Part shown: one piece after another, positions 1 to 64,000 of the stretch
How the letters are laid out: every line of letters starts with the position of its first letter
Position numbering within the stretch: the stretch's first letter is position 1
Origin: Persicirhabdus sediminis
GTDB taxonomy: Bacteria; Verrucomicrobiota; Verrucomicrobiia; Verrucomicrobiales; Akkermansiaceae
NCBI RefSeq assembly: GCF_016595495.1
Contig: NZ_JAENIM010000045.1
Span: 1 to 64,000, forward strand
Direction of reading: 5' to 3'
DNA: 64,000 bases
The notes under the pieces: model-generated
The model's database searches: none
Seen by the model: the letters and a program-made list of their open reading frames with translations, nothing else
Told to the model about the DNA's origin: nothing
Made by a program: the position numbers and the translations under genes

Positions 1-60
1 CGAAAAGATGCACGGCATTTTTTAGATGCAAGCCACTGATTCTGTGCGATATTGGTGATT

Positions 61-1275
61 ATGAAATCTCCAGAACCATTGCAGAATCAACAAAAACCAG
101 CTGAGTCGAAGCCGCTGACGCCGCTGCAGCTGGCGGATTGTAAAACGGGTTTTTCTGGTGGCGCCGCGGGCATGATTTGTGCGCCGCCGTCTGGCGGACA
201 TGTGCGCATTGTTGGTGATGCTCAGCACTCCTACTGCTACCACGTGATGAGTCGCACGGCGGGCGGAGATTACCTGTTTGGCGACCAAGAAAAAGAAGCG
301 TTTTTGCGCATCATGTGGCGCATGGCGCGCTTTTCAGGCATAAAGATCCTGACTTATTGTTTGATGGATAACCATTTCCACCTGCTCATTCGCGTGCCTA
401 GCAGGGTGAAATTCAATGCCAAATTTGAAGCCTACGAGTCACACGGTCGGCCAGATGAAAGACCATCGCAAACTAAGCTACAAGGGGAAGAGCGGCTGAT
501 CGACCACCTGCGGACGCTGTATAGCAAAGCGTACATCAGCCAGCTACGAGCCGAGCTGGCTCACATGCGCGCCAATGGCATGGAGCGCTATGCTGATGAG
601 CAACTAACTAAATACAAAGAGCGTTTTTGTAACTTAGAAAAATTCGTTAAAGAACTTAAAGAGCGCTACAGCCGATGGTATAACAAAACTCACGGAAGGC
701 GCGGAGCGTTGTGGATGGGGCGCTACAAAAGCGTGTTGGTAGAGTCGACTAACAAACCCGCCGAGCACGAAACCGGTGAAGATTTCACCGCCCTGCATGC
801 TATCGCCGCCTACATCGATCTTAATCCAGTTAGGGCGGGCATCGTTAGCGATCCCAAAGACTACCGCTGGTGCGGTTACGCCGCCGCGCTAGCTGGCAGC
901 AAACGCTGTCGCTACGGGCTCTGCGAGGTGATGCGCGTGGCACAAACTAGCTGGCACAAAAACGCCCATCGCTACCGACTCTGGCTGATAGAAGACGCTG
1001 CCGTGACTGATGAAAATGCCAAATCTCAGCTAGAAAATGAACGTGCTAGAGGGGGCAAAATCTCACCCGCCGAGCTGCTACGACACAAAATAAAATACTT
1101 CACCGACGGCGTCGCCATCGGCGGCAAAGCCTTCATCAACAATCAATTCAGAACTCACCGCAAAAAATTTGGCAAGAAACGCAAGCAAGGCGCAAAGCCT
1201 ATCACCTCAGCTGGCCAGCCAGCTAAAACTCCCGCCCAGCTGTACAGTCTCAGACACTTCCATGAGGAAGCCTAA
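61..1275 (+). CDS. REP-associated tyrosine transposase (RAYT, Y1/HUH family)
   Basis: Predicted single-strand DNA transposase of the IS200/IS605 Y1 class, in the RAYT branch that acts on REP palindromes rather than on its own ends. The HUH metal site is His105-Phe-His107 inside an NHFHLLI motif, preceded by the usual YCLMD stretch. The candidate nucleophile is Tyr251 in AYIDLNPVRAG, a RAYT hallmark. At 404 aa it is longer than classic 150-250 aa RAYTs, with an insertion between the HUH motif and the tyrosine and a basic C-terminal tail. ATG 61 is preferred over an in-frame TTG at 52. No flanking insertion-sequence ends are visible, and the left flank lies outside the window. Three-hairpin repeats elsewhere in the window are candidate substrates, which is inference. 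Confidence 0.85.
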   Translation: MKSPEPLQNQQKPAESKPLTPLQLADCKTGFSGGAAGMICAPPSGGHVRIVGDAQHSYCYHVMSRTAGGDYLFGDQEKEAFLRIMWRMARFSGIKILTYCLMDNHFHLLIRVPSRVKFNAKFEAYESHGRPDERPSQTKLQGEERLIDHLRTLYSKAYISQLRAELAHMRANGMERYADEQLTKYKERFCNLEKFVKELKERYSRWYNKTHGRRGALWMGRYKSVLVESTNKPAEHETGEDFTALHAIAAYIDLNPVRAGIVSDPKDYRWCGYAAALAGSKRCRYGLCEVMRVAQTSWHKNAHRYRLWLIEDAAVTDENAKSQLENERARGGKISPAELLRHKIKYFTDGVAIGGKAFINNQFRTHRKKFGKKRKQGAKPITSAGQPAKTPAQLYSLRHFHEEA

Positions 1276-1284
1276 GCAACCGCA

Positions 1285-2718
1285 CTAATTCAAATTCTTG
1301 ATATCCAGATAACGATAACGCTGCAATTCATCGCGCAGTGTTTTCACCTTCTCAGGGTTTTCATCTGCTAGATTATACTTTTCGGAAACGTCTTGTTGGA
1401 GATTAAATAACTCTACATTATCGAGGTGAGTAAATTTATGTTTCTCGGCTTTCTTCATGTACTGTTCCACCATTCTATCTGAGTGTAACAATAGCTTCCA
1501 ATCCCCCTTGCGGATTCCTACCAACTCGCCCATGAGAGAAAAATAAAGCATGCTATCACGTGGCGATTTCACATCAGCGTCGCCACTCCACAGCGCACTG
1601 ATATCATAACCATCCAGCTCACGGTCGCTTGGCAAAGTAGCTCCTATCAGCTTTGCAAAAGTAGTATATAAATCTAGGGTTGAAGCCATCTCATCGCAGA
1701 CTTTTCCAGAAGCCACAATGCCTGGCCCCCACATCACCGTGGGCATACGCATGCCGCCCTCCCATTGGTAAGACTTGCCATCTCTCAGCGGGCCAGCCGT
1801 ACCCACTTCTTCCGGAGAGCCAGCATAAATCCATGGGCCATTATCCGAGGTGTAAACTAACAAGGTATTCTGATCCACACCAGTGTCGCGCAATGCTTTG
1901 AGAATTTCACCCGTGCTCCAGTCGATCTCCTGAATCGTGTCGCCATATGGGCCGTGCGCAGATTTACCAGCGAAGCGCTCGGACAACTCGATAGGCAAAT
2001 GCGGCATACAATGAGCCACGTATAAGAAAAATGGCTGTTCACTGTTAGCCTTGATGAAATCAACCGCTTTTTCGGTGAACCGCTGCGTCCACAATGTCTG
2101 ATCAGCTGGAAATTCTATCACCTCGTCCCCCTGCATCAGCACGCCACGGTTTTCAGCGCCCCATCTTTTCTCCAAGAAATCCTCCTTCGTCCGACCATTC
2201 CTAAGCACCATATTGCTAGAAACTTTAAGGTGTGAGCTCATCACCATGTCATTGCTATAGGGGGCGCCATAGAAATAATCAAACCCACGATCTAACGGAA
2301 GATTTCCCTCGCTATGACCTAGATGCCACTTACCCACCATGCCTGTGGTATATCCCACTTCTTTAAACAAATCGGGCAAGGTCTTGATTCCAGCAGGCAG
2401 TCCATGCTCATGGTCTGGGAAAACTACCCCCTTGGAAAATCCAACTCTAGCAGGATATGATCCCGTCATCAACGATGCACGAGATGGCGTACACACAGAC
2501 GCCGTCACATAGAACTGAGTGAACTTCATTCCCTCAGCAGCCAGCCCATCTATCACCGGCGTTTTGATCGTCTGAGAGCCAAAGCACCCTAGGTCGCCAT
2601 AACCTTGATCATCAGCCAGAATAATCACCACATTAGGCCTTTTGCTTGCAGCCGCAATTGTCGTCATCAAACTAGCCAAGACGGCGCTCACTATCCATTT
2701 ATTTATATAATTCCTCAT
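1285..2718 (-). CDS. Exported sulfatase (arylsulfatase A-like, Cys-type)
   Basis: Formylglycine-dependent sulfatase of the alkaline phosphatase superfamily, 477 aa, with an N-terminal signal peptide ending near AAAS, so probably periplasmic. The activation motif CTPSR places the Cys converted to formylglycine at residue 76. Metal ligands are the paired Asp36-Asp37 in ILADDQGYGD and the later TSDNGP segment. The family hydrolyses sulfate esters of polysaccharides or small aromatics; the natural substrate cannot be told from sequence. It lies tail to tail with the RAYT gene, separated by 9 bp, and no maturase gene is in this window. Sulfatases are abundant in marine and gut Verrucomicrobiota that use sulfated glycans. 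Confidence 0.9.
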   Translation of the reverse strand: MRNYINKWIVSAVLASLMTTIAAASKRPNVVIILADDQGYGDLGCFGSQTIKTPVIDGLAAEGMKFTQFYVTASVCTPSRASLMTGSYPARVGFSKGVVFPDHEHGLPAGIKTLPDLFKEVGYTTGMVGKWHLGHSEGNLPLDRGFDYFYGAPYSNDMVMSSHLKVSSNMVLRNGRTKEDFLEKRWGAENRGVLMQGDEVIEFPADQTLWTQRFTEKAVDFIKANSEQPFFLYVAHCMPHLPIELSERFAGKSAHGPYGDTIQEIDWSTGEILKALRDTGVDQNTLLVYTSDNGPWIYAGSPEEVGTAGPLRDGKSYQWEGGMRMPTVMWGPGIVASGKVCDEMASTLDLYTTFAKLIGATLPSDRELDGYDISALWSGDADVKSPRDSMLYFSLMGELVGIRKGDWKLLLHSDRMVEQYMKKAEKHKFTHLDNVELFNLQQDVSEKYNLADENPEKVKTLRDELQRYRYLDIKNLN

Positions 2719-3074
2719 TATCTAGGTTACTACTAAGCTAGTTAACTTCGAGCCGTATTGTGACATACTTCCCCTCACATAATACGAACCGTAGCCCCAT
2801 CTTTAGCAGCTTCATTCATATTTATTATTAATACAGAACACATCAAATATGTATCGTTTTGTAATAAACCCCACTAATGGCTCCCCTGAAAGCTAGCTAT
2901 TATCCCGTCGTTACACGAATAGCCACTGTCGTTTCGTAAAAATCACGGCCTAAAAATGCCGTCCATTGAAATTAAACTTGCGTAATCGCGCAGCTCGGAC
3001 TAAACACTTGTTTGAAACATTTTTCACGCATCTCTTACACAGGTAACTCAATTAGAAAAACATATAAAACAGCC
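2719..3074. other. Intergenic stretch between divergent sulfatase and PEP-CTERM genes
   Basis: About 356 bp that must carry the promoters of both flanking genes. No convincing open frame, repeat or RNA motif was seen. A weak dyad CGGC...GCCG lies near 2947, but no promoter can be assigned with confidence. Confidence 0.4.
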
Positions 3075-3644
3075 ATGCAAACTAACAAAATATCATTATC
3101 GAGTTTAGCCATAAGCCTAGCCACTTTTGCTACTCTATCCATGGGGGCTCATGCAGCTGTGACTCTGCAGATTACAGAATACACCAGCTCAGCCATAACA
3201 TTCACCGTTAGCGGTACTTTAGACGCAGATTCAGAAGGAGCAAGGAGGTCCGGCTTGTTGATTATAGCTCCCTCAGTCGATCTAGGCACACAGTGGTACA
3301 CTGGCAGCCTGGTCCTTGATACAAATTCTCTCACAGTTGATGGCGTTTTGAGGGATCCTCAAGGATTCGATAATGGGGGAGAAACTGGTGATTCTATTTA
3401 CTGGAGTGGACAGACGGGCGATAACGGAATTCTCACCTCAGGAACCGTCCTTTCAGGATCAGCCCGTTTGACTGGAACTATAGATGACTCGTTTGATATC
3501 TCAGACTTCAGCCTATACTCTGGTCTGAGTTCACTCAAAACACCAAATAGGCTCGAAGCCGTTGCTACTCCTGAACCGACGTCAGCATTACTTCTATGCT
3601 TTGGCGCAATTAGCCTTCTAGGAATACGCCGTAAAGCAAGCTGA
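3075..3644 (+). CDS. PEP-CTERM sorting-domain exported protein
   Basis: Small exported protein of 189 aa with a classical signal peptide (MQTNKIS..., cleavage near AHA/AVT) and a C-terminal PEP-CTERM signal: TPEPTSALLL, a hydrophobic segment and the basic end IRRKAS. Such proteins are processed by an exosortase and attached to the envelope or exopolysaccharide; no exosortase gene is in this window. The middle is a Ser/Thr/Gly-rich beta-type region with no recognised domain. ATG 3075 is preferred to the upstream TTG at 3012 because it gives a proper signal peptide. Function unknown. Confidence 0.8.
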   Translation: MQTNKISLSSLAISLATFATLSMGAHAAVTLQITEYTSSAITFTVSGTLDADSEGARRSGLLIIAPSVDLGTQWYTGSLVLDTNSLTVDGVLRDPQGFDNGGETGDSIYWSGQTGDNGILTSGTVLSGSARLTGTIDDSFDISDFSLYSGLSSLKTPNRLEAVATPEPTSALLLCFGAISLLGIRRKAS

Positions 3645-3968
3645 TACCATCTGAGCATCAGGCTTAGGAGATTTGTGTTTAGTTGCTTACCCCAGCTCGA
3701 AAAGACTCCTAGCTGTAAGCGAATTAGGTTCAAGGTAGATACGCATCTATATCCATCCTTACCAGTTCAATAATCAAGACCTTGGCGACGGCAATACTGC
3801 CAGCAACTAATATTCATCATTCCCATATCTAGTAAGACAGATCAACGAGAAGCATAGGCCAGACAGTCAACTACCCTCAGTCAGCAACTGAGGATTTATA
3901 GCCCGCTCGAAATTCATGCAAAATTGGCTTTGGCAATTGACCATCCGTTCCCTACCATCAGCCGCCAC
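3645..3968. other. Intergenic stretch upstream of nadB with one hairpin
   Basis: A 324-bp gap without a credible gene. The only clear element is an inverted repeat at 3875-3893, CCTCAGT and ACTGAGG with a 5-nt loop, followed by an A/T-rich stretch. It may be a weak terminator for the PEP-CTERM gene or part of the nadB leader. Confidence 0.4.
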
Positions 3969-5582
3969 ATGACTAGCGACTTTCTCGTTATTGGTACAGG
4001 CATTGCAGGCTTATCGTTTGCACTGCGCGCAGCTGAGCACGGCACCGTGAATATTATCACCAAGGGCGCCGCGCTGGAATCCAATACAGCTTGGGCTCAA
4101 GGGGGCATCGCCTCCGTACTTCCTGAGCCGATGCGTGAGCTGGGCGATACGATAGAAAAACACATTGCCGACTCGCTCGATGCTGGAGCAGGTCTGTGTA
4201 AAGAGCCGATCGTGCGCACCATCGTAGAGGAAGGAGCCGCCACCATCGAGGAGCTGGTAGAGAATGGCGTAAAATTTGACCGCACCGGTGATCGCTACTC
4301 GTTAGGCAAAGAAGGTGGCCATACACAGCGCAGGATTTTGCACTCTAAGGACATGACAGGCATCGCCATTGTTACCGCCTTGCTAGAGCGCGCCAAAGAA
4401 CACGCCAACATCCAGCTGATGGAAGATCATTTTGCCATCGACCTCATCACCACCACCAAGCTGGGGTTAGTGACTGACGGTCGTGTGCTCGGCGCCTACG
4501 TTTTGAAAAAAGAATCTGGTGAGGTGGAAATTTTCCGCTCAGACCGCGTGGTACTGGCCACTGGTGGTTGTGGTAAAACCTACCTGTACACCACCAACCC
4601 AGACAGCTCAACCGGCGACGGCCTAGCAATGGCATGGCGCGCTGGCGCTAACATCTCCAACATGGAATTCATCCAATTCCATCCCACTTGCTTTTACAAC
4701 CCAACAGCCACTGGAGCGGAGGCCAGATCATTCCTCGTCTCTGAAGCCGTACGCGGTGAAGGTGGCGTGCTGGTAGATGCCAATGGCAAAGAATTCATGC
4801 ACCAATACGACGAGCGCGGGTCACTAGCACCGCGTGATATCGTCGCTCGAGCCATCGACCACGAAATCAAAAAAACCGGTGCTGACTGCGTCTATCTAGA
4901 CATCACTCACAAGCCAAAAGGATTTGTCGCTGAGCGATTCCCACACATTTACAATACGCTACTGCGCTACGGCCACGACGCCGAGGTAGATCCAATCCCA
5001 GTAGTGCCTGCGGCTCATTACCAATGTGGCGGTGTGGTCACCGACGTCAACGGCCTCACTAACATCCGCGGTCTAGCTGCAGTGGGCGAAGTCGCACACA
5101 CAGGCCTACATGGAGCTAACCGTCTAGCATCCAACTCCTTGCTAGAAGCCCACGTGCTCGCCCGCCGCGCGCTCAAGCGCATGATGGTCCTCTATCCACC
5201 TGAGAAAGAATCACCCAGCACACCAGACATCCCAGAGTGGGAACACGGCACCCGTGCTGCTCCAGACGAACAAGTCGTCATCCACCACAACTGGGATGAA
5301 ATCCGCCGCATCATGCAGGACTACGCATCCATCGTGCGTACCGACAATCGCCTGCAGCGCGCCGCCATTCGCCTACACAACCTGCGCCGCGAAGTGCGCG
5401 AATTCTACTGGGGCCACCGTGTCACTCCGGATATTTTAGAATTGCGCAATCTCGTCACAGCTGCTTCTCTCATAGTCGATTGCGCTATCCAGCGCCAAGA
5501 ATCACGCGGCATTCACTACACCTTGGACTACCCCAACAAGAAGTCTCGCTTCATGAAAGACACAGTGATGCGTCGGTTCTAA
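3969..5582 (+). CDS. nadB: L-aspartate oxidase
   Basis: Flavoprotein that oxidises L-aspartate to iminoaspartate, the first step of de novo NAD synthesis, acting with quinolinate synthase NadA (not in this window). The 537-aa product opens with the FAD dinucleotide-binding motif VIGTGIAGLSFAL. It keeps the AWAQGGIA flavin contact, the GGCGKTYLYTTNP segment, the HPTCF region, and the GLHGANRLASNSLLEA signature that separates NadB/SdhA-type flavoproteins from other oxidases. The C-terminal helical domain is complete. ATG 3969 is chosen over TTG 3924 because the family's N-terminus begins just before the FAD motif. The next gene follows after 18 bp, so co-transcription is possible. Confidence 0.95.
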   Translation: MTSDFLVIGTGIAGLSFALRAAEHGTVNIITKGAALESNTAWAQGGIASVLPEPMRELGDTIEKHIADSLDAGAGLCKEPIVRTIVEEGAATIEELVENGVKFDRTGDRYSLGKEGGHTQRRILHSKDMTGIAIVTALLERAKEHANIQLMEDHFAIDLITTTKLGLVTDGRVLGAYVLKKESGEVEIFRSDRVVLATGGCGKTYLYTTNPDSSTGDGLAMAWRAGANISNMEFIQFHPTCFYNPTATGAEARSFLVSEAVRGEGGVLVDANGKEFMHQYDERGSLAPRDIVARAIDHEIKKTGADCVYLDITHKPKGFVAERFPHIYNTLLRYGHDAEVDPIPVVPAAHYQCGGVVTDVNGLTNIRGLAAVGEVAHTGLHGANRLASNSLLEAHVLARRALKRMMVLYPPEKESPSTPDIPEWEHGTRAAPDEQVVIHHNWDEIRRIMQDYASIVRTDNRLQRAAIRLHNLRREVREFYWGHRVTPDILELRNLVTAASLIVDCAIQRQESRGIHYTLDYPNKKSRFMKDTVMRRF

Positions 5583-5600
5583 TCGGATCACAATCTAGTC

Positions 5601-6449
5601 ATGTTCAAGGGAATCATTGCATTGGTATTTTTCACACTCACACTAGCAGGCGCGCACGCCCAGCTAGACGCAGCCGCCATTGCCAGTGGCCCATCACTCA
5701 CCGGTAAACCTCGCGTTTCCGCTGGCGGTCCGAGGGTAAGCGCCCCATCAGGTGCCCATCCGGCGAACCCATTCACCCGCTACCGCTACCCGTGGAAAAA
5801 GAACATCACCGCCACCATTTTCTGGATTGGTGAAAAACCCACCGCACGAAACCCCACGCCTAACTGCGCCAGCTCGTGGGATACCAAATGGGCCATCAAC
5901 TACGGCGGCTACGACGACCCAAACCCAGCCGCCCGCATCAACTACCGGCCCAAAGCATTCACCCCCAAGCTCAACCCATTCTACATCGCGCTACCGTACA
6001 ACGACCGCATCAACTGGAAAGAACACAAACCAGAAGCGTCAAAAGTCATCCCGTGGTTCAAGGCCATGAACCCAAAGCCAGGCAAAACCGTGCTCAAAGG
6101 ACGCTGGCTGCAAATCGTGCACAACAACCGCGTCTGTTATGCCCAATGGGAAGATTGTGGACCATTCCTCACCGACGACTGGCGCTACGTCTTTGGCAAT
6201 AGCCAGCCAGCCAACCCACATAATAGCCAAGCCGGCATCGACATCTCCCCAGCCGTACGCGATTACCTAAAAATCCGCTCCGGCGACAAAGTCCACTGGC
6301 GGTTCATCCACTTCAAAGACGTGCCTCACGGACCATGGGCGCTCTACGGTACTAACAACCCGTTCATCCACCCTGAGCAAGACCCAGACCTACGCGCCCA
6401 GCAACGCTACATGCGCTACCTGCGCGAGGTCAGAGATGGTAAACGGTAA
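5601..6449 (+). CDS. Exported protein with an RlpA/DPBB-like core
   Basis: 282-aa exported protein with a signal peptide ending at AHA/QL. Near residues 170-215 the pattern WEDCGPF...DISPAVRDYL resembles the NDRGPF...IDLSxAAAxxL pattern of the double-psi beta-barrel in RlpA-like lytic transglycosylases. This suggests a cell-wall fold, but the asparagine of NDRGPF is not kept, so activity is uncertain. The N-terminal half has no recognised domain. It follows nadB by 18 bp. Its last 14 codons (from RYMRY to the stop) lie inside a 280-bp tandem duplication, so a copy of its tail sits downstream. Confidence 0.6.
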   Translation: MFKGIIALVFFTLTLAGAHAQLDAAAIASGPSLTGKPRVSAGGPRVSAPSGAHPANPFTRYRYPWKKNITATIFWIGEKPTARNPTPNCASSWDTKWAINYGGYDDPNPAARINYRPKAFTPKLNPFYIALPYNDRINWKEHKPEASKVIPWFKAMNPKPGKTVLKGRWLQIVHNNRVCYAQWEDCGPFLTDDWRYVFGNSQPANPHNSQAGIDISPAVRDYLKIRSGDKVHWRFIHFKDVPHGPWALYGTNNPFIHPEQDPDLRAQQRYMRYLREVRDGKR

Positions 6450-6615
6450 GGTTTTCCGTCGCGGAAAAACCCAGAAATACCCACTTTCCAGCTGGCTCGC
6501 CTAGCCAGAAATCCCTGTAAATATAAGGGTTCCAGCCAGCTAGTGATTTCATGCTAGGTAAAAATGTCTGGCATTTTTTTTCTAAAAAACCAGCTAGAAA
6601 ATTACCAGCTAACTC

Positions 6616-6660
6616 AGTAGCTCTGCCGAAGGCTTTTGGACTGCGAAGATCCTTCTCCGC
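6616..6660 (+). repeat. Triple-palindrome repeat, decayed copy
   Basis: Same element as at 6894-6938 but with substitutions that break pairing: AGTAGCTCTGCC in place of GGCAGCTCTGCC, and GCGAAGATCC in place of GCGGAGATCC. It lies in copy 1 of the 280-bp duplication. Confidence 0.7.
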
Positions 6661-6830
6661 TTTCGCGAGCTGGCTGGACTGCCTCGCTACATGCGCTACA
6701 TGCGCGAGGTCAGAGATGGTAAACGGTAAGGTTTTCCGTCGCGGAAAAACCCGGAAACACCCACTTTCCAGCTGGCTCACCTAACCAGAAATCCCTTTAA
6801 ATATATGGGTTCCAGCCAGCTAGTGATTTC

Positions 6831-6862
6831 ATGCCAGGCAAAAATGCCTGGCATTTTTTTTT
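6831..6862 (+). terminator. Strong intrinsic terminator
   Basis: Perfect 10-bp stem ATGCCAGGCA / TGCCTGGCAT with an AAAA loop, followed by a run of T. It probably ends transcription from the nadB side. The equivalent in the first duplicate copy (about 6551-6583) has mismatches in the stem. Confidence 0.85.
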
Positions 6863-6893
6863 GAAAACCAGCTAGAAAATTACCCGCTAACTC

Positions 6894-6938
6894 GGCAGCT
6901 CTGCCGAAGGCTTTCGGACTGCGGAGATCCTTCTCCGC
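6894..6938 (+). repeat. Triple-palindrome repeat (REP-like), intact copy A
   Basis: Three palindromes nearly back to back: GGCAGCTCTGCC (6894-6905), CCGAAGGCTTTCGG (6904-6917) and GCGGAGATCCTTCTCCGC (6921-6938). An identical element is at 10643-10687. It is a candidate substrate of a RAYT. Confidence 0.75.
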
Positions 6939-7000
6939 TTTTGCTAGCTGGATGGACTGCACCGGTTGCTGCCCTCCTGCTGACTGGAGTTCGGCACTTT

Positions 7001-7087
7001 CTAGCCCCCTTTCAGGGCGCGATCGGCTAGCTCTACCTCCCCATGGCTGAAGCCATGGGCTTTGTTCTTTGTCGCTTTCAGCGCCTG
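7001..7087 (+). repeat. Three-hairpin repeat element, copy 1
   Basis: Consists of hairpin CCCT-TTC-AGGG (7007-7017), a linker, the 20-base palindrome CCCATGGCTGAAGCCATGGG (7040-7059), the linker GGGCTTTGTTCTT, and hairpin CGCT-TTC-AGCG (7073-7083). Related copies are at 10720-10805 (same strand) and 54740-54838 (opposite strand). Confidence 0.75.
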
Positions 7088-7285
7088 AGCAGCTTGTGCT
7101 GGCCAGCTAGATCTGGAAAACAAACAGCCCCCCCAGCTAGACAAACCCCTAACCAGTTAGCAAAAAGCAGCTGGAGAAATAGACAGCTACACGTCAATAT
7201 CAGCGACTTGAAACAAGCAGCTAAAGAAAAAAGCCAGTACGCTGCGCCATCAAAACTCTAGCTGAAGCGGAGGCATCTAGAAATC

Positions 7286-8635
7286 TCACTCCTCGTTGCT
7301 AGCTATGATTTCCGCCAATAATTCCATCTGCTGATAGGTGATTGGACTGCCCTCAGGTCTACTCGCAAAGGGATCATCATCCGCTCGGGTATCTGCTGGT
7401 ATGCTTTCGTATAATTCCACCAAGCTGGCTGGATCCTGAGCTCTGAGCCAATCACTAGCAGAAGAGGAAGTCATTCCTGATAGATTCACTAATCCTTCAT
7501 GCATGCGCAGGTAAGCGATCTGCTGGAGGCGTGGGTCTTGAATTTGCTCAGCAACCTCAGGATTAAGGTCACAGCTAGATCGCATGCCCTGAGGGGTCGC
7601 CATGGCGAGCAAGTACTCATCCTGGTAGGATACCTCAATATGATCTGCCACCCACTGAATGGCTGCAGAGGCATCTTGCTTTGCATATTCATTTAATCCA
7701 ATGCTGAGGTAGTTTTTTTGAGACTGCTGGTCATCAGCCTTCGCCAGCATATGCGCTAATCCAACAGGCGGATCACTTATCATCAAGTGGTAGCCGTACG
7801 CAGAATCAAAAGCCTGCTTCATCTCGGCACCCAGATTTTCCGCAATAGGCGCGAGCATCTCCAGCTGTTCTCTGCTGAGAGCCTGTTCAGAATTGCACTC
7901 TAAGACAACTTCGAGTACTTTTTGTTGGAAATACAAATCTTCCACTTGCCCTAGATTTTCTATCCAATTGTCTTTCATCTGTGGATTCCTGTGCCAGCCA
8001 TTAAACATGACCTCATGATACAATTTGCGGCGCTCAGATTGGCTCAGTTCATTAACTAAAGAGATACCCTTATCTGGGTCTTTGATAATAAGGGCAGATG
8101 CCAGATTAGCCTTTGTTATTATGTCAGAGAACCAGTCTTTTCGAGCTTCTGGATAGTTAGACGACCATATCCAAGCGGCTTCGGGATCATCGCTCCACCA
8201 CGTGCGAAATACATCACTTCTAGATAACTTATGCTGCATTGCAGCATAACAAGCGGCCTCGGGATCAACCTTAACCCAGCGCTCCAATAGAAACCCTATC
8301 ATTTGAAGGTCGGGTTCATGCTCAGCTAGCATCACATCCAGAACTTGTTGAAATTCAGCCGAACTCATACCCTCAGTCATCGCCATCACGCGCGCATTGC
8401 GCCTCAAATACTGGTGACCATCTTGGGATTTTGGCAGACGCGTTAGCCAGTTACCTAGCTGCTTCACATGGCTCGGCTTAGCCGCAGCGTCCACAGGCAA
8501 AACAGACACCGAGCGCATCTGGCTATCTAAAACCCTCTCCGCTGGATGACTGGATGGCTTTCCAGCCAGCTGGAAACCTATCAATACTCCAACAACTGCG
8601 AGGCTAAGCGCTATAAGCGACGATTGGTATTTCAC
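7286..8635 (-). CDS. Membrane-anchored helical protein of unknown function (downstream paralogue)
   Basis: 449 aa with one N-terminal hydrophobic segment (about residues 7-25), so exported and probably anchored. The body is alpha-helical and carries repeated motifs of the form W-x(3-5)-DPEAA (WVKVDPEAACYA, WWSDDPEAAWIW), suggestive of an alpha-solenoid. It overlaps the upstream paralogue by 4 bp (ATGA), implying translational coupling. Both share the layout hydrophobic anchor, charged linker, then W/DPxAA helices. No catalytic motif was found. Function unknown. Confidence 0.6.
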   Translation of the reverse strand: MKYQSSLIALSLAVVGVLIGFQLAGKPSSHPAERVLDSQMRSVSVLPVDAAAKPSHVKQLGNWLTRLPKSQDGHQYLRRNARVMAMTEGMSSAEFQQVLDVMLAEHEPDLQMIGFLLERWVKVDPEAACYAAMQHKLSRSDVFRTWWSDDPEAAWIWSSNYPEARKDWFSDIITKANLASALIIKDPDKGISLVNELSQSERRKLYHEVMFNGWHRNPQMKDNWIENLGQVEDLYFQQKVLEVVLECNSEQALSREQLEMLAPIAENLGAEMKQAFDSAYGYHLMISDPPVGLAHMLAKADDQQSQKNYLSIGLNEYAKQDASAAIQWVADHIEVSYQDEYLLAMATPQGMRSSCDLNPEVAEQIQDPRLQQIAYLRMHEGLVNLSGMTSSSASDWLRAQDPASLVELYESIPADTRADDDPFASRPEGSPITYQQMELLAEIIASNEE

Positions 8636-9954
8636 GGTTGTCCCTCCTCGCCAAGTAAGCTTTGCAAGTCAGCCTCTTGCCGGCTCAACCATTGCTCGGC
8701 CCCTCTGGGTGATTCTTTAACAAATTGCTGGTAATGTTTCCGGTAAAGTTTCTGCTGTAGAACCGGGTCGTCAATGCGCTCTAGCAAGTGCATACTAAAC
8801 CCAACATCTCCGCGGTTCAGCTGTTCTTTGATTATATTGACTTCATCCAACTTATCACCGTATTGATCCAGCATCACCATCGCCTCGTCAGGGCTGGAAT
8901 TCAGCAATGTTACCACTGATATCATAAGTCCATATCCAGCTTGCTCACCAGCTTCCAGCGCAGCCAGCTCTGACTTCATTCCTTCCGCTGATACTAGCCA
9001 ACTCGATCTGTCAAATTCATCATATAGTATCGAGGATTTTTGCGAACTAGCGCTCACACAAAAATCGTCATCTAATTGCTCAAATGGAGCTAGAAAACTC
9101 TCGAACTCGCCCTCAGGCATCAGCCCTGCGGCAACCTCTAGCAACTCCTCAACCTCAGTATCATCGTCATGGCTAAGGATCATTTTTTGCAGTTCTTCGC
9201 GGCGCAAAAAAATAGCTGATCTCATCGTCCTTTGCAGATCACTACTTGATTCTGGCTGTTTTAGGCAACGTTGGATGGCTCTAGTCAGATCAGAGTGTAC
9301 AAGGCCCTCCAAAAGCTCATGATGCAATCTTTCTGCCATTTGTTGAGATAAATTTCCCTGAGCGCATGACTGTATGTACCAAGCTTCCGCCGCATCAAAG
9401 TCGTTCTGCGCCCACATATTCATTACTCTATCAGGCCAAATCGATAGATCAACTTGGCTATGAACGAGTGCGTGATGAAATGCCGCTGATGGGTCGATCT
9501 CAGCCCATGAACTATACGGCTGAAGCCAAAAGTTAGCACTACAGTTTTTTATCGGCCCGCTAGCTAGCTGGGCCATCAAGGCATCCATTGTTAGCTGGAA
9601 TTCAGCCGCATTCAGCCCCTCAAATATCATAAGCTGATAGATCATCAGCTCGTTTGTATCGGCCATCGGCTGGGTGGGATTATATTCACTGTAGAGAGCC
9701 ATGAGCTCGTCCACCGCGAGCTGCACTTTTTGCTCTGAGCTGAGGCCAGATTTTGACAAATGCTGCCAATACTGCCGCGTCACATCCTGAGCGGAGCTGC
9801 TCCTTTTTCGCTTGCTTGGTTTTGCTAGCTGCTGGGCATCGCCAGCTAGATTTGATTCAGCCATCTCGCCACCGCGCTGGCTATTCCCTAACCCATAGCC
9901 GAGCGCCAAACCACCACAGCTGGCTGCCAGATAGATCCACTTTGCTAGACTCAT
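8632..9954 (-). CDS. Membrane-anchored helical protein of unknown function (upstream paralogue)
   Basis: 440 aa when started at ATG 9954, which puts a hydrophobic anchor (WIYLAASCGGLALGYGLG) at the N-terminus. A longer frame starting at 10101 would overlap the divergent VOC gene and is not preferred. The helical body contains WAEIDPSAAFHHA and WAQNDFDAAEAW repeats like those of its downstream partner, and an acidic C-terminus. It is the first gene of a two-gene operon with a 4-bp overlap. No enzymatic motif was seen. Confidence 0.6.
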   Translation of the reverse strand: MSLAKWIYLAASCGGLALGYGLGNSQRGGEMAESNLAGDAQQLAKPSKRKRSSSAQDVTRQYWQHLSKSGLSSEQKVQLAVDELMALYSEYNPTQPMADTNELMIYQLMIFEGLNAAEFQLTMDALMAQLASGPIKNCSANFWLQPYSSWAEIDPSAAFHHALVHSQVDLSIWPDRVMNMWAQNDFDAAEAWYIQSCAQGNLSQQMAERLHHELLEGLVHSDLTRAIQRCLKQPESSSDLQRTMRSAIFLRREELQKMILSHDDDTEVEELLEVAAGLMPEGEFESFLAPFEQLDDDFCVSASSQKSSILYDEFDRSSWLVSAEGMKSELAALEAGEQAGYGLMISVVTLLNSSPDEAMVMLDQYGDKLDEVNIIKEQLNRGDVGFSMHLLERIDDPVLQQKLYRKHYQQFVKESPRGAEQWLSRQEADLQSLLGEEGQP

Positions 9955-10073
9955 GGAGAAATAATTAGATTCTTTGTTAGTTCGTGTAAAGCTCGGAACA
10001 CCCGATTCAAACCTTTGCTCACGAAGATACTTAATTCCACTTGCGCGGTGAGCGATCTGTCGCACCTTGGCGC

Positions 10074-10577
10074 ATGTCAGATTATCCACGAACCTTTTCA
10101 CACATAGGCATTTCCGTTCCCGATCTCGATGCAGCTGTTAAATTCTACGCTGAAGTGATGGGCTGGTACACCATCATGCCGCCGACCGAAGTGGTGAGCG
10201 ACGATTCCGCCATTGGCGTGATGTGCGACGACGTCTTTGGCAAAGGCTGGGGGAAATTCCGCATTGCCCACCTGTCCACAGGTGATCGCATTGGCGTCGA
10301 GCTGTTTGAGTTTGCTAACAAAGAACCAGCTGAGAATAATTTCCCCTACCAGAAAACGGGCCTGTTTCACTTCTGCGTGCAAGATCCAAACGTCGAAGAG
10401 TTAGTTGAAAAAATTGAAGCGGCTGGCGGCAAACGTCGCATGCCTGAACCACGCTATTATTACCCTGGCGAAAAACCTTACCGCATGATTTACGTGGAAG
10501 ATCCCTTTGGTGTGGTCTTTGAAATCTACAGCCACAGCTACGAACTCCACTACTCAAGCGGAGCCTATCAAGGGTGA
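10074..10577 (+). CDS. VOC (glyoxalase/dioxygenase superfamily) protein
   Basis: Vicinal-oxygen-chelate protein, 167 aa from ATG 10074 (the upstream TTG at 10041 gives an implausible leader). The first beta-alpha-beta module begins FSHIGISVPDLDAAVKFYAEVMGW, with its His as a likely metal ligand. GLFHFCVQD supplies a second His and VEDPFGVVFEIYSHS a Glu ligand, so a mononuclear metal site is plausible. Possible roles are glyoxalase, dioxygenase or isomerase; the substrate is not deducible. It is divergent from the helical-protein operon. A repeat-rich gap follows. Confidence 0.8.
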   Translation: MSDYPRTFSHIGISVPDLDAAVKFYAEVMGWYTIMPPTEVVSDDSAIGVMCDDVFGKGWGKFRIAHLSTGDRIGVELFEFANKEPAENNFPYQKTGLFHFCVQDPNVEELVEKIEAAGGKRRMPEPRYYYPGEKPYRMIYVEDPFGVVFEIYSHSYELHYSSGAYQG

Positions 10578-10642
10578 AGATTGAAGAGAAAAGAGTGAAA
10601 ACCAGCTAGCTGAAACCCGGCTAGACAACTCCCAGCTAACTC

Positions 10643-10687
10643 GGCAGCTCTGCCGAAGGCTTTCGGACTGCGGAGATCCTTCTCCGC
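10643..10687 (+). repeat. Triple-palindrome repeat (REP-like), copy B
   Basis: Same three palindromes and spacing as at 6894-6938, with no difference seen across the core. Confidence 0.75.
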
Positions 10688-10719
10688 TTTCTCTAGCTGG
10701 CCCGACTTCTGCGCTTTCT

Positions 10720-10805
10720 GGCCCCCTTTCAGGGCGCGATCGGCTAGCTCTACCATCCCATGGCTGAAGCCATGGGCTTTGTTCTTGGACGCTTTCAGCG
10801 CCTGA
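10720..10805 (+). repeat. Three-hairpin repeat element, copy 2
   Basis: Same order as at 7001-7087: a CCCT-TTC-AGGG hairpin, the linker GCGCGATCGGCTAGCTCTAC, the central palindrome at 10757-10776, GGGCTTTGTTCTT, and a CGCT-TTC-AGCG hairpin. The short spacers differ slightly while the hairpins are kept. Confidence 0.75.
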
Positions 10806-10994
10806 TCTAGTTCAGGAAACCCGGCGGGACAACCGTTAGGTACATACAAACCAGCTAGGCGAACCCCACCCAGCCAGAGATTAGTTAGAAAAGAAACTAT
10901 CTACCTGCTACCTGCTGATGACATTGGGCAAAGAAATGAATCTTGCAGCTTGGCGGAGAATTTCATTTATTAGAGATCGTTTCCTATTTCTATC

Positions 10995-11876
10995 ATGCCT
11001 GCTCCGCAAAATACCATCGCGCTCGTATACGATTACGACCAAACTCTGAGTCCTAGCTACATGCAGGACGACGTCTTGTTCCCGCAGTTTGGCATCGATC
11101 CAAAGTCGTTTTGGGAAAAATGCAATGCCCTGTGCACAGAGGACAACTGGGACGGCGAGCTAGCGTACATGCACACTCTGCTGCACTACCTCGATATGGA
11201 TCAGGTGAGCAATGCGCGGCTCACCGAGCTGGGCGCTAACCTGAAGTTTTTCCCCGGCGTGGAAGCGTATTTTGAAGAAATAGAAAATGCCGTGCTGCGA
11301 GACCACCATCGTGCGGCGGACATTCACCTCGAGCACTACATTGTGTCCTCCGGGCTGAAGGCGCTGCTAGATGGCTCCAAGCTAACAAAATACACTAAGG
11401 CGATTTACGGTTGTGAGTTTGGCGAAAATGCTCACGGTCAGATTGCCTATCCAAAACGCACGATTTCCCACACCACCAAAACCCAGTATCTATTTCGCAT
11501 CAACAAGGGGATGCTGAGCTACGACCAGGACGTTAATGATCACATGCCATCGAGCCTGCGGCCGATTCCATTTGAAAACATGATCTACGTGGGTGACGGT
11601 CCAACAGATGTGCCCTGCTTTACGGTGATGAAAAAGACAGGAGGTCGCGCGATCGCCGTCTACAACCCGGATGATCCGTCACGAGCTAGTTTCAAAAAAT
11701 GCTATCAGCTCTGTGCGCATGCCGACCGCGTCAAACACATCGCGCCAGCTGACTACCGCTGCGGCAGCCACCTTCGATTGATCATCGAGCAGATGATAGG
11801 CGAGGTGGCGGACCGCATGCTGCGGCTACAAAAAGACGAAAAAGATCAAGGCACTGTATCTGCGCCAAAATTCTAG
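10995..11876 (+). CDS. HAD-superfamily hydrolase
   Basis: Haloacid-dehalogenase-type phosphohydrolase, 293 aa, cytoplasmic. All four motifs are visible: motif I YDYDQTL with nucleophile Asp13 and general acid Asp15, motif II IVSSG, a motif III lysine in the AYPKRT/KTQY region, and motif IV VGDGPTDVPC. A helical cap sits between motifs I and II. The layout resembles phosphoserine-phosphatase-like HADs, but the substrate is unknown. It lies 36 bp upstream of mpl in the same orientation, so the two may be co-transcribed, although no functional link is established. Confidence 0.85.
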   Translation: MPAPQNTIALVYDYDQTLSPSYMQDDVLFPQFGIDPKSFWEKCNALCTEDNWDGELAYMHTLLHYLDMDQVSNARLTELGANLKFFPGVEAYFEEIENAVLRDHHRAADIHLEHYIVSSGLKALLDGSKLTKYTKAIYGCEFGENAHGQIAYPKRTISHTTKTQYLFRINKGMLSYDQDVNDHMPSSLRPIPFENMIYVGDGPTDVPCFTVMKKTGGRAIAVYNPDDPSRASFKKCYQLCAHADRVKHIAPADYRCGSHLRLIIEQMIGEVADRMLRLQKDEKDQGTVSAPKF

Positions 11877-11912
11877 TTTCCAACAGCCGCGTATTCTGTT
11901 CTGCTTCTGGGC

Positions 11913-13310
11913 ATGAGGAATTTCCATTTTATCGGCATTTGTGGCACCGCCATGGGCTCAGTAGCTGCAGCCATGCAGGCCAAGGGCTATCGCATTACAG
12001 GCTCAGACGAAAACGTTTACCCGCCGATGTCGACATTCCTCGAGAGCCAGGGCGTCACCATCACGCCCGGCTACAAGGCGGAGAATATTCCAGCTGACGC
12101 CGAGGTCATTGTGATTGGCAATGCCATCAGCCGCGGCAACGAAGAAGCGGAGGCGGCGCTCGACCGCAAGCTGCTCTACGTCTCTCTACCAGAAGTGCTA
12201 AAAGAACATTTCCTCAGAGGCAAACGCAATCTCGTGGTGGCTGGCACTCACGGCAAAACCACCACCTCATCGATGCTCGCGTGGTTGCTGAAATCAGCTG
12301 GTGTGGATCCTAGCCATATGATTGGTGGCATTCCTAAAAACCTCGGCAAAGGGGCCATCTTCACCGATTCTGAATTCACCGTGTTAGAGGGTGACGAATA
12401 CGACACCGCCTTCTTTGATAAACGATCCAAATTCCTCCACTACTTGCCGGAGGTGGTAGTCATCAACAACATCGAATTTGACCACGCTGATATTTATAAC
12501 AACATCGACGAGATCAAACTAACATTCTCGCGTTTACTCAAAGTAGTGCCGCGCAATGGCATTGCCTTTGTCAATGGTGACGATGCTAACTGCCTCGATG
12601 TTATCAAAGATGCTCCAGCTCCGGTGCAGACAGTTGGCTTCGCTAACAACTGCGACATCCAAATCACCGACATCGACTATCAGAGCGGTTTCAGCGCATT
12701 CACGCTAGCTGGCGAGCGCTATCAGATTCCCATGACCGGTGAGTTCAACGTGCGCAATGCTGCCATGGCTGCCTGCGCGGCTAAATTCTCTGGCTTCAGC
12801 GTGGAGCAAATCCGCGACGGGCTAGCTAGCTTTGACGGCATCGCCCGCCGTCAGGAGCTCAAAGGTGAAGTCAATGGCATCAAGGTGATAGACGACTTTG
12901 CCCATCACCCGACTGCCATCAAACTCGCGGTGCAGAGCTTGCGTCAAAAATACCCAGACTCACGACTGTGGGTCGTTTTTGAGCCGCGCTCAAATACCAC
13001 GCGCCGCAAAGTTTTCCAAAACGAGCTGGCTGATTGTCTATCAGCTGCTGACCTCGCGGTGGTTTCCGCAGTGCCTGATCCGGAGAAATTTGCCGCTGAC
13101 GACAGGCTCGATCCAGCCCTACTGATAGAAACAGTGGCCGCATCTGGCACTCCAGCATGGCACGGGCAAGACGTCGACCACATCATCGACATCATCAGCG
13201 CGGAAGCGCAAAGCGGTGATGCCATCGCCATCCTCAGCAATGGTGGATTTGGCGGCATCCACAACAAGCTGCTAGAAAGACTCAAGCAGATCCAGCTGGC
13301 TGCCAAATAG
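11913..13310 (+). CDS. mpl: UDP-N-acetylmuramate:L-alanyl-gamma-D-glutamyl-meso-DAP ligase
   Basis: Mur ligase of peptidoglycan recycling that attaches the recovered tripeptide to UDP-MurNAc using ATP. 465 aa. The N-terminal Rossmann-type start FIGICGTAMGSVA is typical of Mpl, where MurC has GIGGxGM. The ATP P-loop GTHGKTTTSS is at residues 111-120, followed by EGDEYDTAFFDKRSKF and the NIEFDHADIY stretch that distinguishes Mpl from MurC. The C-terminal domain starts at VIDDFAHHPTAI with FEPRSNTTRR. Full length for the family. Confidence 0.93.
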   Translation: MRNFHFIGICGTAMGSVAAAMQAKGYRITGSDENVYPPMSTFLESQGVTITPGYKAENIPADAEVIVIGNAISRGNEEAEAALDRKLLYVSLPEVLKEHFLRGKRNLVVAGTHGKTTTSSMLAWLLKSAGVDPSHMIGGIPKNLGKGAIFTDSEFTVLEGDEYDTAFFDKRSKFLHYLPEVVVINNIEFDHADIYNNIDEIKLTFSRLLKVVPRNGIAFVNGDDANCLDVIKDAPAPVQTVGFANNCDIQITDIDYQSGFSAFTLAGERYQIPMTGEFNVRNAAMAACAAKFSGFSVEQIRDGLASFDGIARRQELKGEVNGIKVIDDFAHHPTAIKLAVQSLRQKYPDSRLWVVFEPRSNTTRRKVFQNELADCLSAADLAVVSAVPDPEKFAADDRLDPALLIETVAASGTPAWHGQDVDHIIDIISAEAQSGDAIAILSNGGFGGIHNKLLERLKQIQLAAK

Positions 13311-13720
13311 CTAGCTGGCTGACGCCACCAGCGAGCTAAAGCATTGTCTCAACGACAATGCCAAGCTCAAGCTGTGCCTATTTTGAGAAATACAAGCAGC
13401 TGCTGGCGAGGGCTTTCATCTTCTCTCACCTTTCACGTCCTCACAGCTGGGCAGCCGTGGCTTGCTGTCTGCTAGTCTATCTAATGACTGCTCAAACTCA
13501 GGTCGTTTCACACCTTCTCACTAAATCGATTTTATCCTCGCTGAGCAAAATGCCACCACGGCTAGCAAAGCTATAGTTTACGGAAAATCTTTTCAGCTCT
13601 TAAGTCAATCTCCCCTAACGGGGATATCCCTTTAGGACACACACCATCAATGATATACATTGACAGCTGAATGAAAAACCGTTTTAAACGATAGGTAGCA
13701 CCAAGTTACTCTCAATTCCC
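13311..13720. other. Intergenic gap with two hairpins
   Basis: 410 bp without a supported gene. An 8-bp stem GCATTGTC / GACAATGC with a 5-nt loop lies at about 13340-13360, after mpl, with no T-run following. A short TCCCC-TAAC-GGGGA hairpin is near 13612-13625, upstream of the PEP-CTERM pair. Confidence 0.45.
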
Positions 13721-14527
13721 ATGAAACTAATACCCTACTCAATATGTCTAAGTCTATTAGGCATCCAACTAAGTCCCGCAGCCATTGTTTGGCCATCATC
13801 TGACGACGGCTGGATAGCGGTTACAGATTCTAACGGCGACTACTACGGCGATCCTGACGACATCAATCCCGCCTCATTAAATATGATAGGCGATGAAGAT
13901 ACGCCGATGCTCTTCTGGCAATACCAACATATGGACAGCGCTGAAATGGAAGACGACCAAATCATCTTTCGTCTGCGCGTTGAAGACATTGCCAAGAACC
14001 CCCAATTTACCTGGCAAATTCTGTTCAACACCAAGAGCGAAACAGGCATCGACTTTGTACTAGAATTAAACTTATCCGGTAGTAGTGACGGCATTTATTT
14101 AGCCCAAACTCTGACGGATGGGCCTAACTTTGATGACGTCACCTTTGACACATCCACCCCCATAGAAGGTCAAGAAGGTGGCTATCTTTGGTTCACTACA
14201 GTTGTACTTGACGAAGGGGAACCAGGTTACGAGGACTACTCGCGTTTTGTAGCCACCGGTGATGGAAACTATTTCGTAGATATCGGCATGAGTTGGGATG
14301 CATTTTCCACCGCCACGGGCCTCAGCCTAACTGATGAATTCAGTATTGGAGCATCCACAAGTGCCACCCATACCTCTATCAACAAAGATGTGCCTCTCGG
14401 ACTGGCTAATACAGCTGGGGTAAATTCTGGCTTCGGATCATCGATCAATGGCATCATCCCAGAGCCATCGGCTTCAGCACTTATCTCTTTTGCGCTGTGC
14501 GGATTCATTCTCTACAGGAAAAAATAA
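13721..14527 (+). CDS. PEP-CTERM exported protein (tandem paralogue 1)
   Basis: 268 aa: signal peptide ending near SPAAI, a beta-rich acidic body, and a C-terminal PEP-CTERM (IPEPSASALISFALCGFILYRKK). It is clearly homologous to the next gene: both have WPSxDDxW.AVT, DxTPMLFWxYQ, DDQIxFRLR, the W-Q-I-F segment, DxxLEL, and ASTSATxxSINKDVPxGL. The body may be a secreted beta-sandwich, but no known domain was recognised. Presumed target of an exosortase outside this window. Confidence 0.8.
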   Translation: MKLIPYSICLSLLGIQLSPAAIVWPSSDDGWIAVTDSNGDYYGDPDDINPASLNMIGDEDTPMLFWQYQHMDSAEMEDDQIIFRLRVEDIAKNPQFTWQILFNTKSETGIDFVLELNLSGSSDGIYLAQTLTDGPNFDDVTFDTSTPIEGQEGGYLWFTTVVLDEGEPGYEDYSRFVATGDGNYFVDIGMSWDAFSTATGLSLTDEFSIGASTSATHTSINKDVPLGLANTAGVNSGFGSSINGIIPEPSASALISFALCGFILYRKK

Positions 14528-14594
14528 ACCACCTGAAAAGAGTCCAACAAACAACCACCAAGTAAACCTTAATCCACTTATTAACAATGACTTA

Positions 14595-14623
14595 TTGACT
14601 TGAAGGCAAACACGAGCTAAAAC
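14595..14623 (+). promoter_or_regulatory. Candidate sigma-70-type promoter of the second PEP-CTERM paralogue
   Basis: TTGACT at 14595-14600 and TAAAAC at 14618-14623 with a 17-bp spacer. The expected start site is about 15-20 bp before ATG 14647. Recognised by eye only. Confidence 0.4.
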
Positions 14624-14646
14624 ATTAGATTAAACAATGCAACCTA

Positions 14647-15447
14647 ATGAAAATATCTAATGCAATCATCTACCTCTTCTTACTCAGCCCTAACCTGACT
14701 CACGCAGCAGCTATCTGGCCAACGCTCAATGATGATTGGGTCGCCGTCACCATTAATAAAGGAGCTGGCTACTATGGAGACATAAGCCAGGATGAGAGCC
14801 CCACCTCGGTGGACATGGTGGGCAATGATACCACGCCTATGCTTTTTTGGCACTATCAGGACAATGGCACCGTGGATCAGAGCGACGACCAAATACAATT
14901 TCGTTTACGTATCGATGATGAGGCCAACAACCCGCAGTACGCATGGCAGATCGTTTTTGATACTGATACAGACGCTGGCATCGACTACGTGCTAGAGTTA
15001 GATTACTCAGGAAATCCAGATAAGATCTGTTTCACCTCTACGATTATCGGTGGAGAAGGCATCGATGAAACGATAGCCGATGTTACTTTTGATACCGACA
15101 ATCCCATTTGGACAACTGAAAATGTCATCGCGTATTCACGTTTTATTACAACGGGTGACGGCATCAACCTCGGCAAAGCTGGCAGTGAAGATTTTTATGT
15201 CGATATCGCGATGGACTGGAATACATTTTCCACAGCTACAAATATCGGACTAACGGATACTTTCCGATTCGGAGCGTCTACTAGCGCAACCGACCAATCC
15301 ATCAACAAAGACGTGCCTCAAGGTCTGGATCCAAGTGATCCGGTCGCTAGCATTTTTGGTGACAGCGTGGTGCCACTGCCAGAGCCATCGTCAGTGAGTC
15401 TCTTGGCTCTGGGGTTTTGCGGATTGGCCATGCGCAGAAAACGTTAA
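14647..15447 (+). CDS. PEP-CTERM exported protein (tandem paralogue 2)
   Basis: 266 aa, a paralogue of the preceding gene with the same signal peptide, acidic beta-rich body and PEP-CTERM tail (LPEPSSVSLLALGFCGLAMRRKR). The 119-bp gap between the two contains its own promoter-like sequence, so the copies can be expressed separately. Function unknown. The pair is a clear case of local duplication followed by divergence. Confidence 0.8.
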   Translation: MKISNAIIYLFLLSPNLTHAAAIWPTLNDDWVAVTINKGAGYYGDISQDESPTSVDMVGNDTTPMLFWHYQDNGTVDQSDDQIQFRLRIDDEANNPQYAWQIVFDTDTDAGIDYVLELDYSGNPDKICFTSTIIGGEGIDETIADVTFDTDNPIWTTENVIAYSRFITTGDGINLGKAGSEDFYVDIAMDWNTFSTATNIGLTDTFRFGASTSATDQSINKDVPQGLDPSDPVASIFGDSVVPLPEPSSVSLLALGFCGLAMRRKR

Positions 15448-15471
15448 ACAATCATTGCCATCACTCAGCAG

Positions 15472-15512
15472 CCAGCTAATCGGTTATCGTTAGCTGGTTT
15501 GTTTTATTTTTC
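15472..15512 (+). terminator. Intrinsic terminator after the PEP-CTERM pair
   Basis: Perfect inverted repeat CCAGCTAA / TTAGCTGG (15472-15479 and 15490-15497) followed by a T-rich run. It is built from the abundant CAGCTAA/CAGCTGG words. Confidence 0.7.
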
Positions 15513-15519
15513 CATTTGC

Positions 15520-15535
15520 ATATTTAGCTAAATAT
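15520..15535. promoter_or_regulatory. Candidate ArsR operator
   Basis: Perfect 16-bp palindrome ATATTTAGCTAAATAT ending 14 bp before the arsR start. ArsR/SmtB repressors bind A/T-rich dyads over their own promoters, so this is the natural candidate for autoregulation. Binding is inferred. Confidence 0.55.
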
Positions 15536-15549
15536 TGTAAATCGCTGAT

Positions 15550-15906
15550 ATGAAGTCACTGCTGAAGGTCACCAAGTCGCTAGCGGATCGCAATCGGGTA
15601 CGCATTGTGCTGGCGTTGCTAGAGCACGACGAGCTGTGTGCGTGTCAGCTGATTGAGCTGCTGGGCATCAGCGGCGCGACCGCTTCACGCCATCTTGGCC
15701 AGCTGGTTCAAGCAGATTTGATAGAAAGTCGCAAAGACGGACGCTGGGTTTATTACATGCTGGCGGCAGGAGTTCGCCAGCTAGACATCATCAAGTGGCT
15801 GAGCGCAGAGGCGACCATCTCGGACGAGTGGCGAGCCGACAGCTGGAAGCTGCGCGAGATACTCAGCACCGACCCGCTAGATTTGTGTAAAAAACAACGC
15901 AGCTAG
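15550..15906 (+). CDS. arsR: ArsR/SmtB-family transcriptional repressor
   Basis: 118-aa winged-helix regulator. The recognition region is GISGATASRHLGQLVQADLIE, followed by the wing RKDGRWVYYML. An ELCACQ segment (Cys30-Ala-Cys32) corresponds to the ELCVCDL metal-sensing motif of classical ArsR, so As(III) sensing is plausible. The following GAPDH and ArsJ genes fix the role as repressor of an arsenic operon. A perfect A/T-rich palindrome just upstream is a likely operator. Confidence 0.88.
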   Translation: MKSLLKVTKSLADRNRVRIVLALLEHDELCACQLIELLGISGATASRHLGQLVQADLIESRKDGRWVYYMLAAGVRQLDIIKWLSAEATISDEWRADSWKLREILSTDPLDLCKKQRS

Positions 15907-15991
15907 ACAGCTACGTAACCACAAAGTCACAGGATAACATTTCCCCTAACTAGATCACAAAGTAGAATCACCAATCACACCCTAATTAACT

Positions 15992-16996
15992 ATGAGCACA
16001 GCAAAAATTGCTATTAATGGATTTGGTCGCATGGGCCGCTTATTTTTTCGCGCCGCGTGGGATAGACCCGATTTTGAAATCACACACATCAACGAGCTCA
16101 AGGGCGACGTGGCCGCTGCGGCCCACTTGCTAGAGTTTGACTCGGTACACGGCCACTGGGACAAAGAGATCGAAGTCACAGAAGACTCGATGATCATTGA
16201 TGGTAAAACCGTCACCTTTGGCAACGCCAGCTCGCCAGCTGAGGTGGACATTGATGGCATTGATGTCGTCGTCGAGTGCAGTGGAAAATTCAAAACCGAA
16301 GAAGCACTGCAGCCGTACTTTGATAGAGGCCTGAAGCGTGTGCTGGTCTCCGCGCCAGTAAAAGGCAATGCCAAAAACATCGTCTACGGCGTCAACGACC
16401 ACGAATACGATCCAGCTAGCGATCGCATTGTCACCGCCGCCTCATGCACGACTAACTGCCTCGCGCCAGTGGTCAAAGTCATTCAGGAAAAGTTAGGCAT
16501 CAAACACGGCTGCATCACTACGATTCACGACATCACCAATACGCAGACCATCATTGATTCACCGCATCCAGACCTGCGTCGCGCACGCGCTTGTAGCCAG
16601 TCGCTGATTCCTACCAGCACCGGTTCAGCCACCGCCATCACTATGATTTACCCAGAGCTGAAAGGGAAACTCAATGGCCTAGCGGTACGAGTCCCTCTGC
16701 TCAACGCCTCGCTAACAGACTGCGTATTTGAAGTAGCACGCGAGACCTCCACTGAGGAAGTCAACGCGCTGCTCAAGGAAGCTTCTGAAACATATCTCAA
16801 AGACATCCTCGGCTACGAAGAGCGTCCGTTAGTTTCTATCGACTACAAAGACGACGTGCGTTCATCTATCATCGACGCGCTCTCTACCATGGTGATCGAC
16901 GGCACCCAGGTGAAGATCTACGCGTGGTACGACAACGAAATCGGCTACGTCAACCGGATGGCGGATCTATGTTGTAAGATCGTTGAGGAAAACTAA
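15992..16996 (+). CDS. ArsJ-associated glyceraldehyde-3-phosphate dehydrogenase
   Basis: GAPDH of 334 aa in the arsenic context. It has the NAD-binding start [14 protein letters not shown], catalytic Cys152 in [10 protein letters not shown], the substrate/anion-binding HDITNTQ and STGSA segments, and [12 protein letters not shown]. In arsR-gapdh-arsJ operons this enzyme uses arsenate in place of phosphate to make 1-arseno-3-phosphoglycerate, which ArsJ exports. The role comes from family knowledge plus context; a housekeeping role is less likely because of the neighbours. It lies 85 bp after arsR. Confidence 0.88.
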
Positions 16997-17043
16997 GTCT
17001 TAGGATCCTTATTCATCATAGGGTGAGACGGGCTAAGTTGGTT

Positions 17044-17172
17044 AGTTTTCAGTGTTCAGTTTTCAGTTCTATCAAAATGAACAAACTGGCCACTACCAAC
17101 TCGCCCTGCAAACCTGAGATCCCGCCACCAGACATCAGCTTTTTCGCTTCTGAAAACTGAACACTGAAAACT
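17044..17172. repeat. Fold-back element with 23-bp inverted repeats between gapdh and arsJ
   Basis: Left arm 17044-17066 and right arm 17150-17172 are perfect inverted copies, 23 bp each, built from the heptamer ACTGAAA with one ACTGAAC variant, around an 83-bp unique centre. The right arm is identical to that of the element at 28641-28739. It sits inside the arsenic operon. Confidence 0.85.
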
Positions 17173-17189
17173 AGCCTACTACCTCTCTC

Positions 17190-18392
17190 ATGCTCAAAAA
17201 CTACGCTATTGTCACGGGTGCCTATTGGAGCTTTATGCTTACTGATGGCGCGCTGCGCATGCTGGTACTGCTGTATTTCCACGAGCTCGGCTACTCGCCG
17301 CTGACGCTGGCGATGCTATTTTTGCTGTACGAGTTTTTTGGCATTGTGACCAATTTATTTGGTGGCTGGCTGGCGACGCGCTGCGGGTTGAAATCGACGC
17401 TGGTGGGCGGGCTGGTTTTACAATCACTAGCGATGGTGATGCTTTCCCAGCTGGATACTAGCTGGCCAGAAATGATGGCGGTCGCCTACGTGATGGCCTC
17501 ACAGGCGCTCTCGGGCATCGCTAAAGATCTCACCAAAATGAGCTCAAAAACGGCGATCAAATTCCTCATTCCCGAGGATCAAAGTTCGAGTTTGTTCAAG
17601 TGGGTTTCGGCGCTTACTGGATCGAAAAATGCCATCAAAGGCATTGGCTTTTTTGTCGGAGCCGCGCTGCTGTCGTGGTTTGGATTTGCCAACTCGCTGT
17701 GGATCATGGCGGCGGGAATTTTCACTGTGCTGATCAGCTCAATCGTCGCGCTACCGCAGGAAATTGGCCGAGCCAAAAGCAAACCCAAGCTGCAGGCATT
17801 GTTCAGCCAAGGGCGCGACATCAACTGGCTGTCATTCTCCCGCATCTTTCTCTTTGGCGCGCGCGATATCTGGTTTGTGGTTGGTTTGCCCATTTTCCTC
17901 ACGAGCCAGCTGGACTGGGATCACCCGCAGACGGGTACTTTCATGGCCAGCTGGGTGATTGCCTATGGCATCGTGCAGGCATTTGCGCCCAAGATCATCA
18001 AAAACCGCCTCCACGGTAAGGCACCTGACGGCAAAACTGCCATCGAGCTAGCTGGATTTCTACTCGCCAGCATGGTGGCCATGATCATTGCGCTGCAGAC
18101 TGCGCTGCCAGCCACCATCGCCATCATCGGCGGATTGTTTATTTTTGGCGCCATCTTTGCGCTCAACTCCAGCGTGCATTCCTTCCTCATTCTGGAATAC
18201 GCCGACGGCGACAAAGCGGCGATGAATGTCGGGTTTTATTACATGGCCAATGCTATGGGCAGACTGCTCGGCACGCTGCTTTCTGGATTGCTTTTCCAGC
18301 TGGGTGGGCTAAATGCCTGCCTAATTGGCTCCGCCACCTTCCTGCTCGTCACCACACTGAGCTCGTTCAAGCTGCCACGCCACGCGAGTTAA
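17190..18392 (+). CDS. arsJ: Organoarsenical efflux MFS transporter ArsJ
   Basis: 400-aa major-facilitator membrane protein with about 11-12 hydrophobic segments. The N-terminal signature YAIVTGAYWSFMLTDGALRML, the GGWLATRCGLKSTL loop between early helices and KDLTKMSSKTAIKFL are characteristic of ArsJ. It exports 1-arseno-3-phosphoglycerate, which breaks down outside to arsenate, giving arsenate resistance together with the upstream GAPDH. The gene ends 36 bp from the convergent amidase. Confidence 0.9.
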   Translation: MLKNYAIVTGAYWSFMLTDGALRMLVLLYFHELGYSPLTLAMLFLLYEFFGIVTNLFGGWLATRCGLKSTLVGGLVLQSLAMVMLSQLDTSWPEMMAVAYVMASQALSGIAKDLTKMSSKTAIKFLIPEDQSSSLFKWVSALTGSKNAIKGIGFFVGAALLSWFGFANSLWIMAAGIFTVLISSIVALPQEIGRAKSKPKLQALFSQGRDINWLSFSRIFLFGARDIWFVVGLPIFLTSQLDWDHPQTGTFMASWVIAYGIVQAFAPKIIKNRLHGKAPDGKTAIELAGFLLASMVAMIIALQTALPATIAIIGGLFIFGAIFALNSSVHSFLILEYADGDKAAMNVGFYYMANAMGRLLGTLLSGLLFQLGGLNACLIGSATFLLVTTLSSFKLPRHAS

Positions 18393-18428
18393 TCTACCAG
18401 TGGGAATGAGCTAGCTGGAAGTCAGGGC

Positions 18429-19481
18429 TTAACGTCGCCCCTTTGTGATCGCATGACGATAAATAACCACGGCCTCGGCGATACCACGCGCCAGGCGTTG
18501 CTGGTAAGCATTTGTGTGCACCATGCGGCTTTCACCAGGGTTGCTGATAAATCCTCCTTCTATCAATACGGTGGGAATGCGAATCCCTGAAAGCACATTG
18601 TAGCGCGCATGTTTGATACCTCGGTCCTCTTTGTTGCCGGTGTACTGCAAACTACGTGAGTGCACAGCGGTGGCGAGCGCCATGCTAGCGGAGTCGACAT
18701 AGTTACCCGGTACGGCTTTTTTATCACGCGCCTGCAGTGAGCGTCCATAGTGAGTCACCCCAGGAGGCGATACACAGAAAGTTTCGATGCCTGTAGCACT
18801 GGAGTTCTTAGCTGAGTTAAAATGGATGCTGATGCAGACGGCATCGCGGAACTGGTTGGCAATCTGCACCCGGCGCTCAAGACTGACGTAAGTATCACTA
18901 TCGCGAGTCATCACCACTTTGTATCCAAGCCGTCGCAGATGGTCGCGCACCATGCGCGCCACACGCAAAGTATAGTCGGCCTCAAATCCGTGATGGCCAC
19001 GCGCGCCGCGGTCTTTGCCACCGTGACCGGGGTCGAGCACTACGGTGCCAAAAGCTTTGGCATTGTTAATGAAATTTGGCCGCAGCACTGGATCAATCAG
19101 CTTTTCTAGGTCAATGCGGGAAATCAAATATTTACCAGCATGAGAAACAATCGGGAAGGCTAGGTTGAAATGCACGTTATTGAGGTAAGCGCTGCGTGAG
19201 CCAACCTCGCCACGGATAAGGTAGTGGGCATTTTCCATTAACAGCATTTTCCCATTACGCGTCATGGTCAATTTATAGTGCTTACTCACACTCTGCAGAG
19301 TGATATAGGTGCCGCCCTTGTATTGGACCTGCTCCCATGATGAGGCTCTCGCTTCAAGCGTGTGCACAGAGCCCAGCACCAATGCGAGGGCCAAGATAAT
19401 CGCTGAGTAGATAGACCTTAGTGATTGCATAGAAGTTATTAATGAGGATTGCATAGCAGCTAGCAGATTTACTCGCCCCAT
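18429..19481 (-). CDS. N-acetylmuramoyl-L-alanine amidase (Amidase_3)
   Basis: Zinc amidase that cuts the MurNAc-L-Ala bond of peptidoglycan; exported. 350 aa as called. A start at ATG 19430 gives a cleaner signal peptide (MQSLRSIYSAIILALALVLG...) and may be the real one. The catalytic domain runs from about residue 145: VVLDPGHGGKDRGARG (zinc His), HGFEADYTL (zinc Glu), ISIHFNSA (zinc His) and VLIEGGFISNP (catalytic Glu). The segment from about 45 to 140 looks like a beta-rich AMIN or copper-amine-oxidase-like wall-binding region. Likely role in daughter-cell separation or wall remodelling. Confidence 0.9.
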   Translation of the reverse strand: MGRVNLLAAMQSSLITSMQSLRSIYSAIILALALVLGSVHTLEARASSWEQVQYKGGTYITLQSVSKHYKLTMTRNGKMLLMENAHYLIRGEVGSRSAYLNNVHFNLAFPIVSHAGKYLISRIDLEKLIDPVLRPNFINNAKAFGTVVLDPGHGGKDRGARGHHGFEADYTLRVARMVRDHLRRLGYKVVMTRDSDTYVSLERRVQIANQFRDAVCISIHFNSAKNSSATGIETFCVSPPGVTHYGRSLQARDKKAVPGNYVDSASMALATAVHSRSLQYTGNKEDRGIKHARYNVLSGIRIPTVLIEGGFISNPGESRMVHTNAYQQRLARGIAEAVVIYRHAITKGRR

Positions 19482-19620
19482 ACGATGGGAAAATTAGCCT
19501 GTTTCCCCCTCTGATGGCAAACTGATTTTTCCAGCTGCCATCTATGAGTGTTTGGTTCGTAATACTTTAGCCCATGAAACAAAAGTTTTCCAGCCAGCTG
19601 GGATTTCGCCAAATCAGTAG

Positions 19621-19657
19621 AAAAAACGTCCCCTGAACTGCTGCCAGCTCAGAGGAC
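19621..19657 (-). terminator. Intrinsic terminator of the PEP-CTERM gene at 19686-20399
   Basis: On the minus strand, GTCCTCTGA and TTCAGGGGAC form a stem around an 11-nt loop, followed by GTTTTTT. It lies about 30 bp beyond the stop codon. Confidence 0.65.
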
Positions 19658-19685
19658 ATGGTTAATCAATGATCACCTGAGGTGA

Positions 19686-20399
19686 TTACGCTTTGTTTTT
19701 ACGTCTCAAGAGGTAGATCAACATCGCCACTCCTGAGAGCATAGGTACGTGTGGTTCTGGAACTGGTGGTGGCTCATCATCTGGACCAGGCCCTCCAACA
19801 GTATCTGGACGTAGAATGTGGAAGTCTACAGAACCATTGCGAATGGCATCTTCTGGATCCGTATCGAATTCAGTAAAACCCATGTTGTAGAGGAAAACCT
19901 CGTTACCTCCGTCAACACCGTCTTTGGCATACATGTCTCCCCATACCGCTTTGCGATCTGAGACGATGGTAATATCAAAGATGGTTGTATCGCCTGGGTT
20001 ATCAAGTTTCAACGCGGTAAACCCGCTTGGTAAGCCTGGGTTTGATCCACCCTGTGAGCCTAATGCAAAATAATCGAGACTCAATCCCTCTGAACTTCCG
20101 TCCAGAATATTGGCTTCAGCAAATAAATCAGAAACCTCAATCACCATATTACTAATGTCTTTGCTCTGAACCGATAAAGTATAGTTGTAAGTCCAAAGCC
20201 CACTATGCGTTTCATCATAGTCGACATTCCAACTGAAGGTGGCTCCACTTGACCACGCTTCTGTTCCGAACAAACCTTGCGACGCTTCTAAATTAGCGTC
20301 GACATCAGTTGTCAGGAATCCTGAGTAGCTCACCGCTTGTGCGGATCCTGCCATCAGTGCAGCGCATGCGAAGATGCCTGCTATTTTTTTTGTTTTCAT
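19686..20399 (-). CDS. PEP-CTERM exported protein
   Basis: 237 aa from ATG 20399 (MKTKKIAGIFACAALMAGSAQA signal peptide); a TTG 27 bp upstream is less likely. The beta-rich body contains WNVDYDETHSGLWTYNYTL. A proline-rich linker (DDEPPPVPEP) precedes the C-terminal PEP-CTERM, hydrophobic stretch and RRKNKA. No other domain was recognised. It is expressed on its own between the amidase and a long gap. Confidence 0.78.
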   Translation of the reverse strand: MKTKKIAGIFACAALMAGSAQAVSYSGFLTTDVDANLEASQGLFGTEAWSSGATFSWNVDYDETHSGLWTYNYTLSVQSKDISNMVIEVSDLFAEANILDGSSEGLSLDYFALGSQGGSNPGLPSGFTALKLDNPGDTTIFDITIVSDRKAVWGDMYAKDGVDGGNEVFLYNMGFTEFDTDPEDAIRNGSVDFHILRPDTVGGPGPDDEPPPVPEPHVPMLSGVAMLIYLLRRKNKA

Positions 20400-20853
20400 C
20401 TGGGGGGTCTTTCTATCGCCGCTCAAAGCTTGCCAGCACAGTCATCTGACCACTGCCAACATACTCATCACCGCGCGCAATCAAAACAATGGCTTCTATC
20501 CACACCTCCATGTGGCTGAAACAAAAAACCAACCGCTCCGCCAAGACCGCCAGAAATGGCGCCTCGATAGCTAGTTGGCTTACATTGGTCAAATTGCATT
20601 GGGGGTTAAATGGGAGTTTTTGCTATTACGCAATGATCATTAAAGCACTCTGAGACCTGTCATACAAGACATTCAGAGATCTTTGCATCATTTGGTTAAA
20701 TAAAACCTGATCCCACAAACCATTCATTAGACTCTCTTCAGCTAGGATTATGATTAAGGTTGATTAACCAAGCTGCAAAACCCTGCAAATAAATGTAATA
20801 ATGACACAGCCAATCACTTGCCAGCTGGACGCTCAGCTGCTTGATTGCCCATC
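20400..20853. other. Gene-free gap between divergent genes
   Basis: 454 bp with no supported gene on either strand. It contains short A/T-rich palindromes such as GGTTGATTAACC near 20758 and ATGATCAT near 20633. It must hold promoters in both directions, but none is clear. Confidence 0.4.
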
Positions 20854-21033
20854 ATGGATCCCACACCCGTCACCTGCCCGCATTGTTTTGAAACCTTCTC
20901 CATCATTGCGCCACCAGCTGACGAATGCCCGTGCCAGCTGGATTACGATTGCGAAATCTGCTGTCGTCCGATGCTCATCAGCTGTGCTAAAGATGGCTAC
21001 GCTGAGGCATCCAGCCTCGACGATCTCAGCTGA
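20854..21033 (+). CDS. CPXCG-type cysteine-rich small protein
   Basis: 59 aa with two Cys pairs: CPHC near the start (a CPxC variant of CPYCG) and the CEICCRPM segment after a CQLDYD spacer. This matches the small Cys_rich_CPXG family, predicted zinc ribbons of unknown function. ATG 20854 is chosen over TTG 20845. The gene ends 26 bp before the SenB-like glycosyltransferase in the same orientation, so the two probably form a transcription unit. Confidence 0.8.
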   Translation: MDPTPVTCPHCFETFSIIAPPADECPCQLDYDCEICCRPMLISCAKDGYAEASSLDDLS

Positions 21034-21059
21034 TCCCCCGCAGCCCAACACCCACCACC

Positions 21060-22037
21060 ATGTCCATTGCCGTCACCTGCCCGTACCCGCTCGATAGCCA
21101 GAAAGGCAATGCCATCTCCGCGCTGCGCATCGTTCATTTATTACAAAGTTGTGGCCAGCCAGCTACCGCCGTTCACCAATGGCAAGCCGATGGATCCAGC
21201 CCGCTGCCAGAAGTACTCATCGCCCTGCACGCGCTGAAAAGCTCCGCCAGCATGATCGCCTACCGCGCCGCCCAGCCAGCTGGTAAAATCGTGCTCTACC
21301 TCACCGGCACCGACATCTACGGAGGCCAAGAAAAATCCCCCGCTCTATTCCAGCAGATGCTGGAAATCGCCGATGTTTTGGTCATCAGCCAGCCAGCGTC
21401 ACTAGATGCCATCGCGTCCCATTTCCACCCCAAAGTCCACATCATCTATACCAGCGCCGAGCTCGCTGAGCCCGCCGACATCCAGCTACCATCACGCCCG
21501 TACGCCACCGTCATCGGCCACCTGCGTGAGGTGAAAAATCCATTCCTCGCGGTGAGAGCACTCCAGCTGGTTGCAGATTTACCGCTGGAAATCCACCACC
21601 TTGGCGCTGCTCTGGATGATGAAATGAAATGCCAAGCGCTAGACTGGCAGCAGCGCGATCCACGCTACCATTGGCATGGCAATGTCGACCGCCCAGCGCT
21701 CACCAGCTGGCTGAAAAATAGCCATTTCACCATCAATAGCTCGTGGCAGGAAGGCGGCGCCAATGCCATCTCCGAGGCCATTGTTTGTGGCACTCCGGTG
21801 CTCGCCAGCCACATCCCCGCCAACTGCGGCATGCTGGGTGAACACTACGCAGGATTCTTTGATCCCTGCTCAGCTGAAGAGCTCAGCCAGCTGATGAAAA
21901 AATCCCTACAGCCAGCTGGATCCATTAGCCAGCTGCGCCAGCAAATAGGCGCCAGGCAGCCATTATTTTCCTCACAAACGGAAGCAAATGCTTGGTTAGC
22001 GGCTGTTGGGAAATCTGACGAATCGAGCTTGTCATGA
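21060..22037 (+). CDS. SenB-like / TIGR04348-type glycosyltransferase
   Basis: 325-aa GT4-fold glycosyltransferase. The N-terminal CPYPLDSQKGNAISALRI, the LIALHALKSSAS segment and LTGTDIYGG match the family later named SenB, the selenosugar synthase of selenoneine synthesis. The C-terminal EGGANAISEAIVCGTPVLAS has the E-x7-E nucleotide-sugar motif. SenB makes 1-seleno-GlcNAc from UDP-GlcNAc and selenophosphate, but no SenA or SelD-like partner is in this window, so the exact substrate is uncertain. The recognition comes from memory of the family and needs an HMM check. Confidence 0.65.
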   Translation: MSIAVTCPYPLDSQKGNAISALRIVHLLQSCGQPATAVHQWQADGSSPLPEVLIALHALKSSASMIAYRAAQPAGKIVLYLTGTDIYGGQEKSPALFQQMLEIADVLVISQPASLDAIASHFHPKVHIIYTSAELAEPADIQLPSRPYATVIGHLREVKNPFLAVRALQLVADLPLEIHHLGAALDDEMKCQALDWQQRDPRYHWHGNVDRPALTSWLKNSHFTINSSWQEGGANAISEAIVCGTPVLASHIPANCGMLGEHYAGFFDPCSAEELSQLMKKSLQPAGSISQLRQQIGARQPLFSSQTEANAWLAAVGKSDESSLS

Positions 22038-22094
22038 CCCGTGCTCAGCTGTACCCAATGAGCAGTCCCTCGAGTCACCAATCAAAATTCACTT

Positions 22095-23150
22095 ATGTCA
22101 CTTCTGGTCAAATACCACGCCGCCAAGATCTCATCTATGGCGCTAGCTAAAGTCGGAAACCCAACCCGTAACGAAACCCTTAAGACCTCTAAAGAGCTCT
22201 GCCGCGTAGGCGAGCGCGACAGCGAAGTGCTTACATTCGCCTTCCTCAAGCCATTCAAAAACCTTGAGCGCCAGCACTTCCACCACCACAGCGACGTTAG
22301 CCAAAACGAAATCCACCGCAGCGTCACCGCTGTATTCAAGCAGCCAGCTGCCCTGCTCGATAGCGGCCGCCAGATCGCCCGCCACCTATTCTCCAAGTCC
22401 AACCACCCGAACATCAAATCCGGTGACCTCTGCGTATCCATCGTAGAAGACGTCATGGTAGAAGGCATCAAACACCAAGCCATCTGCATCATCAAATCTG
22501 AGAGCCGTGTGCCCTTCCTAGAAATCTCAGACCAAGACGGTGACCTCAAGCTCACCACCCACAATGGCATCTACCCAGAGAAAATTGATAAAGGATGCCT
22601 GATTATCGACCGCGATGCAGAAGACGGATATCTCGTCTACACCTTCGACAAAAGCAGCGGTGAATCTCAGTTCTGGGTGCGCGATTTCCTCGCCCTCAGA
22701 CCTAAAAAAGACGCCGCCTTCATGACCAAGCAATACGCAGAAATGTGTGTTTCTTTCGCCGAGGAAGGTCTGCCAGAAGACATGGCTCAGGAAGAAAAAT
22801 TCCAAGTAGCCAACAAAGCACTCGCCTACTTCGACGAAAAAGATGAATTCGACGAAGGTGCCTTCAAACAAGAAGCACTCACCGAGCCAGCCATCATTGA
22901 GAAGTTCGACGAATACAAATCCAACTTTGTAGACGAAGACGGCAAGCCGATTGATAACCAATTCCCAATCGAGAAAAAAGCCGCCAAAAAAGCCAGCAGC
23001 AAACTCAAAAGCCTGCTCAAGCTAGACACTGGCGTCACTCTGCGATTCACACCAAACTTCGTCGACGAAGCCGAGAAGTGCTTCGAGCGCGGCATGGACG
23101 AAGAAAAAGGCATGAAGTTCATCAAGATCTACTACAACGAGGAGATCTAA
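22095..23150 (+). CDS. Nucleoid-associated protein (NA37/YejK-like)
   Basis: 351 aa, cytoplasmic, resembling the NdpA/YejK nucleoid-associated family. Shared features are an N-terminal helical start, FAFLKPFKNLERQHFHHHSDVSQNEIHRSV, a central SGDLCVSIVEDV...AICIIKSE strand pair, and a charged C-terminal helical region. YejK binds nucleoid DNA, but its biochemical role is poorly defined. A strong bidirectional-looking terminator follows at once, so it is probably the last gene of its unit. Confidence 0.75.
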   Translation: MSLLVKYHAAKISSMALAKVGNPTRNETLKTSKELCRVGERDSEVLTFAFLKPFKNLERQHFHHHSDVSQNEIHRSVTAVFKQPAALLDSGRQIARHLFSKSNHPNIKSGDLCVSIVEDVMVEGIKHQAICIIKSESRVPFLEISDQDGDLKLTTHNGIYPEKIDKGCLIIDRDAEDGYLVYTFDKSSGESQFWVRDFLALRPKKDAAFMTKQYAEMCVSFAEEGLPEDMAQEEKFQVANKALAYFDEKDEFDEGAFKQEALTEPAIIEKFDEYKSNFVDEDGKPIDNQFPIEKKAAKKASSKLKSLLKLDTGVTLRFTPNFVDEAEKCFERGMDEEKGMKFIKIYYNEEI

Positions 23151-23171
23151 GCCTCAATTTTCATAAGTCAT

Positions 23172-23212
23172 AAAAAGGCCCTGCTAGAGTGATCTAGCAG
23201 GGCCTTTTTTTT
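23172..23212 (+). terminator. Strong intrinsic terminator
   Basis: AAGGCCCTGCTAGA / TCTAGCAGGGCCTT stem with a GTGA loop, A-run before and T-run after, so it can work in both directions. Confidence 0.9.
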
Positions 23213-23382
23213 GCACGAAATTTTCGCTGTATATATCCGCTGTAGGTATCCAGCTAGTTGGCCTAGCAATCATCTCCCCAGCTCATCTCAGCTAGCGGCA
23301 ATAACAAATCTGTCATTGCTAAGATTTTGCACTCGCCCGCCATCAGCTAGACTGGCTAGATTACTCCCCAACAAACACTGTT

Positions 23383-24183
23383 ATGAAAAAACTGTTCGCA
23401 CTAAACACCCTTTTCCTAGCTAGCGCCTGCGCCAGCTTCGCCGGTAGCGCCAGCACTGAGATCGCTCCGGTGATGGAAGTTGCTCCACCAGCTGATCCAT
23501 GGGAATTCAAAATCGCCCCATACGCCATGTTGCCCACCCTCAGCGGTGAGTTCAACCTAGACGGCAGCAGCGGCGGCGGAGGTGGTGGCATTTCCCTCCC
23601 CAATGGCAATGGCGATACTGAGTGGCAGTTTGGTGTGCCGCTCGCATTCGAATTTGGCCGCGACAAATGGGGCATCGGCTTTGAAGTTTTCTGGCTCAAC
23701 TACAGTGGTGAAGGCGACGTCAACATCCCTATCGTTAAAAGATTCATCGATACCGTCGGCTTCGACCTCGACCTACTGCATACCAAAACATTCCTCTACT
23801 ACAACCTGTACCAAAACCCACAAAGCAAGCTCGACCTCTACGCTGGTGCCAACATCATCCACGTCGACCTCGAGCTCGGCTACGACGGTCGTATTTCTAA
23901 CTCAGGTCAGACAGACAATACTTGGGTCGACCCAATGATTGGCCTGCGCCTCGCCCACCAGATCCACGGCAAATGGTTCCTCGATGCGCGTGGTGAAGTA
24001 GGTGGTGGCACTAGCCGCTCAGGCGTCACTTGGGATGTCACCGCAGCCATCCGCTACCAGCAGAACCAATGCTGGTCATACATGGCTGGCTACCGTAGTA
24101 TTCGTCTAGATTTTAGCTCAGACAGCTTCCTCTACGAAGTCGACATGAAAGGCCCGGTACTCGGCGTTCAGTACATCTTCTAA
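23383..24183 (+). CDS. Predicted outer-membrane beta-barrel protein
   Basis: 266 aa with a signal peptide (MKKLFALNTLFLASACASFAGSAS). The mature part alternates short amphipathic strands (WEFKIAPYAMLPTLSGEF, FGVPLAFEFGRDKWGIGFEVFWL, LDLYAGANIIHVDLEL, WFLDARGEVGG) and ends in VLGVQYIF, with the terminal Phe expected for BAM-inserted barrels. A glycine run (SSGGGGGG) lies in an early loop. No specific porin family was assigned. It is first in a run of three exported-protein genes. Confidence 0.7.
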   Translation: MKKLFALNTLFLASACASFAGSASTEIAPVMEVAPPADPWEFKIAPYAMLPTLSGEFNLDGSSGGGGGGISLPNGNGDTEWQFGVPLAFEFGRDKWGIGFEVFWLNYSGEGDVNIPIVKRFIDTVGFDLDLLHTKTFLYYNLYQNPQSKLDLYAGANIIHVDLELGYDGRISNSGQTDNTWVDPMIGLRLAHQIHGKWFLDARGEVGGGTSRSGVTWDVTAAIRYQQNQCWSYMAGYRSIRLDFSSDSFLYEVDMKGPVLGVQYIF

Positions 24184-24245
24184 TCTCCAGCTATGCAAAA
24201 AATCCCCTAATTTCCCCCATCTCTACACCTACCATCCCACCCGTC

Positions 24246-25115
24246 ATGAATTTCCAGCCAGCCCTTATCACCGCCGTCAGCCTCGCACTGCCCACATTCG
24301 CACTAGCCGAGGAAGTCAGCTATTCCTTCACCGCGCCCAAGCTAGCCAAAGGGCAAGTAGTGCAAATCACCAGCGAGTTCAGCGCTCCTACTGGAACGAT
24401 CACCACCAGCTCCAATGGCAGTGAAAAACAAGGCACCATGACGCTGCTGCACAGCTGGACCATGCACCGTGAAGTGCTCGAGACATCAGGCTCTCAAGAA
24501 ACCAAACTGCGCTACTACATCCCCTCAGACATCGTCACCAGCACACTCACCATCGACGGTGAAACTCACACAGACACCACCGAAGCCGCCCTCTCCGGCA
24601 TGGAAATCTTTGGCGACCGCAACCTCTCTGGCGGCTGGGATTTCTCACTCGATGCCAAAATGCCCAGCCCTGAGCAGCAACAAGAAATCCTCGAAATCTC
24701 CGACTACGAAAACCGCGATTGGCTGCCAAACACTCCCGTGAAAATTGGCGACAGCTGGAAATTCTCACCCAAATACATCCAACGCGTTGTCGAGAAAGAC
24801 CTGCACAATGCCACCAGCTCAGGCACCATGACATTGCTAGAAGTTTCAGAAAAAGCAGGCAAAAAGACCGCTACTCTCCGCTGTGATATTATCAGTGATG
24901 GCTTCGAGAACGACCAAAACGGCTTCAGCGCCGGCGCTCGTTTTCGCTGCACAGGCACCATCCAGATCGACCTCGACACCATGATCGAGACCAAAACCTT
25001 CCTCGATGGTACCCTCGTCACTGGCGCCCAAGAAAACGGCCAGCGCAGCGTCGTCACCCTGCCGCTGACCATTCGTACTGATAAAAAAATCATCTCCGCA
25101 GCCAGTAAAAAATAA
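24246..25115 (+). CDS. Exported protein of unknown function
   Basis: 289 aa, signal peptide ending at ALA/EEV. The mature chain is Ser/Thr-rich and beta-predicted, with a conserved-looking TLTIDGETHTDTTEAALSGM segment and PVKIGDSWKFSP. It resembles lipoprotein-like DUF6263-type proteins in general style, but no family is firmly recognised. It lies 62 bp after the beta-barrel gene and 59 bp before the ClpP-like protease in the same orientation, suggesting an envelope-related operon. Confidence 0.6.
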   Translation: MNFQPALITAVSLALPTFALAEEVSYSFTAPKLAKGQVVQITSEFSAPTGTITTSSNGSEKQGTMTLLHSWTMHREVLETSGSQETKLRYYIPSDIVTSTLTIDGETHTDTTEAALSGMEIFGDRNLSGGWDFSLDAKMPSPEQQQEILEISDYENRDWLPNTPVKIGDSWKFSPKYIQRVVEKDLHNATSSGTMTLLEVSEKAGKKTATLRCDIISDGFENDQNGFSAGARFRCTGTIQIDLDTMIETKTFLDGTLVTGAQENGQRSVVTLPLTIRTDKKIISAASKK

Positions 25116-25174
25116 ACTCGCGAGCCGCTAAACCACCATCCGTCCGCCGCTGCTCGCCATCCAGCTAACTACCT

Positions 25175-26494
25175 ATGAGTCCTACTAGAATCGCCGTACT
25201 CCTCGCACTTTCCGCTCACCTGCCATTGGTGGCCAAACAAGCTGAAAATCCACCCGTCCAGCCAGCCAGCGAAGTCAAACAAGCTGAAAAAGTAGACCCA
25301 GCAGGCAAAGCCGACCAGCCAGATCAAAAAGCCGAGGAAAATCCTGCCGCTCAACCAGCAGACAAAAAACAACCGTCAGCTGCCAAACAAGAACAAGAAG
25401 AACTCGCGGAAAAAAATGCCCTCGCCGCCGAAAAACTCAAACTCGAGCTCGCCGACCTCAGCGCCCAAGTCGCTCGCCTCAAGCTAGAAAAAGAAATGCT
25501 CAGCGAGCAAGCAGCCATTGAAAAGCTCAAGCTCGTCAATGCCGATGAAGCCGCCTCCAAGCAATACCAGCAAGAACTGCTCGACATCACCCGCGAATCA
25601 GAACTCGCCAAAGCCAAAGCGCTGCACATCACCAACCAGCTCAAAGCCGAGCAAGCCATGTGGGGCATGAAAACTGCCCAGCTCAAAGCCGAAGTAGACG
25701 AGCTAGAAATGCTCAAAAAACGCCGCGAGTACAGCAACTCAGATCCCGTTTACCTAGAAAATCCGCTCAAAGAAGACGGCACGCTCGTCATCTCAGATCG
25801 TCGCATCGCCCTCAACGGCCCGATTTCCTACGGCACCGCCGACTACATCACCGAGCGCATCAACTACTACAATAACCAAGACGCCGACCAACCCATCTTC
25901 ATCGTCATCGATACCAGCCCAGGCGGCTCCGTCATGGCTGGCTACCGCATCCTCAAGGCCATGGAAGGATCCAGCGCGCCCATCCACGTCGTCGTAAAAT
26001 CATTCGCCGCCAGTATGGCAGCCTCCATCACCACACTGGCAGAGCACTCCTACGCGTATCCAAACGCCATCATCCTGCACCACCAGATCAGCTCCACATT
26101 CTTCTTCCAGAAATTCAACCTCACCGAGCAGAAAGAATTCTACGAAGACATGCAAAAATGGTGGCAGCGCCTCGCCACCCCAATAGCGGCCAAAATGGGC
26201 ATCACCACAGACGAGTTCATCGAGCAGATGTACAAAAACTCATCCAAGGGTGATTGGAGCGAATTCGCCGAAGACGCACAAAAACTCAAATGGGTCGACC
26301 ACATCGTCGAGCGCCTACAAGAGACCTCACTCATCAAAGACCCTAACGCCAAAGCCGAACCCACCAAAACCGCCTTTGGCCAGCTAGAACAGCAAATCGA
26401 CGAATCAGGAAAGCCATTCGTCCAGCTGCCAAGACTTACCCCCAAAGACTTCTACTTCCTCTACAGCCCGGACCAATACTACCGCGCGTATTAA
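25175..26494 (+). CDS. Exported ClpP/SppA-like serine protease with coiled coil
   Basis: 439 aa. The N-terminal signal peptide is followed by a Lys/Ala/Gln-rich linker, then a long heptad-like coiled coil (about residues 65-185, ELAEKNALAAEKLKLELADL...). The C-terminal half has a ClpP-fold core: DTSPGGSVMAGYRI (oxyanion glycines), KSFAASMAASI with nucleophile Ser280, and YPNAIILHHQIS with His303 in the position of the ClpP histidine. A GDWSEFAEDAQKLKWVDHI tail fits the ClpP aspartate region. Probably a periplasmic protease or scaffold whose coiled coil mediates assembly. ATPase partners are not expected outside the cytoplasm. Confidence 0.8.
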   Translation: MSPTRIAVLLALSAHLPLVAKQAENPPVQPASEVKQAEKVDPAGKADQPDQKAEENPAAQPADKKQPSAAKQEQEELAEKNALAAEKLKLELADLSAQVARLKLEKEMLSEQAAIEKLKLVNADEAASKQYQQELLDITRESELAKAKALHITNQLKAEQAMWGMKTAQLKAEVDELEMLKKRREYSNSDPVYLENPLKEDGTLVISDRRIALNGPISYGTADYITERINYYNNQDADQPIFIVIDTSPGGSVMAGYRILKAMEGSSAPIHVVVKSFAASMAASITTLAEHSYAYPNAIILHHQISSTFFFQKFNLTEQKEFYEDMQKWWQRLATPIAAKMGITTDEFIEQMYKNSSKGDWSEFAEDAQKLKWVDHIVERLQETSLIKDPNAKAEPTKTAFGQLEQQIDESGKPFVQLPRLTPKDFYFLYSPDQYYRAY

Positions 26495-26514
26495 TTTCCC
26501 AAACTCAGTAACTC

Positions 26515-26547
26515 GGTGGCCCACATCCAGGGCCACCGATTTTTTTT
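26515..26547 (+). terminator. Intrinsic terminator after the ClpP-like protease gene
   Basis: GGTGGCCC / GGGCCACC stem with a 7-nt loop, followed by GATTTTTTTT. Confidence 0.88.
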
Positions 26548-26666
26548 GCCGCCAAAGCAAAACCACCCATTCCCAGCTGGATGAGCGAATACTCATGGAG
26601 CCAGCTAGACGGCGCCCAAAAATCTATCATCAATGATTTCTGGGAAAAATTCCCTCCCCTCTCCAG

Positions 26667-26732
26667 CTAGAAATCCGGTTCACTAACAAAGGTGATCTTT
26701 TCCTCGCTAGGTGGGTGGTGATAGGTCTGAAC
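26667..26732 (-). pseudogene. Remnant of a RluA-type pseudouridine synthase gene
   Basis: On the minus strand the last 16 codons read HPPSEEKITFVSEPDF and a stop, against HPLSDEKITFVSEPDF at the end of the intact gene at 27925-28581. Next to this lies GTGATAGGTCTGAACT, matching GTGACAGGTCTGAACT about 140 bp further inside the intact gene, so the middle was lost, apparently at a short GGGTG microhomology. The 5' portion is gone. Confidence 0.85.
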
Positions 26733-26771
26733 TTGACAGCTCGCACCATTCTAGCAGGATGATAGATACAC

Positions 26772-27161
26772 ATGAAAAAATTTCTCGGCTTAAGCCTATC
26801 TATCATCGTCCTGTCAACTAGCCAGCTGCTAGCGGAGGCGCCCAAGTATTCAGTGCAATCAGCTTCAGCTATCCTCGTAGAATTACAGGACAGCAAATAC
26901 GAACCTCTGCTCAAAGAATGGCTAAAAACTCATCACCCAGCTATCTTCGCAAAGCTCAGCCCTGAATTAGCTGAAACCCAAAAGCCTGCAGCTGAAGACG
27001 ATAGTCTCATTCAGATAGCTAGTGAACTCAACGCAGCCGTTGCCGACAAACAGGCCATCCTGCTAGACTATTACATTAATACTAAATGCAATGATGGCTG
27101 GGAGCTTTTCTCCATGTCGGAGAAGTTCATTGTCTTCAAGCGAGTTGCTAAAAGTAATTAG
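26772..27161 (+). CDS. Small exported protein of unknown function
   Basis: 129 aa with a signal peptide (MKKFLGLSLSIIVLSTSQLLAEA). The C-terminal NDGWELFSMSEKFIVFKR recalls the end of DUF4177-type small proteins, where the motif is DGWELV...FKR. The rest is helical with no known motif. A TTGACA hexamer at 26733-26738, directly after the pseudogene remnant, could serve as its -35 element, but no good -10 is spaced from it. Confidence 0.6.
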   Translation: MKKFLGLSLSIIVLSTSQLLAEAPKYSVQSASAILVELQDSKYEPLLKEWLKTHHPAIFAKLSPELAETQKPAAEDDSLIQIASELNAAVADKQAILLDYYINTKCNDGWELFSMSEKFIVFKRVAKSN

Positions 27162-27322
27162 CAAAAAACTAACGGATCTTCCAATCTAGCTAATAATTCT
27201 TTCAGTTTGTCTGTCTACTCGTTTCATAGCACAGAATCAGTGAGTTACCTTCAAAAGATTCGTGGAATCTTTATTGGCTAGCCAGATCTTCGATCATGCC
27301 TAGGAGGTCAATTTTATGACGC

Positions 27323-27754
27323 TTACCTTGAAAAGCAAGGATGTAGATCATCATGATCTCTCTTAAATGTTTTTTTTCCCGAAAAACACGAGGCCTCAAT
27401 TTTTAATATTTCTGCTTCGCTCAACTTTACGACCCACCGATTCTTTACTATAGGGATAAATTCAATATCTTCATTATAATAATAATTAAACCAAAGCCTA
27501 GGATGAGATATACGCGGCAAACTCTCACAGAGGTCTTCTATATTTGAGAATTTAAACATCATCTCCCTCCTCGGATTAATTGGGTATGGGTCGAAAATAT
27601 AATAATGCTGTCCATCTTTACTCTTCCCAAAGATGGAGCCATTTGCATAAAGAAGCCACGGCTCATCCTCAGCACAAGAAGCATTCGAACAGCTCCCAAA
27701 TATAATTATCAGAAATATATATAAAACAGTTTCTACTCTCCTTTTTTCAAACAT
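27323..27754 (-). CDS. Small exported protein or lipoprotein of unknown function, A/T-rich
   Basis: 143 aa from ATG 27754 (MFEKRRVETVLYIFLIIIFGSC...); an upstream start at 27808 would add an unlikely leader. A positive n-region, hydrophobic core and FGSC suggest a signal peptide, possibly a lipobox. The body has many Tyr/Phe/Asn residues and no recognised domain. Base composition is visibly more A/T-rich than the neighbours, which suggests recent acquisition. It lies between the pseudogene region and the intact pseudouridine synthase. Confidence 0.5.
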   Translation of the reverse strand: MFEKRRVETVLYIFLIIIFGSCSNASCAEDEPWLLYANGSIFGKSKDGQHYYIFDPYPINPRREMMFKFSNIEDLCESLPRISHPRLWFNYYYNEDIEFIPIVKNRWVVKLSEAEILKIEASCFSGKKTFKRDHDDLHPCFSR

Positions 27755-27924
27755 ATCACAAGGCAAGTTTGGCATTGGACTAGCAGGGAAAGCAATGCCT
27801 AATCGCAATACTTTGTTAGTTCAAATCGCTGAATTCTATCCCAAATGTGAATTTAACATTTCAGCTAGATTCTAGCTGGTATTACTTCCAACAAAAACGC
27901 AGCTCTCCGACACTCCCTCTCTAG

Positions 27925-28581
27925 CTAGAAATCCGGCTCGCTAACAAAGGTGATCTTTTCGTCGCTGAGCGGGTGGAAGAAGCTGAGTTCGGCTGCGTGC
28001 AGGCGCAGTCGGCATTGCCCTCTAACTCCATTGCCGTAGAAAACATCTTCAACGATGGGAATGCCTAAGCCTTTGGCGTGAGCTGCGTGCACACGCAGCT
28101 GGTGGGTGCGGCCAGTGACAGGTCTGAACTCCACTCTGGTCCAGCCATTTTCCACACCTAACTTACGCCACTTGGTGATGCCCATTTTGCCGTGGACTTC
28201 GTCGTAGATCTGGATTGGGCGATTATCAATATCCAGCCGGAATGGCAGCTCGATGATGCCTTCGTCGTCGATTTCTTCAGCCAGCTCACCTTCTAGCAGA
28301 GCAATGTATTTTTTCGCGGTGACGCGGTCTTGAAATTGTTTCTGAATCAGCCGCTTGCACTCGACGGTGCGGCACATGACAATCAGGCCAGAAGTATCCA
28401 TATCCAGCCGGTGCGCCTCTGGCTGAGCTGGGCAGCCAGGGTACATCTGGCGCACGCGAGCGGCCACACAATCAGCGCGCTCCGGCCCCTTACCAGGCAC
28501 AGAAAGCATGCCGGGCGGTTTATTCACCACCACAAAAAACTCGTCCTCATGGATGATATCAAGTAGTGGCTTAGCGGGCAT
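27925..28581 (-). CDS. RluA-family RNA pseudouridine synthase
   Basis: 218 aa, close in length to E. coli RluA and without an S4 domain. The catalytic motif is HRLDMDTSGLIV, with Asp60 as nucleophile. Other family landmarks are VVNKPPGMLSVPG at the N-terminus, AKKYIALLEG, and RPVTGRTHQLRVH. It isomerises uridine in rRNA and/or tRNA; the target positions (RluA makes 23S 746 and tRNA 32) cannot be assigned from sequence. A decayed partial copy is 1.2 kb away at 26667-26732. Confidence 0.88.
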   Translation of the reverse strand: MPAKPLLDIIHEDEFFVVVNKPPGMLSVPGKGPERADCVAARVRQMYPGCPAQPEAHRLDMDTSGLIVMCRTVECKRLIQKQFQDRVTAKKYIALLEGELAEEIDDEGIIELPFRLDIDNRPIQIYDEVHGKMGITKWRKLGVENGWTRVEFRPVTGRTHQLRVHAAHAKGLGIPIVEDVFYGNGVRGQCRLRLHAAELSFFHPLSDEKITFVSEPDF

Positions 28582-28640
28582 GATAGAAAAATGACGTTCA
28601 TCAGCCTATAGTAGTCATAGGCTGATGTGAGGTGTTTGCT

Positions 28641-28739
28641 AGTGTTCAGTTGGCAGTTTTCAGACTGACCATTGCAAACTCATAGAAATCAGCCAGCTCA
28701 GCCTCGTGCGTGCACACTGAAAACTGAACACTGAAAACT
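28641..28739. repeat. Fold-back element with heptamer inverted repeats after thrC
   Basis: The right arm 28717-28739 is identical to the right arm of the element at 17044-17172. The left arm 28641-28663 is a diverged inverted partner (AGTGTTCAGTTGGCAGTTTT...). The 53-bp centre is unrelated to that of the first element. It lies between rluA-like and thrC stop codons. Confidence 0.75.
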
Positions 28740-28751
28740 AACAAACTTCCT

Positions 28752-30041
28752 TTATAAATTCTCCTTCAACCACTCAGCAAGTGCAGCTTCGTCAGGAGCC
28801 ATTGGAGTCGCTACCTTTTCGCGCTCTGCTAGGATAGCGAGGCGCTCAGGAATCTCAACAGATCCAGCACCTAACTCTTCTTCCATGATGTCGATAAACT
28901 TCGATGGGTGAGCGGTTTCCAGAATCACCGTATGGTCGCCAGGATGCTCGGATTTCCACGCTTCTGCAGCCAGCCAACCAACAGCGCCGTGTGGGTCGAT
29001 GGTGTAGCCGTAGCGTTCTTTCACCGCGCGGATTGCCTCACGAGTTTGCTCGTCGTTGTAGGTATAGCCAGAAATGTTGGCTTTCATATCTTCCCAGCTA
29101 TTGCCGTAGATTTCTTCCATCCGGGCAAAGTTGCTAGGTGCACCTACATCCATCGCGTTAGAGATAGTTGGCACTGACGGACGTGGCTGGTAATCACCAC
29201 TGTCGAGGTACTGAGGAACCACGTCGTTAGCATTTGTAGCGGCTACAAAATGCTTCACTGGCATGCCCATCTGAGTAGCGATCAATGCCGCTGTGAGGTT
29301 GCCAAAGTTACCGCTAGGAACCACAAATACCAAATCGTCGCCAGCTTTGCGCACGGCATCGAAGTAGTACAACATCTGTGGCACCAGACGTGAAATATTG
29401 ATAGAGTTAGCGCTAGTTAGCGTTTCGTTCACCTCATCATTGAGGAACGCAGCTTTCACCATGCGCTGGCAGTCATCAAAGCTACCGTCGATCTCCAGAG
29501 CGGTGATATTGCCACCCAGAGCCGTGAGTTGTTTTTCCTGCAACAGGCTCACTTTTCCTTTTGGATAGAGGATGACTACGCGAGTGCCCTCGACACCCAA
29601 AAAGGCATCAGCGACGGCACCACCAGTATCACCAGAAGTAGCTACTAACACGGTGAGATCACTTTCGTCATCTTTGGTGAGATAAGCCATCAGGCGCGCC
29701 ATGAAGCGAGCGCCAAAATCTTTAAATGCCAGCGTAGGTCCGTGGAAAAGCTCAAGGATAGATGTGGTCTCGTCCAGCTGCACAGTAGGCGCTTCGAAGT
29801 TGAGCGCATCCTTCACTAGTGCATCGAGATCAGCAGCTGGCACGGCATCGGCAAACAAGGTTTTCACCACGGCTGCGCCCATTTCAGCAAACTCCATGTC
29901 CTTCCAGCTAGCCCAAAATTCATCGCTCAGCTGGTTGATTTTTTCCGGCATGTACAGGCCATTATCAGCTGGCAGTGAGCGAATCACCGCTTCCTTGATA
30001 TCGACAAATTGGTCCGGGCTTTTGGTACTGTAAAATTTCAT
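28752..30041 (-). CDS. thrC: Threonine synthase
   Basis: PLP enzyme converting O-phosphohomoserine to threonine, 429 aa, cytoplasmic. The PLP lysine is Lys107 in HGPTLAFKDFGARF. The phosphate-cup and cofactor loops ATSGDTGGAVADAF, SANSINISRLVPQ and VVPSGNFGNLTAA are intact, giving the E. coli-like type of threonine synthase. ATG 30041 lies 6 bp after the thrB stop; an in-frame TTG at 30047 is not preferred. It forms the thrB-thrC operon; no thrA was found here. Confidence 0.96.
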   Translation of the reverse strand: MKFYSTKSPDQFVDIKEAVIRSLPADNGLYMPEKINQLSDEFWASWKDMEFAEMGAAVVKTLFADAVPAADLDALVKDALNFEAPTVQLDETTSILELFHGPTLAFKDFGARFMARLMAYLTKDDESDLTVLVATSGDTGGAVADAFLGVEGTRVVILYPKGKVSLLQEKQLTALGGNITALEIDGSFDDCQRMVKAAFLNDEVNETLTSANSINISRLVPQMLYYFDAVRKAGDDLVFVVPSGNFGNLTAALIATQMGMPVKHFVAATNANDVVPQYLDSGDYQPRPSVPTISNAMDVGAPSNFARMEEIYGNSWEDMKANISGYTYNDEQTREAIRAVKERYGYTIDPHGAVGWLAAEAWKSEHPGDHTVILETAHPSKFIDIMEEELGAGSVEIPERLAILAEREKVATPMAPDEAALAEWLKENL

Positions 30042-30047
30042 GATCAA

Positions 30048-31001
30048 TTACTTATTTTCGCCTTCGATCACATGCACGCCGTGCTTGTTGATTGGAGAAA
30101 CGTAAAGTTGGTTGTTGAGCTGGATTTTATCAAAAACTTCAGAGATTTTAGCGCCTACCTTGCGGGCAGACTCTTCACCTTCACAGAGAGCAAATACTGA
30201 CGGGCCAGCACCAGAGATGCTGAAGCCAAGCGCACCCGCGCTCATCGCCGCACGCTTTGCATTGTAAAATTCAGGGATCAATTTCTGGCGGCGTGGCTCA
30301 GCGATCACATCGTGGATCGACCGGCTAATCATGCCATAATCTTCCTGAATGATACCGCAGATCAGGCCACCGAGGTTGCCAGTCTGCTGGGTCGCATTTT
30401 CCAAAAGGATGCTCTCCGGCAAGATCTCGCGAGCCACCTTAGTGAGGATCTCAATGTCTGGGTGCACCACGGCAGCCCAGAGGTTTTTTGGTGGTTCCAG
30501 CTGGGCAATGTCGAGCTCTTGGTTGCTACGGATGAAAACGATGCCACCAAGCAAACATGGGCCAACGTTATCCGCGTGCCACGCACCATCGGCGCTGGCT
30601 TCACCGGTCATCGCAAATGGCAACAGCTGCTTTTTAGTCAGCGGCTCACCAATCAACTTATTCACCGCATAAACACCAGCTACAGCTGATGCCGCGCTAG
30701 ATCCCAGCCCGCTACCAAATGGCATCTTCTTGTGAATCTCCATCTCAATGCCGCGGTCCTGCATGCCCAAATGCTTAAGCAAATCCAGAGCCGCCACACC
30801 GGCGGTATTTTTCTCAGCAGCCAGCGGCAATCGGCCGTCGTCTCCGGTCACCTTGGTAATGCGCAATCCTGGCTTTTCAGAAAATCGTACCACGACCTCG
30901 TCACCCGGCGCATCAATGGCAAATCCGAGCACGTCATATCCACAAGCCACGTTTGCAACGGTGGCTGGCGCGAAGACTCTTACTTCTTGCTGCTGACTCA
31001 T
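30048..31001 (-). CDS. thrB: Homoserine kinase
   Basis: GHMP-family kinase phosphorylating homoserine, the step before ThrC. 317 aa with the N-terminal VRVFAPATVANVACGYDVLGFAID, the GHMP ATP motif PFGSGLGSSAASAVAG and the C-terminal GFSISGAGPSVFAL loop. It is complete and sits directly upstream of thrC on the same strand. No leader peptide or attenuator could be recognised upstream (31002-31286). Confidence 0.96.
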   Translation of the reverse strand: MSQQQEVRVFAPATVANVACGYDVLGFAIDAPGDEVVVRFSEKPGLRITKVTGDDGRLPLAAEKNTAGVAALDLLKHLGMQDRGIEMEIHKKMPFGSGLGSSAASAVAGVYAVNKLIGEPLTKKQLLPFAMTGEASADGAWHADNVGPCLLGGIVFIRSNQELDIAQLEPPKNLWAAVVHPDIEILTKVAREILPESILLENATQQTGNLGGLICGIIQEDYGMISRSIHDVIAEPRRQKLIPEFYNAKRAAMSAGALGFSISGAGPSVFALCEGEESARKVGAKISEVFDKIQLNNQLYVSPINKHGVHVIEGENK

Positions 31002-31286
31002 AACGCCGCGGTCATAGGCAATTTATCCCATAATTGCCAGCATTATACGCCCAGCTGGAAAAATTTGCCTGCCTGAGCATTAAACTTAGCAATAGGTCAT
31101 CAACTCAAAATGAGTTTTCACCATAGCCAAGCAACTTATGCAATAGACCGACTAACAAGTCGCCAAGCCCATGCAATCCCTGCAACTCATTATAGAAGAA
31201 TAACTAAAGATTGGTGAGCACTCTTTAAAAAGTTGACTACCTAATAAGAAGATGGAATAATTTCACCCTTCACAAATAAAATAAAA

Positions 31287-31955
31287 ATGAAAAATACCAT
31301 GAGATTCCTAACTATTGCTGCCACCTCTCTGGCCTCAATTATTTCAGCCAATGCGGCGACCTTGTCATTTACTAACGACTGGTTCGGAGAAACTGGCCTA
31401 GGCAATGTATCACCTCCAGCCGACACCGTCATCACTGACGCAGAAGGCTTTGTCTTCACCCTCAGTTTGAATACTGCGGAAACCACTATCCGAGTCTCAA
31501 ATATAGGGTCAAACTTTGGCATCGGCTCAGGAAACAATGCAGCCAACGCCTCGTTCAACGATGGAGACTCCGCCACATTCACTCTATCAGTGGTAGCGCC
31601 AGCGGGCTACCAACTCGACTCCATTAGCTTTGGCGACTTCCGACTAGTTTCTTTCGACACAGCTGCTGATGTTGCCACATTTACAAACACGGGAGGCGGC
31701 GGTAATTCGTTCGTAGCCACGGGTGCTATTACCACTAACGCCCAGCTAACTGGAGCCGGCTTGCAAGAACTCTCTCTAGCCACTTTAAACACATGGGACC
31801 TAACCTTAACGGCTAGTGATGTCTCCACTGATAGTGCTGATTTCAAAGTTAACCGTATCGACTTTGAATATACCACAAGCCAAATTCCAGAGCCGTCAGC
31901 TGCAGCTCTACTTGGCCTAGCTAGCATTGCTCTGCTTAGCCGCAAGAAGCGCTAG
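31287..31955 (+). CDS. PEP-CTERM exported protein
   Basis: 222 aa: signal peptide MKNTMRFLTIAATSLASIISANA, a beta-rich Thr/Ser/Ala body and the C-terminal IPEPSAAALLGLASIALLSRKKR. No functional domain was recognised. It is a single-gene unit ended by a strong hairpin at 32039-32085, divergent from thrBC. Confidence 0.8.
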   Translation: MKNTMRFLTIAATSLASIISANAATLSFTNDWFGETGLGNVSPPADTVITDAEGFVFTLSLNTAETTIRVSNIGSNFGIGSGNNAANASFNDGDSATFTLSVVAPAGYQLDSISFGDFRLVSFDTAADVATFTNTGGGGNSFVATGAITTNAQLTGAGLQELSLATLNTWDLTLTASDVSTDSADFKVNRIDFEYTTSQIPEPSAAALLGLASIALLSRKKR

Positions 31956-32038
31956 AAATAATACCGTAAATTCAATTTCAAGAGCAGTGACCGGTGCCAC
32001 CCAGCCACACGCCCTCTACATATAGAAATTACTGAATC

Positions 32039-32085
32039 CAGCCTATAAGAGCTGCTCATTAGAGCTCTATAGGCTGATTTTTTTT
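32039..32085 (+). terminator. Intrinsic terminator after the PEP-CTERM gene
   Basis: CAGCCTATA / TATAGGCTG outer stem with an inner AGCT...AGAGCT pairing, followed by ATTTTTTTT. Confidence 0.85.
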
Positions 32086-32206
32086 ACCGCTCGCTAGAGC
32101 CGAAGACATGCTCCACGAGGCGGAGATCATTGAATTCGTATTCATAGAACTTTAACAGATGTACTTCACTAGTAGCTTTAGGTTTGATAGATTCTAATCA
32201 CACCCT

Positions 32207-32929
32207 ATGAAACTACCGCTACTCCTCTCCCTCACCCTAGCCATTTCCCCTCTCACCGCAGCTGCGGAAAACCTCAACGCCGAGGCGCTTGAGGTCATCC
32301 AGATGGTCATCGATGCCGAAAAGCTGCAAATTCCAGCTGAGAAGTTTCTAGAAAAAATGCAGGAAGAGGAAATGCTCGAGCTCGATGAAAAAGCTGCGCT
32401 GGCCATCCGTGACGGCAAACCCGTGCGCCCTGAAAACGACTACCAAGCCGTCGCCGCCAGCTTCAAAAAAATGGCCGCCGAGCAGCCAAAGGAAAAGGCG
32501 CCCAACATCCCCGAAGTCATCCAGCTAGTGGAAAACCCAGCTGCCGATGCTAAAAAACGTGAAGCTGCCACTCGCTTCTTGGAAGTCACCCTTGGGCAAA
32601 CAAAACGAACCGCCACCCAGCGCATCCTGCTAGGCAATCTGACCAGCGGCAAACAACTCGCCGTCAACCTGCAGCTCAATGAATGTGAGAAGCTCGCCGA
32701 TTTCCCTAACTACAAAAAATACCCATTCACCTCGCCCGCTGACGGCAGCCAAATGGACTGGCTATTTAACAAAGATGGCTTTGGCCAGCACGAAGACAGC
32801 CAGATCATGCTCATCTCACCCGTCGCCTGGGAAGACCAATATACCATCGTCTGGCGCACCGGCGCCGCCAAGCTGGTCAACAAAAACGACATCCCTGAAA
32901 TCCTCAAAGCCGCTGGATTAACAAAATGA
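32207..32929 (+). CDS. Exported protein of unknown function
   Basis: 240 aa with a signal peptide (MKLPLLLSLTLAISPLTAAAEN). The N-terminal half is charged and helical (ALEVIQMVIDAEKLQIPAEKFLEKMQEEEMLELDEK). The C-terminal half is mixed alpha/beta with LVNKNDIPEILKAAGLTK at the end. No recognised family. It stands alone between two terminators and is convergent with the carboxyltransferase gene. Confidence 0.6.
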   Translation: MKLPLLLSLTLAISPLTAAAENLNAEALEVIQMVIDAEKLQIPAEKFLEKMQEEEMLELDEKAALAIRDGKPVRPENDYQAVAASFKKMAAEQPKEKAPNIPEVIQLVENPAADAKKREAATRFLEVTLGQTKRTATQRILLGNLTSGKQLAVNLQLNECEKLADFPNYKKYPFTSPADGSQMDWLFNKDGFGQHEDSQIMLISPVAWEDQYTIVWRTGAAKLVNKNDIPEILKAAGLTK

Positions 32930-33046
32930 TTACTAGCAGCTAAGCGACGTCTATCCCAGCGGTGCTCGATATGAGAAAAAATCCAGCCACTCTTAAGCAG
33001 CGATTCAAGTCTGGCTAACCGATCACCTCTTGATTAAGGCTCACAT

Positions 33047-33071
33047 CAGCTAGACCTAGCAGGTCTAGCTG
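33047..33071. terminator. Bidirectional hairpin between convergent genes
   Basis: Perfect 11-bp inverted repeat CAGCTAGACCT / AGGTCTAGCTG with a 3-nt loop (AGC), only 9 bp from the carboxyltransferase stop. No long T-run follows, so it may be a terminator or an mRNA 3' stabiliser. It contains the CAGCTAG word on both arms. Confidence 0.55.
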
Positions 33072-33080
33072 GATAAAAGC

Positions 33081-34553
33081 CTACAATTCCTCCACGGTCA
33101 CCTGATGGGGCACGCCGTCGATGGTTAGAGCGAGCTCACGTTTGCTACCTTTGGCGACTAATGGTTCGGCTTTGCTTTCAGCTGGTTTTTTAATCAGGTT
33201 TTTCCCTTTGCGGTCGCTGTTGAAATAATCTTCCAGCTGGCTTGGGAACATGGCGTGGATGACACAATGTTCGTCGTCATCAGGCATGCCTTTCTCACGC
33301 AGCTCAGCGCGCAGCTGGTCCATCATCGGTTCTTTGAGATCAGCGGGTCGGCAAGTGATAGGTTCTTTGCCCGCTTGTTTGGCAGCGAGTTTTTGCACCT
33401 CGGGGTCGACTGGCGCAGGCGTGGTGCCGTAGTAGCCGAGCGCGATGTCCATCGCCTGCGGCGAGAAGTTTTTCCAGCGGCCAAATTTCACGTTAAGCAT
33501 CGCCTGCACACCCACAATCTGTGAGGTTGGAGTGACTAGCGGAATCCAGCCAAGCGCCTCCCTAACGACAGGGATTTCAGAAAATACCTCTTCAAACTTA
33601 TCTTCCATGTTTTGCTCTTTGAGCTGGTTGCGGAAGTTGCTGAGCATGCCGCCGGGCACTTGGTATTTCAGCGTATCACTGTCGACAATCTCGTTGCGGT
33701 GCGAGGTGAAATCTCCCAGCTCTTCGTACACTTGGGTGAAATGCGTGCGCAGCTCGTCGAGCACGTCGAGGTCAAATTCTGGTTTGCGCGGGTGACCGTC
33801 TAGCGTGGCTAACATGCGCAGCATATCTGGCTGGCCAGTACCGTTAGCAAATGGAGTGATAGAAACATCAATGGCGTCTACACCGGCGTCCACTGCTGCT
33901 AGATAGGTCGATGACCCCAGCCCTGCGGTCTCGTGAGTATGCAGCCAGACGGGGATTTTTACCCGTGCTTTGAGGCCAGAAATAATGGCTTTGGCAATCA
34001 TCGGTGGGATCAGCCCAGCCATGTCTTTGACCACAATGGCGTCTGCTCCCATTTCTTCTAACTCAGCTCCCAGCTCGATGAAGCTTTCCACCGAGTGCAC
34101 TGGGCTAGTGGTGTAGCAGATCACGCCGTGGGCTTGTTTTCCAGCTGCCTTGGTGGCATCGATGGCGCACTTCATGTTGCGCGGATCATTGAGCGCATCA
34201 AAGATGCGGAAGATGTCCATGCCGTGTTTGGCTGAGGTGTGGATGAATGCTTCTACCACATCGTTAGGGAAATGCGCATACTGCACAATGTTCTGGCCGC
34301 GCAGCAGCATCATATGGGGTGTTTTGGGACACGCCTTTTTCAGCGCGTCTAACCTATCAAATGGAAATTCATTCAAAAACCGCAAGCCAGCATCAATAGT
34401 GGCGCCACCCCAAGTTTCTAATGAACCGAAGCCCATGTTGTCTAACTTTTCACAAGCAGGTAACATCTGCTCGGTACTCATCCGGGTAGCCGCTAATGAT
34501 TGATGGCCATCACGCAATACTAAATTATTAAAAATAACAGGACTCTCACTCAT
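33081..34553 (-). CDS. oadA: Oxaloacetate decarboxylase alpha / pyruvate carboxylase B-type carboxyltransferase without biotinyl domain
   Basis: 490 aa. The N-terminal carboxyltransferase TIM barrel starts with LRDGHQSLAATRM and has GADAIVVKDMAGL (carbamylated-Lys region), VWLHTHETAGLG (metal histidines) and ANGTGQPDM. The conserved PASS/OadA C-terminal region follows. It transfers CO2 between biotin and pyruvate/oxaloacetate. The chain stops at TIDGVPHQVTVEEL, just where the linker and biotinyl domain (with its MKM motif) would begin, so the biotin carrier must be a separate protein. No beta/gamma decarboxylase subunit or biotin carboxylase is in this window, so direction and complex are unknown. 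Confidence 0.85.
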   Translation of the reverse strand: MSESPVIFNNLVLRDGHQSLAATRMSTEQMLPACEKLDNMGFGSLETWGGATIDAGLRFLNEFPFDRLDALKKACPKTPHMMLLRGQNIVQYAHFPNDVVEAFIHTSAKHGMDIFRIFDALNDPRNMKCAIDATKAAGKQAHGVICYTTSPVHSVESFIELGAELEEMGADAIVVKDMAGLIPPMIAKAIISGLKARVKIPVWLHTHETAGLGSSTYLAAVDAGVDAIDVSITPFANGTGQPDMLRMLATLDGHPRKPEFDLDVLDELRTHFTQVYEELGDFTSHRNEIVDSDTLKYQVPGGMLSNFRNQLKEQNMEDKFEEVFSEIPVVREALGWIPLVTPTSQIVGVQAMLNVKFGRWKNFSPQAMDIALGYYGTTPAPVDPEVQKLAAKQAGKEPITCRPADLKEPMMDQLRAELREKGMPDDDEHCVIHAMFPSQLEDYFNSDRKGKNLIKKPAESKAEPLVAKGSKRELALTIDGVPHQVTVEEL

Positions 34554-34744
34554 ATATTCGATAGGTTAGCAGCGCTTCGTTTGATAGAAAAATAAGACAA
34601 CCATTGCCTCGCGACGACGAAACACCTATTAAGTTAAGAATCTCACACGTTTGATTAGTCGACTCAAGCATGGATTCTAATGAAATCATAATTTGCGGAT
34701 TCAATTAGAGAATTTGCTGAGTCGCGCCAACCCTAACGAAACCC

Positions 34745-35422
34745 ATGCCACTTTACCTGATCGCCCTGATTTGCTTAGCCCTCCATGGTCTCATGGCCTG
34801 GCTGTTATCTCCAGCGGCTAACATCCAAGTCTATCTGATATTTGGTTTGGGTTTTGAACCATTCACTCACGGACGTGTTTGGCAACTCTTGAGCTACGCC
34901 TTGCTGCATGCAAATGCGTCACACTTATTCACCAATGTGATCATGTTGGTCTATTCTGGCAGAAAAATTCAGCACATATTGGGCCGCCGTCGATGTGCTG
35001 AATTCATCTTAGTGGGCGCGCTAGCTGGTGGGATTTTTCACCTCGGTGAGAGCTGGCTACTGCACGCCAATGGCGCGCCATCGACGACGCTAGTTGGCAT
35101 TTCAGGGGCGGTCTTTGCGCTGCTATGTGGCTACTGCACGCTGTCGCCAACATCACGATTTTTCCCGCTGCCGGTGAAGGCGATCAACTTACGCAACGGC
35201 ATCATCATCGCGTCTAGCTTGCTCATGCTGAGTCACCCGCAGCTGGCAATTCCAGGCATCAGCCAGCTGGGAAAATGGTTTTTCCAGCACACACTACAAG
35301 ACGTTTACATGATTTCTCACAGCTGCCACCTCGGCGGCGCGCTAGCTGGCACATTTCTTGCGAATTGGAGCCAGCGTATTGCTCTGCCAGCTAGGCTGAA
35401 AACTCGGCAAGCTGATCGATGA
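34745..35422 (+). CDS. Rhomboid-family intramembrane serine protease
   Basis: 225 aa, with about six membrane segments. Rhomboid signatures present are HANASHLFTNVIML (the HxxxxHxxxN motif of TM2), LVGISGAVFALLCG (catalytic Ser in GxSG) and SHSCHLGGALAGTF (catalytic His). Rhomboids cut substrates inside or near the membrane; targets are unknown. A pseudopilin gene starts 106 bp downstream, but no functional link is shown. Confidence 0.88.
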   Translation: MPLYLIALICLALHGLMAWLLSPAANIQVYLIFGLGFEPFTHGRVWQLLSYALLHANASHLFTNVIMLVYSGRKIQHILGRRRCAEFILVGALAGGIFHLGESWLLHANGAPSTTLVGISGAVFALLCGYCTLSPTSRFFPLPVKAINLRNGIIIASSLLMLSHPQLAIPGISQLGKWFFQHTLQDVYMISHSCHLGGALAGTFLANWSQRIALPARLKTRQADR

Positions 35423-35528
35423 CAATACATTGCACATACATTCCTTCTTGCTTTGAGGAATTTTTCTTCTAGATTGGTAAAAAAGTGATTCCCATATCAC
35501 ACAGATCTCACTAGCTTCGCACTTAATC

Positions 35529-36224
35529 ATGATATTGTCATATTCACAATCGCGCTCACGACTGCTGCGCCCGGCCTTCACATTGGTCGAGATGATCGTA
35601 GTCATCAGTATCATCACCGTCCTTCTCTCTGTAGGCGCCATGTCGCTACAAAACATGACCGAATCCAAAGGGGTAAGCTCTGGCATCCCTATCGCTGAGG
35701 GATTATTTGCCGAAGCTCGCACGCTCGCCATGAGCAAGGGCACTAATGCCCGTGTGTATATTCACGCTGAAACTACCAGCCGTGAGCAACAAGATCTCGC
35801 CCGCCGCCTTCGCTACATGTCTGTATTTTACGAAAATACCGATGATGAAGGCAATGTGATTACTGGTGAATGGATTGCCAGCTCACGAGGTGAATCTTTA
35901 CCTCAGGGTGTCTTTTTCGACCAACAGCTCAGCGAGCTGAATGGGCCAATCATTCCACAAGATACGGCAACCCTACCGGGCAACCGCACGCCAAAAACTT
36001 GTTATTATTACGAATTTAATGCCGAGGGCATCATCTCAGATCCCGGCCTATCTCAGGGCTCCGAGCAAACTGCACGTTTTGTACTGCGCAGCGGTTCACT
36101 GCCTCCTGGCGCCTCAGCTCCTATTGCTGGAAAAAATAAACGTGACGTGGGTGGTTTTGTCATCTGGCCATCTGGTCGCACCTCACTTTTCCGCAGCCCA
36201 AACCAAATCGACTCATCTCTGTAA
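35529..36224 (+). CDS. Pseudopilin, GspH-like
   Basis: 231 aa. A type IV prepilin/pseudopilin N-terminus, AFTLVEMIVVISIITVLLSVGAM, starts at Phe17 with Glu at mature position +5, after a 16-residue basic leader. It ends in a hydrophobic helix followed by a globular beta-rich part containing FVIWPSGR near the end. It resembles minor pseudopilins and the Verru_Chthon cassette D class, by recollection. It is first of three adjacent prepilin-type genes. No prepilin peptidase or secretion ATPase is in this window. Confidence 0.8.
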   Translation: MILSYSQSRSRLLRPAFTLVEMIVVISIITVLLSVGAMSLQNMTESKGVSSGIPIAEGLFAEARTLAMSKGTNARVYIHAETTSREQQDLARRLRYMSVFYENTDDEGNVITGEWIASSRGESLPQGVFFDQQLSELNGPIIPQDTATLPGNRTPKTCYYYEFNAEGIISDPGLSQGSEQTARFVLRSGSLPPGASAPIAGKNKRDVGGFVIWPSGRTSLFRSPNQIDSSL

Positions 36225-36233
36225 TCAAACGCT

Positions 36234-36992
36234 ATGAAACTCACGCACCGCAAAGCTAAAAACGCGTTTACCCTGGTAGAAACGGTGATTGCCATGGGCA
36301 TCATCACCATCATGCTTACTGGTTTTTTGGCCGCATTTGCCCCAGCGGTAAAAGGCATCAAAAACTCCATCGGCGCCAAAGAAGCCAACCGCCTAGCTAC
36401 TACGCTTGAGCAAGAGCTGGCATCGCTGCGACCAAACGAGACCAGCCAGTACGACAATGCTTTTGAAAAAGCCTACGAGTGGATTCAAGATTCTCACAAC
36501 TCAGGCGACAGCATCCTCATTTACCAATACAAAGGTGATACCAATGGATCTGCTAATTCAGATGGCTCGCTACCAGCCTACACTGGCAATGACGGCATTC
36601 CTGGCCGCGACTACATCATCCAGTCTGTAGCGCGCAAGCAAACGGATACGCTGGTCAGCTCTGAGCTGCAGCCGGGCGTTGTGCAAGGGCGTGTATTTGT
36701 CGCTCGTCTCACCCAGATGATTTACGACCAAAGCAATGGCGGCCTGATTGTCAGCTCCAATCCAACACAGATTGTTGATCCCTACACTGGCTCAGCAGCC
36801 TCTGATGCAGCTAGCTACCCAGAGGCAGTGATTGCGCTGCAGATGGAAGTTTTCATCCTGCCAAACAGCCTCTACGCCTACGTTCGCAACTTTGAAATTG
36901 CCGACGTGATCACCAATAACAGAACGGGCAATACCTACCCGAGAGCTACTGGTCCAACCATCTTCACCCGCAACATGGCCGTTCGCCGCTAA
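36234..36992 (+). CDS. Pseudopilin, GspI-like
   Basis: 252 aa. The prepilin motif NAFTLVETVIAMGIITIMLTGFL has its cleavage before Phe12, with Glu at +5 present. The remainder is a soluble domain of uncertain fold. It starts 9 bp after the previous gene, so it belongs to the same operon. It is comparable to Verru_Chthon cassette B-type proteins; the assignment is tentative. Confidence 0.78.
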   Translation: MKLTHRKAKNAFTLVETVIAMGIITIMLTGFLAAFAPAVKGIKNSIGAKEANRLATTLEQELASLRPNETSQYDNAFEKAYEWIQDSHNSGDSILIYQYKGDTNGSANSDGSLPAYTGNDGIPGRDYIIQSVARKQTDTLVSSELQPGVVQGRVFVARLTQMIYDQSNGGLIVSSNPTQIVDPYTGSAASDAASYPEAVIALQMEVFILPNSLYAYVRNFEIADVITNNRTGNTYPRATGPTIFTRNMAVRR

Positions 36993-37016
36993 GCATCCAT
37001 TTACTGTAATTTTTCC

Positions 37017-37919
37017 ATGAAACTTCAACTCAATAGACGCGGCTTCACCCTCATCGAGCTCTTGGTCGCCATGACCATCACCATGATTTTGGTGGCTACA
37101 CTCATGTACATGACCGGCATCTCGGTAGATACTTACAAAAAGAGCCGCGAAGAAGTGCGCGCCAACCGTCTCGCTAAAGAGGCGCTGGAAACTATCGCCA
37201 AAGATCTCGAAGGGCTCGTCGCCCAGCGTGACGGCAATAATTTTGAATGGTTATACTGCGCGAATGAAAGCAATCCAGAAGGTCCTAGTAAGCGCGAAAT
37301 CACCAATGCTTCGCAGCTGATTTTCTTCACCGCAGCTACCGACCGCTACGACGGTCAGATTGGCCAAAGTGGTGTGGACAATGGTGGTGATGTTTCTACC
37401 GTTGGTTACCGCCTCGTTTACCGCGACCAGATCACCAATAGCACTGACGGCGAGTACGATGTATTTGCCCTCTACCGCAACCGCGTGGAACCTGATGAAA
37501 CCTTCCAAGACCTACTCGCTGAGGAAGATCTTGAAGCCGCTTACACCAGCTCACAAGGGTCCAAAGAGCTCAGCTCACGTAGTTTCCTTGTAGAAAATAT
37601 TTACGAGCTCACCATCACCTTCTTGGTAGAATATTCTTCCACCTCAGGGACAACGACAACAACGACTGTTGAGCGTGTGACCATGGGAGCTGGAGCTACA
37701 CCAACGGAAACATTCAGCCTGAAAGGCAATGGCATCGAGCTGACACCAGCGAACTCAAACCTGACATCTGGCCAGCTGATTGGCGCTGAGATCTCCATCA
37801 CTGTGCTTACCGATCAAGGGCTCGAGCTAGCCAAGCGCGTCTCCGCATATACTCAGGAACGCCTCGTGCGCGAACACGGCTACCATTTCACCAAATCAGT
37901 GATCTTGCCACGTTCATAA
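37017..37919 (+). CDS. Pseudopilin, GspJ-like
   Basis: 300 aa. The prepilin motif RGFTLIELLVAMTITMILVATLMYM begins at residue 8, with Glu at +5 present. It is followed by the long helix SREEVRANRLAKEALETIAKDLEGLV, typical of J-type pseudopilins, and a large beta-rich domain. It is third in the operon, 24 bp after the second gene, and a strong terminator follows. A large fourth (A) gene known from four-gene Verru_Chthon cassettes is not seen here. Confidence 0.78.
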   Translation: MKLQLNRRGFTLIELLVAMTITMILVATLMYMTGISVDTYKKSREEVRANRLAKEALETIAKDLEGLVAQRDGNNFEWLYCANESNPEGPSKREITNASQLIFFTAATDRYDGQIGQSGVDNGGDVSTVGYRLVYRDQITNSTDGEYDVFALYRNRVEPDETFQDLLAEEDLEAAYTSSQGSKELSSRSFLVENIYELTITFLVEYSSTSGTTTTTTVERVTMGAGATPTETFSLKGNGIELTPANSNLTSGQLIGAEISITVLTDQGLELAKRVSAYTQERLVREHGYHFTKSVILPRS

Positions 37920-37939
37920 ACACCGACGATTCATTCATA

Positions 37940-37973
37940 AAAACGCGCCGCTCACCAGCTGCGCGTTTTTTTT
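37940..37973 (+). terminator. Intrinsic terminator after the pseudopilin genes
   Basis: AAAACGCG / CGCGTTTT stem followed by a T-run, with CAGCTG in the loop region. Confidence 0.8.
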
Positions 37974-38103
37974 GTGCCCACTAGCCAGCTAGAAAATCTA
38001 TGCCTGCCAGCTAGAAATTCACACTCGAGCTATGATGGAGACGCATTCACGCTTCGTGTCTTGATGATAATTTGAAGTTGCCATTTAAGATAAATGAACC
38101 AAA

Positions 38104-38253
38104 ATGCCGCGCATGAAGATCGCGCTAGCCATTACCACCGTAGCTTTATGCCTCGTCAGCACCTCATGTAATACATTCATTGGCATGGGTAGAGACATTC
38201 AAAGCGTAGGCAAAGGCCTTAGCAATACCGCTGATAAAACGCAAAATAACTAA
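38104..38253 (+). CDS. Entericidin-like small lipoprotein 1
   Basis: 49 aa. A short signal sequence ends in the lipobox STSC, followed by NTFIGMGRDIQSVGKGLSNTADK, the pattern of entericidin A/B small lipoproteins (CNTxxGxGxDIxxxGxxI). An alternative start at Met4 (38113) is possible. The next gene is a paralogue 34 bp away. Entericidins form an antidote/toxin-like pair in Enterobacteria; whether that holds here is unknown. Confidence 0.8.
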   Translation: MPRMKIALAITTVALCLVSTSCNTFIGMGRDIQSVGKGLSNTADKTQNN

Positions 38254-38287
38254 TTAGCCAAATCACCAATAACCATTGATCAGGATT

Positions 38288-38455
38288 ATGAATAAGCGCC
38301 ACCTCATCCTCGCCATTTCAGCCCTAGCCTGTCTCGCCACATCATCATGCAATACCTTCATCGGTATGGGCAGAGACGTGCAACGCCTAGGACAAGGAGT
38401 TGAAAATACCGCCTACAAAACCGCTCCTCAGAAAAACAGTGAGCAGAGCGAATAG
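38288..38455 (+). CDS. Entericidin-like small lipoprotein 2
   Basis: 55 aa, lipobox TSSC, and the same CNTFIGMGRD block as the upstream gene followed by VQRLGQGVENTAYK and a longer polar tail. An AGGA Shine-Dalgarno-like sequence is close upstream. The pair arose by tandem duplication. It lies convergent to the Deg-type protease gene. Confidence 0.8.
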   Translation: MNKRHLILAISALACLATSSCNTFIGMGRDVQRLGQGVENTAYKTAPQKNSEQSE

Positions 38456-38501
38456 TTCCGCTAATCAACTCAACATAAGCAGCTCGTAACGAGCTGATCA
38501 T

Positions 38502-40016
38502 TTACTTAGCCTTTGGCCTCACCGATTGAATCGTGAGGCCAATTCTTTTGTCGCCACGGCGCACGGTGAGTGTGGTCACGTCGGTAGCGAGCGACTCACT
38601 CAGGCGCTCGTAGAAATCCAGCACATCCGTCACCCAGCTATCATTGATAGCGAGTACGATGTCGCCAGTTTCAATAAATGGCTCCAAGTCACCGCCAGGG
38701 ATGACTTCATCAACGACGATACCCATCAATCCCATCGCGCGCTCTTGGGCATTCACTGCTCTGACCAGCACACCCAGTCGGCGCACACGTTCCGTTTCGC
38801 TTTCGCCATCGCGTGGTTTGGTAGGAATCACCGAAGCGACTGATTTTTGGCGTTCGCCCACGGCAGCGCGCAGTTTATGTGCCTGGCCATTGCGCCAAAC
38901 TCCCAGCACCACTTCGTCGCCCACCTTCGATTTGTGAATCAGGTCAATCAGGTGATCCATATTAAGCACGCGGCGCCCTTGGTAGCTGATGATGATGTCG
39001 TTTGGCTGCAGGCCCACTGCGTGAGCAGGCGAGCGAGGCACCACATTTTTCACAATCACGCCGCCACGATCTTGATAATCCAGCTCGTTTTTGGTGAAGC
39101 GGTTGAGGTTATCCATGCCCAATCCGAGGTACCCGCGCACAGCTGGCACATCACCTAAGATCATGCGCAAGCTATGCAGCGCATCGTTGGAGGGAATGGC
39201 AAAACCAATGCCAATAAACCCGCTCGTCTGGCTGGAGCTGCCTGACTGCTGGGTATTGCCTGAATAAATTCTCGAGTTGATGCCAATGATTTCGCCCAAA
39301 TAATTGACCAATGGGCCGCCGGAGCTGCCTGGGTTGATGGCGGCGCTGGTTTGCAAAAGATCCACATCACTATCACTAAAGGCACGCTTTTTTGCAGAAA
39401 TGGCGCCGTAGCTCACACTGCCACCAAGGCCAAATGGATTACCCACCGCAAATACGCGGTTACCCACACGGATGTCATCAGAATCGCCAAACTTCAGCGG
39501 CGGATATTTCACGTCGCCAATGATTTTGAGCACCGCCAAATCAGACGATACATCAGCGCCAACAATCACCGCCTCGCGAACGGTGCCGTCGTGGAAAGTC
39601 ACTTTGATGCGCTCTTTACCCGCCACCACGTGGTTGTTGGTCATCACGTGACCTTCATGAGTGACGATCACCCCTGATCCTTGACCTTTTACCGTCTGGC
39701 TATGGATGCGGAAAAAATTATCAAACTCACCATCCACGGTGCCGCGCGTATCGATGCTCACCACAGATGGCAGCACCGCATTAGTCAGAGTGGCGCTCTC
39801 GCGATCCAGCTGGGCCAAAATCTCCACATCGCTCAAGTTGAGCTTAGACTTTTGCAAAAGGCTATAATCACTCCCAGCAGCTAGGCGGTCGCTATCGTCG
39901 GTCCAGACATCCTCCCACGGATCTGTCTGTTTATAAAAACGAATGCCCAGCACAACAAAAAAGGCCATTGCGAAAACAAACAATAGGATAAAAATTCGAC
40001 GCAAACCTTCAGTCAT
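38502..40016 (-). CDS. Deg/HtrA-type serine protease with PDZ domains
   Basis: 504 aa. An N-terminal membrane anchor (about residues 8-25) leads into a trypsin-fold domain with the triad His129 (TNNHVVAG), Asp159 (SSDLAVLK) and Ser232 (NPGSSGGPLVN). PDZ 1 starts around GYLGLGMDNL and contains VPRSPAHAVGLQPNDII; a second PDZ-like domain contains VIPGGDLEPFIETGDIVLAIND. Expected to work in the periplasm on damaged proteins or as a regulated protease. It follows the 610-codon exported-protein gene by 41 bp in the same direction. Confidence 0.92.
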   Translation of the reverse strand: MTEGLRRIFILLFVFAMAFFVVLGIRFYKQTDPWEDVWTDDSDRLAAGSDYSLLQKSKLNLSDVEILAQLDRESATLTNAVLPSVVSIDTRGTVDGEFDNFFRIHSQTVKGQGSGVIVTHEGHVMTNNHVVAGKERIKVTFHDGTVREAVIVGADVSSDLAVLKIIGDVKYPPLKFGDSDDIRVGNRVFAVGNPFGLGGSVSYGAISAKKRAFSDSDVDLLQTSAAINPGSSGGPLVNYLGEIIGINSRIYSGNTQQSGSSSQTSGFIGIGFAIPSNDALHSLRMILGDVPAVRGYLGLGMDNLNRFTKNELDYQDRGGVIVKNVVPRSPAHAVGLQPNDIIISYQGRRVLNMDHLIDLIHKSKVGDEVVLGVWRNGQAHKLRAAVGERQKSVASVIPTKPRDGESETERVRRLGVLVRAVNAQERAMGLMGIVVDEVIPGGDLEPFIETGDIVLAINDSWVTDVLDFYERLSESLATDVTTLTVRRGDKRIGLTIQSVRPKAK

Positions 40017-40057
40017 GATTCTTGTGGGTGGGTGAAATGGGCAACAATAGGCACGAG

Positions 40058-41872
40058 CTACTCAGCTGGTGCTTGGGTGTCGCCACCTGCAATGACACCC
40101 ATTAGCCTATTCTTCAACTCTTTGTGTTGGTTTTTCGCCGATAGCAACGAGACATTGGCATCTGAGCTGGCGCGATAATCACCACGACGTGCCCGTTTGG
40201 CCAGACGAGTAATCGAATCCAGATCGCGGATAAGCCCATTAAATTCAGCCATGAGCTCTTGATCGCGTTCGACGTATTCGCCGAGTTCCTTCACCGCCTT
40301 CTTAAATTCATCCAGCGTATCTTGCGACGCCGGGCTGCTAAAGCCAAACACACCGCCCATCAATACAGGGGTCAACTTTTCCAGCTGGCCATCGAGCTTC
40401 AGCGCCACTGTGCCTTCGGAGAGTTTGCTAGGACGTTGGTACAAATTCCCCTGAATCAACAACATCTGTGCTGATAAATGGTTCGGCTCCAGCTGCAGGA
40501 TTTCGCGCAAGCGCGTTTGCACATGCACATTTGCAGCCATGCGAGCGGCATTACCACCAGCGCTCACCCGCTTCACATCCTCAAAGATTGTGCGGGCTTT
40601 GGCTAAATTTTCATCTTTCAGCACAGCGCCAGACCGGCTCATGGCTTCTTCGACGTTATTGACTTCAATCACTTCCCATCTGGCAAAAAAATCAGGATGG
40701 CCCATGACTAGAACATCTTTCAGCTGGTCTTCTGAGCCCGCGCCCACCAGCAGCACGCCTGAGCTCTCCCCCTCCATCAGAGACTCCAGCTGCAGCCATA
40801 GACTTGGTGATTTTTTCAAACTATCATCGGCCTGTAAATTCGCGCTGATATGCAGGTTTTCATTCAAGCTTTCTCCTGCAATCAATGACTCAACAAACAA
40901 AATCATGGGCAGGGCCACAGCCTCGCCATTGGATGAGCCGTATGCACGATCCATCATCACCGTCAGCTTACCCTGCGGAAGACCTTCATATCTAGGTTTC
41001 ACCCAGTCGACCAAGCGGCTGCCAATTTTCTTAGCCAATCGGCTTTCCGTATCTGGGCTAATCACCACCAGCAGCGGCCCCTTTTGATAGCCTGTGTTGA
41101 TATTGATGTCGCTCACCGCAGCTGCCGAAAGCGTCACCTGCCGCATGCCACGAGCGGTATATTTCCTCGTTGGTCTCGCTACCCCTAAAACATCCTTGCC
41201 CGCGCCCACTACCCACTCGAGCGGTAACTTCACCTGCCATTTTCCAGCTGGCAGCTGTGGTCCTTTTTCCTCCACCACCGGCTCCACTTCCACCGGCTTG
41301 TCCGCCAGCTCAGGGAAAATATCAGTCACATCCAAGGCCGCAGCGCTCTTTTCTTCCTTAGCTGGCGCAGAAAATTCATCCAGCGTGGCGATCACACCCT
41401 TCCAGTTAAAAGCTTCATCAATGGGCAATTGGTCGATGTCTGCAATCACATCGCGCAAGCCCAGAGCTAGATTATTTGACGAACGCCCAGCGGCTTCATC
41501 GGCGAGCCAAAGCATCATGTGCATCACCTCACCCTTAGCCATATCAACGATGTCAGCAGAATGGCTGCCGAGGATCTCCCCCTTAGCCATGTGAGTCTGC
41601 AGGCTATCAATGTACGATTTGTCTGCTCCCAGCCGGCTAGCTAGAGCAAAAAGCTTGGCATTCACCCGCAGCTCATAGGCCGATGGTTCGTGCGGGCGCT
41701 CAGATAGAATCACCAAGGCTCCTGCTAAATCAGCCATCTGCTCGACGGTCAGAGCCACCCGCTCGACACGAAATAACTCAGGGCTATCTAATGGCCGCTT
41801 GTATTCCGCCTGGGCCCACGTAGACATTGCGCCCAGAGAAGCGATGATCGCTAGCGTTTTCACCATTTGCAT
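40058..41872 (-). CDS. Exported protein of unknown function, upstream of the Deg protease
   Basis: 604 aa from ATG 41872, with a GGTGAG Shine-Dalgarno-like sequence about 10 nt before it; a signal peptide (MVKTLAIIASLGAMSTWAQA) follows. The mature chain is largely helical with a mixed central region (PLLVVISPDTESRLAKKIGSRLVDWVKPRYEGLPQGKLTVMMDRAYGSSNGEAVALPMILFVESLIAGE) reminiscent of Lon/ATP-independent protease-type proteolytic folds, without a clear Ser-Lys dyad assignment. Its position directly before the Deg protease suggests an envelope role. Confidence 0.6.
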   Translation of the reverse strand: MQMVKTLAIIASLGAMSTWAQAEYKRPLDSPELFRVERVALTVEQMADLAGALVILSERPHEPSAYELRVNAKLFALASRLGADKSYIDSLQTHMAKGEILGSHSADIVDMAKGEVMHMMLWLADEAAGRSSNNLALGLRDVIADIDQLPIDEAFNWKGVIATLDEFSAPAKEEKSAAALDVTDIFPELADKPVEVEPVVEEKGPQLPAGKWQVKLPLEWVVGAGKDVLGVARPTRKYTARGMRQVTLSAAAVSDININTGYQKGPLLVVISPDTESRLAKKIGSRLVDWVKPRYEGLPQGKLTVMMDRAYGSSNGEAVALPMILFVESLIAGESLNENLHISANLQADDSLKKSPSLWLQLESLMEGESSGVLLVGAGSEDQLKDVLVMGHPDFFARWEVIEVNNVEEAMSRSGAVLKDENLAKARTIFEDVKRVSAGGNAARMAANVHVQTRLREILQLEPNHLSAQMLLIQGNLYQRPSKLSEGTVALKLDGQLEKLTPVLMGGVFGFSSPASQDTLDEFKKAVKELGEYVERDQELMAEFNGLIRDLDSITRLAKRARRGDYRASSDANVSLLSAKNQHKELKNRLMGVIAGGDTQAPAE

Positions 41873-42077
41873 AGTACAAATGCTCACCAAATCTTCTTAC
41901 AATTTCAAGGATCATTTTTCCTCCTGCTAGAATGAAATCATTTCATCCAGCGCCGCGGCCTAACCTAGAGCCAGTATTTAGAGAAAATTATGCCACGGAA
42001 TTTCTCTGCACAACTAGCTGGCTCCCCAGTCCACCCTTGCCAATCCCCTTACGGGCCAATAAGCTACGCGTCTAATC

Positions 42078-43868
42078 ATGTCTCCAGCTAGCCCATCCCG
42101 AACCCGAATCTATCAGCTCATGGTGCGCCATTTTGGCAATGCCAACGACACCAACCTCGTCAATGGATCCATCGAGGAAAATGGCTGTGGTAAATTCGAC
42201 GATATTAATGATGCCGCACTCAGCCAGCTGGCCGCCACTGGCTATTCCCACATCTGGCTCACCGGCGTGCTTGAGCAAGCCAGCGCCACCAGCTACCCAC
42301 ATCGCCCCGCTGACGACCCCGCCATTCTCAAAGGACGTGCTGGCAGCCCCTACGCCATCCGCGATTATTTTGACCTCTGCCCAGATTATGCCAACGACCC
42401 CGCTGAGCGATTTTCCGAGTTCGCCCAGCTGATTGCCCGCATTCACCGCCACGGCATGAAAGTGCTCATCGACTTTGTGCCCAACCACGTCGCCCGCAGC
42501 TACGCCAGCGACGTGCAGCCAGATCATTCATTTGGCGTGGGTGACCAGACCGCTACCTTTTTCCACCGCGACAACCATTTTTTCTACCTCCAGCCAGACG
42601 CAGCTGGTCCGCCTCTAAAACTGCCCGTCGATGGCGAAGTTTACCCACCAGAAGCTGAAATTGGCAAAGTGACTGGCAACAATGCCGTCAGCTGGCAGCC
42701 GTCGATCACCGATTGGTACGAAACCGTCAAACTCAACTACGGCCACGATTTCACTACCGGTCGTGATACCAGCCACCTGCCAGCGAGCCACGCCCAGCTA
42801 GATGAAGTGCCTAAAACCTGGCGCACTATGGACCGCATTCTCGGCTGGTGGCAGGAAAATGGTGTTGATGGATTCCGCTGCGACATGGCTCACATGGTGC
42901 CTATCGAGTTCTGGGCATGGGCCATCCAGCGCGCTCGCCAGCGTGTCGATGGTTGTTATTTTGCCGCCGAAGCCTACGACGGCGACCCCGCCAAGCTCAC
43001 CGACGACAACGTGCTCGAAGCGCTGCTCACCGCTGGTTTTAATACCATCTACGACGGCGATACCTACAAAACCGTCAAGGCCATCTACGACGGTGGCGGC
43101 TGGGCCAACGACATCGACCGCCACACCCACAACGACTCCAGCGTTTTCCAAAACTCACTGCGCTACGCTGAAAACCACGACGAAGTACGCATTGCCGCCG
43201 ACGGCGAATGGGGATCCGCTGGCGCCAGTGTAGGCCAGCCAGCCAGCGCATTATTATTTGCCCTCAGCCGCGGCCCCATCATGATCTACAACGGCCAGGA
43301 AGTTGGCGAAGCCGGACTGCAGCCAAATGGATTTGGCGGCGGCAACCAGCGCACCAGCATCTTCGACTACGGATCACTGCCTGAACTCAGCAAATGGACC
43401 AACCAGCAGAAATACGATGGCGGCCAGCTGCAAGAAAACCAGCTAGAACTCGCCAGCTGGTACCGCCAGCTCGTTCTCGCCAGCGCCCACCCCGCCTTTG
43501 CTCATGGAGACTTTTACGGCCTCAATCACGCCAACTTGAGCAACCCAAACTACGCCCGCCACGATGGCGAAACCACCAGCGGCCACTGGCTCTACAGCTG
43601 CCTGCGCCGTGATCCAGCTAGTGGCAAAACCATCCTCGTGGTAGTGCATTTCCACCCAGTCTGGCCCACAGGTGAGGTCATCATCCAGATGCCACAGCAC
43701 GCGCTCGAATGGATCGCACTCGATCGCTCAGCCAGCTGGCAATTCACCGACATCCTCGATGGCAAAAAATCCATCACCACGCCAGCCAGCCAGCTCGCCA
43801 CCAAGGGGCTCAACATTGGCCCACTACAAGCGTGTGATGCGCTGTACCTCGAAATTACCGCCAGCTGA
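42078..43868 (+). CDS. Glycoside hydrolase family 13 (alpha-amylase-type) protein
   Basis: 596 aa, no signal peptide, so cytoplasmic. The GH13 conserved regions are in order: KVLIDFVPNH, GFRCDMAH with nucleophile Asp269, CYFAAEAYD with acid/base Glu298, and YAENHDEVR with Asp368. A B-domain-like insertion (FGVGDQTATFFHRDN...) lies after region I. The C-terminal domain is beta-rich. It acts on alpha-glucosidic linkages of glycogen, maltodextrin or trehalose-type substrates; the specificity is not determined. It stands with DUF1844 in the same direction but no glycogen genes. Confidence 0.9.
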   Translation: MSPASPSRTRIYQLMVRHFGNANDTNLVNGSIEENGCGKFDDINDAALSQLAATGYSHIWLTGVLEQASATSYPHRPADDPAILKGRAGSPYAIRDYFDLCPDYANDPAERFSEFAQLIARIHRHGMKVLIDFVPNHVARSYASDVQPDHSFGVGDQTATFFHRDNHFFYLQPDAAGPPLKLPVDGEVYPPEAEIGKVTGNNAVSWQPSITDWYETVKLNYGHDFTTGRDTSHLPASHAQLDEVPKTWRTMDRILGWWQENGVDGFRCDMAHMVPIEFWAWAIQRARQRVDGCYFAAEAYDGDPAKLTDDNVLEALLTAGFNTIYDGDTYKTVKAIYDGGGWANDIDRHTHNDSSVFQNSLRYAENHDEVRIAADGEWGSAGASVGQPASALLFALSRGPIMIYNGQEVGEAGLQPNGFGGGNQRTSIFDYGSLPELSKWTNQQKYDGGQLQENQLELASWYRQLVLASAHPAFAHGDFYGLNHANLSNPNYARHDGETTSGHWLYSCLRRDPASGKTILVVVHFHPVWPTGEVIIQMPQHALEWIALDRSASWQFTDILDGKKSITTPASQLATKGLNIGPLQACDALYLEITAS

Positions 43869-43921
43869 AAAATTTCCCGCTTTGACTTTGTGCAAATTCG
43901 TGGCAATTCAATACCAAGCTT

Positions 43922-44218
43922 ATGTCTACTACGCCTACTGCCGATAAACGATTCAACGAGTTCCTCATGCTGCAAATGCAAAATGCTGGCCTATTCCTTG
44001 GCCAGATCGAGCACCCCACCACTGGAGAGAGATCCATCAACCTACGCGCCGCCAAAAGCGTGGTCGACTCACTCGAGATGCTCAAAAACAAAACCGTTGG
44101 TAACCTTACCGATCAGGAAGCAACTATCCTCGACAAAGCCATCGTCAACATCGGCGGCCTGTACAAAAACATCGCCGCATCACAAGATGAGGACGATTGC
44201 GATTCAGACAAAGTCTAA
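43922..44218 (+). CDS. DUF1844 protein
   Basis: 98 aa. Helical small protein matching DUF1844 by the pattern F-x-FLxLQMQNAGLFLGQ, NLRAAKSVVDSLEMLKNKTVGNLT and a Asp/Glu-rich tail. The family function is unknown; members often sit near central metabolic or translation genes. It lies 53 bp after the GH13 gene and 75 bp before the cyclophilin. Confidence 0.8.
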   Translation: MSTTPTADKRFNEFLMLQMQNAGLFLGQIEHPTTGERSINLRAAKSVVDSLEMLKNKTVGNLTDQEATILDKAIVNIGGLYKNIAASQDEDDCDSDKV

Positions 44219-44293
44219 CTCATTAAATGACCCCCTGAAAAACTCATCAGCTCTATACTTGCGCTGACTCCCGCAATTAATAATATACGCACA

Positions 44294-44947
44294 ATGAAAC
44301 AATTCTTACTCAGCATTCTCGCCATCTCCGCCACACTTTTCTGCGCACACGCCGAAGAGCCAGCTGCTACACCAGCCAAAGTGAGTGACATCCGCATCGT
44401 CATGACCACCACTAAAGGCGACATCGAGGGAACTATCTTCGCCAGCAAAGTGCCAATGACCGCAGCCAACTTCCTCAACCTCGCCAAGCGTGGTTACTAC
44501 AACGGCATCGCCTTCCACCGCGTCATCCCTGATTTCATGATCCAAGGCGGCGACCCAACTGAAAGTGGCACCGGCGGCCCAGGCTACAGATTTGCCGACG
44601 AATACCACCCGTCACTCAAGCACAGCAAGCCAGGTCTTTTCTCCATGGCCAATGCTGGCCCAAATACTAACGGATCACAATTCTTCATCACTCACAAAGC
44701 CACACCATGGCTCGACCGCGGCGGCAACCCACGCAACGCAGCTGCCATGCACACCGTATTTGGTGAAGTGACTAAAGGACAAGACGTCGTTGATGGTATC
44801 ATTGGCAAACTGCAAGGCCGCGGCATGAAAGGCAACGGCGTTGGCGATAAAATCGTTAGCATCAAAATCCTTGATTCTACCGACGCCCTCTTTGCTGCTC
44901 AGAAAGTCAACCTCGACAAGTGGAACGCTATTCTCGATAAAAAATAA
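44294..44947 (+). CDS. Exported cyclophilin-type peptidyl-prolyl isomerase
   Basis: 217 aa. A signal peptide ([20 protein letters not shown]) precedes a complete cyclophilin domain: [36 protein letters not shown] (with the catalytic Arg in FHRV), [18 protein letters not shown] and [15 protein letters not shown]. It speeds proline isomerisation of envelope proteins in the periplasm. The next gene starts 17 bp downstream, so the two are likely co-transcribed. Confidence 0.92.
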
Positions 44948-44964
44948 CCCGACGCGATAGAACC

Positions 44965-45282
44965 ATGTTCGAAATTTACCAAGATGCTAATGGATTTTTG
45001 TTCCGCCTCGTCGACGAGCACAACGAGCTCCTGCTAACCAGCGCGCCGCAAAGCTCTCCAGACGACTGCGAAAAAAGCATCGAGACCGTTCGCAAAAACT
45101 GCAACGACCTCACCAAATACGAACTCAAGTGCAATACGGACAACAAGCCGTTCTTCATCCTCAAAGATGCCGACGGCCAGACCATCGCACAAAGCCCAGC
45201 ATTCCAAGTAGAATCTAACCTACGCAAAGGAATGTCATCAGTGACCAAACTAGCCAAAAAGGCGGAAGTCAAATACGTCTAG
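44965..45282 (+). CDS. YegP-like DUF1508 protein
   Basis: 105 aa with two tandem DUF1508 repeats: FEIYQDANGFLFRLVDEHNELLLTS and YELKCNTDNKPFFILKDADGQTIAQS. This matches the YegP class of small cytoplasmic proteins of unknown function. It is probably in an operon with the cyclophilin and ends before a strong terminator. Confidence 0.85.
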   Translation: MFEIYQDANGFLFRLVDEHNELLLTSAPQSSPDDCEKSIETVRKNCNDLTKYELKCNTDNKPFFILKDADGQTIAQSPAFQVESNLRKGMSSVTKLAKKAEVKYV

Positions 45283-45310
45283 TTCTCATTAGATAAAATC
45301 ACTTTAATAA

Positions 45311-45347
45311 AAAACCATTGGATAGAATCTATCCAATGGTTTTTTTG
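45311..45347 (+). terminator. Intrinsic terminator, possibly bidirectional
   Basis: ACCATTGGATAGA / TCTATCCAATGGT stem with A-run before and T-run after. It lies between convergent genes (yegP-like and AraC regulator) and can serve both. Confidence 0.85.
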
Positions 45348-45368
45348 TTCCCTGAAATAATAGGACAA

Positions 45369-46298
45369 TTACGATTCTAGCGCGGCCTCAGGTTCCTCTG
45401 CGATTTTCTCTGGCACTGGTTTGCGCTGGCGATAGGCCATAGGAGATTGGCCTACCGAGTTGCTAAATGCGCGGCTGAATGCCTGCAGCGACCCGTATCC
45501 ACACAAATCAGCCACTTCTGCAATTGGCAGCTGGCTGTTGCGCAGCATGCCCATGGCGCGGTTGAGACGATAATTACGCAGGTACTCACCTAAGGAAACC
45601 CCCGCCTGCTCGCGGAAAACAGCGCGCAAACGAGACTCAGACATAGACAGTGCCTCGGCAAAATCCGTCAGCAAAGTTACTTTGCCTGCTCGCTCCATCA
45701 ACAAGCGGTTGATGTCATTCAAAATCCCTGAGCCAGTTTCCCCCTGTTGTTCTACCAGCGCATGATCCACGCCGAGTTGCTGTTTCAGCATCATCAAAAG
45801 AATCCGCTGCAGCTGTGCTTGGAGCAAAAACTCTTCTACGTAGTTCACTTTCTTCTGTCCGACAGATGCCAGATAATGGGCGACAAAACTCTTTAAAATC
45901 TCTCTAGCCTGTCTCGGTAAATCTAGCACAGAGTATTTTAATGACACTAACGAGTCCTCCGGCTCGAATTCAAAAGTAATAAATAGCCAGTCAAATTTAC
46001 TCCTATCAATTCCGGAATAGTAGTGGAATTGATACGGGTGAATGAGCAATGCTTCACCCGGATTCACCGTCAATCCGCGGTGGTTAACATGTACTGTACC
46101 TGCTCCCTCAACCGCAACCAGTAATACAAATCTATGGTGCGATTTATTTGCTAAAGCCTGCTGCTGAAGCTCTTGCACATCGTGACGAGCAAATAGCAAC
46201 AGGTTCTTAGGTGAGGGAAAACTCCCACTCCCAACACCTGAAAAGTAATCGTCGGGTTCCGACAAGTAGTCCACTAATTTACGTAAATCTCCGTCCAT
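45369..46298 (-). CDS. AraC-family transcriptional regulator
   Basis: 309 aa. The N-terminal cupin-like sensor has VEGAGTVHVNHRGLTVNPGEALLIHPYQFHYYSG. The C-terminal double helix-turn-helix has LLTDFAEALSMSESRLRAVFREQAGVSLGEYLRNYRLNRAMGML and PIAEVADLCGYGSLQAFSRAFSNSVGQSPMAYRQR. It is divergent from the nagB-led operon across 134 bp that contain a dyad and a -10-like element, so it is the probable activator of that operon. Its ligand is likely an amino sugar or derivative, which is inference. Confidence 0.88.
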   Translation of the reverse strand: MDGDLRKLVDYLSEPDDYFSGVGSGSFPSPKNLLLFARHDVQELQQQALANKSHHRFVLLVAVEGAGTVHVNHRGLTVNPGEALLIHPYQFHYYSGIDRSKFDWLFITFEFEPEDSLVSLKYSVLDLPRQAREILKSFVAHYLASVGQKKVNYVEEFLLQAQLQRILLMMLKQQLGVDHALVEQQGETGSGILNDINRLLMERAGKVTLLTDFAEALSMSESRLRAVFREQAGVSLGEYLRNYRLNRAMGMLRNSQLPIAEVADLCGYGSLQAFSRAFSNSVGQSPMAYRQRKPVPEKIAEEPEAALES

Positions 46299-46372
46299 TT
46301 AACTTATCTATAATACCACCACCCCCCCATAATCAATCATTAATGTTAAATATTTCTCCCCATTGAAAACAT

Positions 46373-46410
46373 TTACACATCGTGTAACGACTCTCTGTGT
46401 ATCTATTATA
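46373..46410 (+). promoter_or_regulatory. Candidate activator-dependent promoter of the nagB operon
   Basis: Dyad TTACAC-ATC-GTGTAA at 46373-46387 lies where a -35 element would sit. The -10-like TATTAT is at 46404-46409, 23 bp before ATG 46433. A poor -35 overlapped by a regulator site is typical of AraC-type activation. By eye only. Confidence 0.45.
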
Positions 46411-46432
46411 GTTGGTAGCAAAACTTTTAATC

Positions 46433-47197
46433 ATGCCAGTCGAAATGATATCTGAACCAGCCAACGCTACTTTGAGAAAGAATATTCACGTCTCAGACAG
46501 TGCCGCGAAAGCAGCCGTTGCTATCGCCCGTAAGATCAGCAACGCTATCAAGCAACACCAACTGATAGGCAAAACTTTCCGTCTTGGCCTAGCCACCGGT
46601 GCTACTCCAGTTCCACTTTATAAAGAGCTCATCAAACTCTACCAACAAGGTGACGTTAACTTTAAAAACGTACACACCTACAACCTAGACGAGTACGATG
46701 AAATTTCTTTTGATAACCCAAACAGCTATCACGGATTCATGCGTGAAAATCTGTTTGACCACATCAACATTCCACTAGAGCAAACTCATTTCCCTAGCGG
46801 AGATGATCCAGCTGCCTACGACAGAGAAATCGCATCCGTTGGTGGTCTAGACCTACTCATCCTCGGCATCGGCAGCAACGGCCACATCGCCTTCAACGAG
46901 CCAGGATCTGAAAAAGACTCACCTAGCAGACTCATCGAGCTCGATGCCAGCACCATCGCTGACAACAAACAATACTTCCCTGACGGTGACATGCCAACAC
47001 GCGCTATCACTATGGGCCTGAAAACGATTCTGGACACCAAAACACTCGTGCTCATGGCATGGGGCGACAGCAAAGCCTCTATCATCGCCGAAAGCCTCAG
47101 CTGCACACCGTCCGCTGATCTTCCTGCATCTTTCCTCCAAGACCACCCCAATACCCTATATTTCCTCGACCACGGCTCAGCATCAAAACTTAGCTAA
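46433..47197 (+). CDS. nagB: Glucosamine-6-phosphate deaminase
   Basis: 254 aa. Converts GlcN-6-P to Fru-6-P and ammonia. Landmarks: LGLATGATPVPLYKEL near the N-terminus, NLDEYDEI with the catalytic Asp, the GIGSNGHIAFNEPGS loop with the active-site His/Glu, and TMGLKTILDTK. ATG 46433 is preferred to the upstream TTG 46412 as it gives the family length. First gene of a four-gene operon; the next starts 25 bp downstream. Confidence 0.93.
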   Translation: MPVEMISEPANATLRKNIHVSDSAAKAAVAIARKISNAIKQHQLIGKTFRLGLATGATPVPLYKELIKLYQQGDVNFKNVHTYNLDEYDEISFDNPNSYHGFMRENLFDHINIPLEQTHFPSGDDPAAYDREIASVGGLDLLILGIGSNGHIAFNEPGSEKDSPSRLIELDASTIADNKQYFPDGDMPTRAITMGLKTILDTKTLVLMAWGDSKASIIAESLSCTPSADLPASFLQDHPNTLYFLDHGSASKLS

Positions 47198-47222
47198 CTA
47201 AATTCAAAAAACTAATACCAAA

Positions 47223-48638
47223 ATGAAGTCTATCATCGAAAAAATTAATGACCTCGCCAAACCATTAGTTACTCCAGGTTTGGACCCTAACTTCATCCCC
47301 GCAATCAAGTGGATTGAGGCGTACGACTCACTAGCAAAAGAAACTGCTGGTAGCCGCGACGTCATCATCGACCTGCTACGCCCAGACGGCACAGGTAAGC
47401 GTGAGTCACTTGTTCTCTTCCCAGATCTTCCAGAATACACAGCCGCAAGCTTCTTGCGTGTTGAACGTCTCATCAAACAACTGCTCTGGCAGGTTGGTGG
47501 ATCCAACATCCTCATTGATGGCGCTGACGAATTCAAAGCCCAGCTAGAAGCTCACTTCGCAGCTGACGGCGCAGGTCATTTCGACAACCTAACGATTGCA
47601 CAAAAAGTGTACTCATCACCTATCAGCATCGAGAACAAAGCTCTCGCTGGTACCGCTGAGCCACAACTCAGCAAGGCTGACATGGGTGGTCACCTCGAAG
47701 GATACCGCATCGGATTCGACCTCGGTGGCAGTGACCGTAAGTGTGCCGCTGTGATCAACGGTGAAGTTGTATTCTCTACTGAAATCGCTTGGTCTCCATA
47801 CTTCGAAACTAATCCTGAGTACCACTTCAAAGGCATCCAAGACAGCTTAGAAAAAGCCGCTGAACACCTTCCGCGCATCGACGCCATCGGCGGCAGTGCA
47901 GCTGGAATCTACGTGGACAACCAGCCACGTGTAGCCTCACTCTTCCGCGGCCTCAGCCCAGAAGATTTTGATGCACAAGCAAAGCCAATCTTCGAAGCCA
48001 TCCAGAAAAAATGGGACAACGTGCCAATGATTGTGGTCAACGATGGTGATGTTAGCGCGCTGGCCGGAGCTATGGCTGGTGACTGCGACTCACTCCTCGG
48101 TATCGCTATGGGCACTAGCCTAGCAGCTGGTTACGTTGACGAGCAAAAGAAAATCACAAGCATGCTCAACGAGCTGGCATTTGCCCCAGTTGACTTTGCC
48201 GAAGACGCCGCTGTCGATGAGTGGTCACACGACAAAGGTTGTGGTGTTCAGTATTTCTCACAGCAAGCCGTTCAGCGCCTCAGCAAAGCTGCTGGCCTCG
48301 AATTCCCAGCTGACATGAAAGCTCCTGAGATCCTGGTAGAAGTACAGAAGCTGATGGAAAAAGAAGATCCAGCCGCCGTGCAGATCTACGAAACTATCGG
48401 TAGCTACCTCGGCTACACACTCGCTCTCTACGCCAAGTTCTACGGCCTCAAAGGCATCATGCTGCTAGGCCGCGTGATGACTGGTCAAGGTGGTGAACTC
48501 ATTGTCAAAGTAGCTGACGAAGTGCTCGCCAAAGAATACCCAGAAGTAGCTAAGCAACTGCGCACTGTGACTCCTGACGAAAAAACTAAGCGTCACGGCC
48601 AAGCCATCGCTGCAGCCAGCCTTCCTCAACTCGGATAG
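47223..48638 (+). CDS. ROK-family sugar kinase with N-terminal extension
   Basis: 471 aa. The C-terminal two thirds have the ROK/hexokinase fold: GFDLGGSDRKCA (phosphate 1), an IGGSAAGIYVD segment, NDGDVSALAGAMAG (catalytic Asp region) and LLGIAMGTSLAAGY. About 155 residues precede it with no recognised domain. The zinc motif CxCGxxGCxE of many ROK kinases is absent. Placed after nagB, the likely substrate is GlcNAc, GlcN or ManNAc; not proved by sequence. Confidence 0.8.
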   Translation: MKSIIEKINDLAKPLVTPGLDPNFIPAIKWIEAYDSLAKETAGSRDVIIDLLRPDGTGKRESLVLFPDLPEYTAASFLRVERLIKQLLWQVGGSNILIDGADEFKAQLEAHFAADGAGHFDNLTIAQKVYSSPISIENKALAGTAEPQLSKADMGGHLEGYRIGFDLGGSDRKCAAVINGEVVFSTEIAWSPYFETNPEYHFKGIQDSLEKAAEHLPRIDAIGGSAAGIYVDNQPRVASLFRGLSPEDFDAQAKPIFEAIQKKWDNVPMIVVNDGDVSALAGAMAGDCDSLLGIAMGTSLAAGYVDEQKKITSMLNELAFAPVDFAEDAAVDEWSHDKGCGVQYFSQQAVQRLSKAAGLEFPADMKAPEILVEVQKLMEKEDPAAVQIYETIGSYLGYTLALYAKFYGLKGIMLLGRVMTGQGGELIVKVADEVLAKEYPEVAKQLRTVTPDEKTKRHGQAIAAASLPQLG

Positions 48639-48649
48639 AATTTTTTACC

Positions 48650-49474
48650 ATGGACATTTACATTCCAGATTCACTAGACCGCGATCAGGCTCTAGCAAGA
48701 ACAACACACCTAGGCATTGGTGCCCACCAAGACGACTTGGAATTCATGGCAATGGACGGCATTCTCAAATGCTTCCAGAAAAAAGACCAATGGTTCGCTG
48801 GCATCACTTGTACTAACGGCGCGGGTAGCGCCCGCTCTGGTGCCTACGCTGAATTCACCGACGAAGAAATGGTGCTTTGCCGCCAGCAGGAACAGCGCAC
48901 CGCTGCAGACATCGGCCAGTACGCCTACATGTCCCAGCTCATGCTTCCTAGCAGCGCAGTAAAAAGCAACAACGACGAGTTTGTTAGCTCGCTAGCAAAA
49001 CTCATCGAAGACAGCCAAGCTGAAGTCATCTATACTCACAACCCTGCTGACAAACACGCCACTCACATTGGTGTATTTGCCGGCGTGCTTAAAGCGATTC
49101 GCTCGCTGCCAGCAGACAAGCGTCCTAAGCAACTCATCGGTTGTGAAGTGTGGCGCAACCTCGATTGGCTCGATGATGACAAAAAAGTTGTCATGGACTT
49201 GACCGCCCATCAGAACCTAGCAGCCGCTCTAAACGGAGTCTTTGATTCTCAAATCTCTGGCGGCAAGCGATACGATTTAGCCGTGCAAGGACGCCGTGCC
49301 GCTAATGCTACGTTTTTTGATTCACACTCTACTGACGACGCCGAGTCTATCGCCTTTGGCATTGACCTCAGCGCTCTAATTAGCGATGAGTCTATCGACC
49401 CTAAAACATATATTGCCAGCCTTATCAACGACTTCAAAAATGACGTCGATGACGCGCTAAGCAATTTCTTCTAA
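48650..49474 (+). CDS. PIG-L/LmbE-family deacetylase
   Basis: 274 aa. Zinc-dependent N-acetyl-sugar deacetylase fold: IGAHQDDLEF with the AHxDD motif (Asp28 catalytic base, His26 and Asp29 metal ligands) and TLNPADKH-type HNPADKHATHIGV. No signal peptide, so cytoplasmic. It starts 11 bp after the ROK gene. In the family, members deacetylate GlcNAc-linked molecules or diacetylchitobiose. In this operon it is the only visible candidate for removing the acetyl group that NagA normally removes. Confidence 0.88.
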   Translation: MDIYIPDSLDRDQALARTTHLGIGAHQDDLEFMAMDGILKCFQKKDQWFAGITCTNGAGSARSGAYAEFTDEEMVLCRQQEQRTAADIGQYAYMSQLMLPSSAVKSNNDEFVSSLAKLIEDSQAEVIYTHNPADKHATHIGVFAGVLKAIRSLPADKRPKQLIGCEVWRNLDWLDDDKKVVMDLTAHQNLAAALNGVFDSQISGGKRYDLAVQGRRAANATFFDSHSTDDAESIAFGIDLSALISDESIDPKTYIASLINDFKNDVDDALSNFF

Positions 49475-49501
49475 ACTAACACTCACAACACAAACACTAA
49501 C

Positions 49502-51595
49502 ATGCCTCTAGGAATACTAGACTGGGGAATCATTGCTGGATTCTTCATCGTCTCATTAGGAATCGGCGTCTGGGCTTCTCGCTCAGCCGGAAAAAGCTCT
49601 AAAGAATTCTTCCTCGGAGGCCGAAGCATGCCTTGGTGGTTGCTCGGCGTATCGATGGTGGCGACCACCTTCTCAACAGATACACCTAACCTAGTAGCTG
49701 GTCTTGTACGCTCAGATGGCGTATCAGGAAACTGGTGCTGGTGGGGCTTCCTGTTATCGGGCATGCTTACAGTGTTTGTGTTTGCCAAGCTCTGGCGTCG
49801 CTCGGAAGTACTCACTGATGTTGAGTTCTACGAGCTGCGCTTCAGCGGCAAGGCAGCTGCGTTTTTACGTGGCTTCCGCTCACTCTACCTCGGCCTCGTC
49901 TTTAACGTGCTCATTATGGGTGCGGTTAGTTTGGCTGTAGTAAAGTTTGGTGAGACTGTACTTAGTATCCCCGGCTGGCAAATGCTCTTAGCTGCTGGTC
50001 TGGTAACGCTTGGTTACTCATCACTCGGTGGCCTCAAAGGCGTTATTTGGACTGACTTTGTACAGTTCATCCTCGCCATGATTGGTTCATTCTGGGCCGC
50101 CTACTACATCATCAGCCTAGATGCAGTGGGTAGTATCAGCACGCTACTCAATCACTCCGAGGTATTGCCAAAATCCAACATCTTCCCTGATTTCACAGAT
50201 CCTAGCAGCTGGATCCCTATCATCTTAATTCCTGTTGCCGTGACTTGGTGGGCGACCTACTACCCAGGTGCTGAGCCAGGTGGTGGTGGTTACATCGTCC
50301 AGCGTATGCTCTCCGCCAAAGACGAGAAAAATGCGATTGGTGCCACTCTCTTCTTCAACATCGCTCACTACGCTCTGCGCCCGTGGCCATGGATTCTCAT
50401 CGCTCTAGCATCTATCATTCTTGTTCCGCTTAAGATTGATCAGGACTATACCAAAGGGCACCTGCGCCCACACGAAAAGACCGTTGCTAAAATTGAAGCT
50501 GAGCTCAATCCAGCCTCACACGCAAAGATGGTTGAGACTCTCACTGCAGACCTTGAAAAACTTAAAGCTGGTGGCAATGAAGAGAAAATTGCGAATGCTC
50601 AAAGACTGCACGACATTGTTAGCTCGAACCCAGACTCTATCGAAATCAAGGCTCTTGCTTACCTCTGCCAAGTAGAATCTACCATCAACTTGGACGGCAG
50701 CTGCACTCCGCTAGCTAAAGAATCGTTGGTTCACATGTATCTGGCTAACGACATTTCAGTCGACAAGTTAGGGCAAGACCTTGGTTACCCAACCATGATC
50801 AAGCTGCTGCCAACGGGTCTGCTCGGTCTGGTATCCGCCTCATTGATTGCGGCATTCATGTCTACCATGTCTACACAGGTCAACCTTGGCGCCTCCTATT
50901 TGGTCAATGATTTCTACGCACGCTTCATCCACAAGGATTCTTCTGAGAAGCACTTAGTGATGACTGGCCGCCTCGTTACCGTGCTCATGATTTGCATGGG
51001 TTCAGGTTTAGGTCTCATCCTAACGGATGCAAGCCAAGCATTTAAGCTGATGCTTCTGATTGGTGCGGGCACTGGCCCAGTATACATTCTGCGCTGGTTC
51101 TGGTGGCGCGTGAGTGCGATTTCAGAAATCACAGCGATGGTTTCTGCGCTAGTGATCTCAGGTTTCACTACCTTCTACATGGAGAGATTCGTGGGCGCTC
51201 AATTCATGAAAGACCACGATTGGTCCATCATGTTAGTCGCAGCGCTATTAACTACAGCGATCTGGATCATCGTCACTATCCTAACTAAGCCGACCGAAGA
51301 AAAAACACTTCTCTCATTCTACCAAAAAGTACAACCTGGTGGAGCTGGCTGGAAAACAATCCGTCAGAAAGCTGAAGATAAAGGCCTTGAGCTCGATCCT
51401 AACTCAGCTGGCTGGGATGACATCCCATACGGCATCCTCTGTACTCTGTTCTCCTCAGCTGGTGTCTACACCGCGCTGTTTGCTACAGGCGAGTGGATCT
51501 TTGGCAACGTTGCGCCGGCTAGCTGCTACACACTCATCAGTGTAGTCTCATTTGGCCTCGTCATGAAGTTCTGGAAAAAACTCAGAATGGACTAA
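49502..51595 (+). CDS. Sodium:solute symporter (SSS family)
   Basis: 697 aa, about 13-15 hydrophobic segments. SSS hallmarks are FFLGGRSMPWWLLGVSMVATTFSTDTPNLVAGLVR and the GLKGVIWTDFVQF segment. A charged cytoplasmic or periplasmic insertion of about 100 residues (LRPHEKTVAKIEAELNPASHAKM...) interrupts the core. The 3' end of a four-gene operon 27 bp after the deacetylase. The natural inference is Na+-coupled uptake of the amino sugar used by the upstream enzymes. Confidence 0.88.
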   Translation: MPLGILDWGIIAGFFIVSLGIGVWASRSAGKSSKEFFLGGRSMPWWLLGVSMVATTFSTDTPNLVAGLVRSDGVSGNWCWWGFLLSGMLTVFVFAKLWRRSEVLTDVEFYELRFSGKAAAFLRGFRSLYLGLVFNVLIMGAVSLAVVKFGETVLSIPGWQMLLAAGLVTLGYSSLGGLKGVIWTDFVQFILAMIGSFWAAYYIISLDAVGSISTLLNHSEVLPKSNIFPDFTDPSSWIPIILIPVAVTWWATYYPGAEPGGGGYIVQRMLSAKDEKNAIGATLFFNIAHYALRPWPWILIALASIILVPLKIDQDYTKGHLRPHEKTVAKIEAELNPASHAKMVETLTADLEKLKAGGNEEKIANAQRLHDIVSSNPDSIEIKALAYLCQVESTINLDGSCTPLAKESLVHMYLANDISVDKLGQDLGYPTMIKLLPTGLLGLVSASLIAAFMSTMSTQVNLGASYLVNDFYARFIHKDSSEKHLVMTGRLVTVLMICMGSGLGLILTDASQAFKLMLLIGAGTGPVYILRWFWWRVSAISEITAMVSALVISGFTTFYMERFVGAQFMKDHDWSIMLVAALLTTAIWIIVTILTKPTEEKTLLSFYQKVQPGGAGWKTIRQKAEDKGLELDPNSAGWDDIPYGILCTLFSSAGVYTALFATGEWIFGNVAPASCYTLISVVSFGLVMKFWKKLRMD

Positions 51596-51619
51596 GCACA
51601 ACTCACATAAATATCTAAA

Positions 51620-51659
51620 AATGACCTGGTGGAGCCCGCTCCATCAGGTCATTTTTTTT
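51620..51659 (+). terminator. Intrinsic terminator ending the nagB operon
   Basis: AATGACCTG(G/A)TGGAG / CTCCATCAGGTCATT stem, loop CCCG, then a run of eight T. Confidence 0.9.
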
Positions 51660-51711
51660 CAGCTAGCTAGAAATATTTCACCACTAGCTAACAAGCCCAG
51701 CTAGAGACAAG

Positions 51712-52290
51712 CTATTCCTCGCCCTTGGCGGCTTCTTCAGCCGCCTCTTTTTCCATCTCAGCGCGGATTCTCGCTTCCAGCTTTTGTTGTTTTTTACGCG
51801 CTCTGGCTTCGCGGAAAAACGTCTGCAGGATCACTCGGCATTCATCTTCACAGATTCCGTGGGCAGTTTCACAGCGATGGTTCAGCGGTGGGTTAGAATC
51901 TAGCAAGTTGATCCAACCACCAGCGGCGCCACCAGCTGGATCAGGCAAACCAAAGACCACACGATCTGGCCGACAATGCACCAGCGCACCCGCACACATC
52001 GGACACGGTTCTTTGGTCACATAGACCGTGCACCCTTCCAGCCGCCAGTCGCCAGTGGCATTTTGCGCAGCTGTTAGAGCGAGCATTTCAGCATGAGCAG
52101 TAGCATCTTTGAGTGTCTCTACCTGGTTCCACGCCCGCGCAATGATGCGTTGATCTTTGACCACCACCGCACCAATCGGCACCTCTTCTGCTTTGTACGC
52201 TTTGCGCGCCTCGCGCAGCGCCTGCTGCATGAAGTACTCGTCATCAAATAGCTCTAGGCCAGCTGGCTGGTCGTGTTCGCTCTCACTCAT
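51712..52290 (-). CDS. tadA: tRNA-specific adenosine deaminase
   Basis: 192 aa from ATG 52290; a longer frame to 52332 is less likely. Zinc deaminase converting adenosine 34 to inosine in tRNA-Arg. Motifs: DATAHAEMLAL (His/Glu) and TKEPCPMCAGALVHC (two Cys zinc ligands), then the GGAAGGWINLLDSNPPLNHR region. The C-terminus has a charged coiled tail (ARKKQQKLEARIRAEMEKEAAEEAAK). A closely related guanine deaminase is less likely because of PCPMCAGA and the core length. Confidence 0.9.
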   Translation of the reverse strand: MSESEHDQPAGLELFDDEYFMQQALREARKAYKAEEVPIGAVVVKDQRIIARAWNQVETLKDATAHAEMLALTAAQNATGDWRLEGCTVYVTKEPCPMCAGALVHCRPDRVVFGLPDPAGGAAGGWINLLDSNPPLNHRCETAHGICEDECRVILQTFFREARARKKQQKLEARIRAEMEKEAAEEAAKGEE

Positions 52291-52377
52291 GCGCCTATTG
52301 AATGTGCATTTCCCGTACAAAGCAAATGTCAAAAATTGGCATCGCCAGTTCCAGCTATCTTCGTTAAAAACACAGCC

Positions 52378-53046
52378 ATGAACACTTGGACACCAGCAGA
52401 CCGTCTCATCGCCCCGTCACTTCTCGCCGCCGACTTCGCCCGCGTCGGTGAAGAAACCAAACGCGCCGTAGCTAGCGGAGCTGACTGGATGCACCTCGAT
52501 GTGATGGACGGCCACTTTGTGCCTAACATTTCATTTGGCCCGTCAACCATCGATGCAGTCAACCAAACCGATGACGTTTTCCTCGACGTTCACCTGATGA
52601 TCTCACGCCCAGACGTCTACCTCGACGACTACATCAAAGCTGGCGCAGACATGATCACCGTGCACGTAGAGGCCGACCACGACGTCAACGAAACCCTCGA
52701 CCGCATCCACGCAGCGGGTCTCAAAGCTGGCGTAGTCATTAACCCAGCCACCCCTCTATCAGCAGCCGAGCCCTATTTTGATAAAATCGACATGCTGCTC
52801 GTGATGACCGTCGTGCCAGGCTTTGGCGGCCAATCATTCATGCCAGAAACCATGCCTAAGGTCACCGAAGCCGCCAAAATCCGCGACCAGCGTGGACTCA
52901 ACTTCCACATCCAAGTCGACGGTGGCATCGACGCAAAAACCGCACCTATCGCCATCGAAGCAGGGGCTAACGTGCTCGTAGCTGGCTCATCCACTTTCCG
53001 CGCCCCCGACATGGCCGCTGCTATCAGCCAGCTGAAAGCCATCTAA
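52378..53046 (+). CDS. rpe: Ribulose-phosphate 3-epimerase
   Basis: 222 aa TIM-barrel epimerase of the pentose phosphate and Calvin pathways. Motifs: IAPSLLAADFA, LHLDVMDGHFVPNISFGP (metal and substrate), DVHLMISRPD, VHVEADHD, VVPGFGGQSFMPE and QVDGGIDAKTAP. ATG 52378 is chosen over an extended start at 52273 which would overlap tadA. Divergent from tadA with 87 bp between. Confidence 0.96.
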   Translation: MNTWTPADRLIAPSLLAADFARVGEETKRAVASGADWMHLDVMDGHFVPNISFGPSTIDAVNQTDDVFLDVHLMISRPDVYLDDYIKAGADMITVHVEADHDVNETLDRIHAAGLKAGVVINPATPLSAAEPYFDKIDMLLVMTVVPGFGGQSFMPETMPKVTEAAKIRDQRGLNFHIQVDGGIDAKTAPIAIEAGANVLVAGSSTFRAPDMAAAISQLKAI

Positions 53047-53095
53047 CTTTCAAGCAGTACCGCCTACCGTTAGGGAAGGAAATCATTTTCCCAAA

Positions 53096-53130
53096 AACAC
53101 CTCGCCACTAGCTGGCGCGGTGTTTTTTTT
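53096..53130 (+). terminator. Intrinsic terminator of rpe
   Basis: AACACC-T-CGCCA / TGGCG-C-GGTGTT stem with a CTAGC loop, then T-run. Confidence 0.88.
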
Positions 53131-53293
53131 AGCTACAAAACCTCTACCTAGCAGATCTGTATAATCACATAAGCCAAATTACTAACACTCTAGCAAAACT
53201 CCAACCGAAATCTAGCTTGCCTACGTTTGTTTACTCACGTAATCTGACGCAAAACAAACACGCCCTTCGAGCAAGGGTTCACAAAACAATAAT

Positions 53294-54040
53294 ATGAAAG
53301 CTAATCTCATCCCCCTAGCTGGCAGTCTCTTTTTCACCTTATGCCTCTCGGCATTTGCCTCAGATTCTATCCAGCTCAAAAACAAAGAAGGTAAATCCGT
53401 GCACGTCACCCTAGTCAAGCTCGAGCACGGCACCGTATATTTCAAATTCAACGGCAAAACAGGCAAATACAAACTCACCGACTTACACGAAGATAGCCAA
53501 AAAGAAGTCAAGAAATGGAAGGAAAATGGCGGCGGTGGATCCACATCTATCAGCATCACCTTTGCCTCCGGCAAAAAGAACCGTGGCGACAACCTCGGCG
53601 ACTTTGACGACCGCAAATTCTACATCGCCCCCACCATCAACTACCAAAATACCGACACTCAGCTAACAACTAGCCAGCTGAAAAGCCACGTTGTCCTGCT
53701 CGGTCGCCCAGTGAATAACAAAAGCCTCTATCACGTTCTCAAAGTACAAAAAGACGAGATCAAACCCATCCAGGCGCGCAGCAACAAAGAGATCTCAGTG
53801 AAGCCAATCACCGTGCAATACGACGACCGTGGCTACGCCACCTTTGGCTCCAAATACATCGGCTACGCCATCCTGCTCACCGATAAAAATAACAACATCA
53901 TCGCCAGCAAATCCGTACCATCCACACTGGCCGACAAATTTGGCCCCCTCCTCATTGATGTCAAACAAGACAAATTCTATGACAAGTACCTCGAACTCGT
54001 AGAATACAATGAACCGCGTAAGGCCATCATTCATCATTAG
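53294..54040 (+). CDS. Exported protein with SHD1-like N-terminal region
   Basis: 248 aa, signal peptide (MKANLIPLAGSLFFTLCLSAFA). Residues about 25-75 (LKNKEGKSVHVTLVKLEHGTVYFKFNGKTGKYKLTDLHEDSQKEV) resemble the SHD1-type module common in Planctomycetes and Verrucomicrobia exported proteins. A glycine-rich linker precedes a mixed beta domain of unknown function. It stands alone ahead of the repeat-rich gap. Confidence 0.65.
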   Translation: MKANLIPLAGSLFFTLCLSAFASDSIQLKNKEGKSVHVTLVKLEHGTVYFKFNGKTGKYKLTDLHEDSQKEVKKWKENGGGGSTSISITFASGKKNRGDNLGDFDDRKFYIAPTINYQNTDTQLTTSQLKSHVVLLGRPVNNKSLYHVLKVQKDEIKPIQARSNKEISVKPITVQYDDRGYATFGSKYIGYAILLTDKNNNIIASKSVPSTLADKFGPLLIDVKQDKFYDKYLELVEYNEPRKAIIHH

Positions 54041-54050
54041 GGGAAAAGAT

Positions 54051-54108
54051 AGTTTCTAGTTTCTAGTTTCTAGTTTCTAGTTTTCAGTTTTCAGTTTTCA
54101 GTTTTCAG
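54051..54108 (+). repeat. Heptamer tandem array (AGTTTCT)4 (AGTTTTC)4
   Basis: Four copies of AGTTTCT run directly into four copies of AGTTTTC. The second unit is the complement of the ACTGAAA heptamer seen at 17044, 28641 and 57048. It starts 10 bp beyond the SHD1-like gene. Confidence 0.85.
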
Positions 54109-54177
54109 ACCTTTGCATTGAAACCTGTTTGCACTACCACGCCTAAATAGACTGTCTTATCATTACATAGAAATCCC

Positions 54178-54232
54178 CGCTAGCTGGCATTCACCATTCT
54201 CTCCTCACCACTCTCTATTCCAGCCCGCAGGG
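54178..54232 (+). repeat. 55-bp dispersed repeat, copy 1
   Basis: Begins CGCTAGCTGG and ends CAGCCCGCAGGG. Two further copies lie at 54329-54383 and 54649-54703, nearly identical. No coding potential is apparent. Confidence 0.8.
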
Positions 54233-54328
54233 CTGAGGGACTTTAGCCGCGGGTCAGCGAGCCCAGCGAGCGCCACCCGTGGATAGCCAACCCCACAGAA
54301 GGATTTCCCGCAGGGAAATGGACCCACC

Positions 54329-54383
54329 CGCTAGCTGGAATTCACCATTCTCTCCTCACCACTCTCTATTCCAGCCCGCAGGG
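54329..54383 (+). repeat. 55-bp dispersed repeat, copy 2
   Basis: Differs from copy 1 by AATTC for CATTC after CTAGCTGG. It is followed by GAAAATGGAACCAC, which also follows copy 3. Confidence 0.8.
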
Positions 54384-54438
54384 AAAATGGAACCACACGC
54401 TAGCTAGAACCACCTTCTAGCATCGCTCATGTATCGTA

Positions 54439-54518
54439 GCCACGGAGTGGCGGTCGTTCGCAGCCCTAGGCATCGCCTAGGGAATGAGATACAGAAAAAG
54501 GAAAAGCCACATCGTGGC
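54439..54518 (+). repeat. Three-hairpin repeat, second family
   Basis: Three hairpins, each with a 3-nt loop: GCCAC-GGA-GTGGC (54439-54451), CCCTAGGC-ATC-GCCTAGGG (54464-54482) and GCCAC-ATC-GTGGC (54506-54518). Same general architecture as the 7001, 10720 and 54740 elements but with different stems and linkers. Confidence 0.7.
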
Positions 54519-54648
54519 GGCCACCCATCAACCGACAGCAAGGCTCCCAGCCAGCCCAAATTACAGCCACTCGGTTTCAATTCTTCCGACCTCCAATTGG
54601 CTGGCTAGCCCGCAGGGAAAATGGAACCACCCGCTAGCTAGAGCCACA

Positions 54649-54703
54649 CGCTAGCTGGCATTCACCATTCTCTCCTCACCACTCTCTATTCCAGCCCGCA
54701 GGG
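54649..54703 (+). repeat. 55-bp dispersed repeat, copy 3
   Basis: Third copy, identical to copy 1 in the CATTC position, flanked downstream by GAAAATGGAACCACCCGCTA. Confidence 0.8.
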
Positions 54704-54739
54704 AAAATGGAACCACCCGCTAACCGCTAGCTAGACAGA

Positions 54740-54838
54740 GCGGCCTATCATGAGGCCGCGCCGAAGGTGCATAAGAACAAAGCCCGGGGCTTCAGCCCCG
54801 GGTCAGCTAACCAAAACAACCGTGTCCTGAAAGGACAC
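54740..54838 (-). repeat. Three-hairpin repeat element, copy 3 (inverted, diverged stems)
   Basis: Hairpin GCGGCCT/AGGCCGC (54740-54759), linker ending AAGAACAAAGCCC, palindrome CCCGGGGCTTCAGCCCCGGG (54783-54802), and hairpin GTGTCCT-GAA-AGGACAC (54822-54838). The linker matches the reverse complement of copies 1 and 2 base for base, while the stems differ on both sides and still pair. Confidence 0.78.
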
Positions 54839-54940
54839 CAGAAGCCTCATCTACCACCAAACAGCTACGGTCCGTATCATCAGACTGATGATGATCATCG
54901 TGCACATCAATTGAGTTATGGGTCTTTTGTAAACACCGTA

Positions 54941-55366
54941 TTACGCCTTCATACTCATCGCGTACTCAGCACAGCCTGTATGCTCACAAACGTGTTCGTT
55001 ATCGACCTTAAACCCTTGCGCAAGATAGAATTTATACGTTGCCTCATTGTCTTTATAGACGTTCAAAGTTAGATCTGAGCATTGCTGCTTTGCATGGGCC
55101 ATTAGCTGTTTTCCAATTCCTTTTCCTTGGCACTCTGGAGATACAAAAATTGCAGCCAGTAAGTTTTCGTTTAATGAATAAAAACCAACGACCTGAGAAT
55201 CATCCTCAAATACGAAGCTTTTAGAGGCGGGTAGATAGATGTCTCGCATCGCGGATATTTGCGACTCCCAGAACTCTGGTGCAACAAAGTCATGGGCTTT
55301 GATTGAGGCGGTGAGCCAAATATCTAAAACAGCTTCGGCATCTTGCGCTGTGTATTTTCTAATCAT
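54941..55366 (-). CDS. GNAT-family N-acetyltransferase
   Basis: 141 aa. Acetyl-CoA-dependent acyltransferase fold with the motif A segment IFVSPECQGKGIGKQLMAHAKQ (Q/RxxGxG/A) and LNVYKDNEATYKFYLAQGFKV for motif B. It resembles the YjaB class of small acetyltransferases; the acceptor is unknown. It lies in a repeat-rich, variable part of the window and may be accessory. Confidence 0.85.
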   Translation of the reverse strand: MIRKYTAQDAEAVLDIWLTASIKAHDFVAPEFWESQISAMRDIYLPASKSFVFEDDSQVVGFYSLNENLLAAIFVSPECQGKGIGKQLMAHAKQQCSDLTLNVYKDNEATYKFYLAQGFKVDNEHVCEHTGCAEYAMSMKA

Positions 55367-55641
55367 TTTCTTATTCTACTACGTGTTGAAACTGAATCAT
55401 AGAACAATGATTATAACAACTTATCGCCTGAATGGTTGAACTTTTCCAACCATTTTTACTAATTACTACTAGCTCCACAACAGTTAACCACTCAGCCACA
55501 ACTGGAGGGCGAGCTTTGATTAAATTGATAGGGATTTCCAACTATCTAATGAAATAGTTAGAAAGCTAGTCACCCTCCCCTTCAGGGAAGAGTGACCGGG
55601 GTAGAGAGAAGTGTTAATTTCTAGCTAGATAACACTTGCCC

Positions 55642-56661
55642 CTATTTAACCAATTCGATGGTCTCCATGGGAACGATCTTCCCGTCAATCACTGCTTGCG
55701 ACGGGGTATAGTGGCGCATCGCAGCGTTCCAGCTGCCAGTTTTGTTTTTGATCGGAATGTTGTTCACTTTCCCTTCACAGCCGAAATGAACGGTATAGCT
55801 TCCGTCGTCATTCTTGATGGCGGTCTCAGAGTTGATATTCGCTACATCGTCGAACATAAATCCATCTTTGTCGTAGACTGTGACGGACCAGAATCCTCCT
55901 GTGTTTTTAGGGTCTTGGAAGGTTGTTGATCGTCCCTCAAACCCTTCAAAGAACTTCGAGAATTGGTAGATATTGTCCTTCCAAGTGGCGCCCCCCCAAC
56001 CAATGGCTGTGCCCATGAGGTAGCGGTCTGGATCTACATAATCCTCGGTACCGAACATTTTCTCAGTATCCAGCAATCCGGATTCGGCAAACTTCTTGAG
56101 GATGCCGTGGTGGGTCTGATCGTATGACTCCTTGTCGAAAGAAATCGGCTCGAAGGGGGTTGAACTCTTGGCTTCGAGTTTGATTTGATCCTGGATCTTG
56201 TGAATCTCAGCAAGGTCTTTTTCATCACCTGATTTGATGCCAATACGCACCAACGCATACATGTGAGGAGTATGTGCCGGAATCTCGTATTCTTTTGGCT
56301 CATAAACCATATCGTAAACTCGATGGTTCTCGTCCAGATACATCAGCGAGATATACCTCCCCCCAGTGTCAGGGAGCGTAATGGTGGCGCCCTTGGATGC
56401 ATCCACAATCGCCATGGAATAAAGTGTGTCGCGGTTCATCCGAATCACGGGTTGATTGTCGGTGGGAGGCACCGCGCGCTTGTGTTCGAATTTGTTTACG
56501 CCACCGGCATTCTTTTGAGTGATGCCCATTTGCCTATGGGTTTCAATCAACGGATAATTCTTTTCATTGACGATGACTGGCTTGCTTTCGTCTGCCGCAA
56601 GTGGGATTGCCCCCAAAGCGAGGCTGGATAGGGCGGCTAAGAGTGCTCTTTGTCTTTTCAT
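55642..56661 (-). CDS. Exported DUF1254/DUF1214 protein
   Basis: 339 aa with a signal peptide (MKRQRALLAALSSLALGAIPLAA). The N-terminal DUF1254-like part has PVIRMNRDTLYSMAIVDASKGATITLPDTGGRYISLMYLDENH. The C-terminal DUF1214-like part has NTGGFWSVTVYDKDGFMF. Proteins with this pair of domains are common and mostly uncharacterised. Single gene between two gene-free stretches; regulatory signals are not clear. Confidence 0.85.
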   Translation of the reverse strand: MKRQRALLAALSSLALGAIPLAADESKPVIVNEKNYPLIETHRQMGITQKNAGGVNKFEHKRAVPPTDNQPVIRMNRDTLYSMAIVDASKGATITLPDTGGRYISLMYLDENHRVYDMVYEPKEYEIPAHTPHMYALVRIGIKSGDEKDLAEIHKIQDQIKLEAKSSTPFEPISFDKESYDQTHHGILKKFAESGLLDTEKMFGTEDYVDPDRYLMGTAIGWGGATWKDNIYQFSKFFEGFEGRSTTFQDPKNTGGFWSVTVYDKDGFMFDDVANINSETAIKNDDGSYTVHFGCEGKVNNIPIKNKTGSWNAAMRHYTPSQAVIDGKIVPMETIELVK

Positions 56662-57047
56662 AGTTTGGGTAATTTAATAATGAACTAGATTGAAACTTAA
56701 TACGTTTCTTAGGGCTATTTGGACGTGAACATTTTTTGCAGATCAGTATTAGGTCCTAATAATGGTAGAGTGATTTAACCTGCCTTTGGCGAGATTAGCC
56801 GAGGCTACTATCATGGACTTTGCTAGCCTAGCTGAAATCTAGTTTGATTATATTCCAGCCTACGGAAAGTCACTCGATAGAAGTTAATGCAAACTGACTA
56901 AGGATTGATAGAAATTTCTAATCAGTCAACAAAATAGATGATAGAGCCAGAAACCCCTGCGGGATTGAAGAGTGATGGGAGAAGGCTGAAGAGTGAGTTC
57001 CTGACTGATGAAACTTTTGTGCTGCGCGACATCTATCAGGGAACCGT

Positions 57048-57170
57048 GGAAAACTGAAAACTGAAAACTGAAAACTGAAAACTGAAAACTGAAAACTGAA
57101 AACTGAAAACTGAAAACTGAAAACTGAAAACTGAAAACTGAAAACTGAAAACTGAAAACTGAAAACTGAA
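57048..57170 (+). repeat. Heptamer tandem array (ACTGAAA), about 17 copies
   Basis: An uninterrupted run of the 7-bp unit over about 120 bp, without visible variants. The complement strand reads as AGTTTTC, the unit of the array at 54051-54108. Confidence 0.95.
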
Positions 57171-57203
57171 TTCTAATTTCCGAATTTTCCAGCTGAGGGC
57201 ACA

Positions 57204-57239
57204 AAAAAGCACCTTACCGGTGATGGCGAGGTGCTTTTA
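57204..57239. terminator. Terminator-like hairpin
   Basis: AAAAGCACCT / AGGTGCTTTT stem with a 14-nt loop, A-run before and T-run after. No gene ends nearby on the plus strand, so its target is unclear. Confidence 0.6.
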
Positions 57240-57273
57240 GAAATTGGTTTTACTCCCAGCGGGATGGAAGTGC

Positions 57274-57350
57274 GAATGGTGAGGAGCGAGGTGTGAGTTC
57301 CAGCTAGATGAAATCTACCAGCTAGCTGGATTTATGGGCTTTCACTCTTC
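57274..57350 (+). repeat. 75-bp direct repeat, left copy
   Basis: Starts GAATGGTGAGGAG, includes CCAGCTAGATGAAA and CTACCAGCTAGCTG, and ends GGGCTTTCACTCTTCT. Matched by 58104-58181, so the pair brackets the hairpins and the 16-bp array. Confidence 0.75.
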
Positions 57351-57371
57351 TGCTGCGCTGGGAGCTGTATC

Positions 57372-57470
57372 GCTCTTTCAGAGCTTTTCTTCTGGCTGGC
57401 ATTTACCTTGGGTTGCGTTGCCCCTTTGGGGCTGCCTTACCCAAGGCTAGGCTATTTCACGCCTTTGGCG
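57372..57470 (+). repeat. Cluster of short hairpins with 3-nt loops
   Basis: GCTCT-TTC-AGAGC (57372-57384), CCTTGGGT / ACCCAAGG (57406-57446) enclosing GCCCC-TTT-GGGGC (57420-57432), and CGCC-TTT-GGCG (57460-57470). Looks like another REP-type element. Confidence 0.65.
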
Positions 57471-57534
57471 TTTACCGGAAAGATGGCGAACCTTCACCCA
57501 GCGCCATCTGGAGCACCTTAGGCCGCAGGCCATA

Positions 57535-57950
57535 CCTTCAGCGCAGCGTACTCTCAGCGCAGCGAACCTTCAGCGCAGCGTACTCTCAGCGCAGCGTACC
57601 TTCAGCGCAGCGTACCTTCAGCGCAGCGTACCTTCAGCGCAGCGTACCTTCAGCGCAGCGTACCTTCAGCGCAGCGTACCTTCAGCGCAGCGTACCTTCA
57701 GCGCAGCGTACCTTCAGCGCAGCGTACCTTCAGCGCAGCGTACCTTCAGCGCAGCGTACCTTCAGCGCAGCGTACCTTCAGCGTAGCGAACCTTCAGCGT
57801 AGTGAACCTTCAGCGCAGCGTACCTTCAGCGCAGCGTACCTTCAGCGCAGCGTACCTTCAGCGTAGCGAACCTTCAGCGCAGCGTACCTTCAGCGCAGCG
57901 TACCTTCAGCGCAGCGTACCTTCAGCGCAGCGTACCTTCAGCGCAGCGTA
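57535..57950 (+). repeat. 16-bp tandem array, 26 units
   Basis: Units of CCTTCAGCGCAGCGTA run without a gap in phase for 416 bp (26 full copies). Variants such as CTCTCAGCGCAGCGAA (units 2 and 4) and CCTTCAGCGTAGTGAA (unit 17) are point changes. A degenerate 27th unit follows. Because 16 is not a multiple of 3, the array is open in several frames but is not protein-like. Confidence 0.95.
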
Positions 57951-58069
57951 CCTTCAGCAGCAGGCCGTACTTGTCGCCGGTTCCATTTTACCTTCGGCAA
58001 ATTGCTTTGGTTTGGCGAGTATCCACGGGTGCGGTCGCAAGCTCCCTTACCCGCGGCTAAATTCTGCTT

Positions 58070-58100
58070 AGCCCTACGGGCTACTTTCCCTTCGGGAAAG
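58070..58100 (+). repeat. Two adjacent hairpins with 3-nt loops
   Basis: AGCCC-TAC-GGGCT (58070-58082) and CTTTCCC-TTC-GGGAAAG (58084-58100), directly before the right copy of the 75-bp repeat. Confidence 0.65.
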
Positions 58101-58103
58101 AGT

Positions 58104-58181
58104 GAATGGGGAGGAGAGAGGGGTGAATTTCCAGCTAGATGAAACCTACCAGCTAGCTGCATGGATGGGCTTTCACTCTTC
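58104..58181 (+). repeat. 75-bp direct repeat, right copy
   Basis: Diverged copy of 57274-57350 with the same CCAGCTAGATGAAA and CTACCAGCTAGCTG blocks and TTTCACTCTTCT end, about 830 bp from the left copy. Confidence 0.75.
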
Positions 58182-58208
58182 TCTCTTTAATCTTCACTCT
58201 TCTACTGC

Positions 58209-60128
58209 TTAGCCGCCGGTTTTTGGTCCGCGCTTTTTCTTGCTGGCTTTGTCAGTGGAGCTGGTTTGAGTCGAGGCTTTTGACTGGGCTTTTTTCGCTT
58301 GTTCTTGGAGTTTTTGCGCTTCTTCTACTTTAGCGGCCATGCGCTCCATGAATGTTTTTTTCCCGCCAGCTTTAGCAGGTTTGGCTTTTTTGCTGAGTTC
58401 TGGTTCAGGCAGTTTGTTCATCAACCATGTTTGACCGATGGAGAAGATGTTTTGCGTCGTCCAGTAGAGTGCGAGAGCGGCAGCGAAGTTGTAACAGAAG
58501 AAGAAGAACATGAATGGCATGAACATCATCATGCGCTGTTGCATCTTGTCGCCAGTGGTAGGTGTGAGGCGCATCTGCAGCACCATAGTTACCGCCATGA
58601 GGATTGGTAGCAGGTTGAGCGGCAGGCCACCGATGAGTGGCAATGTTTCCGCGAAGCGGTAGATGGTATCTGGCTGGGAAAGGTCATCCACCCAGAGGAA
58701 TGAATTGCCGCGTAGCTCGACGGCAAACTGCAGCATTTTGTAGTAACCAAAGAAGATGGGGATCTGGATGAACATTGGCAAGCAACCACCCATTGGGTTG
58801 ATGTTGTACTCGCGGTACAACTTCATGGTTTCTTGGTTCAGTTTGTTTGGATTGTCTGAATACTTTTCACGAAGGTCTTTCATGATTGGCTGCAGCTTGC
58901 TCATGCGCTTCATGGTGCGCGTGGATTTGCTGTGCAGCGGCCAGATCACGGTACGAATACAAATCGTCAGGCAGATAACTGCCAGCCCCCATGACCATCC
59001 TGATCCGAGGCCGGAGAATAGGCCGTTGAGCCAGTTAAGACCATTGCTGAGGATGCGGCTGATAACACCAAACCATCCGTAGTGCATGATCTTGCTCATG
59101 TCGTTGTCCATCTGCTTGAGCACCTGGTATTCTTTAGGTCCCATGTAGACGTCGAAGGCAACTGACTGGGTCTCGCCGACGCCGATTTTGCGCTCAGGCA
59201 GGCTCATGCCAAGGCGAGCGGCTTTCTTTTCTTTCTCGCCCTCGATGAGGGTGAATGGTGATTCTTTAGCCCAGATGGTGGACTTGTAGCGCTCAGCTGG
59301 GGTGAGCACGGTGGAGAAGTACTGGTTGGTCACACCTGCGTAAACCATGGACTCGCTAGACTCTTGGATCAGCGATGTTGGTTTGGTGTAGAGGCCGCTA
59401 TTAAATAGGCCACCTTTGAAGCGGTTGACGTGGGTATATTCAAAGGAATCATTACCGTTGTAGAAGAAACCAGTCTGGTTGTCCCACTCGCGCTGGTACA
59501 GGGCGCCGGCGGCTCCTGCAAATACGGAGTAGTGACCGAGGTTTACTTCTTCAGCAGTCTGGTTGGTCAGCGCGACTTCGAGGTTGAGGCGGTACGGCTG
59601 GCCCGGTTCGTCGGTCTCGTTGAGTGTCCAAGTTTTGCTGATTTCAAGTCCAGCTGCTGTTTTGGCCCTGGCGACTACTTTGTTTTCAGCTGGCTGGCTG
59701 AGTGCGTAGGTGAGGCCGAGGAAATCATCAGCTCCACGTCCAATGGCACCTACTGGGTAGGCACCAAAGCGGTTGAGAAATACGTTGCGAGTAGAGCTTT
59801 TATCGATCTCTTTTTGCAGAAGAAACTCAGCAGTCTTCACACCACCACCGCGGCTAGTGAAGGTAAATACGGTGGTCTTTTCACCGGTCTGTACATCAAG
59901 GGCAGTGAGCTCGATGATTTCTTCCTCTTCAGCTGGCTGAGGTGGTTTCACCTCTAGCTCTGCGACTTGCTCTTTTTCAGCGGCTTCGCCAGCTGGAGAT
60001 TGCGGTGCTTTGTCCAGCTGCTCTTGCTGTTGCTTAGCTGCTTCCTGAGCTTTTCTAGCTTGGTCTTGGTAATTCCATACCAACAGCATTCCGCACAGCG
60101 CCAGAATAATCCATGATTTACGATCCAT
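58209..60128 (-). CDS. yidC: Membrane protein insertase YidC
   Basis: 639 aa. A first TM helix and KQQQEQLDK linker precede a large periplasmic beta-sandwich domain. The insertase core starts at YGWFGVISRILSNGLNWLNGLFSG and includes KSTRTMKRMSKLQPIMKDLREKYSDNPNKLNQETMKLYREYNINPMGGCLPMFIQIPIFFGYYKML. A lysine-rich cytoplasmic tail may contact ribosomes. It inserts inner-membrane proteins alone or with SecYEG. Last gene of the rpmH-rnpA-yidD-yidC unit. Confidence 0.96.
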   Translation of the reverse strand: MDRKSWIILALCGMLLVWNYQDQARKAQEAAKQQQEQLDKAPQSPAGEAAEKEQVAELEVKPPQPAEEEEIIELTALDVQTGEKTTVFTFTSRGGGVKTAEFLLQKEIDKSSTRNVFLNRFGAYPVGAIGRGADDFLGLTYALSQPAENKVVARAKTAAGLEISKTWTLNETDEPGQPYRLNLEVALTNQTAEEVNLGHYSVFAGAAGALYQREWDNQTGFFYNGNDSFEYTHVNRFKGGLFNSGLYTKPTSLIQESSESMVYAGVTNQYFSTVLTPAERYKSTIWAKESPFTLIEGEKEKKAARLGMSLPERKIGVGETQSVAFDVYMGPKEYQVLKQMDNDMSKIMHYGWFGVISRILSNGLNWLNGLFSGLGSGWSWGLAVICLTICIRTVIWPLHSKSTRTMKRMSKLQPIMKDLREKYSDNPNKLNQETMKLYREYNINPMGGCLPMFIQIPIFFGYYKMLQFAVELRGNSFLWVDDLSQPDTIYRFAETLPLIGGLPLNLLPILMAVTMVLQMRLTPTTGDKMQQRMMMFMPFMFFFFCYNFAAALALYWTTQNIFSIGQTWLMNKLPEPELSKKAKPAKAGGKKTFMERMAAKVEEAQKLQEQAKKAQSKASTQTSSTDKASKKKRGPKTGG

Positions 60129-60169
60129 AATTAATTGTCTTATCTAGAGTAAAATGTGTTCGAGCCTGA

Positions 60170-60427
60170 TTAATTAGGCTCACCTTTACGAGGTGGTACA
60201 GGGTCATTGCCACATCCGCCCCACGGATGACAGCGAAAAATCCGTTTTATCCCCAGCCAGCTGCCATAAATCGGCCCGTGAATATCAACGGCCTGGAGAA
60301 AATAGTTGGAACAAGTAGGGTGATACCGACATCCTGCATACGGGCCACCAATGAGCTTGAGGATGGGATTAAGAAACTTCTGGTAAAATCGAATACCCAG
60401 ACGAATAAACTGGCTGAGAAGTTTCAT
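60170..60427 (-). CDS. yidD: Membrane protein insertion efficiency factor YidD
   Basis: 85 aa. Contains YQKFLNPILK, GPYAGCRYHPTCSNYFLQAVDIHG and GIKRIFRCHPWGGCGNDPVP, the Cys-rich YidD signature. Small peripheral membrane protein that assists YidC. It overlaps rnpA by 4 bp (ATGA) and precedes yidC by 41 bp. Confidence 0.96.
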   Translation of the reverse strand: MKLLSQFIRLGIRFYQKFLNPILKLIGGPYAGCRYHPTCSNYFLQAVDIHGPIYGSWLGIKRIFRCHPWGGCGNDPVPPRKGEPN

Positions 60428-60774
60428 GCGCCGAGCTGAAGTTTGAGTCGCCTCGCCTGCTTGAGCACATCGGCTTCCAGCTGGGCAAAGCTAGCCTCGA
60501 CGGCACCCCAACGCATGACCACCACAAGATAGCGGAGGTCATCGGCGGGAAAGTGCTTGCGCACAATCGCGTGCACTCGGCGGCGCAGACGATTGCGCAC
60601 CACGGCACGTTTAGCTACTTTGCGGGTAACAATGATCCCGAGCTTGAGATTCTCGAGCTCGGGATCAGATAAAGTAGCTAGCACTATGGTGCGACCAGCG
60701 CGAGACTGTCCATGCTGACGAACGCGGGAAAATTCCGCGAAGCTCGTCATGCTGTACTTTCTCGGTAGGCGCAT
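60424..60774 (-). CDS. rnpA: Ribonuclease P protein component
   Basis: 116 aa. Basic protein that, with the RNase P RNA, matures the 5' ends of tRNAs. The core is LGIIVTRKVAKRAVVRNRLRRRVHAIVRKHF, the RNR motif. It lies 50 bp after rpmH, and overlaps yidD. Confidence 0.95.
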   Translation of the reverse strand: MRLPRKYSMTSFAEFSRVRQHGQSRAGRTIVLATLSDPELENLKLGIIVTRKVAKRAVVRNRLRRRVHAIVRKHFPADDLRYLVVVMRWGAVEASFAQLEADVLKQARRLKLQLGA

Positions 60775-60824
60775 TGGCTAAGAGGGGCACGACTAGCGTG
60801 CCTGTTTACACCAAAGCGGGCAAA

Positions 60825-61013
60825 TTAAGCAGCAGTTGTGTGCTGTTTAATGTGACGCTTGTAGTGGATCTCAGCACCCTTAGGCAAGAGACGCTTGCGG
60901 CCTTTTTGACGACGACGACGGAGAATGTCGCGGCCAGCTTTAGTGCTCATGCGAGCGCGAAATCCGTGTTGACGCTTGCGAGTGCGCTTTGATGGTTGAT
61001 AAGTTCTCTTCAT
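60825..61013 (-). CDS. rpmH: Ribosomal protein L34
   Basis: 62 aa. [42 protein letters not shown] is the standard L34 core of about 45 residues. It is followed by a basic tail ([20 protein letters not shown]), so the protein is longer than the usual 44-46 residues. First gene of the conserved unit; no dnaA lies upstream. Confidence 0.95.
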
Positions 61014-61202
61014 GGTGAAAAATCCTTCTCGTTAAAGGTTTCGGTCTCCAGCTGGAGACGGGTTGGGCGGGCAAACTAGTGATATTTATCTACTTGTCAA
61101 TGCAGCATTCGCCTAGAATTGAATTTTTTTTGAAAAAAGTTCCCCCAAGCACGAGTTTTTAAGCTATTGATGTGCCCGTCGAATAGCTCGAATCTTATAT
61201 TT

Positions 61203-61676
61203 ATGAATCAAACTGCAGAAGAAAGTATCGCTCGTATCCAGCCAGCCACTCTTGAGGACCTGCCTATGCTCACTGAGCTTACTATGGACTTATTTCACCT
61301 GCAGCACGACTTTCGCCCCGACCACGAAGCGCAAGCGCGTGGCCTACAGATGATTCTCGAGCAACCGCAACGCGGGCGTATCTTTGTGGTGCGAACAGAC
61401 GATTACATCTTTGGCATGGTTAACCTTCTCTTCACCATCTCTACCGCTCTTGGTGGACCAGTGATCCTGATGGAAGATTTTATCATCCACCCAGACCACC
61501 GCGGCCAAGGATACGGCGCCAAACTCATCGACTACGTGCTCGATTACGCCAATCAAAAACAATTCAAGCGCATCACCCTGCTTACTGATAAGATGAGCGC
61601 TGATTCACAAAACTTTTTCCAAAATCAAGGATTTGAGTACTCACAACTCATCCCAATGCGTAAAATTTTAGATTAA
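61203..61676 (+). CDS. GNAT-family N-acetyltransferase
   Basis: 157 aa from ATG 61203 (in-frame upstream starts from 61167 are less likely). The acetyl-CoA-binding motif is DFIIHPDHRGQGYGAKLIDYVLDYA and the N-terminal half has LTELTMDLFHLQHDFRP. Substrate unknown. It is divergent from rpmH and lies 98 bp before the SRP RNA. Confidence 0.85.
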   Translation: MNQTAEESIARIQPATLEDLPMLTELTMDLFHLQHDFRPDHEAQARGLQMILEQPQRGRIFVVRTDDYIFGMVNLLFTISTALGGPVILMEDFIIHPDHRGQGYGAKLIDYVLDYANQKQFKRITLLTDKMSADSQNFFQNQGFEYSQLIPMRKILD

Positions 61677-61774
61677 TGGCCCATCCAGCTAGCTAGCTGG
61701 ACGCCTTAATGCCATCGACAATTGCATATCGCTTAAGAAAGCATTTGCATTTCTCAGAAAACCCCTTATAGAAA

Positions 61775-61877
61775 GCCGCGTCAGAGCTGTGGAGTTCTCG
61801 GCAAGCGAACCCCGCCAGGTCCGAAAGGAAGCAACGGTAGTTTGTCCGTGATTGCCGCAGTCTCTGGCACTTTTTTT
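61775..61877 (+). ncRNA. ffs: Signal recognition particle RNA, small bacterial type
   Basis: The universally conserved domain IV hairpin is present: GAACCCCGCCAGGTCCGAAA followed by GGAAGCAACGGTAG, with the asymmetric AGGTCC / AAGCAACG internal loops and a GAAA-type tetraloop region. The ends (GCC...AGAGCTGTGG and CCGCAGTCTCTGGC) pair to close a long rod. A T7 run at 61871-61877 ends the transcript. TTATAG at 61766-61771 and TTGCAT at 61745-61750 may be the promoter, with a short spacer. It partners Ffh in targeting nascent membrane proteins. Confidence 0.95.
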
Positions 61878-61899
61878 GCCCAAATTTTTAGGGCCACAA

Positions 61900-61932
61900 A
61901 AAATGACCCTCCAAACTAGCTGGAAGGTCATT
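61900..61932 (-). terminator. Intrinsic terminator of the PEP-CTERM gene at 61976-62920
   Basis: On the minus strand AATGACCTTCCA / TGGAGGGTCATT form the stem, loop GCTAGTT, followed by a T-run. It lies between the convergent ffs and PEP-CTERM genes. Confidence 0.8.
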
Positions 61933-61975
61933 GGCTTAAAGTCGATTTTTCTCCGCTGAGATGATTCCCAGCTGA

Positions 61976-62920
61976 CTAGCGGCGACGGCGAATGATAAAG
62001 CTCATCGCCCCGAGGCACAGCGCCATCACTGAGCTTGGCTCAGGAATAAAGGTGACGTCAAAGCCCATAAATTCTGATGCGGGGCCAAAGACACCGTTGT
62101 CTTCATATCTTCCCGCTGTGGCGTTATCATCCCACTCCACGGTCATGTCTGTGATTCCTGATGGCAAAGTGATGCTCCAGTCAGCCTGCGTATTATTAGC
62201 ATCCCAGGCTAACCAAATCGTAGCGCCTGAACTGATGCTTTTGCCATCTGCCGACTCATAACCAGCATCCCCGAGATGTGCCCCCAGATCTCCGAAAGGC
62301 CCTGTAAAACCAGAAGGATTATATGAACCCGGGTTGGTACTATCTCCATAATAATTCTGCATTTCGCCCAAGCTCAGATTGGCATTAGAATCCATAATCA
62401 TGGCTTCACCGCCCCCAGTCCACGTCAGCGTGAACTTCATTAACATCTGCTGAGCGCGGTTGCCATTATCACTCGTGGACGAATTATCGTAGGGAGTGGA
62501 TTTGAAAATGATTTGATCAACCTGCGAACCCGCATCAGCTGTAGCGCTGAAGGAAACTAACAGCGGATCAAAAGTGGTATCACTATAGTCCTTAATCTCC
62601 TCGCTGTTTTTATTATAGCCATTGGAGACCACATCATTACGAAATGTCGCCGAGACACCACTCGATCCACCAACTGCAGGCTTAGATTTTTGATAATACC
62701 ACTGACTACTTGCCACATTCCCCGTTGAAGAGACATCGTATTGCTCTGTAGTGATAGCCCATGTGCCCGAGCTCCCCCCCTCTGACATCGTGCCGCTGGC
62801 GTAGTCCGTACTGTATGAATTTTCAGTAACAGCAGCTGAGGTCACAGTAAATGTCGCGGCTGGCGCAACACTGGCTACCAGAGCCAGTCCTAAAGTTAGA
62901 GGTAGTATTGGGTGATTCAT
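61976..62920 (-). CDS. PEP-CTERM exported protein (paralogue of the next gene)
   Basis: 314 aa. Signal peptide (MNHPILPLTLGLALVASVAPAA), a Ser/Gly/Asn-rich beta body and the end IPEPSSVMALCLGAMSFIIRRRR. Shared blocks with the next gene include DVGSQVDxIIFxSTPYDNS, NGNRAQQMLMKFT, DLGAHLxDAGYESADGK and WDANNxQxDWSITLPSGIT. Likely an exosortase-anchored surface protein; specific role unknown. Confidence 0.82.
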   Translation of the reverse strand: MNHPILPLTLGLALVASVAPAATFTVTSAAVTENSYSTDYASGTMSEGGSSGTWAITTEQYDVSSTGNVASSQWYYQKSKPAVGGSSGVSATFRNDVVSNGYNKNSEEIKDYSDTTFDPLLVSFSATADAGSQVDQIIFKSTPYDNSSTSDNGNRAQQMLMKFTLTWTGGGEAMIMDSNANLSLGEMQNYYGDSTNPGSYNPSGFTGPFGDLGAHLGDAGYESADGKSISSGATIWLAWDANNTQADWSITLPSGITDMTVEWDDNATAGRYEDNGVFGPASEFMGFDVTFIPEPSSVMALCLGAMSFIIRRRR

Positions 62921-63231
62921 TTTTTGGGAAAAAAGATGGTGCTGCTTTAGTCCTGATAAAGCTAACGTTCGAAACCATCGTTAATTGTTTTAATAAATCA
63001 ATTTTTTATACTGAAAACTAACTAAAGAGCCTGTCTAGTTAACACCCCACCACAAAACCCATCTAACTCTAAAATCCATACTTACAGCAATCAAACAGGT
63101 GATTCATATGAACGTGGAAAGTATGACACCCAACAGCTCAAATTGCGGGCTTATTGTAACCATTTAGCTGAAAGCTGAACTAGGCTGGCCAATTCATCAC
63201 CGCCGGCAAAGCTCATCATTATGTCCGCTGG
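62921..63231. other. Intergenic gap between tandem PEP-CTERM paralogues
   Basis: 311 bp of rather A/T-rich sequence with no supported gene. It contains a single ACTGAAAACTAACTAAAG stretch near 63010 but no array or hairpin that stands out. Confidence 0.4.
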
Positions 63232-64000
63232 CTAGCGGCGACGGCGAAGCACAAAGCCCATCGCTCCGAGGCACAGCGCCATTGCCGAACTCGGCTCCGG
63301 CACAAAGGTGACATCAAAGCCCATAAATTCTGATGCTGGCCCAAAAATATCTTCCCCCCCATACCTTCCAGCTGCGACATTGTCGTCCCACTCCACCGTC
63401 ACGTCAGTGATGCCTGATGGCAAAGTTATGCTCCAGTCGGTTTGTGAGTTGTTAGCATCCCAAGCTAACCAAATGGTGGCGCCAGAGCTGATGGTTTTCC
63501 CATCTGCCGACTCATAACCTGCATCCTCGAGATGTGCCCCCAGATCTCCGTATGGCCCAGAAAAACCCGAAAAAGTATACGACTGCGGATTGGTGCTATC
63601 GCCATAATACTCCAGTATCTCGCCGAGGCTGAGATTGGCGTTAGGATCCGAAATTGTTGCCACGTCATCGCCTGCCCACGTTATCGTAAACTTCATTAAC
63701 ATCTGCTGAGCGCGGTTGCCGTTATCGCGTGATGTCGAATTATCATAAGGTGTGGATTGAAAAATAATGTTATCCACTTGTGATCCTACGTCCGCTGTAG
63801 CGCTGAAAGAAATCGATAAGGGATCAAAGGTGGCATCAGTGTAGGTGGTGATCGCATTGCCCCCACTAGCATTAGTATAGCCATTTGAGCTGTCATCATT
63901 ACGAAATGCCGCAGCTACCCCACTAGCTCCACCTGTGGGAACCTTATCTCCACCAGTATCATTATACCATTGAGTGCTGCCCACATTTGTAGTGATAGAC
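63232..64000 (-). CDS. PEP-CTERM exported protein, 5' end beyond the window
   Basis: The frame stays open to the window edge, so the start and signal peptide are missing; about 255 codons are visible. The C-terminus is VPEPSSAMALCLGAMGFVLRRRR. It is about as similar to the 61976-62920 protein as recent duplicates would be, with long identical blocks (DLGAHLEDAGYESADGK, ATIWLAWDANNSQ, FGPASEFMGFDVTF). Function unknown. Confidence 0.82.
   Translation of the reverse strand, partial: SITTNVGSTQWYNDTGGDKVPTGGASGVAAAFRNDDSSNGYTNASGGNAITTYTDATFDPLSISFSATADVGSQVDNIIFQSTPYDNSTSRDNGNRAQQMLMKFTITWAGDDVATISDPNANLSLGEILEYYGDSTNPQSYTFSGFSGPYGDLGAHLEDAGYESADGKTISSGATIWLAWDANNSQTDWSITLPSGITDVTVEWDDNVAAGRYGGEDIFGPASEFMGFDVTFVPEPSSAMALCLGAMGFVLRRRR

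Follow-up and report, generated by a model that had tools for sequence, protein, structure and literature searches.

Genome-based metabolic reconstructions take NagA, which in almost all other bacteria is the N-acetylglucosamine-6-phosphate (GlcNAc-6-P) deacetylase, as the marker of N-acetylglucosamine (GlcNAc) use, and by this measure the GlcNAc route had looked incomplete in the Verrucomicrobiota. An operon of Persicirhabdus sediminis, located in the 64,000-nucleotide stretch of DNA that we analyzed (the window), raises the question of whether another enzyme occupies NagA's place: alongside genes for a deaminase, a kinase and a symporter it carries one for a protein of the PIG-L/LmbE fold, a fold known for the biosynthesis of thiols, antibiotics and lipid anchors. 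In a survey of gut genomes, the Verrucomicrobia included were reported to lack the GlcNAc catabolic pathway (PMC5583593). We consider it probable that the operon encodes a route of GlcNAc catabolism that uses a PIG-L-fold zinc enzyme instead of NagA – a predicted instance of non-orthologous displacement.

The genes of the operon

A gene for an AraC-family regulator (45369–46298, minus strand; Pfam HTH_18 and AraC_binding) is divergent from four plus-strand genes: nagB (46412–47197), a ROK-family kinase and predicted GlcNAc 6-kinase (47223–48638), the PIG-L protein and predicted GlcNAc-6-P deacetylase (48650–49474), and a sodium:solute symporter (SSS) and predicted amino-sugar importer (49502–51595). 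The three gaps within the operon are 25, 11 and 27 bp, and all five genes lie as the first-pass annotation had placed them, gaps of 11–27 bp included.

Its naming of nagB stands in part. The protein passes the cut-off of PF01182 (Glucosamine_iso) with 82.6 bits, and residues D93, H158 and E163 are invariant in an alignment of relatives, but it falls below the curated cut-off of TIGR00502 (213.3 against 236.9 bits), and its best match is the NagB half of NF002557 (PRK02122; 244.8 bits). At a position where DGH prevails among the aligned relatives it reads NGH; the listed start codon is TTG, with alternative ATGs at 46433 and 46445.

The kinase, 471 residues long, exceeds the cut-off of PF00480 (29.5 against 22.9 bits). 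An N-terminal extension of some 155 residues had been claimed for it and is real, since the ROK domain begins only at about residue 159–163; it measures approximately 158 residues and is kept in 20 of 20 aligned relatives. Absence of the usual ROK zinc motif, also noticed earlier, extends to every member of the ROK tree set (CxCGxxGCxE is missing from 97 of 97 sequences, the window protein among them), and these alignments mark the unusual, long, zinc-motif-free ROK as a conserved family. Searches by sequence, a profile search included, found no relative of it in the PDB. The predicted model (pLDDT 91) has the ROK fold, with a Z-score of 26.5 to 2qm1; over residues 160–469 it matches 7p9l, a GlcNAc kinase with GlcNAc-6-P bound, at Z 24.8. 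Many ROK hexokinases match the model too, and N-acetylmannosamine kinases are among its structure matches.

PF02585 is the only Pfam match of the putative deacetylase (55 bits; gathering score 28.2). The protein contains AHQDDLE and DKHATH, and thus has both the HxDD of the zinc site and general base and the second histidine; [AS]HxDDxE and DxHxxH are intact in all 115 of 115 relatives. By sequence the PDB yields weak profile matches only, and the predicted model (pLDDT 91.7) has the LmbE fold, with Z-scores of 24.9 to 2ixd (rmsd 2.1 over 204 residues), 24.8 to BshB and about 22 to chitobiose deacetylases. The Foldseek list also places the hydratase GalB among proteins of this fold; no solved GlcNAc-6-P deacetylase of the PIG-L fold is named there or among the structure matches, and these lists are silent on function. 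Orthology to BshB was considered and rejected, the scores against TIGR04000 and TIGR04001 being 27.6 and 25.3 bits and the cut-offs 195.25 and 182.5.

The symporter (PF00474, SSF) is 40% identical to the SSS protein behind ROK and NagA in locus L168, and 43% identical to that of the L054 cluster GH20-NagB-ROK-SSS-NAGLU; its closest PDB sequences are SGLT-type structures. Homologues of the regulator with 39–43% identity are divergent from clusters of ROK, a second type of PIG-L (see below) and NagB in genomes G233 and G187, and others, about 30% identical, occur in Opitutia-type loci, there divergent from NagB. The SSS and AraC genes frequently show no linkage to the cluster in related genomes. 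The divergent promoter region between the regulator gene and nagB (46299–46411) contains an 11-nt near-repeat, TATCTATAATA (46305–46315) and TATCTATTATA (46400–46410), which is possibly a pair of operators, two-copy repeats of this length often being due to chance.

NagA and PIG-L across the Verrucomicrobiota

The first-pass annotation had placed the PIG-L protein in NagA's stead and had proposed both a search of the whole genome for nagA and a comparison across the phylum. The search found no nagA: no gene exceeds the cut-off of TIGR00221 in this genome, which is 96.7% complete, so that about 3% may be missing. A hidden NagA was likewise rejected within those same limits, the only two PF01979 (amidohydrolase) proteins being urease alpha and dihydroorotase. 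The PIG-L gene of the window is the only one in its genome; GH20 hexosaminidase genes number three.

For the comparison we surveyed 212 Verrucomicrobiota genomes, each at least 90% complete. The slot directly downstream of ROK is filled by PIG-L in 30 genomes and by a true NagA in 16 (17 loci), never by both. Locus L168 (ROK-NagA-SSS) has the window's order with NagA at the PIG-L position, and the NagAs partnered with ROK pass the equivalog cut-off for GlcNAc-6-P deacetylase. Replacement is mutual in genome content as well as in operon position: NagA, at its cut-off, occurs in 8 of 65 genomes with PIG-L and in 92 of 147 without (Fisher 4e-12, shared ancestry ignored), and in 8 of 39 against 82 of 105 when only genomes with ROK are counted (Fisher 5e-10, ancestry again ignored). 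The direction is the same within the order to which the window's genome belongs (11 of 54 against 51 of 59). Among 50 genomes with PIG-L clusters, 31 are without a NagA-like protein at E<=1e-10 and four have one above the NagA cut-off; six of the 30 genomes with ROK–PIG-L adjacency possess NagA. The NagA-paired rows form one clade in a quick ROK tree, so the exchange may represent only one or a few events.

The neighborhoods bear on what the PIG-L protein does. Within 6 kb of 80 PIG-L loci are found ROK (64), NagB (48), GH20 (11) and NAGLU (3), and the order ROK-PIG-L-NagB recurs widely; genome G092, from the family of the window's genome and without nagA, has GH20-GH20-NagB-ROK-SSS-NAGLU. Were the protein to serve an unrelated role, for instance in the metabolism of thiols or of the cell wall, it would stand in the operon by chance and GlcNAc would go unused. 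Weak similarity to BshB1 and BshB2, far under the cut-offs (27.6 bits against 195), the inclusion of GalB in the fold, and locus L052, where the neighboring genes are for serine and threonine degradation, are all consistent with such a role; set against adjacency to ROK in 30 genomes, the swap with NagA at one position, the recurring order with NagB and the linkage to GH20 and NAGLU genes, we regard it as very improbable. In one Verrucomicrobiales family (f4) PIG-L has no ROK neighbor and about half also have a full-length NagA, so an additional function of PIG-L in this family is possible.

A second, distant PIG-L subfamily lies directly after ROK in at least six genomes (six Pfam-confirmed) that have neither the first PIG-L nor NagA at that position. 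NagB comes next in most such loci, and in G233 a homologue of N-acetylhexosamine 1-kinase follows. Gene order indicates that the displacement is phylum-wide, ROK being followed by window-type PIG-L, by NagA or by the second PIG-L subfamily. We lean towards the view that in the Verrucomicrobiota two separately recruited PIG-L subfamilies and NagA all act as GlcNAc-6-P deacetylases, exchanged at one position beside a conserved ROK GlcNAc kinase of a new, zinc-motif-free type.

A predicted route for GlcNAc

In the route that we propose, secreted enzymes of the GH20 type would release GlcNAc, the symporter would import it with sodium, and the ROK kinase, to judge from its fold and its NagA-paired relatives, would convert it to GlcNAc-6-P. 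The PIG-L enzyme, holding a single zinc with HxDD and DxHxxH, would take the acetyl group off GlcNAc-6-P, and NagB, as its family implies, would turn GlcN-6-P into fructose-6-P. The AraC protein probably controls the operon, which would then be self-regulated. NagA's absence and the exchange behind ROK support PIG-L as its substitute; the chemistry itself is predicted.

The main rival reading puts deacetylation first, with PIG-L acting on free GlcNAc and ROK being a glucosamine kinase that feeds NagB. Unphosphorylated GlcNAc compounds are indeed the substrates of the closest solved relatives by fold, BshB (Z 24.8) and the diacetylchitobiose deacetylases (Z 22), and TkDAC, one of the latter, belongs to a pathway of chitin catabolism (PMC4101496). 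Nevertheless, this order of events seems unlikely. The same ROK family lies directly upstream of a true NagA in 16 genomes and, because NagA acts on the 6-phosphate, a ROK paired with it should make GlcNAc-6-P; resemblance of the ROK model to 7p9l, shared as it is with many hexokinases, points the same way. Between GlcNAc and GlcNAc-6-P as the PIG-L substrate the first-pass annotation had not chosen; that NagA and PIG-L alternate behind a single ROK family favors the 6-phosphate, short of proof.

It is also conceivable, although decidedly less probable, that a different N-acyl amino sugar, for example GalNAc, ManNAc or a modified GlcNAc, is the one processed by the operon and deacylated by PIG-L. 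The N-acetylmannosamine kinases among the ROK structure matches, a symporter identified at the level of its family, and a NagB under the TIGR00502 cut-off would accord with this; against it, NagB yields fructose-6-P from GlcN-6-P, the operon has no AgaS or NanE-type gene, the glycosidases linked in relatives include NAGLU, an alpha-N-acetylglucosaminidase, and the partner NagAs are above the cut-off for GlcNAc-6-P deacetylases.

If the route through GlcNAc-6-P is correct, PIG-L enzymes constitute a second, previously unrecognized class of GlcNAc-6-P deacetylase, and their fold acquires a function in bacterial catabolism, with a sugar phosphate as substrate. Many Verrucomicrobiota seemingly unable to do so could use GlcNAc (from chitin, peptidoglycan and animal glycans), and annotations of ROK and PIG-L proteins beside nagB would change.

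Comparison with known systems

Among open-access papers we found none joining PIG-L/LmbE with nagB, with NagA replacement or with Verrucomicrobia. Cyclobacterium marinum reportedly has a PIG-L-type (CE14) deacetylase of free GlcNAc; no paper giving its sequence context was found in the open-access literature.

NagB and a PIG-L domain occur together in the PRK02122/NF002557 fusions, to whose NagB half the window NagB is nearest. However, their PIG-L domain has no BLAST similarity to the window PIG-L, which makes a separate recruitment likelier, and we rejected the idea that the latter is a detached piece of such a fusion. The HxDD histidine of the fused domain is lost (e.g., SPEPLDD) in 10 of 11 readable loci that also have a stand-alone PIG-L. 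By fold, the bacillithiol and mycothiol deacetylases BshB (Z 24.8) and MshB (Z 18.4) are the nearest solved structures and have the same type of metal site, HxDD plus a second histidine, but the window protein is far below the BshB cut-offs, and these enzymes are biosynthetic and stand outside sugar-catabolic operons. The archaeal diacetylchitobiose deacetylases (TkDAC and Pyrococcus Dac) share the PIG-L fold (predicted Z of about 22 over 219 residues) and a role in amino-sugar catabolism like that proposed here (PMC4101496), yet identity is 12–14% and they act on unphosphorylated GlcNAc2. With the classical NagK/NagA/NagB route the operon has kinase, deacetylase and NagB in common, and in relatives the same ROK family pairs with a true NagA; it differs in having a long ROK without the zinc motif as its kinase and, as predicted deacetylase, a protein of the PIG-L fold rather than the amidohydrolase fold of NagA.

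Operon structure and genome content

The operon reads nagB, ROK, PIG-L and SSS on the plus strand, with gaps of 25, 11 and 27 bp and the AraC gene divergent; domain searches support all five assignments, in agreement with the first-pass annotation. That annotation had also described an N-terminal extension of the ROK protein and a missing zinc motif, and both are borne out: approximately 158 residues (window 47223-47696) precede the kinase domain and are kept in 20 aligned relatives, while the zinc motif is missing from 97 of 97 sequences. The extension, which matches nothing by sequence, is confidently predicted as a beta-beta-helix-beta pattern with conserved LDPxF...LLWxxGG...FD and is possibly a regulatory or dimerisation domain.

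The lack of nagA extends to the whole genome (4.17 Mb in 47 contigs, 96.7% complete). A PF01979 search returned two proteins, ruled out as NagA by their NCBIfam assignments to urease subunit alpha and dihydroorotase; TIGR00221, the NagA equivalog model, matched just a fragment of one of the pair, at 26 bits. The only PF02585 protein is the operon's PIG-L. Three GH20 hexosaminidase genes make a source of GlcNAc plausible.

PIG-L and NagA across the phylum

The earlier proposal that PIG-L stands in for NagA is supported across Verrucomicrobiota, both in genome content and at the same operon position. Among 113 genomes of the window's own order, 54 carry a PIG-L orthologue. NagA exceeds its curated cut-off in 11 of these 54, versus 51 of the 59 others, and, where a ROK orthologue is present, in 3/16 versus 38/41 (raw genome counts, with shared ancestry not factored in). 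Fifty further genomes with PIG-L clusters include 31 with no NagA-like protein (E<=1e-10) and four above the NagA cut-off. In one family of the order PIG-L is present and ROK does not adjoin it. A genus of small genomes in the window's family, probably Akkermansia, has ROK and NagA and lacks PIG-L; according to PMC6163243, A. muciniphila uses GlcNAc, and its minimal medium must contain GlcNAc or GalNAc, which fits a role for ROK as GlcNAc kinase there.

Within 212 members of the phylum (completeness >=90%), the gene directly after ROK is PIG-L in 30 genomes and NagA in 16 (17 loci), and in no genome do both occupy that position. The intervening gaps are mostly 15-150 bp (about 1,260 bp in two of the 30 ROK-PIG-L genomes). 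All the ROK-adjoining NagAs, three of them rechecked, exceed the GlcNAc-6-P deacetylase equivalog cut-off, and the NagA-paired rows form one clade on a ROK tree built by a quick method; six ROK-PIG-L genomes also possess NagA. Locus L168 (ROK-NagA-SSS, its SSS 40% identical to the window's) is the window's arrangement with NagA occupying the PIG-L position.

Some genomes with ROK and neither NagA nor the window-type PIG-L have another PIG-L in the same slot, with motif SPHPDDE (for example G233, G191, G277, G187, G285 and G308; Pfam-confirmed in all), directly followed by NagB in the first four. BLAST detects no similarity between this protein and the window's PIG-L. It is to this group that the window's AraC (43% in G233) and, by tree, its ROK are closest. 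The G233 operon continues with an N-acetylhexosamine 1-kinase match (1e-84) and an epimerase-like protein. Three other ROK genomes with neither enzyme, G208, G168 and G250, do not fit this pattern: no deacetylase adjoins ROK in them.

Gene fusions and neighbouring genes

NagB frequently carries a fused PIG-L domain (NF002557/PRK02122). Eleven readable loci have a stand-alone PIG-L as well, and in 10 of them the catalytic histidine of the fused domain is lost, the motif reading SPEPxDD, SPEPHDA or SAEPQDA instead of SPHPDDD (among them L061:7178-9070; L068:6882-8831; also L082, L083, L084, L088, L095, L107 and L137); L180 retains SPHPDDD though a stand-alone gene is present. The stand-alone protein keeps HxDD and DxHxxH in 115/115 sequences. 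Decay in the one and intact motifs in the other are consistent with the stand-alone PIG-L being the active enzyme.

The DNA covered at 80 loci from named genomes contains ROK in 64, NagB in 48, GH20 in 11 and NAGLU (alpha-N-acetylglucosaminidase) in three; ROK-PIG-L-NagB is the most frequent order, and Opitutia-type loci place AraC divergent from NagB(fused)-ROK-PIG-L. A relative that also lacks nagA, G092, has the cluster GH20-GH20-NagB-ROK-SSS-NAGLU, its SSS 43% identical to the window's, which ties ROK and SSS to released GlcNAc.

Other neighbourhoods differ. Behind ROK-PIG-L in G089 (L052:10043-13749) lie genes for L-serine dehydratase, L-threonine 3-dehydrogenase and glycine C-acetyltransferase, and a homologue of the last adjoins PIG-L in G096 and G105 (L055, L056). 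At two loci (L176:8439-12483, L177:8660-12723) a ROK gene of this family precedes a nucleotidyltransferase and an SSS homologue, no deacetylase adjoins ROK, and L177 adds an APH-type kinase resembling N-acetylhexosamine 1-kinase; these clusters perhaps serve anabolic HexNAc salvage. Many relatives carry a second module, absent from the window's genome, of a NagB paralogue (~30% identity) beside a NagA-like protein of ~300 aa that aligns with the middle of TIGR00221 only (for example G076:C105:1754-3375; G003:C99:37921-39512; G005:C570:15079-16703). ROK-PIG-L genes in MAGs labelled Chloroflexota/Acidobacteriota (L118, Anaerolineae; L150, Terriglobia) reflect either gene transfer or mis-binning.

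Proposed route and predicted structures

In the route we propose, SSS would import GlcNAc, ROK would phosphorylate it, PIG-L would, by its predicted activity, deacetylate GlcNAc-6-P, and NagB would deaminate, under AraC control. Deacetylation might possibly come first, as in the archaeal chitin route, where the unphosphorylated sugar is the substrate; however, the same ROK family also partners NagA, an enzyme whose substrate is the 6-phosphate, and phosphorylation before deacetylation is thus the likelier order.

Residues 159-471 of the ROK model (AlphaFold2, pLDDT 91.2) align with ROK kinases, among which is a GlcNAc kinase that has GlcNAc-6-P bound (Z 24.8); glucokinases score similarly, so that fold alone is insufficient to fix the sugar. 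The PIG-L model (AlphaFold2, pLDDT 91.7) is closest to BC1534 and BshB (Z ~25, rmsd 2.1-2.2), and the archaeal diacetylchitobiose deacetylases share a similar fold (Z ~22).
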